A DNA stretch of 64,000 bases from positions 124,001 to 188,000 of the forward strand of contig NZ_JAFBBJ010000001.1 of assembly GCF_016907085.1 (NCBI RefSeq), given 5' to 3'. The stretch is from Clavibacter michiganensis (GTDB lineage Bacteria; Actinomycetota; Actinomycetes; Actinomycetales; Microbacteriaceae). Below the pieces are notes generated by a model. It ran no database searches. It was given only the letters and a program-made list of their open reading frames with translations, and was not told the DNA's origin. The position numbers and the translations under genes were made by a program. Of the stretch, positions 1-64,000 are shown piece by piece (within the stretch, counting starts at the first letter, position 1; each line of letters starts with the position of its first letter).

Positions 1-53
1 TACGTGATCTCGGAGATCTTGAAGCCTGAGTTGCCTAGGTAGCGGAATTCCAT
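1..53 (-). CDS. Aldo/keto reductase, N-terminal fragment cut by window edge
   Basis: Only the first 18 codons lie inside the window. On the minus strand, starting with ATG at 53-51, they read MEFRYLGNSGFKISEITY. This is residue for residue the beginning of the complete aldo/keto reductase at 186-1196, although five of the 53 bases differ. The rest of the gene lies before position 1. The two copies face the same way, separated by a strong terminator hairpin, so this is a tandem paralogue pair. The fragment uses rarer codons (CTA, TCA) than its neighbour. Whether the missing part is intact cannot be seen. Confidence 0.85.
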   Translation of the reverse strand, partial: MEFRYLGNSGFKISEIT

Positions 54-125
54 CCTCCGAGCCTACGCCGCGGGCGCTGGGGGAGCCCCGGGCGGGGTCT
101 GTCCGCGGGGTGACCGGGAGATGGA

Positions 126-164
126 CGCGCGGCCCCGCCCGATGGTCTCGGGCGGGGCCGCGCG
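126..164 (-). terminator. Rho-independent-type hairpin between the aldo/keto reductase copies
   Basis: A perfect 17-base-pair inverted repeat (126-142 with 148-164) has a five-base loop. It lies 22 bases past the stop codon of the reductase at 186-1196 in its reading direction. There is no clear T tract, which is usual for hairpin terminators in very GC-rich actinobacteria. It would insulate the two tandem reductase genes. Confidence 0.75.
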
Positions 165-185
165 GTGGCGCGGAGGGAGAGCCGA

Positions 186-1196
186 TCAGGCCTCGCGGGT
201 CTTCGGCGAGCTGTCCTCGGTCTTGCGCGGATCCTTCTCGACGATGTCGCCGAGCGCGTCGTCGATGCGGGTGAGCAGCTCCGCCGGGATCTTCACGCCC
301 GACGCCTTCACGTTCTCGTGCACCTGCTCGGGACGCGAGGCACCGATGATCGCGGACGCCACGTTCTCGTTCTGCAGCACCCACGCGACCGCGAGCTGCG
401 CGAGCGACAGGTCGAGCTCGTCGGCGACGGGCTGCAGCTCCTGCACGCGGGTCAGCGTGTCGTCGTTCATGAAGCGCTTGATCATGTTCGCGCCGCCCTT
501 GTCGTCGGTCGCGCGCGACCCGGACGGCAGCTCCTGGCCGGGCTTGTACTTGCCCGTCAGCACGCCCTGGGCGATGGGGGACCAGACGATCTGCGAGATG
601 CCCAGCTCCTTCGACGTGGGCACGACCTCCTCCTCGATGACGCGCCAGAGCGCCGAGTACTGCGGCTGGTTCGAGATCAGCTGGAAGCCCAGCTCGGTGG
701 CGAGCGCGTGGCCGGCGCGCAGCTGCTCGCTCGTCCACTCGCTGACGCCGATGTAGAGCGCCTTGCCCTGGCGGACGACGTCGGCGAACGCCTGCATCGT
801 CTCCTCGAGGGGCGTCTCGTAGTCGAACCGGTGCGCCTGGTACAGGTCGATGTAGTCGGTCTGGAGGCGCTGGAGCGACGCGTCGACGGAGTCCATGATG
901 TGCTTCCGCGAGAGCCCCACGTCGTTGTGGCCCTTGGGTCCGGTGGGGCCGAAGACCTTGGTGAAGATCTCGATCGAGGCGCGTCGCTCGTCCTTGAGCG
1001 CCTCGCCGAGGACGGTCTCCGCCTTGGTGTTGGCGTAGACGTCGGCGGTGTCGAAGGTGGTGATCCCCGCCTCGAGCGCGGCCTTCACGCACGCGGTCGC
1101 GGTGTCGTTCTCCACCTGCGATCCGTGGGTGAGCCAGTTGCCGTAGGTGATCTCGGAGATCTTGAAGCCGGAGTTGCCGAGGTATCTGAATTCCAT
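186..1196 (-). CDS. Aldo/keto reductase family oxidoreductase
   Basis: Predicted 336-residue NADPH-dependent aldo/keto reductase, a soluble TIM-barrel enzyme reducing aldehydes or ketones; the physiological substrate is unknown. The catalytic tetrad is visible: Asp49 and Tyr54 in FDTADVY, Lys80 and His122. The C-terminal part carries the IIGASRPEQ cofactor-binding segment typical of the YhdN/Kvbeta-like subgroup. The ATG at 1196 gives the N-terminus MEFRYLGNSG normal for this subgroup; the reading frame stays open far upstream but shows no homology there. It is the downstream copy of a tandem pair, ends at a strong terminator, and lies beyond a TetR gene on the same strand that may or may not be co-transcribed. 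Confidence 0.93.
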   Translation of the reverse strand: MEFRYLGNSGFKISEITYGNWLTHGSQVENDTATACVKAALEAGITTFDTADVYANTKAETVLGEALKDERRASIEIFTKVFGPTGPKGHNDVGLSRKHIMDSVDASLQRLQTDYIDLYQAHRFDYETPLEETMQAFADVVRQGKALYIGVSEWTSEQLRAGHALATELGFQLISNQPQYSALWRVIEEEVVPTSKELGISQIVWSPIAQGVLTGKYKPGQELPSGSRATDDKGGANMIKRFMNDDTLTRVQELQPVADELDLSLAQLAVAWVLQNENVASAIIGASRPEQVHENVKASGVKIPAELLTRIDDALGDIVEKDPRKTEDSSPKTREA

Positions 1197-1276
1197 GGGA
1201 CGACCGTACGCCGGCCGCCTCCGCGCCCCCGCACGAAAGTGTGCGACGGATCGGGCGCCCGGGTCAGGCGCCCGGG

Positions 1277-1891
1277 TCAGGCGGCGGGGGAGCGGATCAC
1301 GTGCAGGGGCGCGAGCGCCGTGTCGAGCGCCGCCTCCAGCGGCCACGCCGAGCGCTCCGGCTGGCTGAGCACCAGGCCGCCCTGGATGGCCGCGAGGATG
1401 ACCGTGGCGATGCGCTGCGGATCCGCCGAGGGGCCGACGAGTCCCGCCTCGCGCATCCGCTCCACGCCGCGCGACAGGAACGCGCGCCAGGACCGCATGG
1501 TCTCGGCGATGGCCCGCTCCAGCTCCGGATCGACGGCGGACGCCTGCGTCGCGAGCGAGCCGATGGGGCACGCCCACCGGCCGCGGCCGATGTAGTAGTC
1601 GACGAGCGCCGAGCGCCAGGCCTCCCACGACTCCCAGGACCCGAGGTCGTGGATGTGCGGCTCCTGCGCCTCCATCAGCTGCCGGCCCTCCCAGCCCGCG
1701 ACCTCGCGCACCAGCTCGAGCTTGCCGCCGGGGAAGTAGTGGAAGAGCTGGCTCTTGCTCGTGAGGGTCGCGGCGCGCACGTCGTCGAGCGTGGTGCCGC
1801 CGACGCCGGTGGCGAGGATCTGCTCGCCGGTGGCCTCGATGATCCGCTGGCGGGTGAGCCGCCCGCGCTCGGTGATCCTCGGTTCGGCCAT
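1277..1891 (-). CDS. TetR/AcrR family transcriptional regulator
   Basis: A 204-residue TetR-type repressor. The N-terminal helix-turn-helix covers about residues 10-56 (RQRIIEATGEQIL, TTLDDVRAAT, then the conserved HYFPGGK version of the family's YYHFxxK signature). The C-terminal ligand domain resembles the LmrA/YxaF-like subgroup (CPIGSLATQ). The gene is divergent from an SDR at 1947 with two matching palindromes in between, so it very probably represses the SDR and itself. Its own promoter is near-consensus: TTGGAC at 1926-1921, a 17-base spacer and TAGGAT at 1903-1898, which places the transcript start at or next to the ATG. Confidence 0.92.
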   Translation of the reverse strand: MAEPRITERGRLTRQRIIEATGEQILATGVGGTTLDDVRAATLTSKSQLFHYFPGGKLELVREVAGWEGRQLMEAQEPHIHDLGSWESWEAWRSALVDYYIGRGRWACPIGSLATQASAVDPELERAIAETMRSWRAFLSRGVERMREAGLVGPSADPQRIATVILAAIQGGLVLSQPERSAWPLEAALDTALAPLHVIRSPAA

Positions 1892-1897
1892 GCTCCG

Positions 1898-1957
1898 ATC
1901 CTACCGTTGTGGACTGATCGGTCCAACCCGTGCTATCAATTGGACCATGCAGTCCAA
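1898..1957. promoter_or_regulatory. Divergent tetR/SDR promoters with two TetR operators
   Basis: Two inverted repeats share the form TGGAC-N6-GTCCA: 1910-1925 and 1941-1956 (the second extends to TTGGAC/GTCCAA at 1940-1957). Their centres are 31 bases apart, about three helical turns. The first covers the -35 box of tetR (TTGGAC) and the probable -35 of the SDR gene (TGGACT 1910-1915, with -10 TATCAA 1934-1939). The second covers the SDR start codon. Such repeats in a TetR divergon are the expected repressor sites; binding itself is inferred. Confidence 0.8.
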
Positions 1958-2744
1958 TGAAGAAGCCATCCAGTCCCTCGTCCCCGACACCCGGCTCGCC
2001 GGCCGCACGGCCGTCGTCACCGGATCCACCAGCGGCATCGGCGAGGCCATCGCCCGCGTGCTCGCCTCCTCCGGCGCCGAGGTCGTCGTCAGCGGCCGCG
2101 ACGTCGACCGGGCCCGTTCCGTCGTCGCCGCGATCACGACGGCGGGCGGAACCGCCCACGCCGTCCCGGCCGACCTCGCGGGGAGCGCCGAGGGGATACG
2201 GCGCTTCGCGGCGGAGGCCACCGCCGCCCTCGGCGGCCGGCCCGACATCCTCGTGAACAACGCCGGCATCTACCCGGTCGGGCCGACCGCCGCGCTCGGC
2301 GACGACGACCTCGACGCCGTCCTCGCCGTCAACGTCCGTGCGCCCCACGTGCTCGTCGCGGCGCTCGCGCCCGCGATGGCGGAACGGGGGAGCGGCGCCG
2401 TGGTCAACGTCGGATCCTGGATGTCGCGCGTCGGCGTCCCGTTCGGCGCCGCCTACACGGCGTCCAAGGCCGCGGTCGAGCAGATGACCCGCACCTGGGC
2501 GGCGGAGTTCGGCCCGCGCGGCGTGCGGGTCACCACGGTCGCGCCGGGCGTGACCGCCACGCCCGGCAACGCGTCGGATGCGGCCGTGCTCGACGCGATG
2601 ACGGCGACCACGCCCGCGGGCGTCCCGGTGCGTCCCGTCGACATCGCGTTCGCGGTGCGCTTCCTCGTCTCGGACGAGGCGGCGTTCGTGCACGGGGCGC
2701 TGCTCGACGTCGACGGCGGCATCGGCAGCACGCGACTCGGCTGA
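1947..2744 (+). CDS. SDR family NAD(P)-dependent oxidoreductase
   Basis: A 265-residue classical short-chain dehydrogenase/reductase with a Rossmann fold. The cofactor motif TGSTSGIG is at residues 25-32, NNAG at 104-107, a catalytic Ser in the NVGSWMS segment, and the YTASK active-site motif gives Tyr170 and Lys174. The substrate cannot be told. The ATG at 1947 sits inside the second TetR operator and has no ribosome binding site, while a -10-like TATCAA ends seven bases before it, so a leaderless mRNA is likely. Expression is probably induced when the divergent TetR repressor releases its ligand-controlled operators. Confidence 0.92.
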   Translation: MQSNEEAIQSLVPDTRLAGRTAVVTGSTSGIGEAIARVLASSGAEVVVSGRDVDRARSVVAAITTAGGTAHAVPADLAGSAEGIRRFAAEATAALGGRPDILVNNAGIYPVGPTAALGDDDLDAVLAVNVRAPHVLVAALAPAMAERGSGAVVNVGSWMSRVGVPFGAAYTASKAAVEQMTRTWAAEFGPRGVRVTTVAPGVTATPGNASDAAVLDAMTATTPAGVPVRPVDIAFAVRFLVSDEAAFVHGALLDVDGGIGSTRLG

Positions 2745-2772
2745 CGCGCAGCTGCGCAGCCGCGCGGACGCG

Positions 2773-2808
2773 ACGACGCCCGCCCCCGGGTCCGGGAGCG
2801 GGCGTCGT
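2773..2808. terminator. Bidirectional hairpin terminator
   Basis: An 11-base-pair stem, ACGACGCCCGC (2773-2783) with GCGGGCGTCGT (2798-2808), lies between the convergent SDR gene and the terC-like gene. It can serve both. Confidence 0.7.
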
Positions 2809-2824
2809 GGCGGTACGGCGAGGG

Positions 2825-3922
2825 CTAGCGGCGCGGGGCGTCCGCGTCCGCGTCCGCGTCCACGCTGCGGCCGGAGCCGCGGGCCGCGTCGTCGTCCGCG
2901 TCGGCCGGCGCCTTCTCGCCCGCGACGGAGTCCGCGGAGTCGGTCCCCTCGACGGCGGACGCGTCGCGCTTCGTCTTCGCGAGGCTGGCGACGGTCGCCA
3001 CCGTGATGGTGAGGAGGATGAACGACAGCGAGAACCAGATCGGGATCTCGGGCGCCCACAGCATCGGCTCGCCGCCGTTGATGAAGGGCACCTCGTTGAC
3101 GTGCATGGCGTGCAGCACGAGCTTCACGGCGATGAAGCCGAGGATCACCGCGAGGCCCTGCGAGAGGTAGATCAGGCGCTCGAGCAGGCCCGAGATCAGG
3201 AAGTACAGCTGGCGGAGGCCGAGCAGCGCGAAGGCGTTGGCGGTGAAGACGATGTACGCCTCCTGCGTCAGGCCGAAGATCGCGGGGATGGAGTCGAGCG
3301 CGAACAGCACGTCGGTGAGGCCGATGGCGAGCATCACCAGGAACATCGGGGTGAAGAGCTTCTTGCCGTCGACGCGGGTCGTCAGCTTGTCGCCGTCGTA
3401 GTGGTCCGAGGTGGGGATGAAGCGGCGGAGCGTGCGGATGAGCTTCGAGTCGGACTCGTCCTCGTCGTGCGTCTCCTTCATCTGCTTGTAGGCCATGACG
3501 AGGAGCAGGGCGCCGAAGAGGTAGAAGACCCAGGAGAAGTTGTCGATGATCGCGGAGCCCATCGCGATGAAGATGCCGCGCATCACGAGCGCTATCGCGA
3601 TGCCGACGAGCAGCACCTTCTGCTGGAAGGCCCGCGGCACGGCGAAGCTCGACATGATGATGAGGAAGACGAAGAGGTTGTCGACGCTCAGCGCCTTCTC
3701 CGTGACGTAGCCGGCGAAGTACTCGCCGCCGAAGGTCCAGTTCGAGAAGACGCCGACGCCCACGCCGAAGACGAGGGCGATGACGATGTAGACCACCGAC
3801 CAGGTGGCGGACTCCTTGATCGTGGGCTCGTGCGCGTGGCGGACGTGCGCGTAGAAGTCGAAGATCAGCAGGCCGAGGACGGCCGCGATGGTCGCGGCCC
3901 AGAGCCAGAAGGGGACATCCAT
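2825..3922 (-). CDS. TerC family integral membrane protein (Alx-like, manganese-related)
   Basis: A 365-residue polytopic membrane protein of the TerC family. The two family hallmarks are present: EKALSVDNLFVF in the first half and DVLFALDSIPAIFG in the second, with intramembrane acidic residues that are probable metal ligands. The C-terminal 45 residues are a charged Asp/Ala-rich cytoplasmic tail. ATG at 3922 is chosen because GGAGAA precedes it at normal spacing and the hydrophobic N-terminus starts immediately. A manganese-sensing riboswitch lies directly upstream, which points to Mn2+ export or envelope metal loading rather than tellurite resistance, despite the family name. Confidence 0.92.
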   Translation of the reverse strand: MDVPFWLWAATIAAVLGLLIFDFYAHVRHAHEPTIKESATWSVVYIVIALVFGVGVGVFSNWTFGGEYFAGYVTEKALSVDNLFVFLIIMSSFAVPRAFQQKVLLVGIAIALVMRGIFIAMGSAIIDNFSWVFYLFGALLLVMAYKQMKETHDEDESDSKLIRTLRRFIPTSDHYDGDKLTTRVDGKKLFTPMFLVMLAIGLTDVLFALDSIPAIFGLTQEAYIVFTANAFALLGLRQLYFLISGLLERLIYLSQGLAVILGFIAVKLVLHAMHVNEVPFINGGEPMLWAPEIPIWFSLSFILLTITVATVASLAKTKRDASAVEGTDSADSVAGEKAPADADDDAARGSGRSVDADADADAPRR

Positions 3923-3967
3923 GGGGGGTTCTCCAGTACTCGGACCTCGACGGGTCCGGTGGGGTAC

Positions 3968-4077
3968 TGAAGGTCTCCTCCACCCCGCGAGCTGCTGCTC
4001 GCGGAACCGGCCGCACGGGTCGGAGTGGTCCGACCGTATTGACGACACGACCGCCGGATGGGAGTACTCCCCTTCGA
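3968..4077 (-). ncRNA. yybP-ykoY manganese riboswitch
   Basis: Reading the minus strand downward from 4077, the leader has the conserved core elements of the yybP-ykoY class. GGGGAGTA is at 4072-4065, a GTCGTCAATACGG segment at about 4046-4034 resembles the GUCGUCAAU segment of the characterised Lactococcus example as I recall it, and GGAGACCTTC is at 3979-3970. The closing helix GAAGG (4075-4071) pairs with CCTTC (3974-3970). A -10-like TATAGA (4091-4086) lies just upstream. The element ends about 45 bases before the TerC-family start codon, the usual arrangement for Mn2+-responsive control of that family. Confidence 0.88.
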
Positions 4078-4159
4078 GGTAACACTCTATACGGCCGCAT
4101 GGAGCGCTCCCGACCGCGCGGGCGGATCCCCAGCTGGCCCGGTCGGCGGCGGACGCGCG

Positions 4160-4585
4160 CTACTCGAGGAAGAGCAGCGCGATCCCGGCGACGGCCGCGA
4201 GCACGCCGATGCCGATGAGCACGAGCCCGGTCACGCGGAGCGCGCGGCCGTCGAGCTCGGGGGCGTGCGTGCGGACCCGCCACGGCGCGCGCGGCGCGAA
4301 CCAGACGCGCACGTCGGATCCGACCGCCAGGTCGCGGGTCTCCGGGGTGTCAGCCGGCGCCTCGTGCACGTCGCCGTCGCCGTCGAACCAGCGGAGGACG
4401 CGCGCCGCCCGGCCGTCGTCGTCGGCGGGTGCGTCCGCGACGAGGCCCTCGGTCGCCGTCCAGCGTCGGCCGAGGACCCGCACCGAGATGCCGGCGACGT
4501 AGAGCAGGACGCCGGGGACGAGCGCGATCCACGTGAGGAACTCGATGATGAGCGACGCCGCGGCGAGACCGTCCATGCCGTCCAC
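4160..4585 (-). CDS. Conserved hypothetical membrane protein, DUF3592-like
   Basis: A 141-residue protein with one hydrophobic segment near each end (about residues 8-35 and 117-139) enclosing a soluble domain of about 80 residues. That domain contains paired beta-like stretches such as SDVRVWFAPRAP. The layout (helix, extracytoplasmic beta domain, helix) resembles DUF3592-type proteins, but no motif proves this. The start may be either of two in-frame ATG codons (4585 or 4576). No clear ribosome binding site is visible. Function unknown; it lies 27 bases upstream of nothing obvious and downstream of the metal hydrolase gene in the same direction. Confidence 0.7.
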   Translation of the reverse strand: MDGMDGLAAASLIIEFLTWIALVPGVLLYVAGISVRVLGRRWTATEGLVADAPADDDGRAARVLRWFDGDGDVHEAPADTPETRDLAVGSDVRVWFAPRAPWRVRTHAPELDGRALRVTGLVLIGIGVLAAVAGIALLFLE

Positions 4586-4612
4586 CCGTCCGCTCGTCGA
4601 GCCCGAACGGGC

Positions 4613-5251
4613 CTAGAGGTCGATGCTATCGCCGGGCTCGAGGGCGTGGAACTCGCCGCCGCCCTGCTCGGTCGCCCACTGCAGGCGACCGTTCGAGATG
4701 GACTTGCCCGCGGTCGAGAGCACCATCTCGTGGGTGGGGAACGCGCGTCGCGGCTTGACGGCGAGCACGTAGTCGATGGACTCGCTGATCTTCATCCACG
4801 GCGCGCCCGCGGGAGCGGCGAGCAGGTCGACCTCGACGCCCTCCGGGACGACGAACGAGTCGCCCGCGTAGTAGAGCGTGTCGTTCACGAGGACGCCGAG
4901 GTTGTCGATCACGGGGATGGACTCGTGGATCACCGCGTGCGTGCCGCCGAAGAAGCGCAGCGTGAAGGCGCCCGCCTCGATCACGTCGCCCGCGTGCACG
5001 ACCGTGACGTCGAAGTCGGTCGCGGCGGCGGCGACGCCCTCGGGTGCGTAGATGGGGACGCCCTCGTTCTTGTCGAGGATCCGCTTGAGCTGCTCCGGGG
5101 TCCAGTGGTCCGCGTGCTCGTGGGTGATGACGATGGCGTCGGCGTTCATCGCCTCCGTGATGGGGGTGGTGAAGGAGCCCGGGTCGATGAAGAGCTTGCG
5201 CCCCGAGAGTTCCAGGACCAGGGCGGCGTGCTCGAGCTTCGTCAATCGCAT
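4613..5251 (-). CDS. Metallo-beta-lactamase fold metal-dependent hydrolase
   Basis: A 212-residue single-domain hydrolase of the UlaG/YtnP-like MBL superfamily. The dinuclear metal site motif THEHADHW is at residues 43-50, with further ligands in VVHAGD, YYAGDSF and PTHEM. Substrate unknown; proteins of this group act on lactones, phosphodiesters or acyl-homoserine-type esters. ATG at 5251 is chosen since MRLTKLEHAALVLE matches the usual N-terminus (T-K-x-H-A-x-V) of this subgroup; the open frame upstream runs through the tRNA-Glu gene and cannot be coding. It is divergent from tRNA-Glu. Confidence 0.88.
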   Translation of the reverse strand: MRLTKLEHAALVLELSGRKLFIDPGSFTTPITEAMNADAIVITHEHADHWTPEQLKRILDKNEGVPIYAPEGVAAAATDFDVTVVHAGDVIEAGAFTLRFFGGTHAVIHESIPVIDNLGVLVNDTLYYAGDSFVVPEGVEVDLLAAPAGAPWMKISESIDYVLAVKPRRAFPTHEMVLSTAGKSISNGRLQWATEQGGGEFHALEPGDSIDL

Positions 5252-5384
5252 GAGAGGAGCCAACACCGTCCGGGCGGGCAGGGCAAACCGGCGCGCGGGG
5301 GCGTCTGCTGGCGCCGGTCGGGGGCGCGCGACCGGCCGTGGAGCGGCTCCGGATCGGGCGGATCCGGCCCGGTCGGGGCTCGAT

Positions 5385-5414
5385 TTGGTCGGGCTGTGCG
5401 CGCTGTGGCATACT
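5385..5414 (+). promoter_or_regulatory. Promoter of tRNA-Glu
   Basis: TTGGTC (5385-5390) and CATACT (5409-5414) are separated by 18 bases and lie 17 bases upstream of the tRNA 5' end. Confidence 0.65.
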
Positions 5415-5431
5415 CGACGAGTTGCAAAAAC

Positions 5432-5507
5432 GGCCCCATCGTTTAGCGGCCTAGGACACCGCCCTCTCACGGCGGTAACACCGGTTCGAATCCGGTTGGG
5501 GTCACCA
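5432..5507 (+). tRNA. tRNA-Glu (anticodon CTC)
   Basis: The cloverleaf is complete. Acceptor GGCCCCA pairs with TGGGGTC, the anticodon stem CCGCC/GGCGG encloses CTCTCAC with anticodon CTC, and the T arm carries GGTTCGAATCC. The 3' CCA is encoded (5505-5507). A hairpin terminator follows at once. Confidence 0.97.
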
Positions 5508-5518
5508 CCGCATCATCC

Positions 5519-5556
5519 AGCCCGGCTCCTCCTCACGGAGGCGCCGGGCTTTCTCC
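5519..5556 (+). terminator. Terminator of tRNA-Glu
   Basis: GCCCGGC (5520-5526) pairs with GCCGGGC (5543-5549). A secondary CTCC/GGAG pairing lies inside the loop, and the pyrimidine-rich TTTCTCCTT follows. Confidence 0.75.
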
Positions 5557-5625
5557 TTGTGTCCGGCAGGGCATCCGCCAGGGGATCCGGCTCGGGGCGT
5601 CTCCCGCGGCCTGTACCGTCGAGGG

Positions 5626-6348
5626 GTGAGTGTGCACCTGGTCGGAGGCGGCCTGTCGGATGACGACACCCCCCTCCTCGCGCGGTTCCTGTCCGAGGCG
5701 ACGACGAGGGCGACCGATGCCGCCCGGCTGGAGCCGGCGCGCATCGCCGTGGTCCTCGTCCACGACGGTCTCGGCGCCGAGTGGTTCGACCAGTACGCCG
5801 CCGCGCTCCGGGCCGCGGGCGCGTGCGAGCCGGTCGCCGTGCTGGCGCCCGAGGGCGGATCCATCGAGGTCGCGCAGCTGCAGGACGTCGACGGCATCGT
5901 CGTCGGCGGGGGCCTGACCCCCGCGTACCGCCAGGCGCTCGAGCCGGTCTTCGGCGAGATCCGCCGCCAGGTCACCGCCGGGGTCTCGTACCTCGGCTTC
6001 TCCGCGGGCGCCGCGGTCGCCGCCGAGACCGCCATCGTCGGCGGCTGGCGCATCGGCGACGTCGAGGTCGTGCAGGAGTCCGCGAGCGAGGACCTCGACG
6101 AGGTCACCGTGGAGCAGGGCATCGGCCTCATCGACGTCGCGGTCGACGTGCACGCCGCCCAGTGGGGCACCCTCACGCGGCTCATCGCCGCCACCGAGGC
6201 CGGGCTCGTCGAGGGCGGCGTCGCCATCGACGAGGGCACCGTGCTCATCGTGGGCGAGGGCCAGCTGGTCGTCGAGGGGCGCGGCAGCGTCTGGTCGGTC
6301 ATCGGCTCGGAGACGGGCGTCACCGTCAGCTCCGCCGGCGCGTCCTGA
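5626..6348 (+). CDS. Type 1 glutamine amidotransferase-like / S51-type hydrolase
   Basis: A 240-residue cytoplasmic protein with the fold signature of peptidase family S51 (dipeptidase E and cyanophycinase relatives). The nucleophile elbow GFSAG places the catalytic Ser at residue 126, preceded by the [11 protein letters not shown] segment typical of the family. The substrate is not evident. Start GTG at 5626 is supported by a -10 box TACCGT (5614-5619) ending six bases upstream and the absence of a ribosome binding site, so the mRNA is probably leaderless; GTG at 5632 is an alternative. The uracil-DNA glycosylase gene follows after 10 bases and is probably co-transcribed. Confidence 0.85.
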
Positions 6349-6358
6349 TCCGCCGCCC

Positions 6359-7045
6359 GTGGCGCTGACCCTGCCGGAGCTCGTCGAGCGCGGCCTCATG
6401 GACGCCGGCTGGGCGGAGGTGCTCGCGCCCGTCGCCGACGACATAGCGCGCATGGGGGAGTGGCTGCGCGCCGAGGTCGCCGCCGGCCGCCCCTACCTCC
6501 CCGCGGGCGACCGCGTGCTGCGGGCGTTCCAGCAGCCGCTCGCCGACGTGCGCGTGCTCATCGTCGGGCAGGATCCGTACCCCACGCCCGGCCACCCCGT
6601 CGGCCTCTCCTTCTCAGTCGAGCCCGACGTGCGGCCCGTGCCGCGGAGCCTCGTCAACATCCACCGGGAGCTGCGCGACGACCTCGGGATCCCGACCCCC
6701 GCGCACGGCGACCTCACCGCGTGGACCCGCAGCGGCGTGCTGCTGCTCAACCGCGTGCTCACCGTGCGGCCGGGCGCGCCCGCGTCGCACCGCGGCAAGG
6801 GCTGGGAGGCCGTGACCGAGTGCGCGATCCGCGGCCTGGCGGCGCGCGGCGGCCCCCTCGTCGCGATCCTGTGGGGCAAGGACGCGGGATCGCTCGCGCC
6901 GCTGCTCGCCCCCGTGCCGTCGATCACCTCCGTGCACCCGAGCCCGCTGTCGGCGTCGCGCGGGTTCTTCGGCTCGAAGCCGTTCAGCCGGGCCGACGCG
7001 CTCCTCGCCGAGCAGGGCGCGGACCCGGTCGACTGGCGGCTCTGA
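6359..7045 (+). CDS. ung: Uracil-DNA glycosylase (family 1)
   Basis: A 228-residue base-excision repair enzyme that removes uracil from DNA. The water-activating motif GQDPYP (Asp72) and the DNA-intercalation motif HPSPLSAS (His193) are both intact, as is the LLLN uracil-pocket segment around residue 130. Length matches the bacterial UDG family. The start is GTG, 10 bases after the preceding stop codon; no strong ribosome binding site is visible, so translation may depend on coupling to the upstream gene. Confidence 0.97.
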
Positions 7046-7098
7046 GACCGCATCGCGGGTTCCGGTCGAGCGCGCCGCGGTCCCCGTAGGATCGCGGC

Positions 7099-7788
7099 AT
7101 GCTCGAGGAGGAATACCAGCGGCGGCGCCGCCTGCCCGCCCACCTCCGGAAGCCCGCGCCGCCGCTGCCCGTCTTCTCCTACGAGATCCGGCCGGCCACG
7201 ACCTCCGACCTCCCGGACATCCGCGAGGTCTACAACCACTACGTGATGAACAGCACCGTCACCTTCGACGAGACGCGCATGACGCTCGCCAGGTGGCGCG
7301 GCCGGTTCGGCCAGCTCGAGCGGATGGGGATGCCGTTCCTCGTCGCCGTCTCGCCGTCGGGGCAGGTGCTCGGCTACGCGCTCGTCGAGCCCGTCGGAAA
7401 CCGGCGGTCGTCGCGGACGACCGTGGAGGACTCGATCTACCTGGGCGCGGCGTCCACGGGCAAGGGCCTCGGCCGCGCGCTGCTGGAGGCGCTCGTCGAC
7501 GCGTGCCGCGAGGCCGGGATCCGCGAGGTCATCGCGGTCATCGCCGACCAGGGGGCCGACGCGTCGATCCGGCTGCACGCGTCGCTCGGCTTCACGGAGA
7601 GCGGGCGCATGGGGCGCGTCGGCTGGAAGTTCGGGCGCTGGCTCGGCACCGTCACGATGCAACTGACGCTCAAGCCGACGGAGCGGCCGGGCCTGTGGGC
7701 GCGGACCATGCGGCGAGCGATGCCTGCCGCTGCCGCTCCCCGTCCCACCACGCCCGCTCCCGCTCCCGCCGCTCCTCCTTCGCGGTGA
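7099..7788 (+). CDS. GNAT family N-acetyltransferase, phosphinothricin-acetyltransferase-like
   Basis: A 229-residue protein. Residues about 27-190 form a GNAT domain of the Pat/Bar/YncA type (IRPATTSDLPDIREVYNHYV at the start, the acetyl-CoA loop GKGLGRALLEAL in the middle, SLGFTESGRMGRVGWKFGRW near the end). Such enzymes acetylate amine groups of amino-acid-like compounds. The last 35 residues are a low-complexity Pro/Ala tail without family counterpart; they overlap the 3' end of the opposite-strand CPBP protease gene by 119 bases. A TAGGAT -10 box (7087-7092) ends six bases before the ATG, suggesting a leaderless transcript. Confidence 0.9.
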   Translation: MLEEEYQRRRRLPAHLRKPAPPLPVFSYEIRPATTSDLPDIREVYNHYVMNSTVTFDETRMTLARWRGRFGQLERMGMPFLVAVSPSGQVLGYALVEPVGNRRSSRTTVEDSIYLGAASTGKGLGRALLEALVDACREAGIREVIAVIADQGADASIRLHASLGFTESGRMGRVGWKFGRWLGTVTMQLTLKPTERPGLWARTMRRAMPAAAAPRPTTPAPAPAAPPSR

Positions 7789-8821
7789 GCGGCCGAGGCG
7801 CGACCGTCTCCACGCGGTGACGGCGCGCCCACCAGCCGGTGAGGAGCGCCGATCCGAGCACGACGACCATCGGCAGCAGCATGAACGGGCCGCCGGATCC
7901 GGCGCTGCGGTCGAGGCTCTCCGACATCTGGCCGAGGAGCGCCGTGGGGAGGAACAGCAGCGTGTTGTTGAGCGCGTGGATGAGGACAGGCGCCTCGAGG
8001 CCGCCGGTCATCCGCGCCGAGATGGTCGCCGAGATGCCGAACACGAAGTAGTAGGCGATGAGCCACGGGTCCTCGGCGAGGTGGGCGAGGGCGAAGAGGG
8101 AGCTGGAGACGAGCGCTCCGACGACGAGGGCGACGCGCGTGTCGCGGAACCAGGATCCGACGGAGCGCTGCACGAGGCCGCGGAAGCCGTACTCCTCCCC
8201 AGCGGACTGCAGCGGGGTCGTGAGCAGGATGATGACGAGGAACGCGATCACCTCGCCGTCGACGCGGATCTCGCCCGAGGGGTCGAGCGCGAACGTGACG
8301 CCGATGTAGACGAGGAACACGGGCACCATCACGAGCGCGACGCGGCCCAGCCAGCGCCAGCGGAACCGGCCCGCGATGGACGACATCGCGCCCATCCGCA
8401 CGCCGAAGAGCCAGCGCTGCAGGAGCATCGAGACGGGGATCAGCGCGGCGAGCGACAGGTTCGTGGCGAGCATGATCACGGGCGTCATCGTCTCGAGCGA
8501 CGACTCGTCCGTCGGGTCGAGGCGGCCGGTGAGGAACTCGATGCCGAAGCCGACGAGCCCGAAGACGAGGGACAGGACGAAGAACGCGACGACGCCGAGC
8601 ACGAGCGCGAGGATCCCGCGCCAGGGGCCGCCCGTGTCGCGGAGGCCGTGGTGGTACGGGACGGGCGGGCGCTCGGGCAGCGGCGGGAGCTCGGGCGGGA
8701 ACGTGCCGGGCATGCCCGCCGCCGGGGGAGCGGCGAGGTCGACGGGTGGCGCGACGGGCGGGGCGACCGGCGGCCACGGGTTCGCGGCGGGATCGGGCGT
8801 GGTCGGCTCCTGTGCGCTCAT
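7670..8821 (-). CDS. CPBP family intramembrane metalloprotease
   Basis: A 383-residue membrane protein. The first 60 residues are a Pro-rich cytoplasmic tail, followed by about eight hydrophobic segments. The CPBP (Abi) hallmarks are present: GEEYGFRG with Glu209, Glu210 and Arg214, the FALAH segment and the final HALNN motif, which together form the intramembrane metal site. Substrates are unknown; bacterial members are linked to prenylated-protein-like processing, bacteriocin immunity or envelope stress. ATG at 8821 follows a TACCGT -10 box by exactly six bases, indicating a leaderless mRNA. The 3' end overlaps the acetyltransferase gene tail to tail. Confidence 0.9.
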   Translation of the reverse strand: MSAQEPTTPDPAANPWPPVAPPVAPPVDLAAPPAAGMPGTFPPELPPLPERPPVPYHHGLRDTGGPWRGILALVLGVVAFFVLSLVFGLVGFGIEFLTGRLDPTDESSLETMTPVIMLATNLSLAALIPVSMLLQRWLFGVRMGAMSSIAGRFRWRWLGRVALVMVPVFLVYIGVTFALDPSGEIRVDGEVIAFLVIILLTTPLQSAGEEYGFRGLVQRSVGSWFRDTRVALVVGALVSSSLFALAHLAEDPWLIAYYFVFGISATISARMTGGLEAPVLIHALNNTLLFLPTALLGQMSESLDRSAGSGGPFMLLPMVVVLGSALLTGWWARRHRVETVAPRPLTAKEERRERERAWWDGERQRQASLAAWSAPTGPAAPSA

Positions 8822-8950
8822 GCCGCCACGGTACGCGGGGCGGTGGCGTGCGCGGATCCCCCCGAGGGCGGAGGGCGCGCGGCGGACGGCGGAGGACGCC
8901 CGGGCGAGGCCGTCCGTCCGCGTACGGTGGACGCGACGAGAGGCGCACCC

Positions 8951-9172
8951 ATGCAGCAGGACCAGCACGACGACCAGGGGCCCGACGCGGCCCGCGACGC
9001 CGACTTCGCGGAGAAGCGGCACGAGCAGCTGACGACGGCGCCGAAGGCCGTGGAGTCGGATGCGGCACCGCGCATCGACGTGACCGAGGAGGAGGGCGGC
9101 GTGACGCGCATCGACGTCGCGGAGACCGCATCGGTGCGGCCCGGGAAGACGACGCCCGCGCGCGAGTCGTGA
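8951..9172 (+). CDS. Small acidic hypothetical protein coupled to epimerase
   Basis: A 73-residue acidic, hydrophilic protein (MQQDQHDDQGPDAARDADFA at the start) without membrane segments or recognisable motif; probably intrinsically disordered. Evidence for a real gene: an upstream GAGAGGCG-type ribosome binding region, a TACGGT element further upstream, and a four-base GTGA overlap in which its stop codon lies inside the start codon of the epimerase gene. Function unknown. Confidence 0.65.
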   Translation: MQQDQHDDQGPDAARDADFAEKRHEQLTTAPKAVESDAAPRIDVTEEEGGVTRIDVAETASVRPGKTTPARES

Positions 9173-10191
9173 GCGGCGCGCCGCTCGTGAGCGACGCGCG
9201 GGCCGGCGGCGCGGCGGCCCCGCGCGACGTGCTCGTGCTCGGCGGCACCGCGTGGATCGGCCGGCTCGTCGCGGAACGGCTGGCGGCGCGCGGCGACCGG
9301 GTGACGTGCCTCGCGCGCGGCACCGGCGGATCCGCGCCCGACCTCACGCGGTTCGTCGCGTCCGACCGCGACCGGCCCGACGCGTACGCGGCCGTCGCCG
9401 GCGCCGACTGGGACGAGGTCGTCGACCTCACCTCCTCCGCGGAGCACGCGCGCTCCGCGGTGGCCGCGCTGCGCGAGCGCGCCCGGCACTGGACGTTCGT
9501 CAGCACGGTGTCCGTGTACGCGTCGTTCGCGCATGCGGGTGACGACGAGACGGCAGCGCTCCTGGAGCCGATCGACCTGACGGACTACGGGCAGGCGAAG
9601 GTCGCGGCCGAGCGCGCGGTGACCGCGGCGCTCGCCGGACGGCGCATGATCGTGCGCCCCGGCCTCATCACCGGACCGGGCGACGACAGCGACCGGTTCG
9701 GCTACTGGCCGGCCCGCTTCGCGCTCGCGGGCGACGGACCCGTGCTCGTGCCGGACGCGATCGGCCGTCTTTCCCAGGTGATCGACGCGCGCGACCTCGC
9801 CGACCTGATCGTCGATGTCGGCGTGCGCGGGCTCGACGGCGTGGTCGACGCGGTGGGGGAGAGCGTGCCGCTGGCGGACGTGCTCGACCTCGCGGCGGAG
9901 GCGGCGGGATCGACGGGCGATCGGGTGGTCGCGACCGACGCGCGGCTGGCGGACGCCGACGTGCGGCACTGGTCGGGCCCGCGCTCGCTGCCGCTCTGGC
10001 TGCCGGACGCAGCGGCCGGGATGCTGGCTCGGAGCGACGCGGGGATCCGCGCGCTCGGAGCCACGCGCCGCGCGCTCGCCGAGACGATGCGGGACGTGCT
10101 CGCCGACGAGCGGGAGCGCGGGATCGACAGGGCCCGTGAAGCCGGCCTCACGCGCGACGAGGAGCTCGAGGTCCTGGCGACGCTCGGCTGA
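9169..10191 (+). CDS. NAD-dependent epimerase/dehydratase family protein
   Basis: A 340-residue extended-SDR protein. The nucleotide-binding motif LGGTAWIG lies near residue 25, and the catalytic pair appears as YGQAK in the middle (Tyr and Lys), with a Ser/Thr in VSTVSVY. The C-terminal part is helical. It resembles plant and actinobacterial RNA-binding-like epimerases (CSP41-type reductases), but substrate and reaction cannot be told. Start GTG at 9169 overlaps the stop of the 73-residue upstream gene, so the two are translationally coupled; GTG at 9187 is an alternative. A bidirectional terminator separates it from the convergent hexulose-phosphate synthase gene. Confidence 0.85.
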   Translation: MSGAPLVSDARAGGAAAPRDVLVLGGTAWIGRLVAERLAARGDRVTCLARGTGGSAPDLTRFVASDRDRPDAYAAVAGADWDEVVDLTSSAEHARSAVAALRERARHWTFVSTVSVYASFAHAGDDETAALLEPIDLTDYGQAKVAAERAVTAALAGRRMIVRPGLITGPGDDSDRFGYWPARFALAGDGPVLVPDAIGRLSQVIDARDLADLIVDVGVRGLDGVVDAVGESVPLADVLDLAAEAAGSTGDRVVATDARLADADVRHWSGPRSLPLWLPDAAAGMLARSDAGIRALGATRRALAETMRDVLADERERGIDRAREAGLTRDEELEVLATLG

Positions 10192-10204
10192 CCCGGCCGC
10201 ACGC

Positions 10205-10247
10205 ACGAGCGCCGCGCACCGTCCGAGGACGGGTGCGCGGCGCTCGT
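10205..10247. terminator. Bidirectional hairpin terminator
   Basis: A perfect 16-base-pair stem (10205-10220 with 10232-10247) with an 11-base loop lies between two convergent genes, 13 bases past the epimerase stop and 15 bases past the hexulose-phosphate synthase stop. Confidence 0.8.
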
Positions 10248-10262
10248 GGTGAGGCGGGTGGA

Positions 10263-10886
10263 TCAGCGGATCGCGGCCCGCAGCTCGGCGGCGGCCGCGG
10301 CCGGGTCGTCGGCCGAGTAGATCGCGCCGCCCGCGACGGCGACCACGGCGCCCGCGTCCTGCACGTCGCCGATGGTGCCGGGCTTCACGCCGCCCGCGAC
10401 GGAGAACGCGACGCCGGAGGCCTTGCCTGCCTCGAGCAGGTCGCCGAACGTGTAGCCGTCCTCCGCCTGCTCGTCGAGGCCCGCGTGCATCTCCACGAAC
10501 TCGGCACCGAGCTCGGTGACCTCCTTCGCGCGCTTCGCCTTGTCGGGGACGCCGATGAGGTCGACGACGATGCCCTTGCCGTGCTTCTTCGCGGCCTTGA
10601 CGGCGCCCGCGATGGTGCTGTCGCCCGCGACGCCGAGGACCGTGACGAGGTCAGCGCCCGCGGAGAACGCGATGTCGGCCTCGAGCTCGCCGGCGTCCAT
10701 CGTCTTGAGGTCGGCGAAGACGATCTTGTCGGGGTGCGCCTCCTTGATCGCGGTGATCGCGGAGAGGCCCTCGGCCTTGATGAGCGGGGTGCCCAGCTCG
10801 ATGATGTCGACGTGCGGCGCGGCCTTGCCGGCCAGCTCGAGAGCGTCCTTCGTCGTGAGCACGTCCATGGCTACCTGGAGCTTCAT
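10263..10886 (-). CDS. hxlA: 3-hexulose-6-phosphate synthase
   Basis: A 207-residue enzyme of the orotidine-phosphate-decarboxylase superfamily that condenses formaldehyde with ribulose 5-phosphate to D-arabino-3-hexulose 6-phosphate, or runs the reverse reaction to make ribulose 5-phosphate. The metal-binding DLKTMD motif (Asp59, Lys61, Asp64) and the phosphate-binding GGVKPGT segment are intact. It lies 55 bases downstream of the phosphohexuloisomerase gene in one operon, which makes the assignment secure against the related KGPDC enzymes. In a non-methylotroph the pair normally detoxifies formaldehyde. Confidence 0.93.
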   Translation of the reverse strand: MKLQVAMDVLTTKDALELAGKAAPHVDIIELGTPLIKAEGLSAITAIKEAHPDKIVFADLKTMDAGELEADIAFSAGADLVTVLGVAGDSTIAGAVKAAKKHGKGIVVDLIGVPDKAKRAKEVTELGAEFVEMHAGLDEQAEDGYTFGDLLEAGKASGVAFSVAGGVKPGTIGDVQDAGAVVAVAGGAIYSADDPAAAAAELRAAIR

Positions 10887-10941
10887 GCGGTTCCTCTTCC
10901 TGTCGTGATGCGTTCGGTGGTGGGGATCGAGCGACCGTCGG

Positions 10942-11550
10942 TCACTCGAGGTTGGCGTGACGCGGCCACAGCTCGTCGGCCGAGAGGCCGGACGCCTGCC
11001 ACAGCGCGTGGAACACGGCGTCGCCGACCAGCGCGACGGAGAGCTCGAAGAGCCCGCCCGCGTACTGCGCCGAGACCGTGCCGCCGTGGTCCTGCTTGGC
11101 GGCCGCGGGGATCAGCACGGTCACGTCCGCGAGGTCGGCGAGCGGCGAGTCGTCGGCCGTCGTGAGCGCGACGATGCGGGCGCCCACGTCGTGCGCGGTC
11201 TGCGCGGCGCTGACGATGCCCGCCGTGGTGCCGGATCCGCTCGCGACCAGGAGGACGTCGCCTTCCTCGATCGCGGGCGACGTGGCCTCGCCGACGACGT
11301 GCGCGTCGAGCCCCAGGTGCATGAACCGCATGGCGGTCATGCGGAGCGCGAGGCCGGAGCGGCCGGCGCCGAGGGCGAAGACGCGGCGGCCGTCGCGGAT
11401 CACGCGGGCGGCCTCGTCGAGGCGCGTCGCGAGGTCCGGGTCGGTGAGGGCGCGGGCTACACGGGCGTTCTCGTCGGAGATGAGCGTGATCGCGGCGGCC
11501 ACGTCGACGGGGGCGTCGCCGGTCGGGCGGGGGTGCGTCGAATCGGTCAC
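10942..11550 (-). CDS. hxlB: 6-phospho-3-hexuloisomerase
   Basis: A 202-residue single SIS-domain isomerase converting 3-hexulose 6-phosphate to fructose 6-phosphate. The sugar-phosphate loop GAGRSGLALRMTAMRFMHLG and the second SIS motif LLVASGSGTTAGIV are clear, as is the HANLE C-terminus common in this family. It is the first gene of the hxlB-hxlA operon; the start is GTG with GAGGAGC upstream. A kinase-like LuxR regulator is transcribed divergently from about 120 bases away and is the obvious candidate for control. Confidence 0.93.
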   Translation of the reverse strand: MTDSTHPRPTGDAPVDVAAAITLISDENARVARALTDPDLATRLDEAARVIRDGRRVFALGAGRSGLALRMTAMRFMHLGLDAHVVGEATSPAIEEGDVLLVASGSGTTAGIVSAAQTAHDVGARIVALTTADDSPLADLADVTVLIPAAAKQDHGGTVSAQYAGGLFELSVALVGDAVFHALWQASGLSADELWPRHANLE

Positions 11551-11669
11551 GTGTCGAGGGTGCTCCTCGCGGCCCGTCCGTGACGCCCACCCGACGGGTG
11601 GATCCGCCTACCCGTCCGAGCAGGTCGCCGTCGCGCGGGCGGCGGATCGGGTGGGCGTACGGTGGCGGG

Positions 11670-12992
11670 ATGCCGTCCCGGACCCACCCCGCCGATCCCG
11701 CCGCCCGTCCCGCCGCCGCGTCCGCCGACGCCGTCGCGCTGCTCGACGGCCTGCACGACGCGCTCGCCGCCCCGCTGCAGGAGGTCGCGGAGGCGCTGTC
11801 CGCCCTGCTGCGACCGGTGGTCGCGCATCGCGCCCTCGTGATCTTCACGGAGGACTGCACGGGCCGCCCGCGCAAGAAGGCGGGCGAGGCGGAGGTCGTG
11901 GAGAACGTGACGATCGCCGAGCTCGACCGGATCCTCGCGAGCCTGGCCGACGGGTCCGGCGACGCGGCCGACGACGTCGGCTCCGTCTGGGCCGTCGAGC
12001 ACCCCGTCGGCGGCCGTCCTCGCACGGTCGCCGCCTGGCGCGCCGACACGGGCGCGCTCCTCGTGCTCGTGGATCCCGTCGCCGCGCACGACGACGTGCC
12101 CGCCGCCCGCGAGCTGGTGCGCGCGCTGTGGCGCAGCGTCGCCCACGGGATCCGGCAGCAGGTCGCCGCGGCGCCGCCCGCCTACCTCGCCGAGGCGCGC
12201 GCCGTCTCGTCGGAGCGCGCCCGGATCGTGTCCGAGCTGGGCGACGCGCACGCCACCACGCTCGAGTCGCTGCTCGCGGTGCTCCGCTCCTCCCGCACGG
12301 GCGACGCGGCCGCCCGCCAGACCGCGGCCGACCTCGCGACCAACGCCATGGTCGAGCTGCGCGCCGCGAGCGACCGCGACCGCTCGCTGGGCGAGGAGCC
12401 CGTCGCGCGCGCCTTCGCGCGGCTCCGCGACGACCTGCGGCCGCTCGTCCGCTTCCGCGACCTCGACGTGCAGTTCGTCGAGCCGCCCGTGGACGGCCGC
12501 GCGCTCCCGGGCGAGGTCGCGCACGCGGGACGGGCCATCGTGCGCGGCGCCGTGCTCGCGCTCGTGGAGCAGCCGGACGTGACGCGCGTGCGGATCCAGT
12601 GGGACTGCGACGGCAGCAACCTCCTCGTCGGGATCCGCGACGACGGCGCGGGGGCCACCACCGCCGACCTCGACGCGCTCCGCCGCCTCACCGACCGCGT
12701 CGCCGCGCTCGACGGCGCGCTCGACGTGACGGCGACGCCCGGCTGGGGATCCGAGATCGCCGTGCGCCTGCCGCTCGACGCTCCCGCCGCCGGCCTCGAC
12801 GCCGCGGGAGAGGCCGGGCTCAGCGCGCGCGAGCGGGAGGTGCTCGCGCTCGTGGCCGGCGGATCCCGCAACCGCGCCATCGCGACGACCCTCGGGATCA
12901 GCGAGAACACCGTGAAGTTCCACGTCGCGAACCTGCTGCGGAAGATGGGCGCCTCGACGCGCGCCGAGCTCGCGGGGCTCGTGCGGGGCTGA
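11670..12992 (+). CDS. LuxR-type regulator fused to a kinase-like ATPase domain
   Basis: A 440-residue protein with three parts. Residues 20-170 are a GAF-like input region without clear motif. Residues 180-370 look like a NarL-type histidine-kinase core: an H-box-like segment at 181-194, a G1 box GIRDDGAGA (321-329) and a G2 box TPGWGS (356-361). Residues 384-440 are a LuxR helix-turn-helix with intact LSAREREVLALVAGG. The normal phospho-acceptor His of the H-box is replaced by Gly191 and there is no receiver domain, so it probably acts as a one-protein ATP- or ligand-responsive transcription factor. TACGGT (11658-11663) ends six bases before the ATG. It is divergent from hxlBA. Confidence 0.82.
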   Translation: MPSRTHPADPAARPAAASADAVALLDGLHDALAAPLQEVAEALSALLRPVVAHRALVIFTEDCTGRPRKKAGEAEVVENVTIAELDRILASLADGSGDAADDVGSVWAVEHPVGGRPRTVAAWRADTGALLVLVDPVAAHDDVPAARELVRALWRSVAHGIRQQVAAAPPAYLAEARAVSSERARIVSELGDAHATTLESLLAVLRSSRTGDAAARQTAADLATNAMVELRAASDRDRSLGEEPVARAFARLRDDLRPLVRFRDLDVQFVEPPVDGRALPGEVAHAGRAIVRGAVLALVEQPDVTRVRIQWDCDGSNLLVGIRDDGAGATTADLDALRRLTDRVAALDGALDVTATPGWGSEIAVRLPLDAPAAGLDAAGEAGLSAREREVLALVAGGSRNRAIATTLGISENTVKFHVANLLRKMGASTRAELAGLVRG

Positions 12993-13056
12993 GGCGGCAC
13001 GAGCCGACGGTGGCGGCGCCCGCGACGGCGATGGGCGCTCGCAGCGGATCCCGGAG

Positions 13057-13088
13057 TTAACCGTACGGAAACCTCAGCTCCGTAAGGT
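13057..13088 (+). promoter_or_regulatory. Putative promoter of the 5'-nucleotidase gene
   Basis: TTAACC (13057-13062) and TAAGGT (13083-13088) are a possible -35/-10 pair, but the 20-base spacer is long. The surrounding stretch is AT-richer than its neighbours, as promoters here usually are. Confidence 0.4.
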
Positions 13089-13126
13089 ATTGAGCACCGC
13101 CGCCCGCCCGAACGAGGATGTCCCGC

Positions 13127-15274
13127 ATGCGCTCAGCTCCCACCCGAAACCCGTCCGGAGCCGCCCGCTCCGGCGCCCTCGCCCTCGCGGCGGGACTCTC
13201 CGCCACCGCGGTCCTCGGCCTCGGCGCCGCGCCCGCGTCGGCCGCCGAGGGCGACGTCGCCATCGACGTGTACTCGATCAACGACTTCCACGGCCGCCTG
13301 GAGACCACGTCGTCCACCGCGGGTGCCGCGGTGATCTCCGGCGCCTTCCAGCAGGCGAAGGCCGAGAACCCGAACAGCACGCTCATCAGCGCGGGCGACA
13401 ACATCGGCGCCTCGACCTTCACGTCGCTGTCCCAGCAGGACGAGCCCACCATCGACGCGCTGAACGCCATGGGCGTCTCCGTCTCCACGCTCGGCAACCA
13501 CGAGTTCGACCAGGGCCGCGACGACGTCGACGGCCGCGTCGTCCCCGCATCCGACTTCCCGTACATCTCGGCGAACCTCTACGAGAAGGGCACGACGGAG
13601 CACGCGTACGCGGCGTACGACGTGCAGGACATCGACGGCGTGCGCGTCGCGTTCGTCGGCGCGACGACCGAGGCGCTGCCCGAGCTCGTGAGCCCGGCCG
13701 GGATCGCATCGCTCGACGTCGGCAGCGTCGTCGACGCCTCCACCGCGACCGCCCGCGCGCTCCGCGACGGCGACGACGCGAACGGCGAGGCCGACGTGGT
13801 CGTGCTCGTCGTGCACGAGGGCGCGTCCACCTCCGACGAGTCCTCCCTCACCGACGACTCGGTCTTCGGCCGCATCGTCACGGGCGTGCAGCAGGACGTC
13901 GACGCCGTGATCTCCGGCCACACCCACCTCGGCTACGACTACGAGCTGCCCGTCGCGGGCAAGGCCCTGCCGCTGCCCGTGCTGCAGACCGGCAGCTACG
14001 GCACGAACCTCGGGCACCTGTCGCTCACGGTGGATCCCGCCACCAAGGCGCTCACGTCCATCAGCTCCGAGCTCGTCCCGCTCCTCACGGCCGAGGGGAA
14101 GCCGGCGTTCCCGGCGGATCCCGCGGTGCAGCGGATCGTGGACGACGCGGTCGCGAAGGCCGAGGTCATCGGCAGCCGCACGGTCGGCGAGATCACGGGC
14201 GACATCACGCGCGCCCGCCAGGCGGACGGCTCCGAGAACCGCGGCGGCGAGTCCACGATCGGCAACCTCGTCGCCGACGCGCAGCTCTGGGCCACGCAGG
14301 CGGACCTCGGCACCGAGATCGCCTTCATGAACCCCGGCGGCATCCGCCAGGACCTGAACGTCGCGTCGTCGGGCGCCGGCGACGCGGAGGGCGAGGTGAC
14401 CTACAAGGAGGCCGCCATCGTGCAGCCGTTCGCCAACACGCTCACGAGGGCGAAGATCACGGGCGCGGGTATCAAGGCCGTGCTCGAGCAGCAGTGGCAG
14501 CCCGAGGGATCCTCGCGGCCGTTCCTCAAGCTCGGCCTCTCGCGCGACCTCACCTACACGTACGACCCGACGGCCGCGCGCGGCGAGCGGATCACGGGCG
14601 TGTTCTTCCGAGGCGAGCCGGTGGATCCCGCGCGCGTCTTCACGATGGTCGCGAACAGCTTCCTCGCCGAGGGCGGCGACAACTTCACAGAGCTCGCGAA
14701 CACGACCGAGCAGAGCGACTCCGGCCGCATCGACCTCACCGCCTTCGTCGACTACATCACCGAGTTCTCGCCCGTCGAGCCCGACTCGGCGACGCGCTCG
14801 ATCGGCATCGTCGACACCACGGGCGCCGCTCCTCGCGCCGGGCAGGAGCGCTCCTACGAGCTCTCCTCGCTCCTCGTCTCGAACGCGCCCGTGCAGGACA
14901 CCGAGGTGGTGACGCTCATCGACGGCGAGGAGGTGGCGCGCACGCCGATCGACGCCGCCGTGGTCGACACGACCGACGAGCAGGGGCGCGCGAGCGTCCG
15001 GTTCACGGTGCCGGCCGGCCTCACGGCGGGCCCGCACCAGCTCGCGTTCCTGCTGCCGAGCACGGGCGCCTCGGTGCTCTACGCGCTCGACACGTCGGCC
15101 GGATCCGTCGTCCCGTCCGGCACGGGCACGGTGCCCGCGCCGAGCTCGGAGCCCACGCTCGCGGCGACCGGATCCGAGTCCGGACCCGTGCTCGGGACCT
15201 CGCTCGCGGCGCTGGTCCTCGGCCTCGCGCTCGTCGCGTTCCGCCGCCGGATGTCGGCGGCCGCGCGCCGCTAG
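13127..15274 (+). CDS. Cell-wall-anchored 5'-nucleotidase / UDP-sugar hydrolase family phosphoesterase
   Basis: A 715-residue exported bifunctional phosphatase that would release nucleosides and phosphate from external nucleotides. A signal peptide covers about residues 1-40 (cleavage near ASAAE). The metallophosphatase domain follows with NDFHGRL (52-58), GNHEFDQG and GHTH. Then comes the 5'-nucleotidase C-terminal substrate domain (NPGGIRQDL) and a final Ig-like stretch. The tail has LAATG at 678-682, a hydrophobic helix and a basic end: a class E sortase signal (LAxTG). ATG at 13127 has ACGAGG nine bases upstream; ATG at 13118 is in frame but too close to that site. Confidence 0.9.
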   Translation: MRSAPTRNPSGAARSGALALAAGLSATAVLGLGAAPASAAEGDVAIDVYSINDFHGRLETTSSTAGAAVISGAFQQAKAENPNSTLISAGDNIGASTFTSLSQQDEPTIDALNAMGVSVSTLGNHEFDQGRDDVDGRVVPASDFPYISANLYEKGTTEHAYAAYDVQDIDGVRVAFVGATTEALPELVSPAGIASLDVGSVVDASTATARALRDGDDANGEADVVVLVVHEGASTSDESSLTDDSVFGRIVTGVQQDVDAVISGHTHLGYDYELPVAGKALPLPVLQTGSYGTNLGHLSLTVDPATKALTSISSELVPLLTAEGKPAFPADPAVQRIVDDAVAKAEVIGSRTVGEITGDITRARQADGSENRGGESTIGNLVADAQLWATQADLGTEIAFMNPGGIRQDLNVASSGAGDAEGEVTYKEAAIVQPFANTLTRAKITGAGIKAVLEQQWQPEGSSRPFLKLGLSRDLTYTYDPTAARGERITGVFFRGEPVDPARVFTMVANSFLAEGGDNFTELANTTEQSDSGRIDLTAFVDYITEFSPVEPDSATRSIGIVDTTGAAPRAGQERSYELSSLLVSNAPVQDTEVVTLIDGEEVARTPIDAAVVDTTDEQGRASVRFTVPAGLTAGPHQLAFLLPSTGASVLYALDTSAGSVVPSGTGTVPAPSSEPTLAATGSESGPVLGTSLAALVLGLALVAFRRRMSAAARR

Positions 15275-15287
15275 TCCTCGGCGACCC

Positions 15288-15335
15288 GCGCGGGCGGGGC
15301 GGGTGCCGGGCGACCGGCGCCCGCCCCGTCCGCGC
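15288..15335 (+). terminator. Terminator of the 5'-nucleotidase gene
   Basis: A nearly perfect 20-base-pair hairpin (15288-15307 with 15316-15335) with an eight-base loop begins 13 bases after the stop codon. Confidence 0.8.
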
Positions 15336-15385
15336 ATCCGCGGTCGGCCGGTCGGCCCGCCCCGACCCCGGCCTACGCTGGACCG

Positions 15386-16813
15386 GTGTTCGAACTCCAC
15401 CACCTCACCGCTCAGGACCAGTGGGACCAGCTCCAGCGCGGCGAGGTCACCCCGACCGAGCTCGTGACCCACTACCTCGAGCGCATCGAGCGGCTGGACC
15501 CGGGCCTCGGCGCGTTCACGACCGTCACCGCCGACCGTGCCCTGGAGCGCGCCCGGCACGTCGAGCGCGAGGTGCCGCGCACCGCGCCGCTCTGGGGCCT
15601 GCCGTTCGGCGACAAGGACCTCTCCGAGCGCGCCGGCGTCCGCACCACCTTCGGCTCCCGCCTCTTCCGCGACCACGTGTCCGACCGCACCGACCCGATC
15701 CCGCAGGCGCTCGACGACGCGGGCGGCATCAGCCTGGGCAAGACGAGCGCGCCCGAGTTCGGCCTGCCGTCGTACACGGAGAGCCTCGTCGGCCCGCCCG
15801 CGCGCACGCCCTGGGACACCACGCGCGGTGCCGGTGGATCCAGCGGGGGAGCGGCCGTCGCGGTCGCGGCGGGCCTCCTGCCGTTCGCGCCGGGATCCGA
15901 CGGCGGCGGCTCGGTGCGCATCCCCGCGGCGGCCACCGGCCTCGTCGGCCTCAAGCCGTCGCGCGGCCTCGTGCCCGCGGGATCCGGCCAGGAGTCGCTC
16001 GCGGGCCTCGTGGTCCCCGGCCCGCTCGCGCGCAGCGTCGCGGACGCGGCCATGCTGCTCGACGCGATGATCGGCCGGGTCAACGGCCGCATCCCGCACC
16101 CCTTCACCCTGCGCGCGCCCGAGGACCCGGACGGCGACCTGCTGGGCGCGGCCGTCCGCGGCGAGGGCCGCTTCCAGATCGGCGTGATGACCACCACGCC
16201 GTGGGACGACGCCTACGAGATCGTGCGCGACCCCTCCGCCGACGACGCCCTCGCGCTCGCCGTGCGCGAGCTCGCGACCATGGGCCACGGCCTGGAGGAC
16301 CTCGCGCTGCGGCCGGATCCCACCTACGCGCCCGCGTTCCGCACCATCTGGCAGGCCGGTGCCGCGGGGATCCCGGCCGAGGGCGACCAGCTCGACCTCC
16401 TCGAGCCGCTCACGCGCTGGCTCGTGGAGCGCGGCCGGACCCTCACGGCGCGCGACCTCGCCCGCGCGCTCGCGCAGCTCGCCGCCTACGAGCGCAGCGT
16501 GATCGCGCAGTTCGCCCACGTGGACGCCGTGCTCACCCCCGCGCTCGCGCAGGAGCCGCGGCCGATCGGCTGGTACGACGCCGAGGACGGCGAGCGGAAC
16601 TTCGCGCAGCAGGTGCGGTACACGCCGTACACGTCGTTCGCCAACGTGACGGGCCTGCCCGCGATCACGCTGCCCGTGCACCTCACGGACGACGGCCTGC
16701 CCATGGGCGTGCAGCTCATCGGCAAGCCGGGCGGGGAGGCGACGCTGCTCGCGATCGGCCGGCAGCTCGAGCGGCGCCTGCGCTGGCAGCGGCGGCACCC
16801 GCCGCAGTGGTGA
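15386..16813 (+). CDS. Amidase signature family amidase
   Basis: A 475-residue cytoplasmic amide hydrolase. The Ser-cisSer-Lys triad is complete: Lys77 in FGDKDL, the cis-Ser in GAGGSSGGAA (about residue 152) and the nucleophile Ser176 in GSDGGGSVRIPA. It is therefore an amidase proper rather than a GatA subunit, since no gatB or gatC neighbours are present. The substrate (aliphatic, aryl or peptide amide) is unknown. Start GTG at 15386 follows TACGCT (15374-15379) by six bases, predicting a leaderless mRNA. It is convergent with the exporter gene, with only nine bases between the stops. Confidence 0.93.
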   Translation: MFELHHLTAQDQWDQLQRGEVTPTELVTHYLERIERLDPGLGAFTTVTADRALERARHVEREVPRTAPLWGLPFGDKDLSERAGVRTTFGSRLFRDHVSDRTDPIPQALDDAGGISLGKTSAPEFGLPSYTESLVGPPARTPWDTTRGAGGSSGGAAVAVAAGLLPFAPGSDGGGSVRIPAAATGLVGLKPSRGLVPAGSGQESLAGLVVPGPLARSVADAAMLLDAMIGRVNGRIPHPFTLRAPEDPDGDLLGAAVRGEGRFQIGVMTTTPWDDAYEIVRDPSADDALALAVRELATMGHGLEDLALRPDPTYAPAFRTIWQAGAAGIPAEGDQLDLLEPLTRWLVERGRTLTARDLARALAQLAAYERSVIAQFAHVDAVLTPALAQEPRPIGWYDAEDGERNFAQQVRYTPYTSFANVTGLPAITLPVHLTDDGLPMGVQLIGKPGGEATLLAIGRQLERRLRWQRRHPPQW

Positions 16814-16822
16814 GGCGGCGGG

Positions 16823-17560
16823 TCAGCCCAGCCCGCTGATCCCCTTGACGATCGCCGACACCGCGCCGCCGAACGCCAGCACCACGACGGCCGCGCGGGC
16901 GGCGCGCGTCGGGATCCGGGGGCCGAGGAGCGTGCCCGCCCCGATCCCCGCGAGCATCGTCACGATGATGCCCACCCACGCCGCCGTCCCCAGGTGCGGC
17001 CAGCGCTCCGGCGCGATGAGGAGCTTCGTGAGGAGGGACGAGGCCCCGACCGTGACGAAGAACGGCTGCAGCGTCGCCGCGAACGCCCGCTGCTCCCAGC
17101 GGCTCACGACCGCGTAGACGCTGAGGCTCGGCCCGCCGATGCCGGCCGCCGCGTTCATGACGCCCGACGCGAAGCCGAAGCCCGCCATGACGCCCGGCCC
17201 GTCGATCGGGCGCGCGGTCCGCCGGAGCGCGAGCGAGGTGGTGAGGGCGGCGATGAGCAGCAGGCCGATCCCGATCTCGAGGGCCTCGTCCGGCAGCAGG
17301 TAGGCGAGGAGGGCGCCGGGCACGATCCCCACGAGCGCGGGGATCGCGAGGAAGAGGTAGCGTCGCCACTCCACGTCGCGTCGGACACCCGCCAGGATGA
17401 TCGCCGCGGACAGCGCGCCGCAGAGGTTCACGATGAGGACGCCGTCGAAGGGGCCGAGGAGGATCACGAGCACGGGTGAGACGACGAGCGCGAAGCCGAG
17501 GCCGGTGACGCGCTGGGCCACGGCGCCCACGAACACGGCGGCGAGGACGAGGGCGGACAC
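16823..17560 (-). CDS. TauE/SafE family sulfite-exporter-like membrane protein
   Basis: A 245-residue integral membrane protein with about eight hydrophobic segments and the duplicated TauE/SafE repeats (GLGFALVVSPVLVILLG in the first half, NAAAGIGGPSLSVYAV in the second). The family exports sulfite, sulfoacetate and other organosulfonates, but many members have unknown substrates. GTG at 17560 is preceded by GGGAGGA at good spacing, so the longer upstream reading frame is not used. It is divergent from the siderophore-interacting protein gene across a short iron-box region. Confidence 0.88.
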   Translation of the reverse strand: MSALVLAAVFVGAVAQRVTGLGFALVVSPVLVILLGPFDGVLIVNLCGALSAAIILAGVRRDVEWRRYLFLAIPALVGIVPGALLAYLLPDEALEIGIGLLLIAALTTSLALRRTARPIDGPGVMAGFGFASGVMNAAAGIGGPSLSVYAVVSRWEQRAFAATLQPFFVTVGASSLLTKLLIAPERWPHLGTAAWVGIIVTMLAGIGAGTLLGPRIPTRAARAAVVVLAFGGAVSAIVKGISGLG

Positions 17561-17613
17561 GATGACATCCTCCCGTGGATCCCGGTCTAGTTCCGCCGCC
17601 CGCCCTCGACCGC

Positions 17614-17634
17614 TGAGGTAAGGCATGCCATACT
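17614..17634 (+). promoter_or_regulatory. IdeR/DtxR-type iron box overlapping the SIP promoter
   Basis: Bases 17614-17632 match about 12 of 19 positions of the DtxR/IdeR consensus TTAGGTTAGGCTAACCTAA. They overlap a CATACT -10 box (17629-17634) that ends six bases before the GTG start of the siderophore-interacting protein. Iron-dependent repression would be expected; the match is partial. Confidence 0.6.
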
Positions 17635-17640
17635 TAGGCT

Positions 17641-18633
17641 GTGCTTACCTCCACCGCGACCCTCGCCGCCGGCACCGCTCCCGTCGAGGACACGGTCGAG
17701 GAGCAACCCGCGGTCGAGCGCCCCGCCTACCGGCCGTTCGCGGCCCGGGTCGCGCGCACCGAGCGCGTCAGCCCGACGTTCCTGCGGATCACGTTCCAGA
17801 GCGACGACCTCCGCGACTTCGGCGACGAGTGCCTCGACCAGCGCATCAAGCTGCTGCTGCCCGTCGCCGAGCACGGCCTGCCCGACCTCACCGGCGTCGG
17901 GGGCGACGACTGGTTCGCCTGGTGGCGCGCGCTGCCCGACGCCGAGCGCAACCCGCTCCGCACCTACACGTCCCGCGCGGTCCGCCGCGAGCTCGGCGAG
18001 GTCGACGTCGACTTCGCGCTGCACGGCGACATGGGCCCCGCCTCCCGCTGGGCCGGAGCCGCGCAGCCCGGCGACGAGATGGTCATCATCGGCCCCGACG
18101 CCCTCAGCCCCGCCCGCGGCCTCGGCATCGAGTGGCACCCGGGCGCCGCCCGCTCCCTGCTCCTCGCGGGTGACGAGACGGCCGCGCCCGCCATCTGCAA
18201 CATCCTCTCCTCCCTGCCCGACGACGCCGTGGGCTGCGCCTTCATCGAGGTCCCCGTCACGGGCGACCGCCTCGACGTGCGCGTGCCGAAGGGCGTGAAC
18301 CTCACCTGGCTGCCGCGCGACGGCCGCCCGAACGGATCCCGCCTCGAGGAGGCCGTGCGCCGCTGGGTCGACTGCCACGTGAAGGTCGGCGCCATCGCCA
18401 CCCCCGAGGTCGCGCTCGCCGACGAGGTCCAGCCGCTCGCCGAGGACGACGCCGAGGGCATCGTCTGGGACGCGCCGGTCGTCCACGAGGGCTCCACGCT
18501 CTACGCCTGGCTCGCGGGCGAGTCCGGCTGCATCAAGGCCATGCGCCGCTTCCTCGTGCGCGACACCGGGATCGACCGCCGCCAGGTCGCCTTCATGGGC
18601 TACTGGCGTCGCGGCGCGGCCGAGGGATCCTGA
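17641..18633 (+). CDS. Siderophore-interacting protein (ferric-siderophore reductase)
   Basis: A 330-residue flavoprotein of the SIP (ViuB/YqjH-like) family that reduces ferric siderophores in the cytoplasm to release iron. The FAD-binding beta barrel covers about residues 30-160 with the RTYTSRAVR motif (R-x-Y-T-x-R) that holds the isoalloxazine. The C-terminal SIP domain has LLLAGDETAAPAICNILSSL and ends with the YWRRGAAEG segment typical of the family. Start GTG at 17641, probably leaderless, behind an iron-box-like palindrome. A short gene with a related domain follows after two bases. Confidence 0.94.
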   Translation: MLTSTATLAAGTAPVEDTVEEQPAVERPAYRPFAARVARTERVSPTFLRITFQSDDLRDFGDECLDQRIKLLLPVAEHGLPDLTGVGGDDWFAWWRALPDAERNPLRTYTSRAVRRELGEVDVDFALHGDMGPASRWAGAAQPGDEMVIIGPDALSPARGLGIEWHPGAARSLLLAGDETAAPAICNILSSLPDDAVGCAFIEVPVTGDRLDVRVPKGVNLTWLPRDGRPNGSRLEEAVRRWVDCHVKVGAIATPEVALADEVQPLAEDDAEGIVWDAPVVHEGSTLYAWLAGESGCIKAMRRFLVRDTGIDRRQVAFMGYWRRGAAEGS

Positions 18634-18635
18634 CG

Positions 18636-19040
18636 ATGGCCGGATCCACCCGCACGCGCGCCGCGAAGGGCACGAAGCGCCAGGTGCTGCTCGTCACCGA
18701 CGAGACCGGCCTCGCCGAGACGCAGGTCGCGCTCGCCGCGCTTCCGCTGTGCACGCGCGGCAGCGTGTTCGTCGAGGTGCCGGACGCGTCCGTCGAGGTG
18801 GATCTCGCGCACCCGCCGCGCATGGTCGTCACCGTCATCGCGCGCGAGGGCCGCGGGGCTGACGGCGCGCCCGCCGAGCCGATGACCGCGGTCGCCCGGG
18901 CCGTCGGCGCGTGGGCCAGCGAGATGATGGTCTTCTCCGCGCCGATCTCCGACGAGCACCCGGTCACCGAGGTCAGCGTGCTGCTCGGCGGGCACGTCGG
19001 CGGCCACGACGACCTGCTGCACCTGCTCGCGACCCGCTGA
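18636..19040 (+). CDS. Small SIP-domain-like protein
   Basis: A 134-residue protein encoded two bases after the siderophore-interacting protein gene, clearly in the same operon. Residues 16-60 (RQVLLVTDETGLAETQVALA) mirror the SIP C-terminal domain of its neighbour (SLLLAGDETAAPAICNIL), and the following FVEVPDASVEVDL stretch matches FIEVPVTGDRLDV there. It lacks the FAD barrel and the C-terminal helices. It may therefore be a stand-alone NAD(P)-binding-type half that modulates or partners the reductase; this is inferred from the similarity and position only. Confidence 0.7.
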   Translation: MAGSTRTRAAKGTKRQVLLVTDETGLAETQVALAALPLCTRGSVFVEVPDASVEVDLAHPPRMVVTVIAREGRGADGAPAEPMTAVARAVGAWASEMMVFSAPISDEHPVTEVSVLLGGHVGGHDDLLHLLATR

Positions 19041-19079
19041 CGCGGATCCGCCGCGCTCCTGCCGTCGCGGGCGCGCGGC

Positions 19080-19958
19080 TCAGCGCCGCACGGGCTCGTC
19101 GGTGCCGGCCGCGAGCTCCAGCGCCGCCCACAGATCCCGTCCGAGCTGCGGGTCCGCCGCCTGCGCGGTCGTCTTCCCGTCGGGCGTGAGCTGGTCGAAG
19201 TACGTGCCGTCCGGCGCGCCCAGGTCGGGCACCGACGCGAGCTGCACGAGCGGCACGGCGCCCGCCTCCGCGGAGATGCCGTAGGCGCCCATGGAGAGCG
19301 CGAGCAGCGCCTTCATCACGGTGCTGTCGGATCCGAACGACGTCCGCACGAGCCCCGGGTGGAACGAGCACGCCTCGATGCCGCGCGGGCCGACGCGCTC
19401 GGCGAGCGTGCGCATCATCAGGATCATCATCGCCTTCGACGTGCCGTACGCCTGCCAGCCGCCGAGCCAGGGGCGCTTCCGCCAGTCGAGGTCGTCGAGG
19501 CGCACGCGGCCCCAGAGGTTGGCGCGGCTCGCGGTGCCGATGACGCGCACCGGGCTCGCGTCGGCGTCGAGCGCGTCCTGCGTCTCCTCGAGGCGCGGGA
19601 GGAGCAGGCGCGTGAGGAGGAACGGCGCGAGGACGTTGCGCTGGAAGGTGGTCTCGTGGCCGTCGACCGTCATCGCGCGCCGGGGCACGAGGCTGCCGGC
19701 GTTGAGGGCCAGCACGTGGATCCGCGGGCACGTCTCGAGGAGCGTCGCCGCCAGCCCGCGCACCTCGTCGAGCCGGTCCATGTCGGCGATGGCGTGCCGC
19801 GCGCCCAGCTCGGCCGCGATGCCGCGCGTGCGCTCGGGATCCCGCCCGACCACGACGACGTCGGCGCCGCGCGCGTGCAGCTCCCGGGCGGCGATGCGGC
19901 CGATGCCGGAGCTCGCGCCCGTGATGACGACCGTGCGGCCGTCGAGCGGGCCCGTCAC
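19080..19958 (-). CDS. SDR family oxidoreductase (retinol-dehydrogenase-like)
   Basis: A 292-residue short-chain dehydrogenase with TGASSGIG near residue 15, the variant LNAGS instead of NNAG, and the active-site YGTSK motif. The extended C-terminal part and the internal RANLWGRVRLDDL stretch place it with the WWOX/retinol-dehydrogenase-like SDRs of actinobacteria. The substrate is unknown. Start GTG at 19958 overlaps the stop codon of the upstream HExxH protein by four bases. It is the last gene of a three-gene operon led by a flavoprotein disulfide reductase. Confidence 0.88.
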   Translation of the reverse strand: MTGPLDGRTVVITGASSGIGRIAARELHARGADVVVVGRDPERTRGIAAELGARHAIADMDRLDEVRGLAATLLETCPRIHVLALNAGSLVPRRAMTVDGHETTFQRNVLAPFLLTRLLLPRLEETQDALDADASPVRVIGTASRANLWGRVRLDDLDWRKRPWLGGWQAYGTSKAMMILMMRTLAERVGPRGIEACSFHPGLVRTSFGSDSTVMKALLALSMGAYGISAEAGAVPLVQLASVPDLGAPDGTYFDQLTPDGKTTAQAADPQLGRDLWAALELAAGTDEPVRR

Positions 19959-20347
19959 CGGTAGCCGCCCTTCTCGAGGCCGGCCTCGATCTCGAACCGG
20001 TTCCGCAGCGGATCCCGTCCCGCCCACCCGTAGAGCAGCGGCATCAGCAGGCCGTACCGGCGCCACTGCGCGACGTGCACGGCCTCGTGCTCCAGCACGT
20101 CGGGTCCGGCGTTGTCGCGCGTGAGGTAGACGCGGCCGACGCACGTGCCGCCGCGCCCGAACACCCAGGAGGGAAGTCCCGTGAGCACGATGAGGTCGCC
20201 GTGGCGGCGGACCTCGCCCGTGCTGAGCGGCAAGCCGATCGCGAGGCCCACCGCGGTCGCGACGCCGCTGCCGGCGCGCGAGACGGGGGAGTCGAGCAGG
20301 ACGCCGCGGACGGCACCCGCCGCGGCGCCGATGCCGGCCCGGATCAC
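19955..20347 (-). CDS. Small HExxH-motif protein
   Basis: A 130-residue protein with a hydrophobic region at about residues 25-42 and the zinc-metallopeptidase-like motif HEAVH at 87-91, followed by VAQWRRYG. A sequence of this type recurs in small actinobacterial proteins of unknown role, where the helix resembles the DUF4157 peptidase motif. Whether it is catalytic is not known. It is coupled at both ends by four-base GTGA overlaps: its start overlaps the stop of the flavoprotein reductase and its stop overlaps the start of the SDR. Confidence 0.75.
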   Translation of the reverse strand: MIRAGIGAAAGAVRGVLLDSPVSRAGSGVATAVGLAIGLPLSTGEVRRHGDLIVLTGLPSWVFGRGGTCVGRVYLTRDNAGPDVLEHEAVHVAQWRRYGLLMPLLYGWAGRDPLRNRFEIEAGLEKGGYR

Positions 20348-21777
20348 GCGGTCGGCCGGCCGTACGTCTCGAGCAGGCGCAGCCACACCTCGCTGATCGT
20401 GGGGTACGACGGCACCGCGTGCCACAGGCGCGTGAGCGGCACCTCGCCGACGACCGCGATGGTCGCGGAGTGCAGCAGCTCGGCGACGTCGGGGCCGACG
20501 AAGGTGACGCCGACGATCACGCCGCGGTCCTCGTCGACGACCATGCGCGCCTGCCCCGCGTAGCCGTCGGCGTGCAGGCTCGAGCCCGCGACGGATCCGA
20601 GGTCGTAGTCGACGACGCGCGTGCGGATCCCGGCGTCCTCGGCCGCCTTCGCGGTGAGGCCGACGCTCGCGACCTCGGGGTCGGTGAAGGTGACCTGCGG
20701 GACGGCGCGGTGGTCGGCGGTCGCGACGTGCACGCCCCACGGGGAGTCGTCGACGGTGCCGCCGGTCGCGCGCGCGGCGATGACCTCGCCCGCGGCGCGC
20801 GCCTGGTACTTGCCCTGGTGGGTGAGGAGCGCGCGGTGGTTGACGTCGCCGACGGCGTACAGCCACGGCGTCTCCGCGTTGACCTCGCCCGTGACGAGCA
20901 TGGTGTCGTCCACGTCGAGGTAGGCGCCAGCCTCGAGGCCCACGGTGTCGAGGCCCAGGTCCTCGGTGCGCGGGGTGCGGCCGGTGGCGACGAGCAGCTC
21001 GGCGGCCGTGACGGAGGATCCGTCGGACAGCTCGACGGTGACCTCGTCGCCGTCGCGCGTCACGCGGGAGGGCGAGGCGCCGAGCCGCACGTCGACGCCC
21101 ATGCCCGTCAGGCTGTCGCCGACGAGCTCGCCCGCGAAGGGCTCCTGCCCGGTGAGCAGGCCGCTGCGCGCGACGATCGTGACGGCGCTGCCGAGCGACG
21201 CGAAGGCGGTGGCCATCTCGGCGGCGACGACGCCGCCGCCGATGACGACGAGGGAGGTCGGCACGACCTCCACGCTGGTGGCCTCGCGGCTGGTCCAGGG
21301 CTCGGCCTCGGCGAGGCCGGGGATGTCGGGGAGGAGGGCGGCGGTGCCGGTGGAGACGACGACGGCGTGGGCCGCCTCGTGCTCGGTGACGGATCCGTCG
21401 GGCGCGGTGACCGTGACGCGGCGCGGCCCGGAGATGCGCCCATGGCCGCGCGCGAGGTCGATGCCGATGCCCTCGAGCCAGCTCACCTGGCCTTGGTCGT
21501 CCCAGGAGCTGGTGAAGGAGTCGCGGCGCTTCAGCACCGCCGCGACGTCGAGGTCGCCCGTGACCGCCTCCTTCGAGCCGGCGACGGCGCGCGCCGCGCG
21601 GAGGGCGCTGCCGGAGCGGAGGAGCGCCTTGCTGGGCATGCAGGCCCAGTAGGAGCACTCGCCCCCCACGAGCTCGGACTCGACGACGAGCACGGAGAGC
21701 CCGCCCTGCTTCGCGCGGTCGGCGACGTTCTCGCCGACGGGGCCGGCACCGATGACGATGAGGTCGTAGGAGGTCAT
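20344..21777 (-). CDS. FAD-dependent pyridine nucleotide-disulfide oxidoreductase
   Basis: A 477-residue class I flavoprotein reductase related to dihydrolipoamide dehydrogenase, mycothione reductase and mercuric reductase. The FAD motif GAGPVG is at 10-15, the redox-active disulfide Cys41-x4-Cys46 in GGECSYWACMPSKA, the NAD(P) motif IGGGVVAAEMA, the second FAD motif YAVGD, and the C-terminal base in HAVPSYPTISE. The C-x4-C spacing suits a true thiol reductase; which thiol is unknown, and no 2-oxoacid dehydrogenase genes are nearby. A TAGGGT -10 box (21789-21784) ends six bases before the ATG. It leads a three-gene overlapping operon. Confidence 0.9.
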   Translation of the reverse strand: MTSYDLIVIGAGPVGENVADRAKQGGLSVLVVESELVGGECSYWACMPSKALLRSGSALRAARAVAGSKEAVTGDLDVAAVLKRRDSFTSSWDDQGQVSWLEGIGIDLARGHGRISGPRRVTVTAPDGSVTEHEAAHAVVVSTGTAALLPDIPGLAEAEPWTSREATSVEVVPTSLVVIGGGVVAAEMATAFASLGSAVTIVARSGLLTGQEPFAGELVGDSLTGMGVDVRLGASPSRVTRDGDEVTVELSDGSSVTAAELLVATGRTPRTEDLGLDTVGLEAGAYLDVDDTMLVTGEVNAETPWLYAVGDVNHRALLTHQGKYQARAAGEVIAARATGGTVDDSPWGVHVATADHRAVPQVTFTDPEVASVGLTAKAAEDAGIRTRVVDYDLGSVAGSSLHADGYAGQARMVVDEDRGVIVGVTFVGPDVAELLHSATIAVVGEVPLTRLWHAVPSYPTISEVWLRLLETYGRPTA

Positions 21778-21833
21778 CGTCCGACCCTACGCCGGGACTC
21801 CCGGGCATCGGCCCGGCGGCTTCGGTCGGCGGC

Positions 21834-22673
21834 TCAGCGGCCGACGAACTCCGCGGGACGCCGGCTCGCCGCCGCCTGCATGCCGCGCGCCGCGTCCTCG
21901 GATCCCGCGAGCCGCACGAGCTCGGCGGGGAGGGCAGCGGCCGCGGATCCGTGCCCGTCGCGGATGGCGGCGCGGGCGTTGCGGAGGGTCGCCTGCACGG
22001 CGAGCGGGGCCTGCGCGGCGATGCGGTCGGCGATCCCGATCGCCGTCTCGAGCTGCTCGCCGTCGGGCACCACGAGCTGCACGACGCGCATCCGCCTGGC
22101 CTCCTCCGCGTCGAACGGGTCGCCCGTGAGGATCCAGCGCATGGCGTCGCCCCAGCCCGCGACCGCGGGGAAGCGGAGTGTCGCCCCGCCGAAGGGCAGG
22201 ATCCCGCGCGCGACCTCGATCTGCCCGAACCGCGTGCCCGCGGCCGCCACCACCACGTCGCTCGCGAGGGCCAGCTCGATCCCGAGCGTGAGGCACGTGC
22301 CCTGCACCGCGAGGACGACGGGCTTGCCCGTGCCCGCGTCCGCCATGCGCCACGGGTCGACGCCGTCATCCGGCACCGAGTCGAGGCCGCCGCCGGGGCC
22401 GCGGCCGATGTGGGGGGCGACGTCCGCGAGGTCGAGCCCGCCCGTGAAGTGGTCGCCGAACGCGTGCACGACGCCGACGCGCAGCTCCGGGTCGCGGTCG
22501 AGCAGGCCGTACGCGCTCGCGAGCTCGCGGAGCATCCGCATGTCGGCGGCGTTGCGCTTGGCCGGCCGGTCGAGGCCGATCAGCAGCAGGTGCCCTCGCC
22601 GCTCGACGCGCACGCGCGGTGCCTCGTCGGCCTCGGGGCGGGCGGTGGATGCGGTGCGGGCGTCGTCGCTCAC
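21834..22673 (-). CDS. Enoyl-CoA hydratase/isomerase family protein
   Basis: A 279-residue crotonase-fold protein. The CoA/oxyanion-hole segments are recognisable (KRNAADMRMLRELASAY, GDHFTGGLDLADVAPHI, then VQGTCLTLGIELALASDVV), and the FGQIEVARGILPFGGATLR segment is typical of the hydratase region. The substrate CoA ester is unknown. Start GTG at 22673 is preceded by GAAGGAGA, a good ribosome binding site. It lies 68 bases downstream of the ureohydrolase gene and may be transcribed with it. Confidence 0.9.
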   Translation of the reverse strand: MSDDARTASTARPEADEAPRVRVERRGHLLLIGLDRPAKRNAADMRMLRELASAYGLLDRDPELRVGVVHAFGDHFTGGLDLADVAPHIGRGPGGGLDSVPDDGVDPWRMADAGTGKPVVLAVQGTCLTLGIELALASDVVVAAAGTRFGQIEVARGILPFGGATLRFPAVAGWGDAMRWILTGDPFDAEEARRMRVVQLVVPDGEQLETAIGIADRIAAQAPLAVQATLRNARAAIRDGHGSAAAALPAELVRLAGSEDAARGMQAAASRRPAEFVGR

Positions 22674-22741
22674 GGCGGTCTCCTTCGATCGTCCGTCCCA
22701 GACTCGCAGGGCCGGGCGGGCGGCGCGACCTCCCGGTCGGG

Positions 22742-23584
22742 TCACACGGGCCCGGTCAGCGCCCCGATGATCCGCAGGATGGTGCCCATGTCGTCCACGG
22801 CCGCCGCGGGGGAGGAGGGCGCGAATTCGGTGATCCCGGCGCCCGCGAGACCGAACGACCGGCGCAGCGCCTTGATCGACTCGGTCACGACCTGGACGTC
22901 GAGCCCGAACGGCTCGGGGTATCCGACGCCGGACATGGCACCGGGATCCAGCACGTCGAGGTCGACGTGGATGTAGACGTGCGCGGCGCCCGTGGCGGTG
23001 ACCGCCCGGACGAGCGCCTCGGGCCCGACGGCGTCGGCGCCGAGGAGCGGGATGCCGCGCGCGTCCACGAGGTCGGACTCGGCGTCGTCCAGGGCGCGCA
23101 CGCCGGCGAGCACGACGCGGTCGGGGGTGACGGCGCCCGCGGGGAGCTCCAGCCCGTCGACGCCCTCGCCGATGACGGCGCGCAGCACCATCCCGTGGAA
23201 GGCCCCGGACGGCGAGGAGGCGGGCGAGTTGAGGTCGGCGTGGGCGTCGAGCCACACGACCGCGAGGCCGGGGTGGGCGGCGGCCGCGTGCCCGATGGAC
23301 GCGATCTCCACGCCGCAGTCGCCGCCTATCGTGACGACCGTGGACGCGCCGGATGCCGACGCCGCCTGCAGCGCCGCCTCCTGGCGGGTGCGCACCGCGA
23401 GCAGCGACGCGTAGCGGAGCACGCCCGTGCCGAGCGACTCGCCGGCCTCGACGGGCACGTCGACGACGTGCGTGGCGGAGGCGGGCAGGTCGCCGCGTAT
23501 CGCCTCGGCGCCGTCCGCGAGCCTCATGGCGCGGGACGAGCCCGAGCCCTGCCATTGGGGGACGACGACGAAGGAGGCGGGCAC
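22742..23584 (-). CDS. Arginase/agmatinase (ureohydrolase) family protein
   Basis: A 280-residue ureohydrolase-fold enzyme. The two aspartate-rich manganese motifs are intact (LDAHADLN at about 112-119 and HVDLDVLDP at about 205-213), but the first motif reads GGDCG with Cys90 where arginases have His (GGDHS). Hydrolysis of arginine, agmatine, formiminoglutamate or another guanidino compound is possible; the His-to-Cys change leaves activity uncertain. Start GTG at 23584 follows GATACT (23595-23590) by five bases, so the transcript is probably leaderless. Confidence 0.85.
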   Translation of the reverse strand: MPASFVVVPQWQGSGSSRAMRLADGAEAIRGDLPASATHVVDVPVEAGESLGTGVLRYASLLAVRTRQEAALQAASASGASTVVTIGGDCGVEIASIGHAAAAHPGLAVVWLDAHADLNSPASSPSGAFHGMVLRAVIGEGVDGLELPAGAVTPDRVVLAGVRALDDAESDLVDARGIPLLGADAVGPEALVRAVTATGAAHVYIHVDLDVLDPGAMSGVGYPEPFGLDVQVVTESIKALRRSFGLAGAGITEFAPSSPAAAVDDMGTILRIIGALTGPV

Positions 23585-23616
23585 ACCCCAGTATCGCCTG
23601 GGTGGCCGGACATGGC

Positions 23617-23656
23617 GATGCCCGCCGTCTCCGCCGGAGCGGGGAGGGCGGGCATC
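23617..23656 (-). terminator. Hairpin terminator downstream of the F420-reductase-like gene
   Basis: GATGCCCGCC (23617-23626) pairs with GGCGGGCATC (23647-23656) around a 20-base loop, between the NAD(P)-binding protein gene and the ureohydrolase gene on the same strand. No T tract. Confidence 0.55.
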
Positions 23657-23690
23657 GACGTGGGGAGGGACGGACCCTGCGCCTCGCTGC

Positions 23691-24338
23691 CTACATGTCG
23701 CGGTAGCGCTTCGCCTCGGCGAGCGCCTGGCGGAGGCCCGCGGCGTCGAGCTTCGGGCCGTAGCCGGGGGTGTCGCGCTGGATGCGCCAGCCCTCCGCGA
23801 GCGGTCCCGCGTCGACCGTGTCGTAGCCGAAGGAGTCGAGGATCGAGGTGACGGTCGCCTTCGCCTCGGCGTCGTCGCCCGCGATCACGAGGGCGCGGCG
23901 GTCGGGCGTGCCGGCGGGGGTGCCGTGCTCGGTGAGGTCGGCCGCGTAGATGTGGTTGAACGCCTTGACGACCTTCGACTCGGGCAGGTGCCGCTGCAGC
24001 ATCTCCGCGGTCGTCGTGGTCTCGTCGTCGAGCTCGGCGATGTGGCCGTCGCGCTCCGGGTAGTAGTTGTCGGTGTCGATCACGATCTTGCCCGCGAGCG
24101 GCGCGACCGGGACGCTGTCGATGTTCTTCAGCGGGATGGTGACGACGACGATCTCGCCGGCCTCCGCGACCTCCTCGACGGTGGCGGCGCGGGCGTGCTC
24201 GCCGAGCTCGTCGATCAGGTCGGTGAGGGTCTCCGGGCCGCGCGAGTTCGCGATGACGACGTCGTGGCCGGTGGAGGTGAACAGGCGGGCGAGCTGGCTG
24301 CCGATGAGTCCGGCGCCGATGATTCCGATGTTGGTCAT
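23691..24338 (-). CDS. NADPH-dependent F420 reductase-like / NAD(P)-binding protein
   Basis: A 215-residue protein with an N-terminal Rossmann domain (IGIIGAGLIGSQLARLF, then a basic NSRG that selects NADP) and a KAFNHIYA segment, as in the F420-dependent NADP reductase and NADPH-dependent oxidoreductase family. The family moves hydride between NADPH and F420, or acts as a simple dehydrogenase; no F420 biosynthesis gene is visible here, so the cofactor is open. ATG at 24338 places the glycine motif at the N-terminus as normal; 15 extra residues upstream are in frame but unlikely. Confidence 0.88.
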   Translation of the reverse strand: MTNIGIIGAGLIGSQLARLFTSTGHDVVIANSRGPETLTDLIDELGEHARAATVEEVAEAGEIVVVTIPLKNIDSVPVAPLAGKIVIDTDNYYPERDGHIAELDDETTTTAEMLQRHLPESKVVKAFNHIYAADLTEHGTPAGTPDRRALVIAGDDAEAKATVTSILDSFGYDTVDAGPLAEGWRIQRDTPGYGPKLDAAGLRQALAEAKRYRDM

Positions 24339-24384
24339 GGGGGAGGGAACGGCATCCGCGTGGCGGGCATTCCCCGCCGGCACG

Positions 24385-24423
24385 ACGACGGGCGCCGCTC
24401 CCGGAGGATGCGGCGCCCGTCGT
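24385..24423 (-). terminator. Terminator of the TPM-PspA operon
   Basis: A 14-base-pair stem (24385-24398 with 24410-24423) and 11-base loop begins 9 bases past the pspA-like stop codon in its reading direction. Confidence 0.75.
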
Positions 24424-24432
24424 GGCGTGCGG

Positions 24433-25176
24433 CTACTCGCCCGACGTGACCTGCTTCGGCGCGGATCCGCCGGACTTGAGCGCAGCGAGGCGCGCCTCGA
24501 CCTCGGTCAGCTCGCCGAGGTCCTCGAGCTCCTCGAACTGCGCGTCGAGGCTGGAGGCCTGCAGCTCCTCGGCGCCGCGGACGCGGGCCTCCTCGCGGCG
24601 GATCTTCTGCTCGAAGCGGCTGACCTCGCTGGTGGGATCCATGATGTCGATGCTCTTCATGGCGTCCTGCACCTGCGACTGCGCCTGCACCGTCTTCTGG
24701 CGGGCGTTCAGCTCGTCGCGCTTCGACGACAGCTGCTGGAGCTTGCCGCGCATCGTGTCGAGGCCCTGCTTGAGCTTCTCGACGACCTCGGTCTGCGACG
24801 CGATGGTCGGCTCGGCGCCCTTCGCCTCGCTCTCCGACTGCATCTGGCGCTGCAGCGCGACGCGGGCGAGCGCGTCGAACTTGTCGGCGTTCGGGGTGTT
24901 GCCCGCGTTCCGGTACTCGTCCGCCTTCTGGCTCGCGGCGAGGGCCTTGCGACCCCAGTCCTGCGCGGCCTGGACGTCCTCGCGGTGGTCGTCCTCGATC
25001 ATGCGCAGGTTGCCGATGGTCTGGGCGACGGCGCTCTCGGCCTCGCGGATGCTCTCCGTGTAGTCGCGGACCATCTGGTCCAGCATGAGCTGCGGGTCCT
25101 CGGCCTGGTCGATGAGGTTGTTGATGTTGGCCTTCGCGAGCTGGGCGATGCGGCCGAGGATGGACTGCTTGGACAT
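24433..25176 (-). CDS. PspA/IM30 family envelope-stress protein
   Basis: A 247-residue, almost entirely helical coiled-coil protein of the PspA/Vipp1 (ESCRT-III-like) family that binds and stabilises stressed membranes. The N-terminal amphipathic helix (SILGRIAQLAKANINNLID) and the following AEDPQLMLDQMVRDY segment are diagnostic. ATG at 25176 is chosen since AAGGAG lies nine bases upstream; an earlier in-frame ATG at 25224 adds residues foreign to the family. It is 84 bases downstream of the TPM-domain gene, and the two form an envelope unit closed by a terminator. Confidence 0.92.
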   Translation of the reverse strand: MSKQSILGRIAQLAKANINNLIDQAEDPQLMLDQMVRDYTESIREAESAVAQTIGNLRMIEDDHREDVQAAQDWGRKALAASQKADEYRNAGNTPNADKFDALARVALQRQMQSESEAKGAEPTIASQTEVVEKLKQGLDTMRGKLQQLSSKRDELNARQKTVQAQSQVQDAMKSIDIMDPTSEVSRFEQKIRREEARVRGAEELQASSLDAQFEELEDLGELTEVEARLAALKSGGSAPKQVTSGE

Positions 25177-25260
25177 GGGTGCTGCTCCTTCTCGTCTGGT
25201 GCTTCGTCGGAATGGGTTGATCATGGGTCGCTCTCGTTCTCGTCGTCCTGCTGGTCGTCG

Positions 25261-27294
25261 CTAGAAGTCGCCGCCGCCGAAGCCGCCGCCTCCGCCGAAG
25301 TCCCCGCCGCCGAAGCCGCCGCCTCCGCCGAAGCCCCCGCCGCTGAAGCCGCCGCCACCGCCACCCCAGCCGCCGCCTCCGCCGCCGCCGCTGAGCAGGC
25401 CGCCGATGATGCCGCCCATGATCGCGCCGCCGAAGGCGTCCCCGCCTCCGCCGCGGCCGCCCATCATGCCGCCGCCGTAGCCGCCGCCCTGGTCGAGGTC
25501 GCGCTGCGCGGCCTCGATGGCCTGCGCCGAGTAGGAGGTCGCGGCCTGGGCCGCGGCGACCGCGCGCACGGGATCCCGGGGAGCCGCCTCATGCGCGTCG
25601 TCGAGCGCGCGCTGCGCGTGGGCGAGGCGCGTGCGCGCCTCCTCGCCGACGCCGCCGCGACGGGTGGAGATGAAGTCGCGCGCCGTGGCCACCTGGCTCT
25701 CGGCGGTCGACAGCGCCCGCGGCAGGTAGCCGATCGCGCGCTGGACCTGCTCCTGCTGCTCCCGCACGGGCGCGAGCGCCTCGTCGAGCCGGGCCTCCGC
25801 CTCCTGCAGCAGCGTGACGCTCGTGAGCGGATCCGCGAGCCGGCCCTGCAGCGGCTTGGCGTCGGCGATGGCCTGCTCGGCCGCCTCGACCAGGCGGGTC
25901 AGCTCCGGCATGCGCCCGCCGCGCTGGGCGGCGCGGGCATCCTGGATGTCGCTGCGGACGTCGGCGATCTCCTCCTGCACGCGCGTGGACGCGTGCTCGA
26001 GGTCGGAGGACACGCGGTCGACGCCGTCGAGGAGCTTGCCGGCCTGACCGACCGCCTGCTGCGCCGCGCGCACCTTCACCGCGATCTCGCCGGTGGACGC
26101 GCGATCGCCCGCGCGGATCGCCTCGGCAGCCTCCTGCGCCGTGTCGGTCGCGAAGGAGAGGAGCGAGCGGGCCTGGTCGACGTTGCCCGTGACGGTCGTC
26201 ATCGACGGGCCGGCGTAGCGGCGGCCGAGGAGGTCCACCGCCTCCTGCGTCCGGTCGATGCGCGACTTCAGCGTCTCCGCGTCGGTGACGATGGCCGCGA
26301 GGGTCTGCGGCGCGTTCTGCTCGAGCGCGCGCAGCTCCTCGAACGACGCGGCCTGCGCGTCGAGCTCGCCGCGCGCCTCCTCGCACAGCTCGACGATGCG
26401 GGCGGCCCAGGTGCGGCGCTCCTCGTCGGTGTCCTCGATCGTGTCGTCGAGCTTCTGCTTCAGGGCGAACGCCTCGCGCACCTTGCCGCCCGCGGACACG
26501 AGCACCTCCCTGTACGGGCCGACCGCGCCGGATCCGAACTCCGCCTCCGCGAAGCCCACCTCCTGCTCGCTGGTCTCGAGGGCGTCGTCGAGCTGCACGA
26601 GCATGCTGCCCGCGCGCTGCTCGGCCGTCTTCATCTCCGCGAGCGCGGCCTGGCGCTTCGCCTGGACGGCCTTCTGCTTCTTCCGGCGGCCGACGAGCGT
26701 CGTGGCGACGGCGGCCACGAGGATCGCGCCCAGCACGAGGAGGAGGACCAGGCCGAAGTCGATGCCGGAGTCGTTCCCGGAGGACGGGGTCGATCCCGTG
26801 CCGGTCTCGGCGACCGTGCCGGACTGGGAGATGGACTGGAGCCCCTGCGCGGCGTCGACCGCCGCGCCGGACCAGTCGCCGTCGCTCAGACGCGGCGCGA
26901 CCACCTGGTCCGTGAGCTGCGTCCGCTGCGCGACGGACACGCTGTCCGGGACGCCGAGGGTGAACTGGCGCCCGTCGACCGCCACCGCGAGGATCGCGTC
27001 GGTCGACCCGAAGCCGTTGGCGTCCTTCGTCGCCTGCCCCCAGGCCGCCTGGTTCGCGGCTCCCGTGAACGTGTCGACGTACGCGACATGCAGCGTGACC
27101 CCGGTCTGCTCCTGCAGCTGGTCGATCGCCTGCTGGATCTGCTGCTCCTGCGCGGACGTGACGGCGTCGACCGGGTCGAGGATCGAGGCCCCGCCGAAGT
27201 CCACCGGCTCCGTGGCCTGCGCGGCGGTCGGCACCATGGCCCCGAACAGGCCGAGCGCGAGCGCGGCCCCGATCAATCTCGCGGACCGCGGCAT
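25261..27294 (-). CDS. TPM-domain membrane protein with coiled coil and glycine-rich tail
   Basis: A 677-residue protein. Residues 1-28 are a signal peptide. Residues 35-155 are an extracytoplasmic TPM (YgcG/Psb32) domain with SILDPVDAVTSAQEQQIQQA and GSTDAILAVAVDGRQFTLG. Residues 175-205 form a transmembrane helix followed by GRRKKQK. About 400 cytoplasmic helical residues follow, predicted coiled coil, and a last 75-residue tail made almost only of Gly with Phe, Trp and Asp. The TPM domain may have phosphatase or scaffold activity. ATG at 27294 has GGAGGAG upstream. It heads a two-gene unit with the PspA gene. Confidence 0.88.
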   Translation of the reverse strand: MPRSARLIGAALALGLFGAMVPTAAQATEPVDFGGASILDPVDAVTSAQEQQIQQAIDQLQEQTGVTLHVAYVDTFTGAANQAAWGQATKDANGFGSTDAILAVAVDGRQFTLGVPDSVSVAQRTQLTDQVVAPRLSDGDWSGAAVDAAQGLQSISQSGTVAETGTGSTPSSGNDSGIDFGLVLLLVLGAILVAAVATTLVGRRKKQKAVQAKRQAALAEMKTAEQRAGSMLVQLDDALETSEQEVGFAEAEFGSGAVGPYREVLVSAGGKVREAFALKQKLDDTIEDTDEERRTWAARIVELCEEARGELDAQAASFEELRALEQNAPQTLAAIVTDAETLKSRIDRTQEAVDLLGRRYAGPSMTTVTGNVDQARSLLSFATDTAQEAAEAIRAGDRASTGEIAVKVRAAQQAVGQAGKLLDGVDRVSSDLEHASTRVQEEIADVRSDIQDARAAQRGGRMPELTRLVEAAEQAIADAKPLQGRLADPLTSVTLLQEAEARLDEALAPVREQQEQVQRAIGYLPRALSTAESQVATARDFISTRRGGVGEEARTRLAHAQRALDDAHEAAPRDPVRAVAAAQAATSYSAQAIEAAQRDLDQGGGYGGGMMGGRGGGGDAFGGAIMGGIIGGLLSGGGGGGGWGGGGGGFSGGGFGGGGGFGGGDFGGGGGFGGGDF
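25264..25358 (-). repeat. 33-bp tandem repeat in the glycine-rich tail
   Basis: Units at 25264-25296 and 25297-25329 differ at very few bases, and a third decayed copy runs to about 25358. Each unit encodes an 11-residue GGGGGFGGGDF-like segment. It is probably variable in length between strains. Confidence 0.85.
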
Positions 27295-27382
27295 CCGACT
27301 CCTCCGTCGTCTCAAGTGCGTGCTCCATCCAGGCTAGTGGCGCGGGTGCGTGCGGTGGCCGTGAGGATCGGGGCCTCGCGGG

Positions 27383-27945
27383 TCACGCGAGCTCCGTCAC
27401 GGTGCGGTCGCGGGGATCCCAGCGGCGGAGGCCGGCGACCGGGGCGTCGAGCGGGTCGATGCGACCGAGCGCCGCGACCGCCGCGCCGAGCTGGTCGGTC
27501 GTGAGCCGCAGGGCGATCGTGATGTGCGGCGTCCACGACCCGGGGCGCGTGTGCGGGACGACCTCGACGGGCGCGGCGTCGGTGTCCGCGTCCCCGTCGG
27601 CGGTCGCCCGGTCGACGGCCGCGTGGATCCGCGCGTGCAGGTCGAGCAGCGCCCGGTCCACCACGACCTGCCGCGCGAGCACGAGGCCGCGGGGCGGGAC
27701 GCCGAAGACGACGAGCCCGCCGAGCCGCAGCGTGGGCAGGGGAACGGAGGCGACGAGGGCGCGCACGGCGTCGTCCGCGGACCCGCCGAGACCGTCGGCC
27801 GCCAGCAGCGTCACGTGCGGGCGGTTCGTCTCCCGGCGTGGTCGGCGAGGCTCGGCAGCCCGGCATCGGCGAGGGCGCGCCAGGATGCGCGGATCGCGGC
27901 GTCGGACGCCGCGTCCAGCGTGAGCTCGAGGCTGCCGGCGCTCAG
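27383..27945 (-). pseudogene. 2'-5' RNA ligase family (2H phosphoesterase) gene with a frameshift
   Basis: Two overlapping frames on the minus strand together make one 2H phosphoesterase of about 187 residues. The first runs from about 27945 (possible CTG start) to 27811 and ends LPSLADHA before going out of frame. The second contains TNRPHVTLL and later TPHITIALR, the two HxTx catalytic motifs. The frames would join if one extra G were present in the GGG run at about 27833-27835. So the gene is either broken by a one-base deletion or the base is a sequence error. A shortened product could start at GTG 27814, but it would lack the first catalytic His. Confidence 0.75.
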
Positions 27946-28184
27946 CGGCGGGGCGGTGTCGCGGGCGGCGTGGGGCCCTGGCCGCCGCGGCCGCCGTCGG
28001 GGCCGAGCTTCCGCAGCTGGTCGTCGGCGGCCTGGCGCGCCTTCTGGATCTTGTCGGCGTGCTTGCTGCCGGTGGCCTTGTCGGCGATGCCGGACACCTT
28101 GTCGATGGCGGTGCGGCCGACGTCCTGGCCCTTGGACGTGCGCAGGAAGCCGGTGGCGGCGGCGGCGATGCGGGACAGCTTCAC
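27942..28184 (-). CDS. MT0933-like antitoxin family small protein
   Basis: An 80-residue basic protein. The central AIDKVSGIADKATGSKHADKI segment and the following QKARQAADDQL match the pattern of the MT0933-like (Rv0909-type) antitoxin family; the C-terminal 25 residues are a Gly/Pro-rich tail. In mycobacteria the family is paired with an SRPBCC toxin, but none lies here: the next gene is the frameshifted 2H phosphoesterase. GTG at 28184 has GAGGAG eight bases upstream. Family membership is by pattern recognition only. Confidence 0.75.
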   Translation of the reverse strand: MKLSRIAAAATGFLRTSKGQDVGRTAIDKVSGIADKATGSKHADKIQKARQAADDQLRKLGPDGGRGGQGPTPPATPPRR

Positions 28185-28391
28185 GGGTGGTCTCCTCTGG
28201 AGGGGATCGGGTGGGCCGCCGTGCCCGGGCGGCGCGGCGGTCGTCCTCCGTCCATCCTGGCGTGCCGCGCCTGTGCTGGAGCGGGGAGTCTCCCCGGGAG
28301 AGGGAATGCGTCGGCGAGCGACGGCCCGTGGCGACGGCGCGGCGGGCCTCGTCGCCGGTGCTACCCTGGATCCGCGCTCGCGCGCACCCTG

Positions 28392-28463
28392 GCCCCCATA
28401 GCTCAGGGGATAGAGCACTGCCCTCCGGAGGCAGGGGCGGAGGTTCGAATCCTCCTGGGGGCA
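28392..28463 (+). tRNA. tRNA-Arg (anticodon CCG)
   Basis: The cloverleaf is complete: acceptor GCCCCCA with TGGGGGC, D stem GCTC/GAGC, anticodon stem CTGCC/GGCAG around CTCCGGA (anticodon CCG), and T arm GGAGG-TTCGAAT-CCTCC. The discriminator is A; CCA is not encoded. A TACCCT -10-like box lies about 25 bases upstream. Confidence 0.97.
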
Positions 28464-28492
28464 CACCTTCCCATATCCCGTGTTGGTGCGGT

Positions 28493-28526
28493 GAGAGGCC
28501 GGTCCCGTCAGCGGGGCCGGCCTCTC
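28493..28526 (+). terminator. Terminator of tRNA-Arg
   Basis: GAGAGGCCGG (28493-28502) pairs with CCGGCCTCTC (28517-28526) about 30 bases after the tRNA. Confidence 0.75.
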
Positions 28527-28693
28527 GTGCGTCCGGGGCGTCTGCGACGGCGGCCGGCGACGCCGCGGGACCTCCGCTCGATCGCGCGCGCCGCGTCGGC
28601 CTCGCAGGGGCGAGCGCGCGCGGTCGCATCGGAGCGGAGCGCATCGACTCGACGCACGCTCGCGGAGCGGCAGGGGCGGAGGACGCGTGAACA
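28527..28693. other. Non-coding stretch without recognisable element
   Basis: This GC-rich interval between the tRNA-Arg terminator and the next hairpin has no supported gene on either strand; the long open frames crossing it have no family signature or start site. Confidence 0.6.
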
Positions 28694-28736
28694 CACGCGG
28701 CGGGGCCCGAGACGGGTCTCGGGTTCCCGCCGCGTG
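28694..28736 (-). terminator. Strong compound hairpin downstream of a 40-codon frame
   Basis: CACGCGGCGGG (28694-28704) pairs with CCCGCCGCGTG (28726-28736) and encloses a second perfect stem CCCGAGA/TCTCGGG with a CGGG loop. It would end a minus-strand transcript coming from 28886, or could act on either strand. Confidence 0.6.
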
Positions 28737-28763
28737 GTGCTGGGCCCAACTGGGGGAGCGGGC

Positions 28764-28886
28764 CTAGAGACGAAGGTAGTGGGCGCCCGGTCGGACGACC
28801 ACGCCGCCCGGTACTGGAAAAGTCCAGTGGTGCACGAACCAATCCGAATCCCGCATGGTGCCGAATGCGCGCCACCGGTCGGGCAT
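28764..28886 (-). CDS. Possible 40-residue small protein
   Basis: An ATG at 28886 opens a 40-codon frame ending TAG at 28764; its middle reads MRDSDWFVHHWTFPVPGG, with three Trp and three His. The stretch is clearly AT-richer than its surroundings, contains a small hairpin (ACTGGA-CTTT-TCCAGT) and is followed by a strong hairpin. No ribosome binding site is visible. It may be a small protein gene or a structured non-coding RNA; no family is recognised. Confidence 0.3.
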   Translation of the reverse strand: MPDRWRAFGTMRDSDWFVHHWTFPVPGGVVVRPGAHYLRL

Positions 28887-28946
28887 GATGCGCGTCCGCG
28901 GGCCGGTCGCCCGGGCGTCCGCCGCGGCTCGGCCTAGGCTCGACGC

Positions 28947-29639
28947 ATGGCAGACGACGACGACTCCACCTCGATCCGCGACCTCCTGAAGGGCGCGAAG
29001 CCGAAGCCCCACGAGTTCCCCGAGCTCGACCCCGCGCACCTGCCGGAGGACCCGATCGACCTCGTCGTCGACTGGATCCGCGACGCCGTCGCCCACGACG
29101 CCGCCGAGCCGAACGCGGTCGTGCTCGCCACGGCCGACGCCGACGGGCGGCCCAGCGCGCGCACGCTGCTGCTCAAGGACGTGACGCCCACGGTCGACGA
29201 CGAGCCGGGCGCCCTCTGGTTCTCCTCCCTCGCCGACAGCCCCAAGGGGCGCGACCTCGAGGCGAACCCGCGCGCGGCGCTCGTCGCGTACTGGCGGGAG
29301 CGCGGGCGCCAGATCCGCGCGACCGGGCCCGTCTTCCACGGCGACGGCGAGGTGAGCGCGCGCGACTTCCTCTCGCGGCACCCGTCGTCGCGCGCCGAGG
29401 TCATCGCGGGCGACCAGAGCGAGCCGATGCCCGACGCCGCCGAGCGCGACGCGCGCGTCGCCCGGGCGCGGGAGGCCGTCGAGGCGGACCCGGAGCTCGT
29501 CGCCGAGTCGTGGCGCGCCTACGTGCTGCAGCCCACGGTCGTCGAGTTCTGGCAGGCGACCGAGGACCACGGGCAGCTGCGGATCATGTACCGGTCGGGG
29601 CCCGACGGATCCTGGTCGCACACGCTCGTCTGGCCCTGA
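28947..29639 (+). CDS. pdxH: Pyridoxine/pyridoxamine 5'-phosphate oxidase
   Basis: A 230-residue FMN enzyme that oxidises pyridoxine or pyridoxamine 5'-phosphate to pyridoxal 5'-phosphate. The FMN/substrate segment PSARTLLLKDV, the SPKGRDLEANPRAALVAYW region and the C-terminal R-x-x-Y...W...L-x-P signature (LRIMYRSGPDGSW) are present. PdxH catalytic regions are retained, although the middle is more divergent than in enterobacterial enzymes. TAGGCT (28935-28940) ends six bases before the ATG, so the mRNA is probably leaderless. Confidence 0.92.
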   Translation: MADDDDSTSIRDLLKGAKPKPHEFPELDPAHLPEDPIDLVVDWIRDAVAHDAAEPNAVVLATADADGRPSARTLLLKDVTPTVDDEPGALWFSSLADSPKGRDLEANPRAALVAYWRERGRQIRATGPVFHGDGEVSARDFLSRHPSSRAEVIAGDQSEPMPDAAERDARVARAREAVEADPELVAESWRAYVLQPTVVEFWQATEDHGQLRIMYRSGPDGSWSHTLVWP

Positions 29640-29717
29640 GGCGCGCCTCCGCCGGCGCGTGTTGCGGAACATGACGCGCGGCGTGCGATCCCGCGGGCGA
29701 CGCCGCACACTGGATCC

Positions 29718-30488
29718 ATGCCCGCCCCCCTCCGCCGCCTCGCCGTAGTGCAGGTGACCCGCTCCCGCCCCGAGGCCGCCGCGTACAACACGCTCGTGCA
29801 GGGCCTCAACGCGCGCGTCGCCGAGGTCGCCGACGAGGCCGGCTGGGTGGTCGAGAACATCGCCGCGGAGGACGAGGGCGTCGAGTCGCTGCTCGCCCGC
29901 ACGCGCGAGGCCGACGCCGTCGTCATCATGGGCGGCGAGGACGTCGCCCCGCGCTTCTACGGCGGGCCGGCCGAGTACGAGGGCCGCTCGATGCACCGCG
30001 AGGTCGCCGACGCCGGGCAGATCGCGCTCGTCCGCCGCGCGGTCGCCGAGGGCACGCCGCTGCTCGGGATCTGCCGCGGCGCCCAGATCGTGAACGTCGC
30101 GCTCGGCGGCACCCTGCAGCAGCACATCGAGGGCGTGGGGGAGCACCGCAACGACGCCGACGAGATCACGGCCGTCATGCGCGACCACGACGTGCGCGTC
30201 GCCGCGGGCAGCCGGCTCGCGCGCGTGCTCGGATCCACGGACGTCGTCGTGCGGAGCGCGCACCACCAGGCGGTCGACCGCCCGGGCACGGGCCTCCGCG
30301 TCGTCGCCGTCGCGCCCGACGGCGTGCCGGAGGCAGTCGAGCACGAGAGCGCACCCGTCATCGGCGTGCAGTGGCACCCGGAGGACCCGGGCGCCGCGCG
30401 CGACCAGCTGCCCGCGCTCCTCGACGCGCTCGCCGAGGCCTGCGCGCTGCGCGAGCCCGTCGGCGCCGCGCGCACCGCGGCCGCCTGA
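29718..30488 (+). CDS. Gamma-glutamyl-gamma-aminobutyrate hydrolase family (class I GATase, C26)
   Basis: A 256-residue hydrolase of the PuuD type. The nucleophile Cys119 sits in GICRGAQ, the metal-free catalytic His-Glu pair in WHPED near the C-terminus, and the N-terminal IMGGEDVAP matches the GGxDxxP motif of the family. PuuD cleaves gamma-glutamyl-GABA in putrescine catabolism; no other puu gene is nearby, so another gamma-glutamyl amide is equally possible. CACACT ends six bases before the ATG as a weak -10. Monocistronic as far as seen. Confidence 0.9.
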   Translation: MPAPLRRLAVVQVTRSRPEAAAYNTLVQGLNARVAEVADEAGWVVENIAAEDEGVESLLARTREADAVVIMGGEDVAPRFYGGPAEYEGRSMHREVADAGQIALVRRAVAEGTPLLGICRGAQIVNVALGGTLQQHIEGVGEHRNDADEITAVMRDHDVRVAAGSRLARVLGSTDVVVRSAHHQAVDRPGTGLRVVAVAPDGVPEAVEHESAPVIGVQWHPEDPGAARDQLPALLDALAEACALREPVGAARTAAA

Positions 30489-30537
30489 GCCGACACCGTC
30501 GCGGGCGATCGCGGCGCGCACGACGAGGCCGCACGGG

Positions 30538-31293
30538 TCAGGGCATCACGTCGCCGCTGTTGGGCCCGAGCGTCTGGCCGACGAAGAGGTTGCCGTCGGG
30601 ATCCGCCGCCAGCAGCACCGCGGTCGGCGCGACCTCGTCCACCGTCCCGAAGCGGCCGAGCGGCAGCTCCCGGCGCTTCGCGTCCTTCCAGTCCTCCGAG
30701 ATGGCGTCGACGAGCGGCGTGGCGATCGGGCCCGGCGCGATCACGTTCGCGAGCACGTTCGACGAGGACACCTCGAGCGCGAGCGACTTGGTGAACGCGA
30801 TGACCCCGGCCTTCGCGGCCGCGTAGTGCGCGAGCCCGACGCCGCCCTTCTGGCCGAGCTGCGACGCGACCGTGATGATCCGCCCGTCGCGCCGCTCGAG
30901 CATCCCCGGCAGCACGGCCCGCGTGAGCAGGAACACGCTCGTGAGGTCGACGTCGATCGTGCGCTGCCAGGTCGCCAGCGTCATCTCCGCCACGGGCGCC
31001 TCGGTGAGGATGCCGTGGGAGTTGACCAGCACGTCGATCCGGCCGAGCAGCCGCCCGGCCTCCGCGACGGCCTCCGCGACGCGCGCCTCGTCGGACACGT
31101 CGGCGATGACCGCGCCCACCGCGCCGATCCGCCGCGCCTCCTCGTGCACGGCGGGCGCGAGGTCGAGCAGCACGACCTCGGCGCCCGCGAGCACGAAGTG
31201 GCGCGCGATGGCCGCGCCGATCCCGCTGGCCGCGCCCGTCACGAGCGCGGTGCGCCCGCGGAGCCGGTCGCTCCGGGGCACCGACGCGGTCAC
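30538..31293 (-). CDS. SDR family NAD(P)-dependent oxidoreductase (3-oxoacyl-reductase-like)
   Basis: A 251-residue classical SDR with TGAASGIG at about 20-27, VNSHG in place of NNAG, and YAAAK at the active site. The end [16 protein letters not shown] is the usual C-terminal loop of FabG-like reductases. It is the last gene of the five-gene asparaginase operon. Start GTG at 31293 overlaps the upstream SDR stop by four bases. The two SDRs are related but clearly distinct, suggesting two successive oxidations or reductions of the same carbon skeleton. Confidence 0.9.
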
Positions 31294-32057
31294 TCCTGCA
31301 TCCGGATCGTCAGGCCGCCGTCGACCGTGAGGGTCTGGCCCGTCACGTAGGCGGCGTCGTCGGAGGCGAGGAACGCGATGACCGACGCGACCTCCTCGGG
31401 CCGGCCCACGCGCCCGGCGGGGATGCGGTCGCCCGCCCGCCGGAGGCCGTCGGCGCCGAGCGAGTTCACCGCGTCGAGCGACTGCGGGGTCTCGATGAGG
31501 CCCGGGATCACGGTGTTCGCCCGGATCCCGCGCGGCGCGAGCTCCACGGCCGCGCTCCGCACGAGGCCGACGACCCCGGCCTTCGCCGTCGCGTAGTGCG
31601 CGTGGTCGCCCCAGCCGTAGACGCCGCCCGCGATGGAGGACACGGCGACGATCGAGGAGCCGCTTCCGAGGAGCGGCTCGGCGGCGCGGATCACGCGCAT
31701 CACGCCGCCGAGGTCGACGCCGAGCACCTCGTCCCACCGCTCGTCGGTCATGGCACCGAGGGGCGCGCGGCGGAGGATCCCGGCCGCCGCGATTACGTGG
31801 TCCACCTGGCCGTACTCCTCGAGCGCGGCCCGCACGAACGCGTCGACCGACGAGGTGGAGGCCACGTCGAGGTCCACCGCGATGCCCGTGCCGCCGACGG
31901 CGCGCACGGCCTCGAGGGTCGCGCCCGGGTCGTGCGGGTCGCCGGGGTAGCGGCCGACGACCACGCGGTCGCCCCGCGCGGCGAGGCGCACGGCGGTCGC
32001 CCGGCCGATGCCGGAGGCCCCGCCCGTGACGAGCGCGACGGGCGCCGCGCCGGTCAC
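31290..32057 (-). CDS. SDR family NAD(P)-dependent oxidoreductase
   Basis: A 255-residue SDR with [13 protein letters not shown] in place of NNAG, and YATAK at the active site, ending in the family segment [16 protein letters not shown]. It is coupled by GTGA overlaps to the MFS transporter gene upstream and to the second SDR gene downstream. Its operon position behind an importer and two amide-cleaving enzymes suggests action on the deaminated carbon chain. The substrate is unknown. Confidence 0.9.
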
Positions 32058-33430
32058 GCGGTCGCCTCGCGCGTCTCGCCCGTGGGCTTCGCGAGCAGCA
32101 TCACGAGCGCCGAGGCGAGGATCCCGCCCGCGCCCACCCACAGCGCGGCCTGGCCGAACGACATCGCGCTCGCCGTGAGGCCCGTGAGCAGGAAGCCGCC
32201 GATGATGGCGCCGGGCTGGCTCATCGCGCCGATGAAGCTGGATCCGGTCGCCCGGCAGTCGCTGTCGAAGCAGCCGGCCTGGAAGAACAGGATCGCCGCG
32301 TACGGCCCGAGCAGGAAGAACAGCCCGACCATGTACGCGCCCATCACGAACGTCGGGTCGTCGGGCCCGAGGAGCATGACCGCGAAGGCGAGCCCGGCGA
32401 TGAGCCAGCCGCCGACGATGACGTTGCGGCGGCCGAGCCGGTCGCCCAGCCAGCCGTGCGCGAGGTAGCCGAGCACGCCCACGCAGTTCGACGCGATGAT
32501 CAGCAGCAGCGCGTTGGACGCGTCGATGTGCTTGCCCGACTCGAGCACGGTGGTGCCGAGCACCGAGAAGGTCTGGATCCCGAACCAGTTGAGCAGCCAC
32601 GCCACGCTCAGCACGATCGTGCTGCGCAGGTGCTTGCCCTGGAAGATGCGCGCGATGGGGGCGGACTTCTGCACGTCGAGCCCGGTGGCGCGCGCGAAGG
32701 CGGCCGCCTCGTCGTGCAGGCCCGCGGTCCGCAGACGCCGGATCTGCTGCTGCGCCACGAACTGCGGGCTCTCCCGGAGCGTGAGGCAGATCGCGGCGAC
32801 CACGAGCGCGGGCACCGTCGCGAGGCCGAACGCGACGCGCCAGCTGCCCGGGCCGAAGGCCGTCGTGATCAGGCCCACGAACGCGGCGGCGAGCAGCGCG
32901 CCGAGCGGCCAGCCCGTCTGCACCATCGCGTAGACGAAGCCCTTGTTGCGCCGGATCCTCTCGTCCTCCGTCTGCTCGTATATCTCGTTGAGGTACGTGG
33001 CGTTGATCGACTGCTCGGCGAGGCCCAGGCCGCTGATGCTGCGGATCCCGACGAGCGAGACCGCGCCGGCGCTCAGCGCGGTCGCGCCCGAGGACAGCGC
33101 CGTGCCCGTCACCGAGACGACCATGCCGACGCGGCGGCCGAGCCGGTCGACCATCGGGCCGACGAGCAGCACGACGACCGCCGTGCCGACGCTGACGAGC
33201 GTCGAGACGAGCAGCGACTCGCTCGTGTCCCAGCCGAAGTCGCGCGAGATGTCGGGCAGCAGCGTGCCGAAGAGGATGAAGTCGTAGACCGCGATGGTCC
33301 ACGCGAGGAAGGCGATGCCCGTGACCCGGCGGGTCTGGCGGACGCTCACCCTCTCGAGGCCGGCGGGCAGCGCGCCGGCGGGGCCGGCGCCCGCGGATGC
33401 GGTGCCGGGACGGGAGGTGTCGGTGCTCAT
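32054..33430 (-). CDS. Major facilitator superfamily transporter
   Basis: A 458-residue transporter with 12 predicted membrane helices. The signature loop between helices 2 and 3 reads [12 protein letters not shown], and its counterpart in the second half reads [11 protein letters not shown]. The layout resembles the metabolite:H+ symporter (sugar/organic acid, ShiA/ProP-like) subfamily. It sits 34 bases after the NodB-type hydrolase gene and overlaps the following SDR by four bases, so it probably imports the substrate degraded by this operon. Confidence 0.92.
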
Positions 33431-33464
33431 GGTGGTGGTCTCCTGCGGTCGGTCGGGTCGCGGA

Positions 33465-34355
33465 TCAGGGGACGCGCGGGGTGCGCGGGGAGCGTCGCTG
33501 GAAGTCCTGGGCGATCTCGTCGAAGGTCGCCCAGCGGACGCCCTCGTGCGAGTTGATGTGGGCGATGAGCCGCTCGAGCATGAGGAGCACCTGCGGACGG
33601 CCCGAGACGTCGGGGTGGATCGTGAAGGTGAAGACGCCGTAGTCCTGCTCGCGGTAGACCCAGTCGAACTGGTCGCGCCACATCTCCTCGAGGTGGCGGG
33701 GGTTCACGAAGCCGTGGCTGTTCGGGCTGCCCTTGACGAACATCATGGGAGGAAGGTCGTCGAGGTACCACGACGCGGGGATCTCCACGAGGTCGGTCTC
33801 CTCGCCGCGCACGAGCGGGTGCATCCAGCTGGCCGCGTCCTTCGTGTAGTCGACGCCCTGCCACGTGTCGCCCACGCGCACGTAGTACGGCTCGAAGTCG
33901 CGGTGCATGAGGGAGTGGTCGTAGCGGATCCCGCGCTCGATGAGGAGCTCGTTGGTCACGCGCGAGAACTCCCACCACGGCGCCACGTAGCCGGTGGGCC
34001 GGCGGCCGGCGCGCGACTCGATGAGCTCGATGGAGCGGTCGAGCACGTCCGCCTCCTGCTGGCGCGACATCTCGATGGGGTTCTCGTGGCTGTAGCCGTG
34101 CGCGCCGATCTCGTGCCCGGCGGCGACCACCTGGTCGAACTCGCGCGGGAACGTCTCGATCGAGTGGCCCGGCCAGAACCAGGTGGAGGGGAGGCCGTGC
34201 TTGGCGAGCAGCGCGTTGAGGCGCGGCACGCCGACCTCGCCCGCGAACAGGCCGCGGGAGATGTCGCCGGGCGAGTCCTGCCCGCCGTACGAGCCGAGCC
34301 AGCCGCTCACGGCATCGACGTCGATGCCGAACGCGATGATGATGTCCTTGACCAT
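33465..34355 (-). CDS. NodB-homology hydrolase (polysaccharide deacetylase / PuuE-imidase-like)
   Basis: A 296-residue metal hydrolase of the HpPgdA/PuuE-like branch of the polysaccharide deacetylase superfamily. The metal ligands are visible: Asp12 or Asp14 in FGIDVDA and His86/His90 in AHGYSH. The APWWEFS and [11 protein letters not shown] segments complete the site. It has no signal peptide, so it acts in the cytoplasm; members of this branch include allantoinases and cyclic imide hydrolases as well as peptidoglycan deacetylases. Its neighbours (an asparaginase and an importer) favour ring-amide hydrolysis. ATG at 34355 has AGAGAGGA upstream. Confidence 0.88.
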
Positions 34356-34377
34356 GGGGGTCCTCTCTGGTGATGGG

Positions 34378-35403
34378 TCAGGCCGGCAGGACGCCGGCCG
34401 GGGTGGGGAGTGCGGTCGCGGGGTCGGCGGCGGCGGCCAGCAGGCGGCGCGCCTCGTCGACGGGGTGGTGGTCGAGCAGGAGGGCCACGAGGATCCGGGC
34501 CTGCGCGACGGAGAGGCGGCCGATCGGCACGGCGCCGACGCGCACGGCGTCGACCCCTCCGCCGTCGCCGTAGATCGCGGCCACCGGTCCCTCGGCCACG
34601 CGCGTGCCGAGCGCGACGAGGACGCCGGCGTCGACGGCCGCCTCGATCTCCGGCACGAGCGCGGCGTTCGCGTTGCCGGCGCCCGTGCCGATGACGACGA
34701 CGCCCGCGGCCCCCGCGGCGATCGCGGCCCGGAGGAGCACGGCGTCGGCGCCCGGGTGGACGCTGACGCAGTCCACGCGGATCCGGTCGAAGCGCGGGCT
34801 GGGCGCGGGGAGGAGCGGCAGCGCGCGCGGCCGGCGGGCGAGGCGGACGCCGTCACCGACCACGCGGCCGACGGGCGCGCCGTCGCGGGCGGCGAAGGCG
34901 TCGGGATCCAGCGTGCGGGCCTTCACCAGGCCGTCGGCGGCGAGGACGCGCGAGGCGAACACGGCGAGAACGCCGGCCCCGCGCGCCTCGGACGACGCGG
35001 CGACGACGATGGCGTCGCGCAGGTTGCCGGGCCCGTCGCCCTCCGGGTGGTCGGCGGAGCGCTGGGCGCCCGTGAGCACCACGGGCCGCGGGTCGTCCGT
35101 CACCAGCTCCAGGAGGAACGCCGTCTCCTCGAGGGTGTCCGTGCCGTGCGTCACGACCACGCCGTCCACGTCGTCGCGCGCGAGCGCCTCGGCGACCGCG
35201 TCCGCGATGGTGCGGAGGTCGGCGTGCGTCAGCGCGAACGAGTTGACCCGGAGGACGTCGCGCGTGGCGACGGTGACGCCGGGCGGGAGGGCGGGCACGG
35301 ATCCGAGCAGGCGCTCGGCGGGATCGGCGGCGACCGCGGACCCGTCGGCGCGTGCGCGCGAGGAGATGGTCCCGCCGGTGGCGAGCACGAGGACGTGGGG
35401 CAT
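34378..35403 (-). CDS. Type I asparaginase family amidohydrolase
   Basis: A 341-residue asparaginase-fold enzyme. The first catalytic Thr (Thr12) is in LATGGTISS, and the second triad Thr85-His86-Gly-Thr88-Asp89 in [11 protein letters not shown]. It hydrolyses asparagine or a related side-chain amide to the acid and ammonia. There is no signal peptide, so it is cytoplasmic. It is the first gene of an operon continuing with the NodB-type hydrolase, an MFS transporter and two SDRs. Its promoter is near-consensus and carries a LacI-type operator. The ATG at 35403 coincides with the predicted transcript start. Confidence 0.92.
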
Positions 35404-35410
35404 GCGGACG

Positions 35411-35439
35411 ATCCTGCGATGCACAAACGATTGCGTCAA
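35411..35439 (-). promoter_or_regulatory. Promoter of the asparaginase operon with LacI-type operator
   Basis: On the minus strand TTGACG (35439-35434) and CAGGAT (35416-35411) are 17 bases apart. The spacer contains CAAACGATTG (plus strand, 35424-35433), which fits the LacI/GalR core palindrome CAAnCGnTTG. A bound repressor would block RNA polymerase directly. The LacI-family gene at 35565 is transcribed away from this site and is the likely regulator. The -10 ends seven bases before the ATG, so the mRNA is leaderless. Confidence 0.8.
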
Positions 35440-35564
35440 TGGTTTGCGTCGAACGATCACGTTGCCGTCCTGTTGCGGGGATGTTTCCCCGCCGGAGGGT
35501 CCACGGCCACCCTCGCTGCCGGCCCGCGACGCTATGCCATGCTGGATCGGGTGAGGAGGCCCGC

Positions 35565-36593
35565 ATGACCCAAAAGCGTCGGCCGCCCACCACGCAGCGC
35601 ATGATCGCCGAGCTCGCCGGCGTCAGCATCACGACCGTCTCCCGCGTGCTCAACTCCCGCGAGGAGCACCCCGGCCGGTGGGCCGGACCCGAGACCGTCG
35701 CCGCCATCCTCGACATCGCCGAGCGCAGCGGCTACCGGCCGAACCCGCACGCCGCGAGCCTGCGCACCTCCCGCTCCGACCTCGTCGGCGTCCTCGTCCC
35801 GCGCCTCCAGGACTACGTGCTCGCGACCGTCTACGAGGGCATCGACGAGGCGGCGACCGAGCGCCGCATCTCCACCTTCGTCACGAACAGCCTCGACCGG
35901 CCGGACCTCCAGCGCAGCCGCACCCGCAGCATGCTCGACCGCCGGGTCGACGGCATGATCTTCGGCGACGCGCACCTCGACGACCCGCTGCTCGACGAGC
36001 TCGCGGAGGAGGGCGTGCCCTTCGTCCTCGTCTCGCGCCGCCGGGGGGATCACGTGGCCGTCACGTGCGACGACGTGACGGGCGGCCGGCTCGCGGCCGA
36101 GCACCTCATCGCGCAGGGGCGCACCCGGCCGGCCGTGCTCGCCGGCATGTCCTTCGCGTCGACCGCGGTCGACCGCACGCGCGGCTTCCTCGAGGCGTAC
36201 GCGGAGGCCGGGATGCCCGTGCCGTCGGAGCGCGTGATCCAGCGGGGCTTCGACGCGGCGGCGGGCCGGGAGGCGACCGAGGAGGTGCTGCGCGCCGGGC
36301 ACGCGCCCGACGCGCTCTTCGCGACCAACGACTTCGCGGCGATCGGAGCGATGGGGGCCCTCCGCGACGCGGGCCTGTCCGTGCCCGACGACGTCGCGCT
36401 CGTCGGCTACAACGACACCGCGCTCGCGGCATCCGGATCCATCGGGCTCACGAGCGTGCGCTCGCCCGTGCACGAGATGGGGCGGCTCGCGCTGGAGACG
36501 CTCCTCTCGCTCGTCGACGGTCGCGAGGCCGCCTCCCGGATGCTCGAGCCGACGCTCGTCGCGCGCGCGTCGACGGGGCCGCACCCGCGCTGA
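35565..36593 (+). CDS. LacI family transcriptional regulator
   Basis: A 342-residue repressor. The N-terminal helix-turn-helix and hinge cover about residues 10-68 (MIAELAGVSITTVSRVLN, then GYRPNPHAASLRT). A periplasmic-binding-protein-like effector domain follows from residue 72 (VGVLVPRLQDYV) to the end (ALFATNDFAAIGAM, ALVGYNDTALAA). Start ATG at 35565 has GAGGAGG six bases upstream. It is divergent from the asparaginase operon, whose promoter carries a matching operator, so control of that operon by its substrate or a derivative is likely. Confidence 0.92.
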   Translation: MTQKRRPPTTQRMIAELAGVSITTVSRVLNSREEHPGRWAGPETVAAILDIAERSGYRPNPHAASLRTSRSDLVGVLVPRLQDYVLATVYEGIDEAATERRISTFVTNSLDRPDLQRSRTRSMLDRRVDGMIFGDAHLDDPLLDELAEEGVPFVLVSRRRGDHVAVTCDDVTGGRLAAEHLIAQGRTRPAVLAGMSFASTAVDRTRGFLEAYAEAGMPVPSERVIQRGFDAAAGREATEEVLRAGHAPDALFATNDFAAIGAMGALRDAGLSVPDDVALVGYNDTALAASGSIGLTSVRSPVHEMGRLALETLLSLVDGREAASRMLEPTLVARASTGPHPR

Positions 36594-36651
36594 GCCGCGG
36601 CGACCCGGTCGCGCGGACGGGGCCGAGCGGATCCGATGCCACGATGGACGC

Positions 36652-37446
36652 ATGCGCCGCGACGTCTCCTCCATGCTCGAGCTGCAGGTATCCGGCGAGA
36701 GCGAGATGGCCTTCGCGGTCGCCGTCGCCCGAGGTGCCGACATCGCGTCCGAGCATCTCTCCTTCGCCCTCGACGGCCGCGCGATCGAGGCGACCGAGGT
36801 GGTCGACCGGCACGACACCCGCCTGCACGTCCTGACGACCGGCGCGGGCGTCCTCACGATGGAGTACCGCGCCACCGTCACGGGCCGCCGCGACCCCGCG
36901 CCCGTGGATGACGTGGACCTCTGGATCTACCGCCGCCCGAGCCGCTACTGCGAGTCGGACACGCTGTTCCCCACCGCTCGCGGCGAGTTCCGCGGCCTCG
37001 ACGGCCTGCCCCTCCTCGCCGCCGTGCGCGCGTTCGTCGCCGAGTCGCTGCGGTATGCGCCCGGCTCCAGCCTTCCGACCGACGGCGCCGTCCGCACGCT
37101 GCTCGCCCGCCGCGGCGTCTGCCGCGACTACGCGCACCTCGTGATCGCGATGCTCCGCGCGCTCGACGTGCCCGCGCGCCTGGCCGCCGTCTACGCGCCG
37201 GGCCTCAGCCCCATGGACTTCCACGCGGTCGCCGAGGCGTGGGTCGACGGCGCATGGCACGTCGTCGATGCCACCGGGCTCGCGCCCCGGCAGAGCCTGC
37301 TGCGGATCTCCACGGGTCGCGACGCCTCCGACACCGCGTTCCTCACGAACACGCGGAGCCTCGTGACCATCTCGCGCATGGAGGTGATGGCCACGGTCGA
37401 CGAGCTGCCGGTCGACGACGTGGCCGCGGCCGTGCGCCTGGGCTGA
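36652..37446 (+). CDS. Transglutaminase-like domain protein
   Basis: A 264-residue cytoplasmic protein. The N-terminal half is a beta-rich domain. The C-terminal half is a transglutaminase-like cysteine-protease domain with the triad Cys157 (RRGVCRDYAH), His191 (DFHAVAEAW) and Asp206 (HVVDATG). Bacterial members are thought to be proteases or amidases rather than protein cross-linkers; the target is unknown. A CACGAT -10-like box ends six bases before the ATG. It is convergent with the lipoprotein gene, 27 bases apart. Confidence 0.9.
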   Translation: MRRDVSSMLELQVSGESEMAFAVAVARGADIASEHLSFALDGRAIEATEVVDRHDTRLHVLTTGAGVLTMEYRATVTGRRDPAPVDDVDLWIYRRPSRYCESDTLFPTARGEFRGLDGLPLLAAVRAFVAESLRYAPGSSLPTDGAVRTLLARRGVCRDYAHLVIAMLRALDVPARLAAVYAPGLSPMDFHAVAEAWVDGAWHVVDATGLAPRQSLLRISTGRDASDTAFLTNTRSLVTISRMEVMATVDELPVDDVAAAVRLG

Positions 37447-37473
37447 GCCGTCCGCCCCGGCTGACGGGTCAGA

Positions 37474-38118
37474 TCAGCCGCCGACGGTCTTGAGCACCGC
37501 GTTGCCGAGGTCGGCGTGGTCGCCCGGCTCGTAGAACGACGCGGAGCGCATGACGACCATGTGCTTCGAGGAGTAGATGGTGGCGACGCCGACGGCGTCC
37601 TGCAGTTCGAAGTAGGCCTCGACGCCCGACGGGTATCCCGCGATCGGGTCCGCCAGGAGGATGGCGGCGTCGCGCCGGGACTGCAGCTCGGCCGCGACGG
37701 GCTGCGCCACGTCGACCTCGACCGCGGTGCCGTCCGACGACCGGAAGGCGCAGGCGATGCCCTGCATCGCGAGGACGTCGGCGCGCAGGCCGTCCGTCGA
37801 GGTGTCGGCGGGGAGCGCCTCGCTCGCGAAGCCCTTCCCGAACTCGGCGAGGTCGGGAAGGAGCTGCGCGCACGTGGTGCTGACCGGCGTGCCCTTCGGC
37901 GGCGCGGGCGTGGGGGACGCGCTCGGCGCGGTGCCGGATCCGCCGCCCTGCGCCTCGCCGCCGCCGGCGCTCGCCGAGGGGCCGGGGGTCGCGGGCTGGA
38001 GCGGGGCGGGGTTCGAGCAGCCCGTGAGGAGCAGGGCCACCGCGAGCCCGGCGGCGGCCGTGGCGGGGACGGTGCGGGCGAGGCGGGGCCGGGCGGGCGC
38101 GGGGAGGCGGACGGGCAT
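37474..38118 (-). CDS. Putative lipoprotein
   Basis: A 214-residue exported protein. A signal peptide with a basic start and hydrophobic core ends in the lipobox LLTGC (Cys34), so it should be a membrane-anchored lipoprotein. Residues 35-75 are a Ser/Pro/Ala/Gly-rich linker typical of wall-spanning regions. The remaining 140 residues are a compact domain with two further cysteines (TTCAQLL and GIACAFR), possibly disulfide-bonded. No enzyme motif is recognised. ATG at 38118 has AGGAG upstream; a longer start at 38184 would bury the signal peptide. Confidence 0.82.
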
Positions 38119-38318
38119 GGCGGTGCTCCTTCGGATCCGGGCGCGCCGCGGGGTGCGACGCTCGGCGCGCGGCGAGGCTGCCACGAGCGGGAGGCGGGAT
38201 CGACACCCTACCGAGCCGGGACGGGACGCCGCTGGGATGCCCCGGCGCCCTGGGGGCGGCCCGCACGGGCACGCGCGCCGGGCGGGGCGGGTCGCGCCCG
38301 CCGGTAGGATCGATCCCC

Positions 38319-39983
38319 ATGACGACCCCTGACCTGACCGGCGCCCTGTTCGAGATCGTGGCCCGGACGGCAGGACGACGACCGGGGGGCGACGCCCTCG
38401 CGCTCAGCCCCGACATGGTCGTGCTCGAGCGCCCGCGCAACCGCGACCACGGCGACTGGGCCACCAACATCGCCATGCGGATCGCCAAGCCGCTGGGGGA
38501 GAGCCCGCGCACCATCGCGGCCGACATCGCGGAGGCGCTCGGCGAGCTGCCGCAGGTCGCGAAGGTCGACGTCGCGGGTCCGGGCTTCATCAACATCACG
38601 CTCGAGGCGGCTGCCGCGGGCGCGCTCGCACGCACCATCGTCGAGTCGGGCCCCGCGTACGGCCGCGGCACGACGCTCGAGGGGATCCGCATCAACCTCG
38701 AGTTCGTCTCCGCGAATCCGACCGGCCCCATCCACCTGGGCGGCGTGCGCTGGGCCGCCGTCGGCGACAGCCTCGCGCGCATCCTCCAGGCCGAGGGCGC
38801 TGACGTCACGCGCGAGTACTACTTCAACGACCACGGATCCCAGATCGACCGCTTCGCCCGCAGCCTCCTCGCGAGCCACCTCGGCGAGGAGACGCCCGAG
38901 GACGGCTACGGCGGCGCGTACATCGGCGAGATCGCCGAGCGCGTGGTGGAGGGGTACGACGGCGACATCGACGCCCTGCCGCGCGAGGAGCAGCAGGAGC
39001 TGTTCCGGAGCGCCGGCACCGAGCTGATGTTCGCGGAGATCAAGCAGAAGCTGCACGACTTCGGCGTGGACTTCGACGTCTTCTTCCACGAGGACTCGCT
39101 GCACGAGTCCGGCGCCGTCGACCGCGCCGTCGCGCGCCTGAAGGAGCTCGGCCACGTCTTCGAGGAGGACGGCGCCGTCTGGCTCCGCACCACCACGTTC
39201 GGCGACGACCGCGACCGCGTCGTCATCCGGTCGACCGGCGAGCCCGCCTACATCTCGGGCGACCTCGGCTACTACCTCGACAAGCGCGAGCGCGGCTTCG
39301 AGCAGAACATCATCATGCTGGGCGCCGACCACCACGGCTACGTCGGCCGCATGATGGCCATGGTCGAGGCGTTCGGCGACACCCCGGGCGTCAACCTGCA
39401 GATCCTCATCGGCCAGATGGTCAACCTGCTGCGCGACGGCGAGCCCGTGAAGATGAGCAAGCGCAACGGCACCATCGTCACGCTCGACGACCTGGTCGAC
39501 GCGGTGGGCGTGGACGCCGGCCGCTACGCGCTCGTACGCTCCTCCGCCGACCAGAACCTCGACATCGACCTCGCGGTGCTCGGCAAGCGGACCAACGACA
39601 ACCCCGTCTTCTACGTGCAGTACGCCCATGCGCGCACCTGCGCGGTGGACCGCAACGCGGGCGCATCGGGCGTCGACCGCTCGGCATTCGCGCCGGAGCT
39701 GCTCACGCACCCGACCGAGTCGGCGCTCCTCGGCCTCCTGCAGGAGTTCCCGCGCATCGTCGCGCAGGCCGCCGAGCTGCGCGAGCCGCACCGGGTCGCG
39801 CGCTACGTCGAGGAGCTCGCCGGCTCCTACCACCGCTGGTACGACAGCTGCCGGGTGGTCCCGCGGGGCGACGAGGAGGTCACCGACCTGCATCGCACGC
39901 GCCTGTGGCTGAACGACGCGGTCCGGCAGGTGGTCGCCAACGGACTCGACCTCGTGGGCGTCTCGGCCCCCGAGCGCATGTAG
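38319..39983 (+). CDS. argS: Arginyl-tRNA synthetase
   Basis: A 554-residue class I aminoacyl-tRNA synthetase. It has the Arg-specific N-terminal additional domain, the HIGH-type motif written HLGG at 139-142 in [12 protein letters not shown], the KMSK motif in PVKMSKRNG, and the C-terminal DALR anticodon-binding domain ([14 protein letters not shown] onward). Length is normal. A TAGGAT box (38305-38310) ends eight bases before the ATG. As in many actinobacteria it leads into the lysA-hom-thr cluster. Confidence 0.97.
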
Positions 39984-39994
39984 GGGAGCGGATC

Positions 39995-40825
39995 ATGTCG
40001 GGGCGGTTCCAGGGCACCGAGGTCTTCGAGGCGCCCGAGCGCCGCGACCCGCGGGAGGCGAGGCGCCGTCGTCGCGGCCCGCGCGGCGGCACCGTCTTCA
40101 TCTGGCTCCTCGTGCTCGCCGTGATCGGCGTCGGTCTCGCGTTCGGGCTGCGGATCATCGACCAGACCGTCCGCGGCGTCGCCGAGGACCAGGCCGAGAA
40201 GCAGATCGCCGACCAGCTGCCCGGCCAGATCACCGGGCGCGTGAACGTCTCGATCGAGGGCGACTGGGTCATCCCGCAGCTCATCCGCGGCACGCTCGAC
40301 CGCGTCGTGCTCGACGGACCGAACCTCCAGGCCGACGGAACGCCCTTCCAGGCGCACATCGTCGCGACCGACGTGCCCACCGACCAGGAGCGCACCGTCG
40401 GGAGCGTCGTCGCGACGGTGTCGATGGACCAGGTCCCCGCGAGCGCGCTGCTCGCCAAGACGGCAGGCACGCCGCCCGACCTCGAGTTCGGCGACGGCAC
40501 GCTCGGCTACTCCGGGTCCACGCGGATCCTCGGGCTCACGCTCGGCTACACCGTGGCGGCGCAGCCCGTGCTGCGCGACGCCTCGACCGTGGTCATCACG
40601 CCCGCCGAGGTGAATCTGCAGGCGGGATCGCTCAAGATCGACCTCGCGCAGACCATCCAGGGGATCCGCGACATCACGTACCCCGTGTGCGTCGCGCAGT
40701 ACCTCCCCGCCGGCGTCGCGGTGCAGGACGTGACCATCGCGGACGGCCGTGCGTCGATGACCGTCGCGTCGTCGTCGCTGAAGCTCACGCGCGACTCGCT
40801 CGGGGTCACCGGCAGCTGCGGGTAG
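39995..40825 (+). CDS. DUF2993 (LmeA-like) phospholipid-binding domain protein
   Basis: A 276-residue protein with a basic N-terminal cytoplasmic stretch (residues 15-31), one membrane anchor (about 33-52) and an extracytoplasmic DUF2993 domain starting at VRGVAEDQAEKQIADQL. In mycobacteria the LmeA relative binds phosphatidylinositides and affects lipomannan elongation. Here the role is open but probably in envelope lipid handling. ATG at 39995 follows GGGGAGCG and lies 11 bases after argS, so the two are co-transcribed. Confidence 0.88.
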   Translation: MSGRFQGTEVFEAPERRDPREARRRRRGPRGGTVFIWLLVLAVIGVGLAFGLRIIDQTVRGVAEDQAEKQIADQLPGQITGRVNVSIEGDWVIPQLIRGTLDRVVLDGPNLQADGTPFQAHIVATDVPTDQERTVGSVVATVSMDQVPASALLAKTAGTPPDLEFGDGTLGYSGSTRILGLTLGYTVAAQPVLRDASTVVITPAEVNLQAGSLKIDLAQTIQGIRDITYPVCVAQYLPAGVAVQDVTIADGRASMTVASSSLKLTRDSLGVTGSCG

Positions 40826-40991
40826 CCGCCCGGCCGCGCTCCCGCCGTGCCGCGGCGGCCGCCGTCACATGCGCCGGGGGCCTCGTCGTGCCTCGGTAGG
40901 ATGGCTCGCACCGCCCCCTTCGGCTCCAGGGACCACACCGGGTCCGCTCGCCATCCCGCACGTCCGCCCCGCGTACGAACAGGTGACCTCC

Positions 40992-42491
40992 GTGACCGCG
41001 AACCCGCTGGCCCCGTCCTGGCTGCAGCTCCCCGACGACGCGAACGCGCTGGACCCCGCCGTCTGGTCCCGCGGCACCGCCCGCGGCGACGACGGAGCCA
41101 TCCGCATCGCCGGGGTCCCCGCCACCGCGCTCGCCGCGCGCTTCGGCACGCCGCTCTACGTGATGGACGAGGACGACGTGCGCGCCCGCGCCGCCGAGAC
41201 GCTCGCGGCCTTCACCCGCGAGGCCGCCGCCGTCGGCACGAGCGCGCGCGTCTACTACGCGGGCAAGGCGTTCCTCAGCATCGAGGTCGCGCGCTGGATG
41301 GTCGAGGAGGGCCTCCACATCGACGTCTGCTCCGGCGGGGAGCTCGCCGTCGCGCTCGCGGCCGGCGCGGATCCCGCCCGCCTGGGGTTCCACGGCAACA
41401 ACAAGTCGGTCGCCGAGATCGACCGCGCGGTGGGCGCCGGCATCGGCCAGATCGTCGTCGACAGCGCCATCGAGGTGGAGCGCGTCGCCGCCGCGGCCGC
41501 CGCGCACGGCCGCGTCCAGCCCGTGCGCCTGCGCGTGAACAGCGGCGTGCACGCTCACACCCACGAGTACCTCGCGACCGCGCGCGAGGACCAGAAGTTC
41601 GGGATCACGCTGGCCGACGCCCCCGAGCTCGTCGCGCGGATCCGGTCACACGCGTCCCTCTCCTTCACGGGACTGCACGCGCACATCGGCAGCCAGATCT
41701 TCGAGACCGACGCCTTCGTCGAGTCCGCCCGCCGGCTCCTCGACCTGCACGAGCGGCTGCTCGCCGACGGTCCCGTGCCCGAGCTCAACCTCGGCGGCGG
41801 CTTCGGCATCGCGTACACGTCGGTCGACCGGCCCGTGCCCGTGCCCGAGATCGCCCGGCGCCTCGCGCGCATCGTCGGCGACGAGTGCGGGCGCCGGGGG
41901 ATCGCGGTGCCCGTCATCGCGGTCGAGCCCGGCCGGAGCATCGTCGGCCCGTCCACCGTCACGCTCTACTCCGTCGGCACGGTCAAGGACGTGCTCGTGA
42001 CCGTCGGCGGCCTCGACGGCGAGGTGGCCGAGGCGGAGTCCGCCACGGGCGACGTCGAGGATCCGCGCGTCGCCGCGGAGGCGGAGACCGCCGTCCGCCG
42101 CTACGTGAGCGTCGACGGCGGCATGAGCGACAACGCGCGCCCCGCCCTCTACGGCGCGGACTACTCCGTGCGGATCGCCTCGCGCACCTCCGACGCGGAT
42201 CCCGCCCTCGTCCGCATCGCCGGCAAGCACTGCGAGAGCGGCGACCTCGTCGTCCTCGCCGACTACCTGCCGGGCGACGTCCGCGCCGACGACCTCCTCG
42301 CCGTCCCCGCGACGGGCGCCTACTGCTGGGCGCTCGCGAGCAACTACAACTGGATCGGCCGCCCGGCCGTCGTCGCCGTGCGCGCCGGCGAGGCGCGCGT
42401 CATCGTCCGCGGCGAGACCGAGGCCGACCTGCTGGCGCGCGACCTGGGCACGCCCGCGCCCGCATCCCCCGACGTGAACGGAGCACGATGA
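40992..42491 (+). CDS. lysA: Diaminopimelate decarboxylase
   Basis: A 499-residue PLP enzyme that makes lysine from meso-diaminopimelate. The PLP Lys lies in YYAGKAFLS; HIGSQI, GGGFGIAY and the active-site Cys in KHCESGD are present. The chain is longer than most (about 420) because of an N-terminal 50-residue lead and an acidic insertion GEVAEAESATGDVEDPRVA. GTG at 40992 is preferred because AGGTGA lies six bases upstream; GTG at 40983 is possible. Stop and the hom start overlap as ATGA, so lysA-hom-thrC-thrB form one coupled operon. Confidence 0.96.
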   Translation: MTANPLAPSWLQLPDDANALDPAVWSRGTARGDDGAIRIAGVPATALAARFGTPLYVMDEDDVRARAAETLAAFTREAAAVGTSARVYYAGKAFLSIEVARWMVEEGLHIDVCSGGELAVALAAGADPARLGFHGNNKSVAEIDRAVGAGIGQIVVDSAIEVERVAAAAAAHGRVQPVRLRVNSGVHAHTHEYLATAREDQKFGITLADAPELVARIRSHASLSFTGLHAHIGSQIFETDAFVESARRLLDLHERLLADGPVPELNLGGGFGIAYTSVDRPVPVPEIARRLARIVGDECGRRGIAVPVIAVEPGRSIVGPSTVTLYSVGTVKDVLVTVGGLDGEVAEAESATGDVEDPRVAAEAETAVRRYVSVDGGMSDNARPALYGADYSVRIASRTSDADPALVRIAGKHCESGDLVVLADYLPGDVRADDLLAVPATGAYCWALASNYNWIGRPAVVAVRAGEARVIVRGETEADLLARDLGTPAPASPDVNGAR

Positions 42492-43819
42492 TCGAGTACC
42501 GGAACCTGCGCGTCGCCCTGCTGGGCTGCGGCTCGGTCGGCACCCAGGTGGCGCGCCTCATGCGGGAGCACGGCGACGAGCTGGCGCAGCGCGTGGGCGC
42601 CCGGCTCGAGCTCGTGGGCATCGCGGTGCGGGACGCGGACGCGCCGCGCGACCCGTCGGTGCCGCGCGAGCTGCTCACCACGGACGCCGAGTCGCTCATC
42701 CTCGGCGCGGACATCGTCATCGAGCTGATGGGCGGCATCGAGCCGGCGCGCACCCACATCCTCGCGGCCATCTCCTCGGGCGCCGACGTCGTGACGGCCA
42801 ACAAGGCCCTGCTCGCGACCCACGGACCCGAGCTCTTCGAGGCGGCCGAGCAGGTCGGCGCGCAGCTCTACTACGAGGCCGCGGTGGCGGGCGCGATCCC
42901 CATCATCCGGCCGCTGCGCGACAGCCTCGCGGGCGACCGGGTCGAGCGGATCCTCGGCATCGTCAACGGGACGACGAACTACATCCTCGACGAGATGGAC
43001 ACCCACGGGCTCGGCTTCGACGAGGCCCTGGCGACCGCCACGGAGCTCGGCTACGCGGAGGCGGATCCCACGGCCGACATCGAGGGCTACGACGCCGCCC
43101 AGAAGGCGGCCATCCTCGCGAGCCTCGCCTTCCACACGCGCGTGCCCGTCGAGGCCGTGCACCGCGAGGGGATCACGGGCCTGTCCTCCGGGCAGTTCGA
43201 CTCCGCCCGCAAGGCCGGGTACGTGATCAAGCTGCTCGCCATCTGCGAGCGCCTCGCGGATCCCGCCACCGGCCGCGACGGCGTCTCGGCCCGCGTCTAC
43301 CCGGCGCTCGTGCCGCGCGACCACCCGCTCGCGGCGGTGCACGGCGCGAACAACGCCGTGTTCGTCGAGGCCGAGGCCGCTGGCGACCTCATGTTCTACG
43401 GCGCGGGCGCCGGGGGAGTGCAGACCGCGTCCGCCGTCCTCGGCGACGTCGTCTCCGCCGCGCGCCGGCACGTCGTGGGAGGCCCGGGCGTCGCCGAGTC
43501 GACGCACGCCGACCTGGAGACGCTGCCCGTCGGCGCGATCACGACGCAGTACCAGATCACGCTCCAGGTGGCGGACGAGCCGGGCGTGCTCGCCCGCATC
43601 GCCCATCTGTTCAGCGAGCACGGCGTCTCCGTGGAGACGCTCGAGCAGACCACGCACCAGGCCCCCGTGGCGGGAGGGGCGGGCGCCCGGCCCACCGCTA
43701 GCCTGGTGATCGGCACGCACCGCGCCACCGACGCGGCCCTCCGGGCCACCGTCGACGCGGTCTCGAACCTCGACGCGGTGACGGCAGTCGCGAGCGTCCT
43801 CCGAGTAGAAGGAGCCTGA
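42488..43819 (+). CDS. hom: Homoserine dehydrogenase
   Basis: A 443-residue enzyme reducing aspartate semialdehyde to homoserine in threonine and methionine biosynthesis. The N-terminal NAD(P) motif ALLGCGSVG, the catalytic segment GIVNGTTNYIL and EADPTADIEGYDAAQK (catalytic Asp and Lys) are intact, and residues about 355-443 form a C-terminal ACT domain with the start QITLQVADEPGVLARIAHLF, which in relatives gives feedback inhibition by threonine. It overlaps lysA by four bases and thrC by one. Confidence 0.97.
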   Translation: MIEYRNLRVALLGCGSVGTQVARLMREHGDELAQRVGARLELVGIAVRDADAPRDPSVPRELLTTDAESLILGADIVIELMGGIEPARTHILAAISSGADVVTANKALLATHGPELFEAAEQVGAQLYYEAAVAGAIPIIRPLRDSLAGDRVERILGIVNGTTNYILDEMDTHGLGFDEALATATELGYAEADPTADIEGYDAAQKAAILASLAFHTRVPVEAVHREGITGLSSGQFDSARKAGYVIKLLAICERLADPATGRDGVSARVYPALVPRDHPLAAVHGANNAVFVEAEAAGDLMFYGAGAGGVQTASAVLGDVVSAARRHVVGGPGVAESTHADLETLPVGAITTQYQITLQVADEPGVLARIAHLFSEHGVSVETLEQTTHQAPVAGGAGARPTASLVIGTHRATDAALRATVDAVSNLDAVTAVASVLRVEGA

Positions 43820-44895
43820 TGGCCCACCAATGGCGCGGACTGCTCCGCGAATACGCCGACCGCCTCGACGTCACGGACGCCACCCCGATCATCACGCTCG
43901 GCGAGGGCGGCACGCCGCTCATCCCCGCGCCGGCCCTGTCCGCCCGCACGGGCGCGCAGGTCTGGGTCAAGTACGAGGGCATGAACCCGACCGGGTCGTT
44001 CAAGGACCGCGGCATGACCATGGCGATCTCGAAGGCCGTCGAGCACGGCGCGAAGGCCGTCATCTGCGCCTCGACCGGCAACACCTCCGCGTCGGCCGCG
44101 GCGTACGCGACGCACGCGGGCATCACGGCCGCCGTGCTCGTGCCCGAGGGCAAGATCGCGATGGGCAAGCTCAGCCAGGCCGTCGCCCACGACGCGCAGC
44201 TGCTCCAGGTGCGCGGCAACTTCGACGACTGCCTCGACATCGCGCGCGAGCTCAGCGCGAACTACCCGGTGCACCTCGTCAACAGCGTCAACAACGACCG
44301 CATCGAGGGTCAGAAGACGGGCGCGTTCGAGGTCGTCGAGGTGCTCGGCGACGCACCGGACTTCCACCTCATCCCCGTCGGCAACGCCGGCAACTACACC
44401 GCGTACACGCGCGGCTACCGCGAGGACCTCGAGGCGGGCAACGCCACGAAGCTGCCGCGCATGTTCGGCTTCCAGGCGGCGGGCAGCGCGCCCATCGTCG
44501 ACGGCGCCGTCGTCAAGGACCCCGACACGATCGCCAGCGCGATCCGCATCGGCAACCCCGCCTCGTGGAAGCTCGCGCTCGAGGCGCAGCTGCTCACCGA
44601 CGGCTACTTCGGCGCGATCTCGGACGCGAAGATCCTCGAGGCGCACCGCATCCTCTCCGCGGAGGTCGGCATCTTCGTCGAGCCCGCTTCGGCCATCAGC
44701 GTCGCCGGGCTCCTCGAGCGCGCCGAGGCCGGGCAGATCCCGAAGGGCGCGACGGTCGTCCTCACGGTCACCGGTCACGGCCTCAAGGACCCGCAGTGGG
44801 CGCTCCGCACCACGGACGGCTCGGACGTCGCCCCCACGAGCGTGGGCGTCGACGTCGCCGAGATCGCGGGCGTGCTCGACCTGGTCGCGTCGTGA
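43819..44895 (+). CDS. thrC: Threonine synthase
   Basis: A 358-residue PLP-dependent lyase converting O-phosphohomoserine to threonine. The PLP Lys is in [12 protein letters not shown], and the phosphate-binding [12 protein letters not shown] and VPVGNAGN segments are clear. The short form without the N-terminal 80-residue extension is the normal actinobacterial type. TGATG overlap with hom and GTGA overlap with thrB show tight translational coupling. Confidence 0.97.
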
Positions 44896-45857
44896 CCGAC
44901 GGTCCGATGCCCCGGGCGCTCCCGATCGGGCGCCGCGTGCAGGTGCGCGTGCCCGCGACGAGCGCCAACCTCGGGCCCGGCTTCGACACGCTCGGCCTCG
45001 CGCTCGCGCTGTACGACGACCTCACGGTGACGGTGCGCGACGCGCCCGGCGCCACGGTCGACGTGCGCGGCGTCGGCGCGGGCGAGGTGCCGACCGACGA
45101 GCGGAACCTCGTGGTCACGGCCATCGCCCACACGTTCGCCGCGTTCGACCAGCCGATGCCCGGCCTCGACCTCGTGGCGGAGAACCGGATCCCGCACGGA
45201 CGCGGCCTCGGGTCATCCGGCGCGGCCATCGTGTCCGGCATCATGGCGGCCCAGGGCCTGCTCGCCGGCACGGTCGAGATCGACGCCGACGCGCTCCTCC
45301 GCCTCGCCACCGAGATGGAGGGCCACCCCGACAACGTCGCGCCCGCGCTCTTCGGCGGCCTCACCATCGCGTGGGTCGACGGCCAGGGCCCGCAGCACAA
45401 GAAGCTCGCCGTGCACCGCGGCGTCTCGCCGCTCGTGCTGGTGCCGGTCGCGACCATGTCCACTGCGCTCGCCCGGAGCCTGCAGCCGGAGTCCGTGCCG
45501 CACGAGGACGCGATCTTCAACGTGTCGCGCTCGGCGCTGCTCATCGCGGCGCTCATCCAGAGCCCCGAGCTGCTGCTCGCCGCCACCGAGGACCGGCTGC
45601 ACCAGGACTACCGCGCCGCGGCGATGCCCGAGACCAACGAGCTCGTGCACCTGCTGCGCGAGCGCGGCTACGCGGCCGTCGTCTCCGGCGCGGGTCCCTC
45701 GCTCCTCGTCCTCGGCAGCGACCCGGGCCAGCGCCTCACGGCCGCCGAGCTCGTCGCCGAGCGCAGCGCGAACCCGTGGACCGCGCTGATGCTCGCCGTC
45801 GACGTCAAGGGCTCGACCGTCCAGGTCGTCGCCGAGGGATCCGCGCCCGCCGCCTAG
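44892..45857 (+). CDS. thrB: Homoserine kinase
   Basis: A 321-residue GHMP-family kinase phosphorylating homoserine. Motif 1 reads [18 protein letters not shown], the ATP loop motif 2 [17 protein letters not shown], and motif 3 [14 protein letters not shown]. The start GTG at 44892 overlaps the thrC stop; an internal ATG at 44907 is the alternative. It is the last gene of the lysA-hom-thrC-thrB operon, and a terminator follows. Confidence 0.96.
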
Positions 45858-45875
45858 CCGGATCGCGCGGGTCCC

Positions 45876-45918
45876 GCACCCGGCGCGTCGTTCCCTCCCC
45901 GGGCGGCGCGCCGGGTGC
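45876..45918 (+). terminator. Terminator after thrB
   Basis: A perfect 12-base-pair stem, GCACCCGGCGCG (45876-45887) with CGCGCCGGGTGC (45907-45918), begins 19 bases after the thrB stop and directly abuts the rho -10 box. Confidence 0.78.
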
Positions 45919-46151
45919 TAGGCTCTGGGCGACCCCGGAATCAACGGATCCACGCATGCGCGTCGGAGATCCGGTCCCGGTGGTCGTTTCTCACCACTCA
46001 CCCGCTGTCGTCTCTGCAAGATCCCGTGCCTTCGTGCCCGACAGCAGCTCCGGACGGAATCAGACCGTCCGCCGCTTTCGCAGAGACACACGCGATCGGC
46101 TCTCCTCCGCACGGGCTTCGTCCCGCCGGATCGGGGAAAGGACCCACGCAC
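45919..46151 (+). promoter_or_regulatory. rho promoter and long untranslated leader
   Basis: A TAGGCT -10 box (45919-45924) predicts a transcript start near 45931, giving a leader of about 220 bases with no supported gene. The leader is rich in pyrimidine runs (for example around 45988-46035) and poor in G, unlike all the DNA around it. Rho genes are commonly autoregulated by Rho-dependent termination in such leaders, so this is a plausible rut region; no -35 is recognisable. Confidence 0.6.
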
Positions 46152-48617
46152 ATGACCGATGTCGACACCCGCGCCACCACCGCGGACCTGAGCGCGCTCC
46201 GCGTCTCCCAGCTCCAGGCCATCGCCTCCGAGCTCGGGATCCCGGGCGGCTCCAAGCTCCGGAAGGGCGAGCTCGTGACCGCGATCTCCGAGATCCAGGC
46301 AGCCCGGGGGATCACCGCCCCCGCCGACGAGACGGCCCCCGAGGCCGCCGCTCCCGCCGAGACCGGCGACGCGACCGTCGCCGTCGAGGAGGCCCCCGCC
46401 TCGGAGCCCGTCGTCGCCGACGCCGCCCCGACCGCGGACGCCGCCCCCGCCGCGGACACGACCCCCGCCGAGGCGCCCGCCGCCTCCGAGACCGCCGAGG
46501 CGCCCGCCGCCGAGGCCCCGGCCGAGCAGCCCGCGCGCTCCGGCCGTGGATCCCGCCGCGCCAGCACCGCCCGCATCGTGCCCGAGCGCATCGCCGAGAC
46601 CATCGAGGCGCCCGCCGCCGAGCCCGCCGGCACCGGCCTCGAGGCCCGCATCGCCGAGGCGACGGGCGGCAGCGCGCCGGCCGCCGCCACGCAGGAGCCC
46701 CGCGCCGAGGCACCCCGCACCGAGGCGCCCGCGCGCTCCGGCCGCGGATCCCGCCGTGCCACGAGCTCCGGCGTCGTCGACCCCGCCGCCGAGGCCCCGC
46801 GCCAGGCCGCCCAGCACGTGAACAGCGGCCAGACCGCCGACCAGCTCGTCCCCGCCGACGCGCAGGCCGACGCGCCGGCGCCCGTCGCCGAGGCGCCCAC
46901 CGAGGAGCAGGCCCCCGCGCAGCGCTCCGGCCGCGGCCGTCGCCGCGGCGGACGCGACGCCCAGGACGGCGCCGACCGCGGCGCCGCGCAGGACGCCCCC
47001 GCGCAGGCCGCCGCCGACGAGGCCCCCGCCGCCTCGGAGTCCACCGACCGGCAGCGCGACGACCGCGACGCCGACGACCAGGGCGGACGCCGCGACGAGC
47101 AGGGCCGCGAGGGTCGCGAGGGCGGCCGCAACCGCAGCCGCAACCGCCGCAACCGCGACCGCGGACGCGACCAGGACGACCAGCAGCAGAACGGCCGCGA
47201 CCAGGCGCCCCGCGAGCCCGACGCCGACGACGAGGCGCAGGAGGAGGCCCGCACCGGCCGCCAGCGCCAGAACGGCCGCGGCCAGGGCGACCGCACGCAG
47301 GACGTGCGCGCCGACCAGGCCCGCGCCGACCTCGGCCGCGACGAGGAGCGCGGCGGCCGCAGCCGGTACCGCGACCGCAAGCGCGGCCGCGGCCAGGGCG
47401 GCGACGACTTCGAGCCCGAGGTCACCGAGGACGACGTCCTCCTGCCCGTCGCGGGCATCCTCGACGTGCTCGACAACTACGCGTTCGTCCGCACGAGCGG
47501 CTACCTGCCCGGCACGAACGACGTCTACGTGTCGCTCGGCCAGGTCAAGAAGCACTCGCTGCGCAAGGGCGACGCCATCGTCGGCGCCATCCGCCAGCCG
47601 CGCGAGAACGACAGCCAGAGCCGCCAGAAGTACAACGCGATCGTGAAGATCGACTCGGTCAACGGCCTGCCGCCCGAGGAGGCCGCGAACCGCGTCGAGT
47701 TCGGCAAGCTCACGCCGCTCTACCCGCAGGACCGCCTCAGCCTCGAGACCGAGCCCGCGAAGCTCACCACGCGGATCATCGACCTCGTGTCGCCGATCGG
47801 CAAGGGCCAGCGCGGCCTCATCGTCTCGCCGCCCAAGGCCGGCAAGACGCTCGTGCTCCAGGCCATCGCGAACGCCATCGCCACCAACAACCCCGAGGTC
47901 CACCTCATGGTCGTGCTGGTCGACGAGCGTCCCGAGGAGGTCACCGACATGCAGCGCACGGTGAAGGGCGAGGTCATCGCCTCGACCTTCGACCGTCCCG
48001 CCGAGGACCACACCACGGTCGCCGAGCTCGCCATCGAGCGCGCCAAGCGCCTCGTGGAGCTCGGCCACGACGTGGTCGTGCTGCTCGACTCCATCACCCG
48101 CCTCGGCCGCGCGTACAACCTCGCGGCACCGGCGTCGGGCCGGATCCTCTCGGGCGGCGTCGACTCGTCCGCGCTCTACCCGCCGAAGCGCTTCTTCGGC
48201 GCGGCGCGCAACATCGAGCACGGCGGATCGCTCACGATCCTCGCCACGGCGCTCGTGGAGACCGGATCCAAGATGGACGAGGTCATCTTCGAGGAGTTCA
48301 AGGGCACCGGCAACATGGAGCTCCGCCTCTCGCGCGCCCTCGCCGACAAGCGGATCTTCCCCGCCGTCGACGTCAACGCCTCCGGCACGCGCCGCGAGGA
48401 GATGCTCATGGGCGCCGACGAGGTCAAGGTCACCTGGAAGCTGCGCCGCGCCCTCGCCGGGCTCGAGCAGCAGCAGGCCCTCGAGATCGTCCTCAGCCGC
48501 CTGAAGGAGACGACGTCCAACGTCGAGTTCCTCATGAAGGTCCAGGCCTCCATGCCCAACACCGGCAACGGCGTGTCCCACCAGAGCCACGGGCACGGCG
48601 CGCACGAGAAGGGCTGA
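46152..48617 (+). CDS. rho: Transcription termination factor Rho with extended disordered region
   Basis: An 821-residue hexameric RNA helicase that ends transcription; the usual enterobacterial length is about 420. Residues 10-50 are the Rho N-terminal domain ([18 protein letters not shown]). Residues 55-410 are an inserted Ala/Glu/Pro then Arg/Asp/Gly/Asn-rich disordered region with three [12 protein letters not shown] repeats. From about 415 come the RNA-binding domain ([20 protein letters not shown]) and the ATPase with Walker A SPPKAGKT near residue 560. ATG at 46152 has GAAAGGA upstream. Such inserts are known in high-GC actinobacteria and bind RNA. It is followed within six bases by prfA. 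Confidence 0.97.
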
Positions 48618-48622
48618 CCCCC

Positions 48623-49702
48623 GTGTTCGAGTCCGTCGTCCAGCTGCTGGAGGAGCACGAGGAGCTCCAGCAGCAGCTCGGCGACCCCGAGCTGCACGCC
48701 GACGCGTCGCGCTCGCGCAAGGTCAACCGCCGCTACGCGGAGCTGAGCCGGATCGTCGCCGCCCACGCGGAGTGGACCCAGCTCGGCGACGACCTGGCCG
48801 CCGCGCGTGAGCTGGCCGAGGAGGACGCGGCGTTCGCCGACGAGATCCCCGGCCTCGAGGAGCAGCTGGACCAGGCGCAGGAGAAGCTCCGGCGGCTCCT
48901 GATCCCGCGCGACCCCGACGACGCGCGCGACGTGATCATGGAGATCAAGATGGGGGAGGGCGGCGCCGAGAGCGCGCTGTTCGCCGCCGACCTGCTCCGC
49001 ATGTACCTGCACTACGCCGAGTCGCGCCGCTGGAAGACCGAGGTCCTCAGCCAGACGCAGAGCGACCTCGGCGGGTACAAGGACGTGCAGGTCGCCATCA
49101 AGGGCACGTCCGACGACCCCGCGCTCGGCGTGTGGGCGCACCTCAAGTACGAGGGCGGCGTGCACCGCGTGCAGCGCGTGCCGGCGACCGAGTCGCAGGG
49201 GCGCATCCACACCTCGGCCGCGGGCGTGCTCGTGATCCCCGAGGTCGAGGAGGTCGAGGAGGTCGCCATCGACCCCAGCGACCTCAAGATCGACGTGTAC
49301 CGCTCCTCCGGCCCCGGCGGCCAGTCGGTCAACACGACCGACTCCGCCGTCCGCATCACCCACCTGCCCACGGGCATCGTGGTCGCGATGCAGAACGAGA
49401 AGAGCCAGCTGCAGAACCGCGAGGCCGGCATGCGCGTGCTGCGCGCGCGCGTCCTCGCGAAGCAGCAGGAGGAGATCGACGCGGAGGCCTCGGCCGTGCG
49501 CCGCAGCCAGATCCGCACGATGGACCGGTCCGAGCGCATCCGCACGTACAACTTCCCGGAGAACCGCATCGCGGACCACCGCACGGGCTACAAGGCGTAC
49601 AACCTCGACGCGGTGATGGACGGCGCCCTCGACCCGGTCGTGGAGTCGTGCATCCAGGCCGACGAGGAGGCGCGTCTCGACGCGCTCGGGACGGACGCGT
49701 GA
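48623..49702 (+). CDS. prfA: Peptide chain release factor 1
   Basis: A 359-residue release factor for UAA and UAG stop codons. The GGQ motif that triggers peptidyl-tRNA hydrolysis is at about 232-234 in [10 protein letters not shown], and the codon-recognition PxT region reads [14 protein letters not shown]. The start is GTG at 48623, five bases after the rho stop. It is followed by prmC, the methyltransferase that modifies its GGQ glutamine. Confidence 0.96.
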
Positions 49703-49726
49703 CGACCTCGCGCGTCCCGCTCGCCC

Positions 49727-50602
49727 GTGGCTGACGAGGAGGGCGTCCCGGCCACGGTGGACGCCCTCCGCATGCGGGTCGGCCGGGCCCTCGCGGCCGC
49801 CGGCATCGAGGATCCCGCGGTCGACGCGGAGCTCCTCGTCGGGCACGTGCTCGGGCTCTCGCGCGGGCAGGTGCAGTCGCGCGCCATCACGCGCGCGGCC
49901 GTCGAGGCCGCGGACGCCGCGCGCGTCCTGGAGCTGACCGCCCGCCGCGCGCGCCGCGAGCCGCTGCAGCACATCACCGGCGTCGCGCACTTCCGCTCCC
50001 TCGAGCTCCTCGTGGGCCCGGGCGTCTTCGTCCCGCGGCCCGAGACGGAGCACGTGGCGCAGCTCGCCATCGACGCGCTGTCCTCCGCCCCCGGGGACGC
50101 GCCCGTCGCGGTCGACCTCGGCACGGGATCCGGCGCCCTCGCGCTCGCGCTCGCGACCGAGGTGCCGCACGCGCGCGTGCACGCGATCGAGGTGTCGCCC
50201 GACGCGCACGCGTGGACGGCCCGCAACGTGGAGCGCCTCGCGCCGCGCGTGGACCTCGTGCTCGGCGACCTCGCCGACGCCTTCCCCGAGCTCGACGGCA
50301 CGGTCTCCGTCGTCGTCTCGAACCCGCCCTACATCCCGGCCGACGCGATCCCGCGCGACCCCGAGGTGCGGCTGCACGATCCCGCGCTCGCGCTCTACGG
50401 CGGCGCCGACGGCCTCGACGTCGTGCGGCTCGTCTCGACGACCGCGCGGCGGCTGCTCCACGCGGGCGGCGCGCTCGTGATCGAGCACGGGGAGATGCAG
50501 GGCGATACGATCCGCGCCCTGCTCGACGCCGACGGCTGGCGCGCGACCGCGACGCACCAGGACCTCACGCGGCGCGACCGCGCGACGACCGCGCTGCGCT
50601 GA
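49727..50602 (+). CDS. prmC: Protein-(glutamine-N5) methyltransferase, release factor-specific
   Basis: A 291-residue SAM-dependent methyltransferase that methylates the Gln of the GGQ motif in release factors. The N-terminal helical recognition domain covers about 1-90, the SAM motif [15 protein letters not shown] lies near 125-140, and the catalytic NPPY is at about 199-202. Start GTG at 49727, 24 bases after prfA, in the conserved prfA-prmC order. Confidence 0.95.
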
Positions 50603-50629
50603 CCGGGACCGCGAGCTCGGCTCCCGGGG

Positions 50630-51277
50630 TCAGCCCGCCTGCGCCCGGATGAACGCCTCGACCGCGGGCAGGAGGTCGCCGTCGCCGCGCACGTGGTGCC
50701 CGGTGATCCCGAGCGCGCGCGCCGACGCGACGTTGTCCTCGCGGTCGTCCGCGAAGAACGTCCGCTCGGCCGGGTGCCCGTACGCGGCGAGCACCCCGCG
50801 GAACACGGCCGGATCCGGCTTGCGCGCGCCGTAGCCGCTCGACGTCCGCAGGTGCTCGACGCCGAAGAGCGGCACCAGCTCGGGCGCGAGCTCCGGCAGG
50901 TGCCGGGCCGCGAGCGCGTTGTTGTTCGTCAGCAGCGTGATCCGCCCGGCCTCCCGCGCCCGCGCCACGGCCTCGAGCGCCTGTGGGCGGACGACCATCG
51001 ACGCACGGCGGCGGCGCACCCACTCGTCCTCGTCCATCTCCACGCCCACCGCGGCGCAGAACGCGTCGAGGTAGGAGTCGGCGTCGAACCGGCCCGCCTC
51101 GGCCGCCCACTCGCCCTCGTCGTTGTACCAGCGGCGGCGCAGCTCCGGCAGGTCGTGCCCGGTCGCGGCCGTGATGCGGTCGGCGGGCCCCCGCCAGTCG
51201 TGGTCGTACAGCACGTCGTCCATGTCGAACACGAACAGGAGCCCGTCGGGGCCGGGGGAGCGGGGCGCGGAGGTCAT
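50630..51277 (-). CDS. HAD superfamily hydrolase
   Basis: A 215-residue haloacid-dehalogenase-type phosphatase. Motif I is the variant FVFDMDDVLYD (nucleophile Asp in DMDDVLY), motif II is LLTNN, motif III the Lys in GARKPDP, and motif IV FFADDREDN. The helical cap at about 35-95 suggests a beta-phosphoglucomutase/phosphoglycolate-phosphatase-like subfamily (C1 cap); the substrate is unknown. CATACT ends seven bases before the ATG at 51277, predicting a leaderless mRNA. It interrupts the otherwise plus-strand prfA-prmC-tsaC order. Confidence 0.9.
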   Translation of the reverse strand: MTSAPRSPGPDGLLFVFDMDDVLYDHDWRGPADRITAATGHDLPELRRRWYNDEGEWAAEAGRFDADSYLDAFCAAVGVEMDEDEWVRRRRASMVVRPQALEAVARAREAGRITLLTNNNALAARHLPELAPELVPLFGVEHLRTSSGYGARKPDPAVFRGVLAAYGHPAERTFFADDREDNVASARALGITGHHVRGDGDLLPAVEAFIRAQAG

Positions 51278-51360
51278 CACGCCCAGTATGCGGGCGCGGG
51301 CGCCACGCGGATCCACCGCTCAGGGCCGGGGGCGTGCGCTCGGCTACGATGAGCGACGAC

Positions 51361-52296
51361 ATGGCGCGCATCTACGACTGCTCAGTCGACACCGACCTCC
51401 TCACCGGCATGAGACTCGCCCGACAGGCGGTGGGCCGCGGCGAGGTCGTCGTCATCCCCACGGACACCGTGTACGGCATCGCCGCCGACGCCTTCAACCC
51501 CGACGCGGTGCAGCGTCTGCTCGACGCCAAGGGCCGCGGGCGCGATGCCCCGCCGCCCGTCCTCATCCCCGGGCAGTCCACCCTCGACGCCCTCGCCGAA
51601 TTCGTCCCCGACGTCGTCCGGCGCCTCGTGGACGAGTTCTGGCCGGGCGGGCTCACGGTGATCCTCGTGGCGCAGCCCTCCCTGGTGTGGGACCTCGGCG
51701 AGACGCGCGGCACCGTGGCGCTGCGCATGCCCGCGAACTCCTACGCGCTCGAGCTCCTCGCCGAGACCGGCCCGCTCGCCGTCTCGTCCGCGAACAAGAC
51801 GGGCCAGCCCGCCGCCGCGACCGCCCAGGAGGCCGTCGACCAGCTCGGGGAGTCGGTCGACGTCTTCCTCGACGGCGGCGCCGCCGGGGGAGCGGCCTCC
51901 ACCATCGTCGACGCCTCGCGCGTCACGCAGTCCGGCGGCCGCGTCCGCATCGTCCGCGAGGGCGCCATCACGCGCGCGCAGATCCAGCAGCTCATCGGCG
52001 ACGAGCTCGAGCCCGTCGTCGCCGCGCCCGCGGAGCCGGAGCAGCCGGTCGTCCCCGACGAGCCCGAGGCCCCGCGCGGCACGGCGAGCGGCGCTGAGCG
52101 CGTCGACGGATCCGCGGATCCCGCCGCGGTCGCGCCGACCGCCGAGACGCCGGCCCCGGACGCCGCGGCGACGGCCGACGCCGGCCCGACGTACCCCGAG
52201 TTCGTCGAGCCGGGCGACGCGACGCCGGTCGACCCGACGCCCGCCGACCCGACCGCGACCGAGCCCCCCGCGGATCCTCCCGCGCACCCCCGGTGA
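51361..52296 (+). CDS. tsaC: L-threonylcarbamoyladenylate synthase (Sua5/YciO/YrdC)
   Basis: A 311-residue protein. Residues 1-205 are the YrdC domain that makes threonylcarbamoyl-AMP for the t6A modification of tRNA (PTDTVYGIAADAF, KGRGRDAPPPVLIP, SSANKTGQPAA). The remaining 100 residues are a Pro/Ala/Asp/Thr-rich low-complexity tail instead of the Sua5 domain. ATG at 51361 is chosen to begin directly with the YrdC domain; ATG at 51349 overlaps the TACGAT -10 box. The stop overlaps the start of the WecA-like gene by four bases. Confidence 0.92.
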   Translation: MARIYDCSVDTDLLTGMRLARQAVGRGEVVVIPTDTVYGIAADAFNPDAVQRLLDAKGRGRDAPPPVLIPGQSTLDALAEFVPDVVRRLVDEFWPGGLTVILVAQPSLVWDLGETRGTVALRMPANSYALELLAETGPLAVSSANKTGQPAAATAQEAVDQLGESVDVFLDGGAAGGAASTIVDASRVTQSGGRVRIVREGAITRAQIQQLIGDELEPVVAAPAEPEQPVVPDEPEAPRGTASGAERVDGSADPAAVAPTAETPAPDAAATADAGPTYPEFVEPGDATPVDPTPADPTATEPPADPPAHPR

Positions 52297-53612
52297 CCTA
52301 CTACGCCGCCATGGCGGTCGTGTCGGCGGTCATCACGCTCGTCCTGTCGATGGTCGTCATGAAGCTCGGCTACCGCTACCGCCTGTACCCGGCCATCCGC
52401 GCGCGGGACGTGCACACGCGACCGACGCCCCGCCTCGGCGGCGTCGCCATGTTCGCCGGCATCCTCGTCGCGTTCGCCGTGGCGTCGCAGGTCTCCTGGT
52501 TCAGTCTCGTCTTCGACCGTCCGGGCCCCGTCTTCGCGATCCTCGGCGCCGCGCTGATGATCGTGGTCATCGGCGTGCTCGACGACATCTACGACCTCGA
52601 CTGGATGATCAAGCTCGCCGGCCAGATCCTCGCCGCCGGCCTCCTCGCCTGGCAGGGCGTCGCCATCTCGTCGCTCCCCATCGGCGGCCTCACCGTCGGC
52701 TCCTCGCAGATGTCGATCATGCTGACGATCTTCGCGATCGTCCTCGTCATGAACGCCGTCAACTTCATCGACGGGCTCGACGGCCTGGTCGCGGGCGTCG
52801 CGATCATCGCCAACGGCGCCTTCTTCCTCTACAGCTTCCTGCTCTCGGACACCGCCACCGGCCAGACCGAGCGCTTCAACCTCGCGTCCCTCATCAGCGC
52901 GATCCTCATCGGCGCGTGCCTCGGCTTCCTCCCCTTCAACTGGCACCCCGCGAAGCTGTTCATGGGCGACGCGGGCGCGCTGCTCGTCGGCCTCCTCATG
53001 GCCACGAGCGCCATCGCCGTCACGGGCGAGATCGACCCGAACCCGGAGACCTTCGGCCGCTCGCAGCTGCTGCCCGCCTTCCTGCCGATCCTCCTGCCCT
53101 TCGCGATCCTCATCGTGCCGCTGCTCGACTTCGCCCTGGCCGTCTTCCGCCGGCTCAAGGCCGGCAAGTCGCCCTTCAGCGCCGACCGCAAGCACCTGCA
53201 CCACCGCCTGCTCGACATGGGCCACTCGCGGCTGCACGCGACGCTGATCTTCTACGCGTGGACGGGCGTCGTGTCCGTGGGCTGCCTGCTGATGTTCGTC
53301 GTGCAGCCGTACGCCTGGGGCGTCGCCTTCATCGCGGTCGGCATGGTCGCCTGCGCGGTCGTCACCCTGGCCCCGCTCAGCCGCCGCAAGCGCCTCGAGG
53401 CCGCCGCGCAGCTCGTGCCCGCCGACGCCGAGTCCGAGGACGCCGCGGCGTTCGACCCGCTCGACGAGGCCGCGGCGGACCGGCCGCTCGCGCGCCTCAC
53501 GGAATCCGAGCTCGAGGAGGTCGAGCGCGAGCACGCCGAGCTCGCCACGGGAGCCATCGCGACCCGACCCACCGACGCCCCGCACCCGGGGACAGCCAAG
53601 GAGACGACATGA
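52293..53612 (+). CDS. WecA/TagO-like polyprenyl-phosphate sugar-1-phosphate transferase
   Basis: A 439-residue membrane transferase of the MraY/WecA family with about 11 hydrophobic segments. Family signatures are RDVHTRPTPRLGG, the catalytic NFIDGLDGL, FMGDAGALL and the cytoplasmic HLHHRLLDMGH motif. It starts a wall polymer or glycolipid by moving GlcNAc-1-phosphate (or a related sugar) onto undecaprenyl or decaprenyl phosphate. The C-terminal 75 residues are an acidic cytoplasmic tail. GTGA overlap with tsaC and ATGA overlap with the next gene link it to the ATP synthase region, as in other actinobacteria. Confidence 0.93.
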   Translation: MTYYAAMAVVSAVITLVLSMVVMKLGYRYRLYPAIRARDVHTRPTPRLGGVAMFAGILVAFAVASQVSWFSLVFDRPGPVFAILGAALMIVVIGVLDDIYDLDWMIKLAGQILAAGLLAWQGVAISSLPIGGLTVGSSQMSIMLTIFAIVLVMNAVNFIDGLDGLVAGVAIIANGAFFLYSFLLSDTATGQTERFNLASLISAILIGACLGFLPFNWHPAKLFMGDAGALLVGLLMATSAIAVTGEIDPNPETFGRSQLLPAFLPILLPFAILIVPLLDFALAVFRRLKAGKSPFSADRKHLHHRLLDMGHSRLHATLIFYAWTGVVSVGCLLMFVVQPYAWGVAFIAVGMVACAVVTLAPLSRRKRLEAAAQLVPADAESEDAAAFDPLDEAAADRPLARLTESELEEVEREHAELATGAIATRPTDAPHPGTAKETT

Positions 53613-54079
53613 CCGACAGCCCGAGCGCCCCCGCCCCTGCGGAGCGCCCCGCGAAGAAGGACGTCTTCACGCGCATTCTCATCGGGGGAGCGCTGCTCGC
53701 CCTCGCCATCGCGGTGGTCGGCGGCATCGTCGGCTTCGCGGTCGACGGCGGCCGCGGACTCCTCAGCGCCGTCATCGGCAGCGCGATGGCCCTCGTCTTC
53801 CTCGGCCTCACAGCGGGCAGCATCCTCTTCGCGAACCGCTTCCAATCGTCGCCGATCTACCCGACCCTGTTCTTCTCGGTCGTGCTCGGCGCGTGGCTCG
53901 TGAAGTTCGTGGTGTTCCTCGCGGTCGCGATGGTGCTCAAGGAGCAGCCGTGGATCAACCTGGTCGTCCTGTTCGTGACCGTGATCGTGGGCGTCGTGGG
54001 CGCGCTGGTCATGGACATGATCGTGATCACCAAGGCCCGCGTCGGCTACGTGAGCGACGCGCAGCTCCCCGGGCGCTAG
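53609..54079 (+). CDS. AtpI-like membrane protein upstream of the ATP synthase operon
   Basis: A 156-residue protein with four hydrophobic segments (about 25-45, 54-73, 85-108, 116-138), the size and topology of AtpI. No conserved motif is strong enough to prove it, but position immediately before atpB is diagnostic in actinobacteria. It may help assemble the c-ring or supply magnesium. The start overlaps the WecA-like gene stop as ATGA. Confidence 0.78.
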   Translation: MTDSPSAPAPAERPAKKDVFTRILIGGALLALAIAVVGGIVGFAVDGGRGLLSAVIGSAMALVFLGLTAGSILFANRFQSSPIYPTLFFSVVLGAWLVKFVVFLAVAMVLKEQPWINLVVLFVTVIVGVVGALVMDMIVITKARVGYVSDAQLPGR

Positions 54080-54115
54080 CCGCGCGCCCTCGGGCTGTCG
54101 GAAGGGGGGACGCGA

Positions 54116-54144
54116 TTAGTCAGGGCACCCTCATTGTTGATAGT
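54116..54144 (+). promoter_or_regulatory. Putative promoter of the atp operon
   Basis: TTAGTC (54116-54121) and GATAGT (54139-54144) are separated by 17 bases in an unusually AT-rich stretch, about 110 bases upstream of the atpB start. Confidence 0.55.
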
Positions 54145-54263
54145 CTCTCTCGTGACGATTCCCGTCGGGCCGTGCCCAGATCCACCTCACGCCGGCGTCT
54201 TCTCACCCCATCCGTTCGTCGCCGCGAGAGCTCGCGCTCCACGCCCCGAAACAGGAGATAGCG

Positions 54264-55939
<1,676 letters not shown>

Positions 55940-55940
<1 letters not shown>

Positions 55941-56731
55941 TGGGCAGTGCATCGCGCGCATCGCTGGACTCGGCACGCCGCGTCCTCGCGGAGCTCGGGG
56001 GCGTCGACCTGTCGACGGCCGGTCAGCTCCTCGGAGCCGGCCGTGCCATCGGCGGATCCACGCACCTGCTCTCCGCGCTGGCGGACACCGGCATCGCGCC
56101 GGAGGTCAAGCACAGCATCGTGGATCGCGTCTTCGGCGCCACCGTGCAGGAGCCGGCGCTCCGCGTCCTCCGCGCGGTCGTCGACGGCCGCTGGTCGTCG
56201 CACGAAGAGCTGCTGGCGGGAATCGAGGAGCTCGGCATCCGCGCCGTGGCGATCTCGGCGCCCGAGGGCACGCCCGTCGAGTCCGAGCTGTTCACGTTCG
56301 GCCGCGCCGTGTCCACCGACGACGGCCTCGAGCTGGCGTTCGGCGACAAGCTGGGCGATCCCGAGGCCAAGTCGACGCTCGTCCACCGTCTCCTCGACGG
56401 TCGCGCGTCGGAGCAGACGGTCGTCATCGTCGAGCAGCTCGTGCAGCAGCCCCGCGGCCGCCGCATCGGGGAGCTCGTCCGTCACGCCGCCACGCTCGTG
56501 GCCGACCAGGCGGGCCTCACCATCGCCACGGTCAGCGTCGCCTCGCCCCTGTCGCCCGAGCAGTCGGAGCGCCTCGCGCAGGCACTGAGCCGTCGGTACT
56601 CCCGCCGGATCGAGCTGAACCAGGTCGTGGACCGCGACCTCGTCGGCGGCCTCCGCGTCCAGATCGGCGACGACGTCATCGACGGCAGCGTCGCCACCAG
56701 GATCAACGATTTGAGACTCCAGTTCGCCTGA
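55940..56731 (+). CDS. atpH: ATP synthase F1 subunit delta
   Basis: A 263-residue stator subunit, longer than the 177-residue enterobacterial form, as usual in actinobacteria. The C-terminal signature [21 protein letters not shown] is clear. The N-terminal helical domain binds the alpha subunit; the extra 80 residues lie in the middle. One-base overlap with atpF. Confidence 0.95.
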
Positions 56732-56786
56732 CCGGCGGGCGTCACCTCGGGAGCCGTCCGCTCTCGTGAATGCAAAGGGAAAGAAG

Positions 56787-58424
56787 ATGGCAGAACTTTC
56801 GATCAGCCCCGACGAGATCCGGGACGCGCTCAAGGACTTCGTGCAGTCCTACGAGCCCGGCAAGGCCTCGACCACCGAGGTCGGCTACGTGCTCGACGCG
56901 GGCGACGGAATCGCCCACGTGCAGGGCCTGCCCGGCGTCATGGCCAACGAGCTCATCACGTTCGCCGACGGGACCTTGGGCCTCGCCCAGAACCTGGAGG
57001 AGAGCGAGATCGGCGTCATCGTGCTCGGCGAGTTCGCCGGCATCGAGGAGGGCATGGAGGTGCGCCGCACCGGCGAGGTGCTCTCCGTCCCCGTCGGCGA
57101 CGGCTACCTCGGCCGCGTCGTGGACCCGCTGGGCAACCCCATCGACGGCCAGGGCGAGATCGCGACCGAGGGCCGCCGCGCCCTCGAGCTGCAGGCGCCC
57201 GGCGTCATGCAGCGCAAGAGCGTGCACGAGCCCATGCAGACCGGCATCAAGGCCATCGACGCCATGATCCCGATCGGCCGCGGCCAGCGCCAGCTCATCA
57301 TCGGCGACCGCCAGACCGGCAAGACGGCCATCGCGATCGACACGATCATCAACCAGAAGGCCAACTGGGAGTCCGGCGACACGAACAAGCAGGTGCGCTG
57401 CATCTACGTCGCCATCGGCCAGAAGGGCTCCACCATCGCCTCGGTGAAGGGCGCCCTCGAGGAGGCCGGCGCCATGGAGTACACGACCATCGTCGCGTCC
57501 CCCGCGTCCGACCCCGCCGGCTTCAAGTACCTCGCGCCCTACACCGGCTCGGCCATCGGCCAGCACTGGATGTACGGCGGCAAGCACGTCCTCATCATCT
57601 TCGACGACCTGTCCAAGCAGGCCGAGGCCTACCGCGCCGTCTCGCTCCTCCTGCGTCGTCCGCCGGGACGCGAGGCATACCCCGGCGACGTGTTCTACCT
57701 GCACTCCCGCCTGCTCGAGCGCTGCGCCAAGCTCTCGGACGAGCTGGGCGCCGGATCGATGACGGGCCTGCCCATCATCGAGACGAAGGCGAACGACGTC
57801 TCGGCGTACATCCCGACCAACGTGATCTCGATCACCGACGGGCAGATCTTCCTGCAGTCGGACCTCTTCAACGCGAACCAGCGTCCCGCGGTCGACGTCG
57901 GCATCTCGGTGTCCCGCGTCGGCGGCGACGCCCAGGTGAAGAGCATCAAGAAGGTCTCCGGCACGCTCAAGCTCGAGCTCGCGCAGTACCGCTCGCTCGA
58001 GGCGTTCGCGATCTTCGCGTCCGACCTCGACGCGGCCAGCCGTCGCCAGCTCGCCCGCGGCGCGCGCCTCACCGAGCTGCTCAAGCAGCCCCAGTACTCG
58101 CCGTTCCCCATCGAGGAGCAGGTCGTCTCGATCTGGGCGGGCACGAAGGGCAAGCTCGACGAGGTGCCGGTCGAGGACATCCTCCGCTTCGAGCGGGAGC
58201 TGCTCGACCACCTCCACCGCAACACGGAGGTGCTGTCGCAGCTGAAGGAGAAGAACGTCCTCACCGACGACATCGTCGACGCGATGGACAAGGCCGTGGA
58301 CCAGTTCAAGCTCGAGTTCCAGACGGGCGAGGGCAAGCCGCTCGCATCCGTCGGCTCGGAGAAGTTCGAGGCGACCAAGGCCGAGGACGTCAACCAGGAG
58401 CAGATCGTGAAGGCCAAGCGCTGA
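56787..58424 (+). CDS. atpA: ATP synthase F1 subunit alpha
   Basis: A 545-residue nucleotide-binding, non-catalytic subunit. Walker A GDRQTGKT lies near residue 172, with [25 protein letters not shown] conserved region (here [15 protein letters not shown]) and the end-domain [10 protein letters not shown]. Start ATG at 56787 follows AAGGGAAAG; a GTG at 56766 is in frame but overlaps the ribosome binding site. The C-terminal extension (about 30 residues) is typical of actinobacteria. Confidence 0.97.
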
Positions 58425-58474
58425 CGCGCTGACGCCACACGATCCGCCACCGACCGAGACCGTTAGGGAGACTC

Positions 58475-59374
58475 ATGGGAGCACAACTCCGGGTCTACAC
58501 GCAGAAGATCAAATCCGCGCAGACGACGAAGAAGATCACCCGCGCCATGGAGCTGATCTCCGCGTCGCGCATCCAGAAGGCGCAGCAGCGGATGGCGGCG
58601 TCCGCGCCGTACTCCCGTGCCGTCACGCGCGCGGTCTCGGCGGTGGCGACGTTCTCCAACGTCGACCACATCCTCACGACCGAGCCCGAGAAGGTGGAGC
58701 GGGCGGCGATCGTCATCTTCGCCTCCGACCGCGGCCTCGCCGGCGCCTTCAGCTCCAGCGTCCTGAAGGAGTCGGAGCAGCTCGCCGAGCTCCTCCGCTC
58801 GCAGGGCAAGGAGATCGTGTACTACCTCGTGGGCCGCAAGGCCGTGGGGTACTTCAAGTTCCGCAAGCGGGACTCGGAGCGCATCTGGACGGGCAGCACC
58901 GAGAAGCCCGAGTTCGAGACCGCGAAGTCGATCGGCGACGCGCTCGTGGAGAAGTTCGTGACGCCGGCGTCCGAGGGCGGGGTGGACGAGATCCACATCG
59001 TCTTCAACCGCTTCGTGTCGATCGCGACGCAGAAGCCCGAGGTCGTCCGGCTGCTGCCGCTCGAGGTCGTCGAGGGGGTGGAGGCGCCCGGCGAGGGTGC
59101 CGTCCTGCCGCTCTACGAGTTCGAGCCCGAGGTGGGCGACGTGCTCGACGCGCTGCTGCCCGTCTACATCGAGAGCCGCATCTTCAACGCGATGCTCCAG
59201 TCGGCCGCCTCCGAGCACGCCGCGCGCCAGAAGGCCATGAAGTCGGCGAGCGACAACGCCGACAAGCTCGTGACCACCTACACGCGGCTGCGGAACAACG
59301 CGCGCCAGACCGAGATCACGCAGCAGATCTCCGAGATCGTCGGCGGCGCGGACGCGCTCGCCTCCAGCAAGTAA
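58475..59374 (+). CDS. atpG: ATP synthase F1 subunit gamma
   Basis: A 299-residue central-shaft subunit. The N-terminal helix [20 protein letters not shown] and the C-terminal helix ([20 protein letters not shown]) form the coiled coil that rotates in the alpha3beta3 ring; the middle contains the Rossmann-like domain with [14 protein letters not shown] with GTTAGGGAG upstream. Confidence 0.97.
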
Positions 59375-59394
59375 CTCCCACGCTCCACGAATGA

Positions 59395-60870
<1,476 letters not shown>

Positions 60871-60871
60871 C

Positions 60872-61141
60872 ATGGCCCGCGCTGATCTCACGGTGACCGT
60901 GGTCTCGGCCGACCAGCAGGTCTGGTCGGGCCAGGCGTCCATGGTCGTCGCGCGCACCAGCGAGGGCGAGATCGGCATCCTGGCCGGTCACGAGCCCCTG
61001 CTGGCGATCCTCGCGACCGGCAACGTCCGCATCACGCAGGACGGCGGCGCCGTGATCACGGCCGACGCCGACGAGGGCTTCCTCTCGGTGGAGAACGACA
61101 ACGTGACCGTGGTCGCGCGCAAGGCCGCACTGGTCGCGTAG
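60872..61141 (+). CDS. atpC: ATP synthase F1 subunit epsilon, short form
   Basis: An 89-residue subunit consisting only of the N-terminal ten-strand beta sandwich (VVSADQQVWSGQASMVVART, GEIGILAGHEPLL). The C-terminal pair of helices (about 45 residues) that in other bacteria inhibits ATP hydrolysis is absent; the gene ends cleanly with a terminator 14 bases later, so this is not a local frameshift. Confidence 0.95.
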   Translation: MARADLTVTVVSADQQVWSGQASMVVARTSEGEIGILAGHEPLLAILATGNVRITQDGGAVITADADEGFLSVENDNVTVVARKAALVA

Positions 61142-61154
61142 CGTCACCTCGTCC

Positions 61155-61190
61155 GACGGCGGGCGGTCCCCTCGGGGGCCGTCCGCCGTC
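61155..61190 (+). terminator. Terminator of the atp operon
   Basis: GACGGCGGGCGGTCCCC (from 61155) pairs with the near-complementary stretch ending at 61190, about 16 base pairs with small mismatches and a short TCGG loop. Confidence 0.75.
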
Positions 61191-61267
61191 GTGCGTGCTG
61201 CGGGCGGAAGCCGCCCGCGCATCCCGTCCTGTCCTGTCCCGTCCCGTCATCCGACCCCGGAGATCCC

Positions 61268-62023
61268 GTGCTCGTCCTGCTGCCCCCGTCCGAGACGAAG
61301 CGCGGCGGAGGGACGGAGGGATCGCGGCTGGATCTCGACCTCCTCGGCTTCCCGGAGCTGACGGAGGAGCGGCGCACGGTCGTGCGCGCCGTCGCCGACC
61401 TCGCCCGGGATCCCGAGGCCGCGGTGCGCGCCCTCAAGCTCGGCCCGCGCCAGGCGGCCGAGGTGGAGCGGAACCTGCTGCTCGAGTCGTCGCCGACCAT
61501 GCCGGCGCTGCGCCGCTACACGGGCGTGCTCTACGACCCCATCGGCGCCGATGCCCTGGATGCCGCGCAGCTCGCCTTCGCCGGGCGCCACGTGGCCGTG
61601 CACTCCGCGCTCCTCGGTCCCGTGCGGGCGACCGACCCGATCCCCGCCTACCGGCTCTCGCACGACAGCCGCGTGCCGGGCCTGAGGATGAAGGCGCATT
61701 GGGTCGCCTCGGTCCGTCGGGTGCTCGAGGGCATCCCGGGCCTCGTGCTCGACCTGCGATCCGAGGGGTACGCGGCCCTCGGTCCGCGTCCGGGCCACGA
61801 GGACTCCGTCGTGGTGCGCGTGGTCGCCCGCGGCGCGGACGGCACCGTGCGCGCGCTCAACCACTTCAACAAGAAGGCGAAGGGCGAGCTCGTGCGGGCG
61901 CTGATCCTCGCCGGCCGCGATCTCGGATCCGTGGCGGAGCTGCTCGACTGGGCCGACGGCGCCGGCATCGAGCTGTCCCGCGGCGACTCGGGCGAGCTCG
62001 TCCTCGTGGCCGCACCGCACTGA
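61268..62023 (+). CDS. yaaA: Peroxide stress protein YaaA (DUF328) family
   Basis: A 251-residue protein with the family start LVLLPPSETKRGGG, the middle YTGVLYDPIGADAL and PAYRLSHDSRVPG, and the DNA-binding-like NHFNKKAKGELVRAL at the end. E. coli YaaA binds DNA and limits free iron and oxidative damage during peroxide stress. Start GTG with GGAG upstream. A short CTGTC/CCGTC pyrimidine-purine repeat lies in its leader at about 61226-61249. Confidence 0.93.
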   Translation: MLVLLPPSETKRGGGTEGSRLDLDLLGFPELTEERRTVVRAVADLARDPEAAVRALKLGPRQAAEVERNLLLESSPTMPALRRYTGVLYDPIGADALDAAQLAFAGRHVAVHSALLGPVRATDPIPAYRLSHDSRVPGLRMKAHWVASVRRVLEGIPGLVLDLRSEGYAALGPRPGHEDSVVVRVVARGADGTVRALNHFNKKAKGELVRALILAGRDLGSVAELLDWADGAGIELSRGDSGELVLVAAPH

Positions 62024-62054
62024 CGGCGCCGCCTCCAGCGCCCGCGCCGGAGGA

Positions 62055-62648
62055 TCAGGCGGCCCGGTGGCACCCGACGACGTGGTCGTCGACGAGGCCG
62101 GAGGACTGCATGAGCGCGTAGACGGTGGTGGGGCCCACGAAGCGGAGACCGTGCGCCTTCAGCTCCCGGCTGAGGGCGGTGGACTCCGCCGTGACGGCGG
62201 GGATCTCGTCGGCCGTGGTCGGGCGGGGTCGGACCCGGGGATCGGAGGCGTGCGCCCAGATCATCCGGTCGAGCGCTCCCTCCCCGTGCTCGTCGACGAG
62301 TGCCCGGACGGCGCGCGCGTTGCCGGCGGCCGCGAGGATCTTGGCGCGGTTCCGGATGATCCCGGCGTCGCCCATGAGCCGCTCGACGTCGTCCTCGTCC
62401 ATGGCGGCAACCGCGTCGACGTCGAAGCCGTGGAACACCTCCCGGAAGCGCGGGCGCTTGCGGAGGATGGTGATCCACGACAGCCCCGCCTGGAAGCCCT
62501 CGAGGCAGAGCTTCTCGAACAGGGGACGGTCGCCGTGCAGGGGGCGACCCCACTCCTCGTCGTGGTACCTGCGGTACTCCGCATCGCCGGCGGACCAGGC
62601 GCAGCGCGCCAGGCCGTCCTCGCCGCGCACGAGCGAGTCCCGCGTCAC
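62055..62648 (-). CDS. tag: DNA-3-methyladenine glycosylase I
   Basis: A 197-residue base-excision repair enzyme removing 3-methyladenine. The zinc-binding residues are in CAWSAGDAEYRRYHDEEWG (Cys and His) and in the C-terminal HVVGCHRA. The FEKLCLEGFQAGLSWITIL segment carries the catalytic Glu and base-pocket Trp. Start GTG at 62648 overlaps the ogt stop as GTGA, so the two alkylation-repair genes are translated together. Confidence 0.95.
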   Translation of the reverse strand: MTRDSLVRGEDGLARCAWSAGDAEYRRYHDEEWGRPLHGDRPLFEKLCLEGFQAGLSWITILRKRPRFREVFHGFDVDAVAAMDEDDVERLMGDAGIIRNRAKILAAAGNARAVRALVDEHGEGALDRMIWAHASDPRVRPRPTTADEIPAVTAESTALSRELKAHGLRFVGPTTVYALMQSSGLVDDHVVGCHRAA

Positions 62649-63265
62649 GACAGCACCGAGCCCTCGAGCGCGAGCAGACGGACCTTGGTGGCGACCCCGT
62701 CGCCCGCGCTGAAGCCGGTCACGCGGCCGTCCGAGCCGAGGACGCGGTGGCACGGGACGAGGATGCAGAGCCGGTTGGCGCCGACGGCGCCGCCTGCCGC
62801 GCGCGCCCCTCCGGGACGACCCGCCGCCTGGGCGAGGGCGCCGTACGTCGTGACGCCGCCGTGGGGGACGCGGGCGAGCGCCTGCCAGACCGCGACCTGG
62901 AACGGCGTGCCCGTGAGCCGCACCGGGACGTCGAACGACGTGCGGCGACCGGCGAAGTACTCGTCGAGCTGCCGCGCCGCCTCCGCGAGGACGGGGCTCG
63001 GCCGGTCGTCCAGGTGGTCGAGCGGCAGGACGCCCGCGGTCGCGATGGACAGCGCCACGACCCGGTCGCCCTCGCCGACCAGCTCCAGCCGGCCGATGGG
63101 CGAGGGCATGCGCAGGAGCGCGGCCCCCACGGGCAGGAGTCCCGCCGCGGGCGGGAGCGGACGGCGCGGATCGGCGGCGGGCACGGGGGAGGCGGGGCGG
63201 CGGTCGCGAGGAGGGACGACCGGCCGGCGCGCGGGGGCGGCGGCGGGAGCGGGAGCGGGGGTCAT
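62645..63265 (-). CDS. ogt: Methylated-DNA-[protein]-cysteine S-methyltransferase
   Basis: A 206-residue suicide repair protein that takes methyl groups from O6-methylguanine onto its own Cys. The active-site motif is LVPCHRVLGSDG, with the DNA-binding TPFQVAVWQALARVP and the Asn hinge ANRL. The first 50 residues are a Pro/Ala/Arg-rich stretch absent from most homologues, but ATG at 63265 is supported by a TACGTT -10-like box ending six bases upstream and by the ATGA overlap with a short frame before it. It overlaps tag downstream. Confidence 0.92.
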   Translation of the reverse strand: MTPAPAPAAAPARRPVVPPRDRRPASPVPAADPRRPLPPAAGLLPVGAALLRMPSPIGRLELVGEGDRVVALSIATAGVLPLDHLDDRPSPVLAEAARQLDEYFAGRRTSFDVPVRLTGTPFQVAVWQALARVPHGGVTTYGALAQAAGRPGGARAAGGAVGANRLCILVPCHRVLGSDGRVTGFSAGDGVATKVRLLALEGSVLS

Positions 63266-63375
63266 GCGGCGAACGTACGACGGGCCGCGCGGATCGCGTG
63301 GTCGACCGCCGGGTCGGAGGAGGGACGGCGGCCCGCCCCGTCGGGGGAGGAGGCGGAGGAGCGCGCCGCCGTCAC
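63262..63375 (-). CDS. Possible 37-residue coupled small protein
   Basis: A GTG at 63375 overlaps the AsnC-family stop (GTGA), and its own stop TGA overlaps the ogt start (ATGA). The 37-residue product is basic, ending HAIRAARRTFAA. Double four-base overlap is the same coupling seen across this window, which is the only evidence; there is no family. It may simply serve to carry ribosomes to ogt. Confidence 0.4.
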   Translation of the reverse strand: MTAARSSASSPDGAGRRPSSDPAVDHAIRAARRTFAA

Positions 63376-63851
63376 CGGGAGCGCCCGTGCCCGTCCTGCG
63401 TGTGGACCTTGAGGTAGACGAACGTCTCCGTGCTCACGACGCCGTCCAGCGCGCGGATCCGGGCGTTGAGCAGCTCGACGAGCTCCTCGTCGTCCTCGCA
63501 GACCACCTCGGCGAGGAGGTCGAACGTGCCCGCCGTCATCACCACGTAATCGACCGCCGGGATGTCCGCGAGGGCGTCGGCGACGACGCGCACGTCGCCG
63601 CTCACGGTGACGCCGATCATGGCCTGGCGAGTGAGCCCGAGCTGCTGCGGGTCGGTGAGCGCGACGATGCGGATCACGCCCGCGTCGGTGAGCTTCTGCA
63701 CGCGCTGCCGGACGGCCGCCTCGCTGAGCCCCACGGCCTTGCCGATCTCGGCGTACGACCGGCGCCCGTCCTCCCGCAGCTGGTCGACGATGGAGCGGGA
63801 GATGGCGTCGACGGGGAGCCCGCGGGCGGAGGGGCGCTGCGGCGTGCTCAT
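63372..63851 (-). CDS. Lrp/AsnC family transcriptional regulator
   Basis: A 159-residue regulator. Residues about 13-65 hold the AsnC helix-turn-helix (SIVDQLREDGRRSYAEIGKA, VRQRVQKLTDAGVI), residues 75-150 the RAM/ligand domain (TVSGDVRVVADALADIPAVDYV, GTFDLLAEVVCEDDEELVELL). The DNA-binding recognition helix has GLSEAAVRQRV rather than the usual GLS(P/E)xxVxxRI. CATGCT ends six bases before the ATG at 63851 (leaderless). The alkylation-repair genes ogt and tag lie directly downstream, so it may head a four-frame operon. Confidence 0.92.
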   Translation of the reverse strand: MSTPQRPSARGLPVDAISRSIVDQLREDGRRSYAEIGKAVGLSEAAVRQRVQKLTDAGVIRIVALTDPQQLGLTRQAMIGVTVSGDVRVVADALADIPAVDYVVMTAGTFDLLAEVVCEDDEELVELLNARIRALDGVVSTETFVYLKVHTQDGHGRSR

Positions 63852-64000
63852 CGTCCGAGCATGGCAGTCCGGCGGTGGCCGGGCAACCGGATCCGCGGCG
63901 CCGGGCCATCCCGACGGACCGGATGCCCCTCCTCGTTCCCGCGGCGAGCCGCTGTCCGACGGACGGCGCAGCCCTCGGGCGGGGCGCGCTCGCGCGATAG

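Follow-up and report, generated by a model that had tools for sequence, protein, structure and literature searches.

A conserved pseudokinase-LuxR lineage is tied to formaldehyde genes and comes with a predicted operator. Its member in Clavibacter michiganensis, a clear candidate case of a sensor kinase turned one-component transcription factor, lies in the 64,000-nucleotide stretch analysed here (the window) of a 3.32-Mb genome, on the forward strand and divergent from hxlB and hxlA, both on the reverse strand (Table 1). Since this gene travels with formaldehyde genes and one predicted site is common to them, the regulator is very likely a dedicated controller of formaldehyde-consuming genes. 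The formaldehyde-fixation genes of many actinobacteria, with loci seen in Clavibacter, Cryobacterium, Plantibacter, Arthrobacter and some mycobacteria among others, would thereby gain a candidate regulator whose predicted operator is defined. It might also serve as a component in formaldehyde biosensors and synthetic methylotrophy.

Table 1. Features of the regulator-hxlBA region, in positions of the window
Feature	Position	Strand	Details
hxlA, 3-hexulose-6-phosphate synthase	10263..10886	-	TIGR03128, 254.4 bits (cut-off 200)
hxlB, 6-phospho-3-hexuloisomerase	10942..11550	-	TIGR03127, 229.2 bits (cut-off 160)
Second palindrome CCACCCG-A-CGGGTGG	11587..11601		Read from sequence; centre about 22 bp from main dyad, nearer hxlB
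Predicted operator, main dyad	11607..11624		18 bp; CCTACCCG-NN-(C)G(A)G(C)AGG; window copy CCTACCCGTCCGAGCAGG
TACGGT, possible -10 element of regulator gene	11658..11663	+	Read from sequence; 6 bases before ATG
GAF-pseudokinase-LuxR regulator	11670..12992	+	440 aa, ATG start, stop codon included
GAF-like N-terminal domain	11712..12164	+	Residues ~15-165; Cys63 in TEDCTGRPxK
DHp-like helical hairpin	12177..12392	+	Residues 170-241; Gly191 (12240-12242) at acceptor His position
Degenerate CA (HATPase-like) domain	12402..12779	+	Residues 245-370; Ala297 at N-box Asn; G1 box kept; lid lost
LuxR/GerE DNA-binding domain	12819..12974	+	Residues 384-435; Pfam GerE E 1.7e-18

A degenerate kinase core joined to a LuxR domain

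The ATG at 11670 was preferred as the start of the regulator because its Clavibacter homologues measure 430-456 aa and nearly all of them span the whole query. At a contig end of Clavibacter lycopersici (L054), residues 196-440 recur identically. The C-terminal GerE helix-turn-helix scored 66.4 bits in Pfam against a cut-off of 23.5, and the core has the DHp-CA fold of the HPK7/HisKA_3 type. The Pfam search of the protein returned no receiver domain and, at E values up to 1, no HxlR-type (MarR/DUF24) winged helix. The collapsed two-component architecture proposed by the sequence-only reading, a kinase-like core and a LuxR domain with glycine for the acceptor histidine and no receiver, is supported. 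The protein shares its GerE domain with NarL/FixJ/DevR-type response regulators and has a pseudokinase core where they carry a receiver. From DesK/VraS-type kinases (HPK7, HisKA_3) it differs by lacking the acceptor histidine, the N-box asparagine and the lid, and by the attached LuxR domain.

Alignment of the core with 13 HisKA_3 kinases of the same genome placed Gly191 at the acceptor histidine and Ala297 at the N-box asparagine, with the GxGLxxM lid replaced and the G1 box kept. Residues were then counted in 113 family sequences, a set from which 7 sequences cut by locus ends were left out, 3 with in-frame stops and 22 duplicates having been skipped; its 23 'short' rows include L054, a contig end. 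The histidine position is occupied by Thr (58), Ala (18), Val (18), Gly (9), Ser (4), Ile (2), Leu, Met and His (1 each), with one gap, so that an acceptor histidine is found in 1 of the 112 sequences having a residue there. The N-box asparagine occurs in 0 of 113, and the lid is absent from the 22 members aligned with ordinary kinases. Asp324, Gly326 and Gly328 of the G1 box (DDGxG) are present in 113 of 113, and Arg288, Arg292 and Cys313 (12606-12608) are likewise invariant. With the acceptor histidine all but absent from the family and the N-box asparagine absent, phosphotransfer is very unlikely and Mg-ATP binding by the core doubtful.

The ATP boxes had been described from the sequence alone as intact; this stands for G1, and fails for the N-box and the lid. 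ATP gating, proposed in the same place, would require a core that still binds ATP and whose nucleotide state controls DNA binding. Such a switch would explain why the CA fold is retained together with an invariant G1 box that a fully dead domain would not need, but the Mg-ATP asparagine is missing from every family sequence and the lid is lost, and we regard it as improbable.

The single histidine at the position equivalent to 191 belongs to L029, within ADLHDAHATTLE. Its N-box asparagine is still missing and its relatives have threonine; the histidine may be a reversion.

Linkage to hxl and other formaldehyde genes

Among 199 Microbacteriaceae genomes, 51 hold both the regulator and HxlA, two the regulator alone, one HxlA alone and 145 neither, the regulator being called at E <= 1e-15 (53 genomes) and HxlA above its cut-off (52 genomes). 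The association has a Fisher P of 7e-44, kinship being ignored. Fifteen of the 18 genera in which either trait varies are fully concordant, a pattern that speaks for the two having been gained or lost together repeatedly. In 50 of 55 places the regulator stands divergently beside hxlB, the matched parts lying 130-530 bp apart; the hxlB list behind this count includes two sub-cut-off matches, G086 and G135, in which a contig end or the frame splits the gene, and omits the other sub-cut-off ones. At class level, HxlA was found in 7 of 394 genomes, all of them among the 21 that have the regulator or a relative. Of the best 80 of 480 loci, 63 contain hxl genes (55 divergent and adjacent), 11 more contain tkt and six neither (L054 at a contig end, L058, L064, L098, L108 and L111). 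The sequence-only reading had linked the protein to hxlBA as a possible regulator and set in advance, as a test, a survey of whether its architecture tracks hxlAB in other genomes; it does, with orthologues mostly beside hxlB, and the protein's role as a dedicated partner of hxlBA is supported.

Five of the 55 places are exceptions. In three of them (L030, L031 and L032, from G085, G126 and G164) the regulator is divergent from fdhA, encoding a glutathione-independent formaldehyde dehydrogenase, and in one (L026, from G078) from tkt. The fifth lies in genome G004, in which hxlBA is 823 kb from the regulator gene. The latter (L207) adjoins a long frame recognised by eye as resembling a serine/threonine kinase.

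Divergence from tkt recurs in 15 of the best 80 loci (of 480), in Arthrobacter-type and mycobacterial records. In L091, tal, rpe and rpiB come after tkt, and the other side holds zwf, hxlAB and an OpcA-like gene that scores below its cut-off. The regulator gene is also divergent from one for S-(hydroxymethyl)mycothiol dehydrogenase, the mycothiol-dependent formaldehyde dehydrogenase, in two relatives that are more distant, L174 and L175. Formaldehyde is what HxlA, FdhA and the mycothiol enzyme have in common. In a quick tree without bootstrap, rooted on the distant relatives, the copies from these contexts all lie to one side of a branch whose SH-aLRT is 93.

Two regulator matches contain in-frame stops, G141:C18:145274-146137 with one TAG and G045:C3:502111-502962 with two; these may precede the true start of short forms or reflect decay. 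Downstream of the regulator in the window (13118-16813), Pfam identified a 5'-nucleotidase-type protein and an amidase, with no evident formaldehyde link.

A predicted operator that follows the regulator gene

The intergenic regions between hxlB and the regulator, 116 de-duplicated to 77, share a palindrome with the family consensus CCTACCCG-NN-CGGGTAGG. Before any matrix existed, CTACCCG was found in 58 of the 77 regions, against 1.85 expected from shuffles, and an exact CTACC-N6-GGTAG in 19. A matrix built from 54 sites in 53 regions then scored at least 15 in 69 of 77, compared with a mean of 0.07 in shuffled sets. As this test of the matrix on its own regions is circular, training was also done on one lineage and testing on the others: the left-out lineages exceeded the 99th percentile of 200-bp background windows in 54/54, 45/45 and 51/55 regions.

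The main dyad at 11607-11624 is the top matrix match of the 64-kb window (15.6 vs 2.9 for the next) and falls within 11551-11669, the stretch that the sequence-only reading had proposed for a DNA-binding test. For the genome search, R and Y were introduced into the pattern so that it would match the site of the window itself, and with zero mismatches this widened pattern occurs at that one place. A wider regulon in the same genome was rejected: up to two mismatches gave 29 forward and 29 reverse matches vs 48 and 43 for a backwards control, and as the control outnumbers the matches, only the zero-mismatch site is meaningful. The palindrome at 11587..11601 is a probable second site, with a weak matrix score of -4.6; in 37 of 76 regions, the two highest-scoring matches are spaced 21 or 22 bp apart, the second mostly with a low score.

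In other genomes the site goes with the regulator. Of 37 genomes with fdhA above its cut-off, three have the regulator adjoining, 20 have it elsewhere and 14 are without it; the operator is present at fdhA in 3/3 of the first group and in 0/34 of the others. A regulon reaching unlinked fdhA was thus discarded, no site scoring at least 10 being found in the 20 genomes with the regulator elsewhere (one region measuring only 330 bases). In G004, a single genome with separated loci, a strong site stands at both promoters, scoring 25.9 at the regulator and 28.4 at hxlB. G167, also a single genome, has hxlBA and no regulator match; no site was found at its hxlB, the best score of the 5-kb locus being 8.3, about 1.5 kb off.

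From this distribution we strongly infer that the regulator protein binds the predicted operator. The pairing of protein and palindrome is a prediction, and the palindrome might belong to another transcription factor while the pseudokinase-LuxR protein does something else; the site nevertheless follows the regulator gene and not the target gene, which makes such a division of roles very improbable. Within the family, tkt-linked loci have a weaker site (at least 15 in 4 of 16, at least 10 in 7 of 16), and that branch may therefore have another specificity.

A good site is present in L058, but hxl genes are absent within its locus; L108 and L064 have neither hxl genes nor a good site in the locus. 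The orphan copy in the L064 record, titled Rhodococcus jostii NBRC 16295, resembles those of Microbacteriaceae and has an altered TEDCTGRP motif; the record may hold foreign sequence.

Direction of control and signal input

When 69 regions were anchored on the dyad, the hxlB side displayed a further conserved element some 22 bp farther along and an ATGGA-type element at a fixed distance before a start codon, and the regulator side little fixed-register conservation. On the latter side, TANNNT mostly occurs 13-20 bases beyond the dyad in related regions, a distance that is larger in the window. A TANNNT element for hxlB was rejected, with only 8 matches in the 69 regions. The fixed spacing between the dyad and a poor -10-like element at hxlB points to activation, and we propose with moderate confidence that the regulator activates hxlBA.

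Many LuxR/NarL-type regulators are activators. This and the fixed spacing, confined to the hxlB side, argue short of proof against a rival in which the same regulator and operator would repress hxlBA until formaldehyde relieved the repression. Dyads within the promoter region of both genes would suit a repressor, and FrmR of E. coli works that way, as described in part of a review (PMC8879981); repression of hxlBA seems to us rather unlikely.

Activation on rising formaldehyde is part of the reading that we consider probable. A DesK/DosS-like sensor kinase would have joined a LuxR/NarL-type DNA-binding domain and lost its phosphotransfer chemistry. The resulting one-component factor would bind the 18-bp palindrome between its own gene and hxlB, the weaker dyad about 22 bp nearer hxlB also being part of the binding region. 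As formaldehyde rises, it would activate hxlB-hxlA, whose poor promoter would be served from two or more dyads, and it would act on its own promoter through the same palindrome.

As for the signal, the copies beside fdhA and the mycothiol-dependent formaldehyde dehydrogenase favour formaldehyde over a sugar phosphate of the RuMP pathway, and a response to formaldehyde or a close adduct is proposed with moderate confidence. With regulator and operator unchanged, an RuMP or pentose-phosphate sugar phosphate could instead be sensed in an arginine-rich pseudo-nucleotide pocket. The invariance of Arg288 and Arg292 (113/113) and the many copies beside hxl genes and tkt-tal-rpe-rpiB would agree with such a ligand. 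The fdhA- and mycothiol-dehydrogenase-linked copies, however, accompany enzymes that handle formaldehyde without an RuMP sugar phosphate, and most distant relatives retain the two arginines as well (16 and 19 out of 20 sequences added, with hxl- and fdhA-linked ones among them). A sugar-phosphate signal is therefore unlikely.

In the quick tree, loss of the GAF domain maps to two places (19 of 69 rows are short; two changes), a single loss being compatible with that tree, and hxl linkage remains. Signal input would therefore probably reside in the pseudokinase core. Cys63 was rejected as a universal sensor: it is present in 87 of 90 long forms and missing from the short forms and three fdhA-linked long forms. 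It is also often present in distant relatives without a formaldehyde context. The best candidate among the residues is Cys313, located in the WDCDG turn, because it is invariant in long, short and fdhA-linked forms. Its case as a universal sensor is weakened by an alanine in L174, which adjoins a formaldehyde dehydrogenase. Entry of the signal through the core might, as a weak suggestion, involve Cys313.

The precedent for cysteine-based formaldehyde sensing is HxlR of Bacillus subtilis (MarR/DUF24), described in parts of two papers as a formaldehyde-responsive activator of the hxlAB operon (PMC8879981, PMC7835342) that senses its signal by a Cys11-Lys13 methylene bridge in the N-terminal helix (PMC7835342). 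Both HxlR and the present regulator are tied to hxlAB; HxlR is of another protein family and fold. FrmR (CsoR/RcnR family) and the FlhRS two-component system also control formaldehyde metabolism (PMC8879981, in part); as described, the first is a repressor of another family and the second a two-protein system, which sets both apart. Formaldehyde regulators named in the available part of that review are HxlR, TtmR, FrmR, AdhR, RamA and FlhRS, and the word LuxR does not occur in this text (PMC8879981). Neither do HATPase, GAF or formaldehyde in the available text of a census, from 2012, of the LuxR proteins of actinobacteria (PMC3466318). Judged by titles and the beginnings of abstracts, no description of a LuxR- or pseudokinase-type hxl regulator was found in the open-access literature searched.

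More tentatively, the family could be a new class of formaldehyde sensor, in which the ATPase-like fold of a dead kinase serves as an aldehyde detector (WDCDG, Cys313) wired to a LuxR domain. It would then be a general formaldehyde regulator of actinobacteria, redeployed in RuMP fixation and regeneration, with FdhA and in mycothiol-dependent detoxification, and a branch of a larger pseudokinase-LuxR family. We rate this extension as possible, on the less likely side.

Beyond L174 and L175, 14 other distant relatives have mixed neighbours: five are of the zinc-alcohol-dehydrogenase/quinone-oxidoreductase type (L176, L178, L179, L181 and L193), one is WrbA-like (L188), and those of the remaining eight are varied, several without recognisable identity. 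Cys313 occurs in none of these 14. L176, L178, L179, L180, L185, L187, L192, L193 and others are more distant relatives of the GAF-pseudokinase-LuxR type that lack both Cys313 and hxl genes. Upstream of several distant relatives lie paired weak palindromes, 22 bp apart and with a different consensus.
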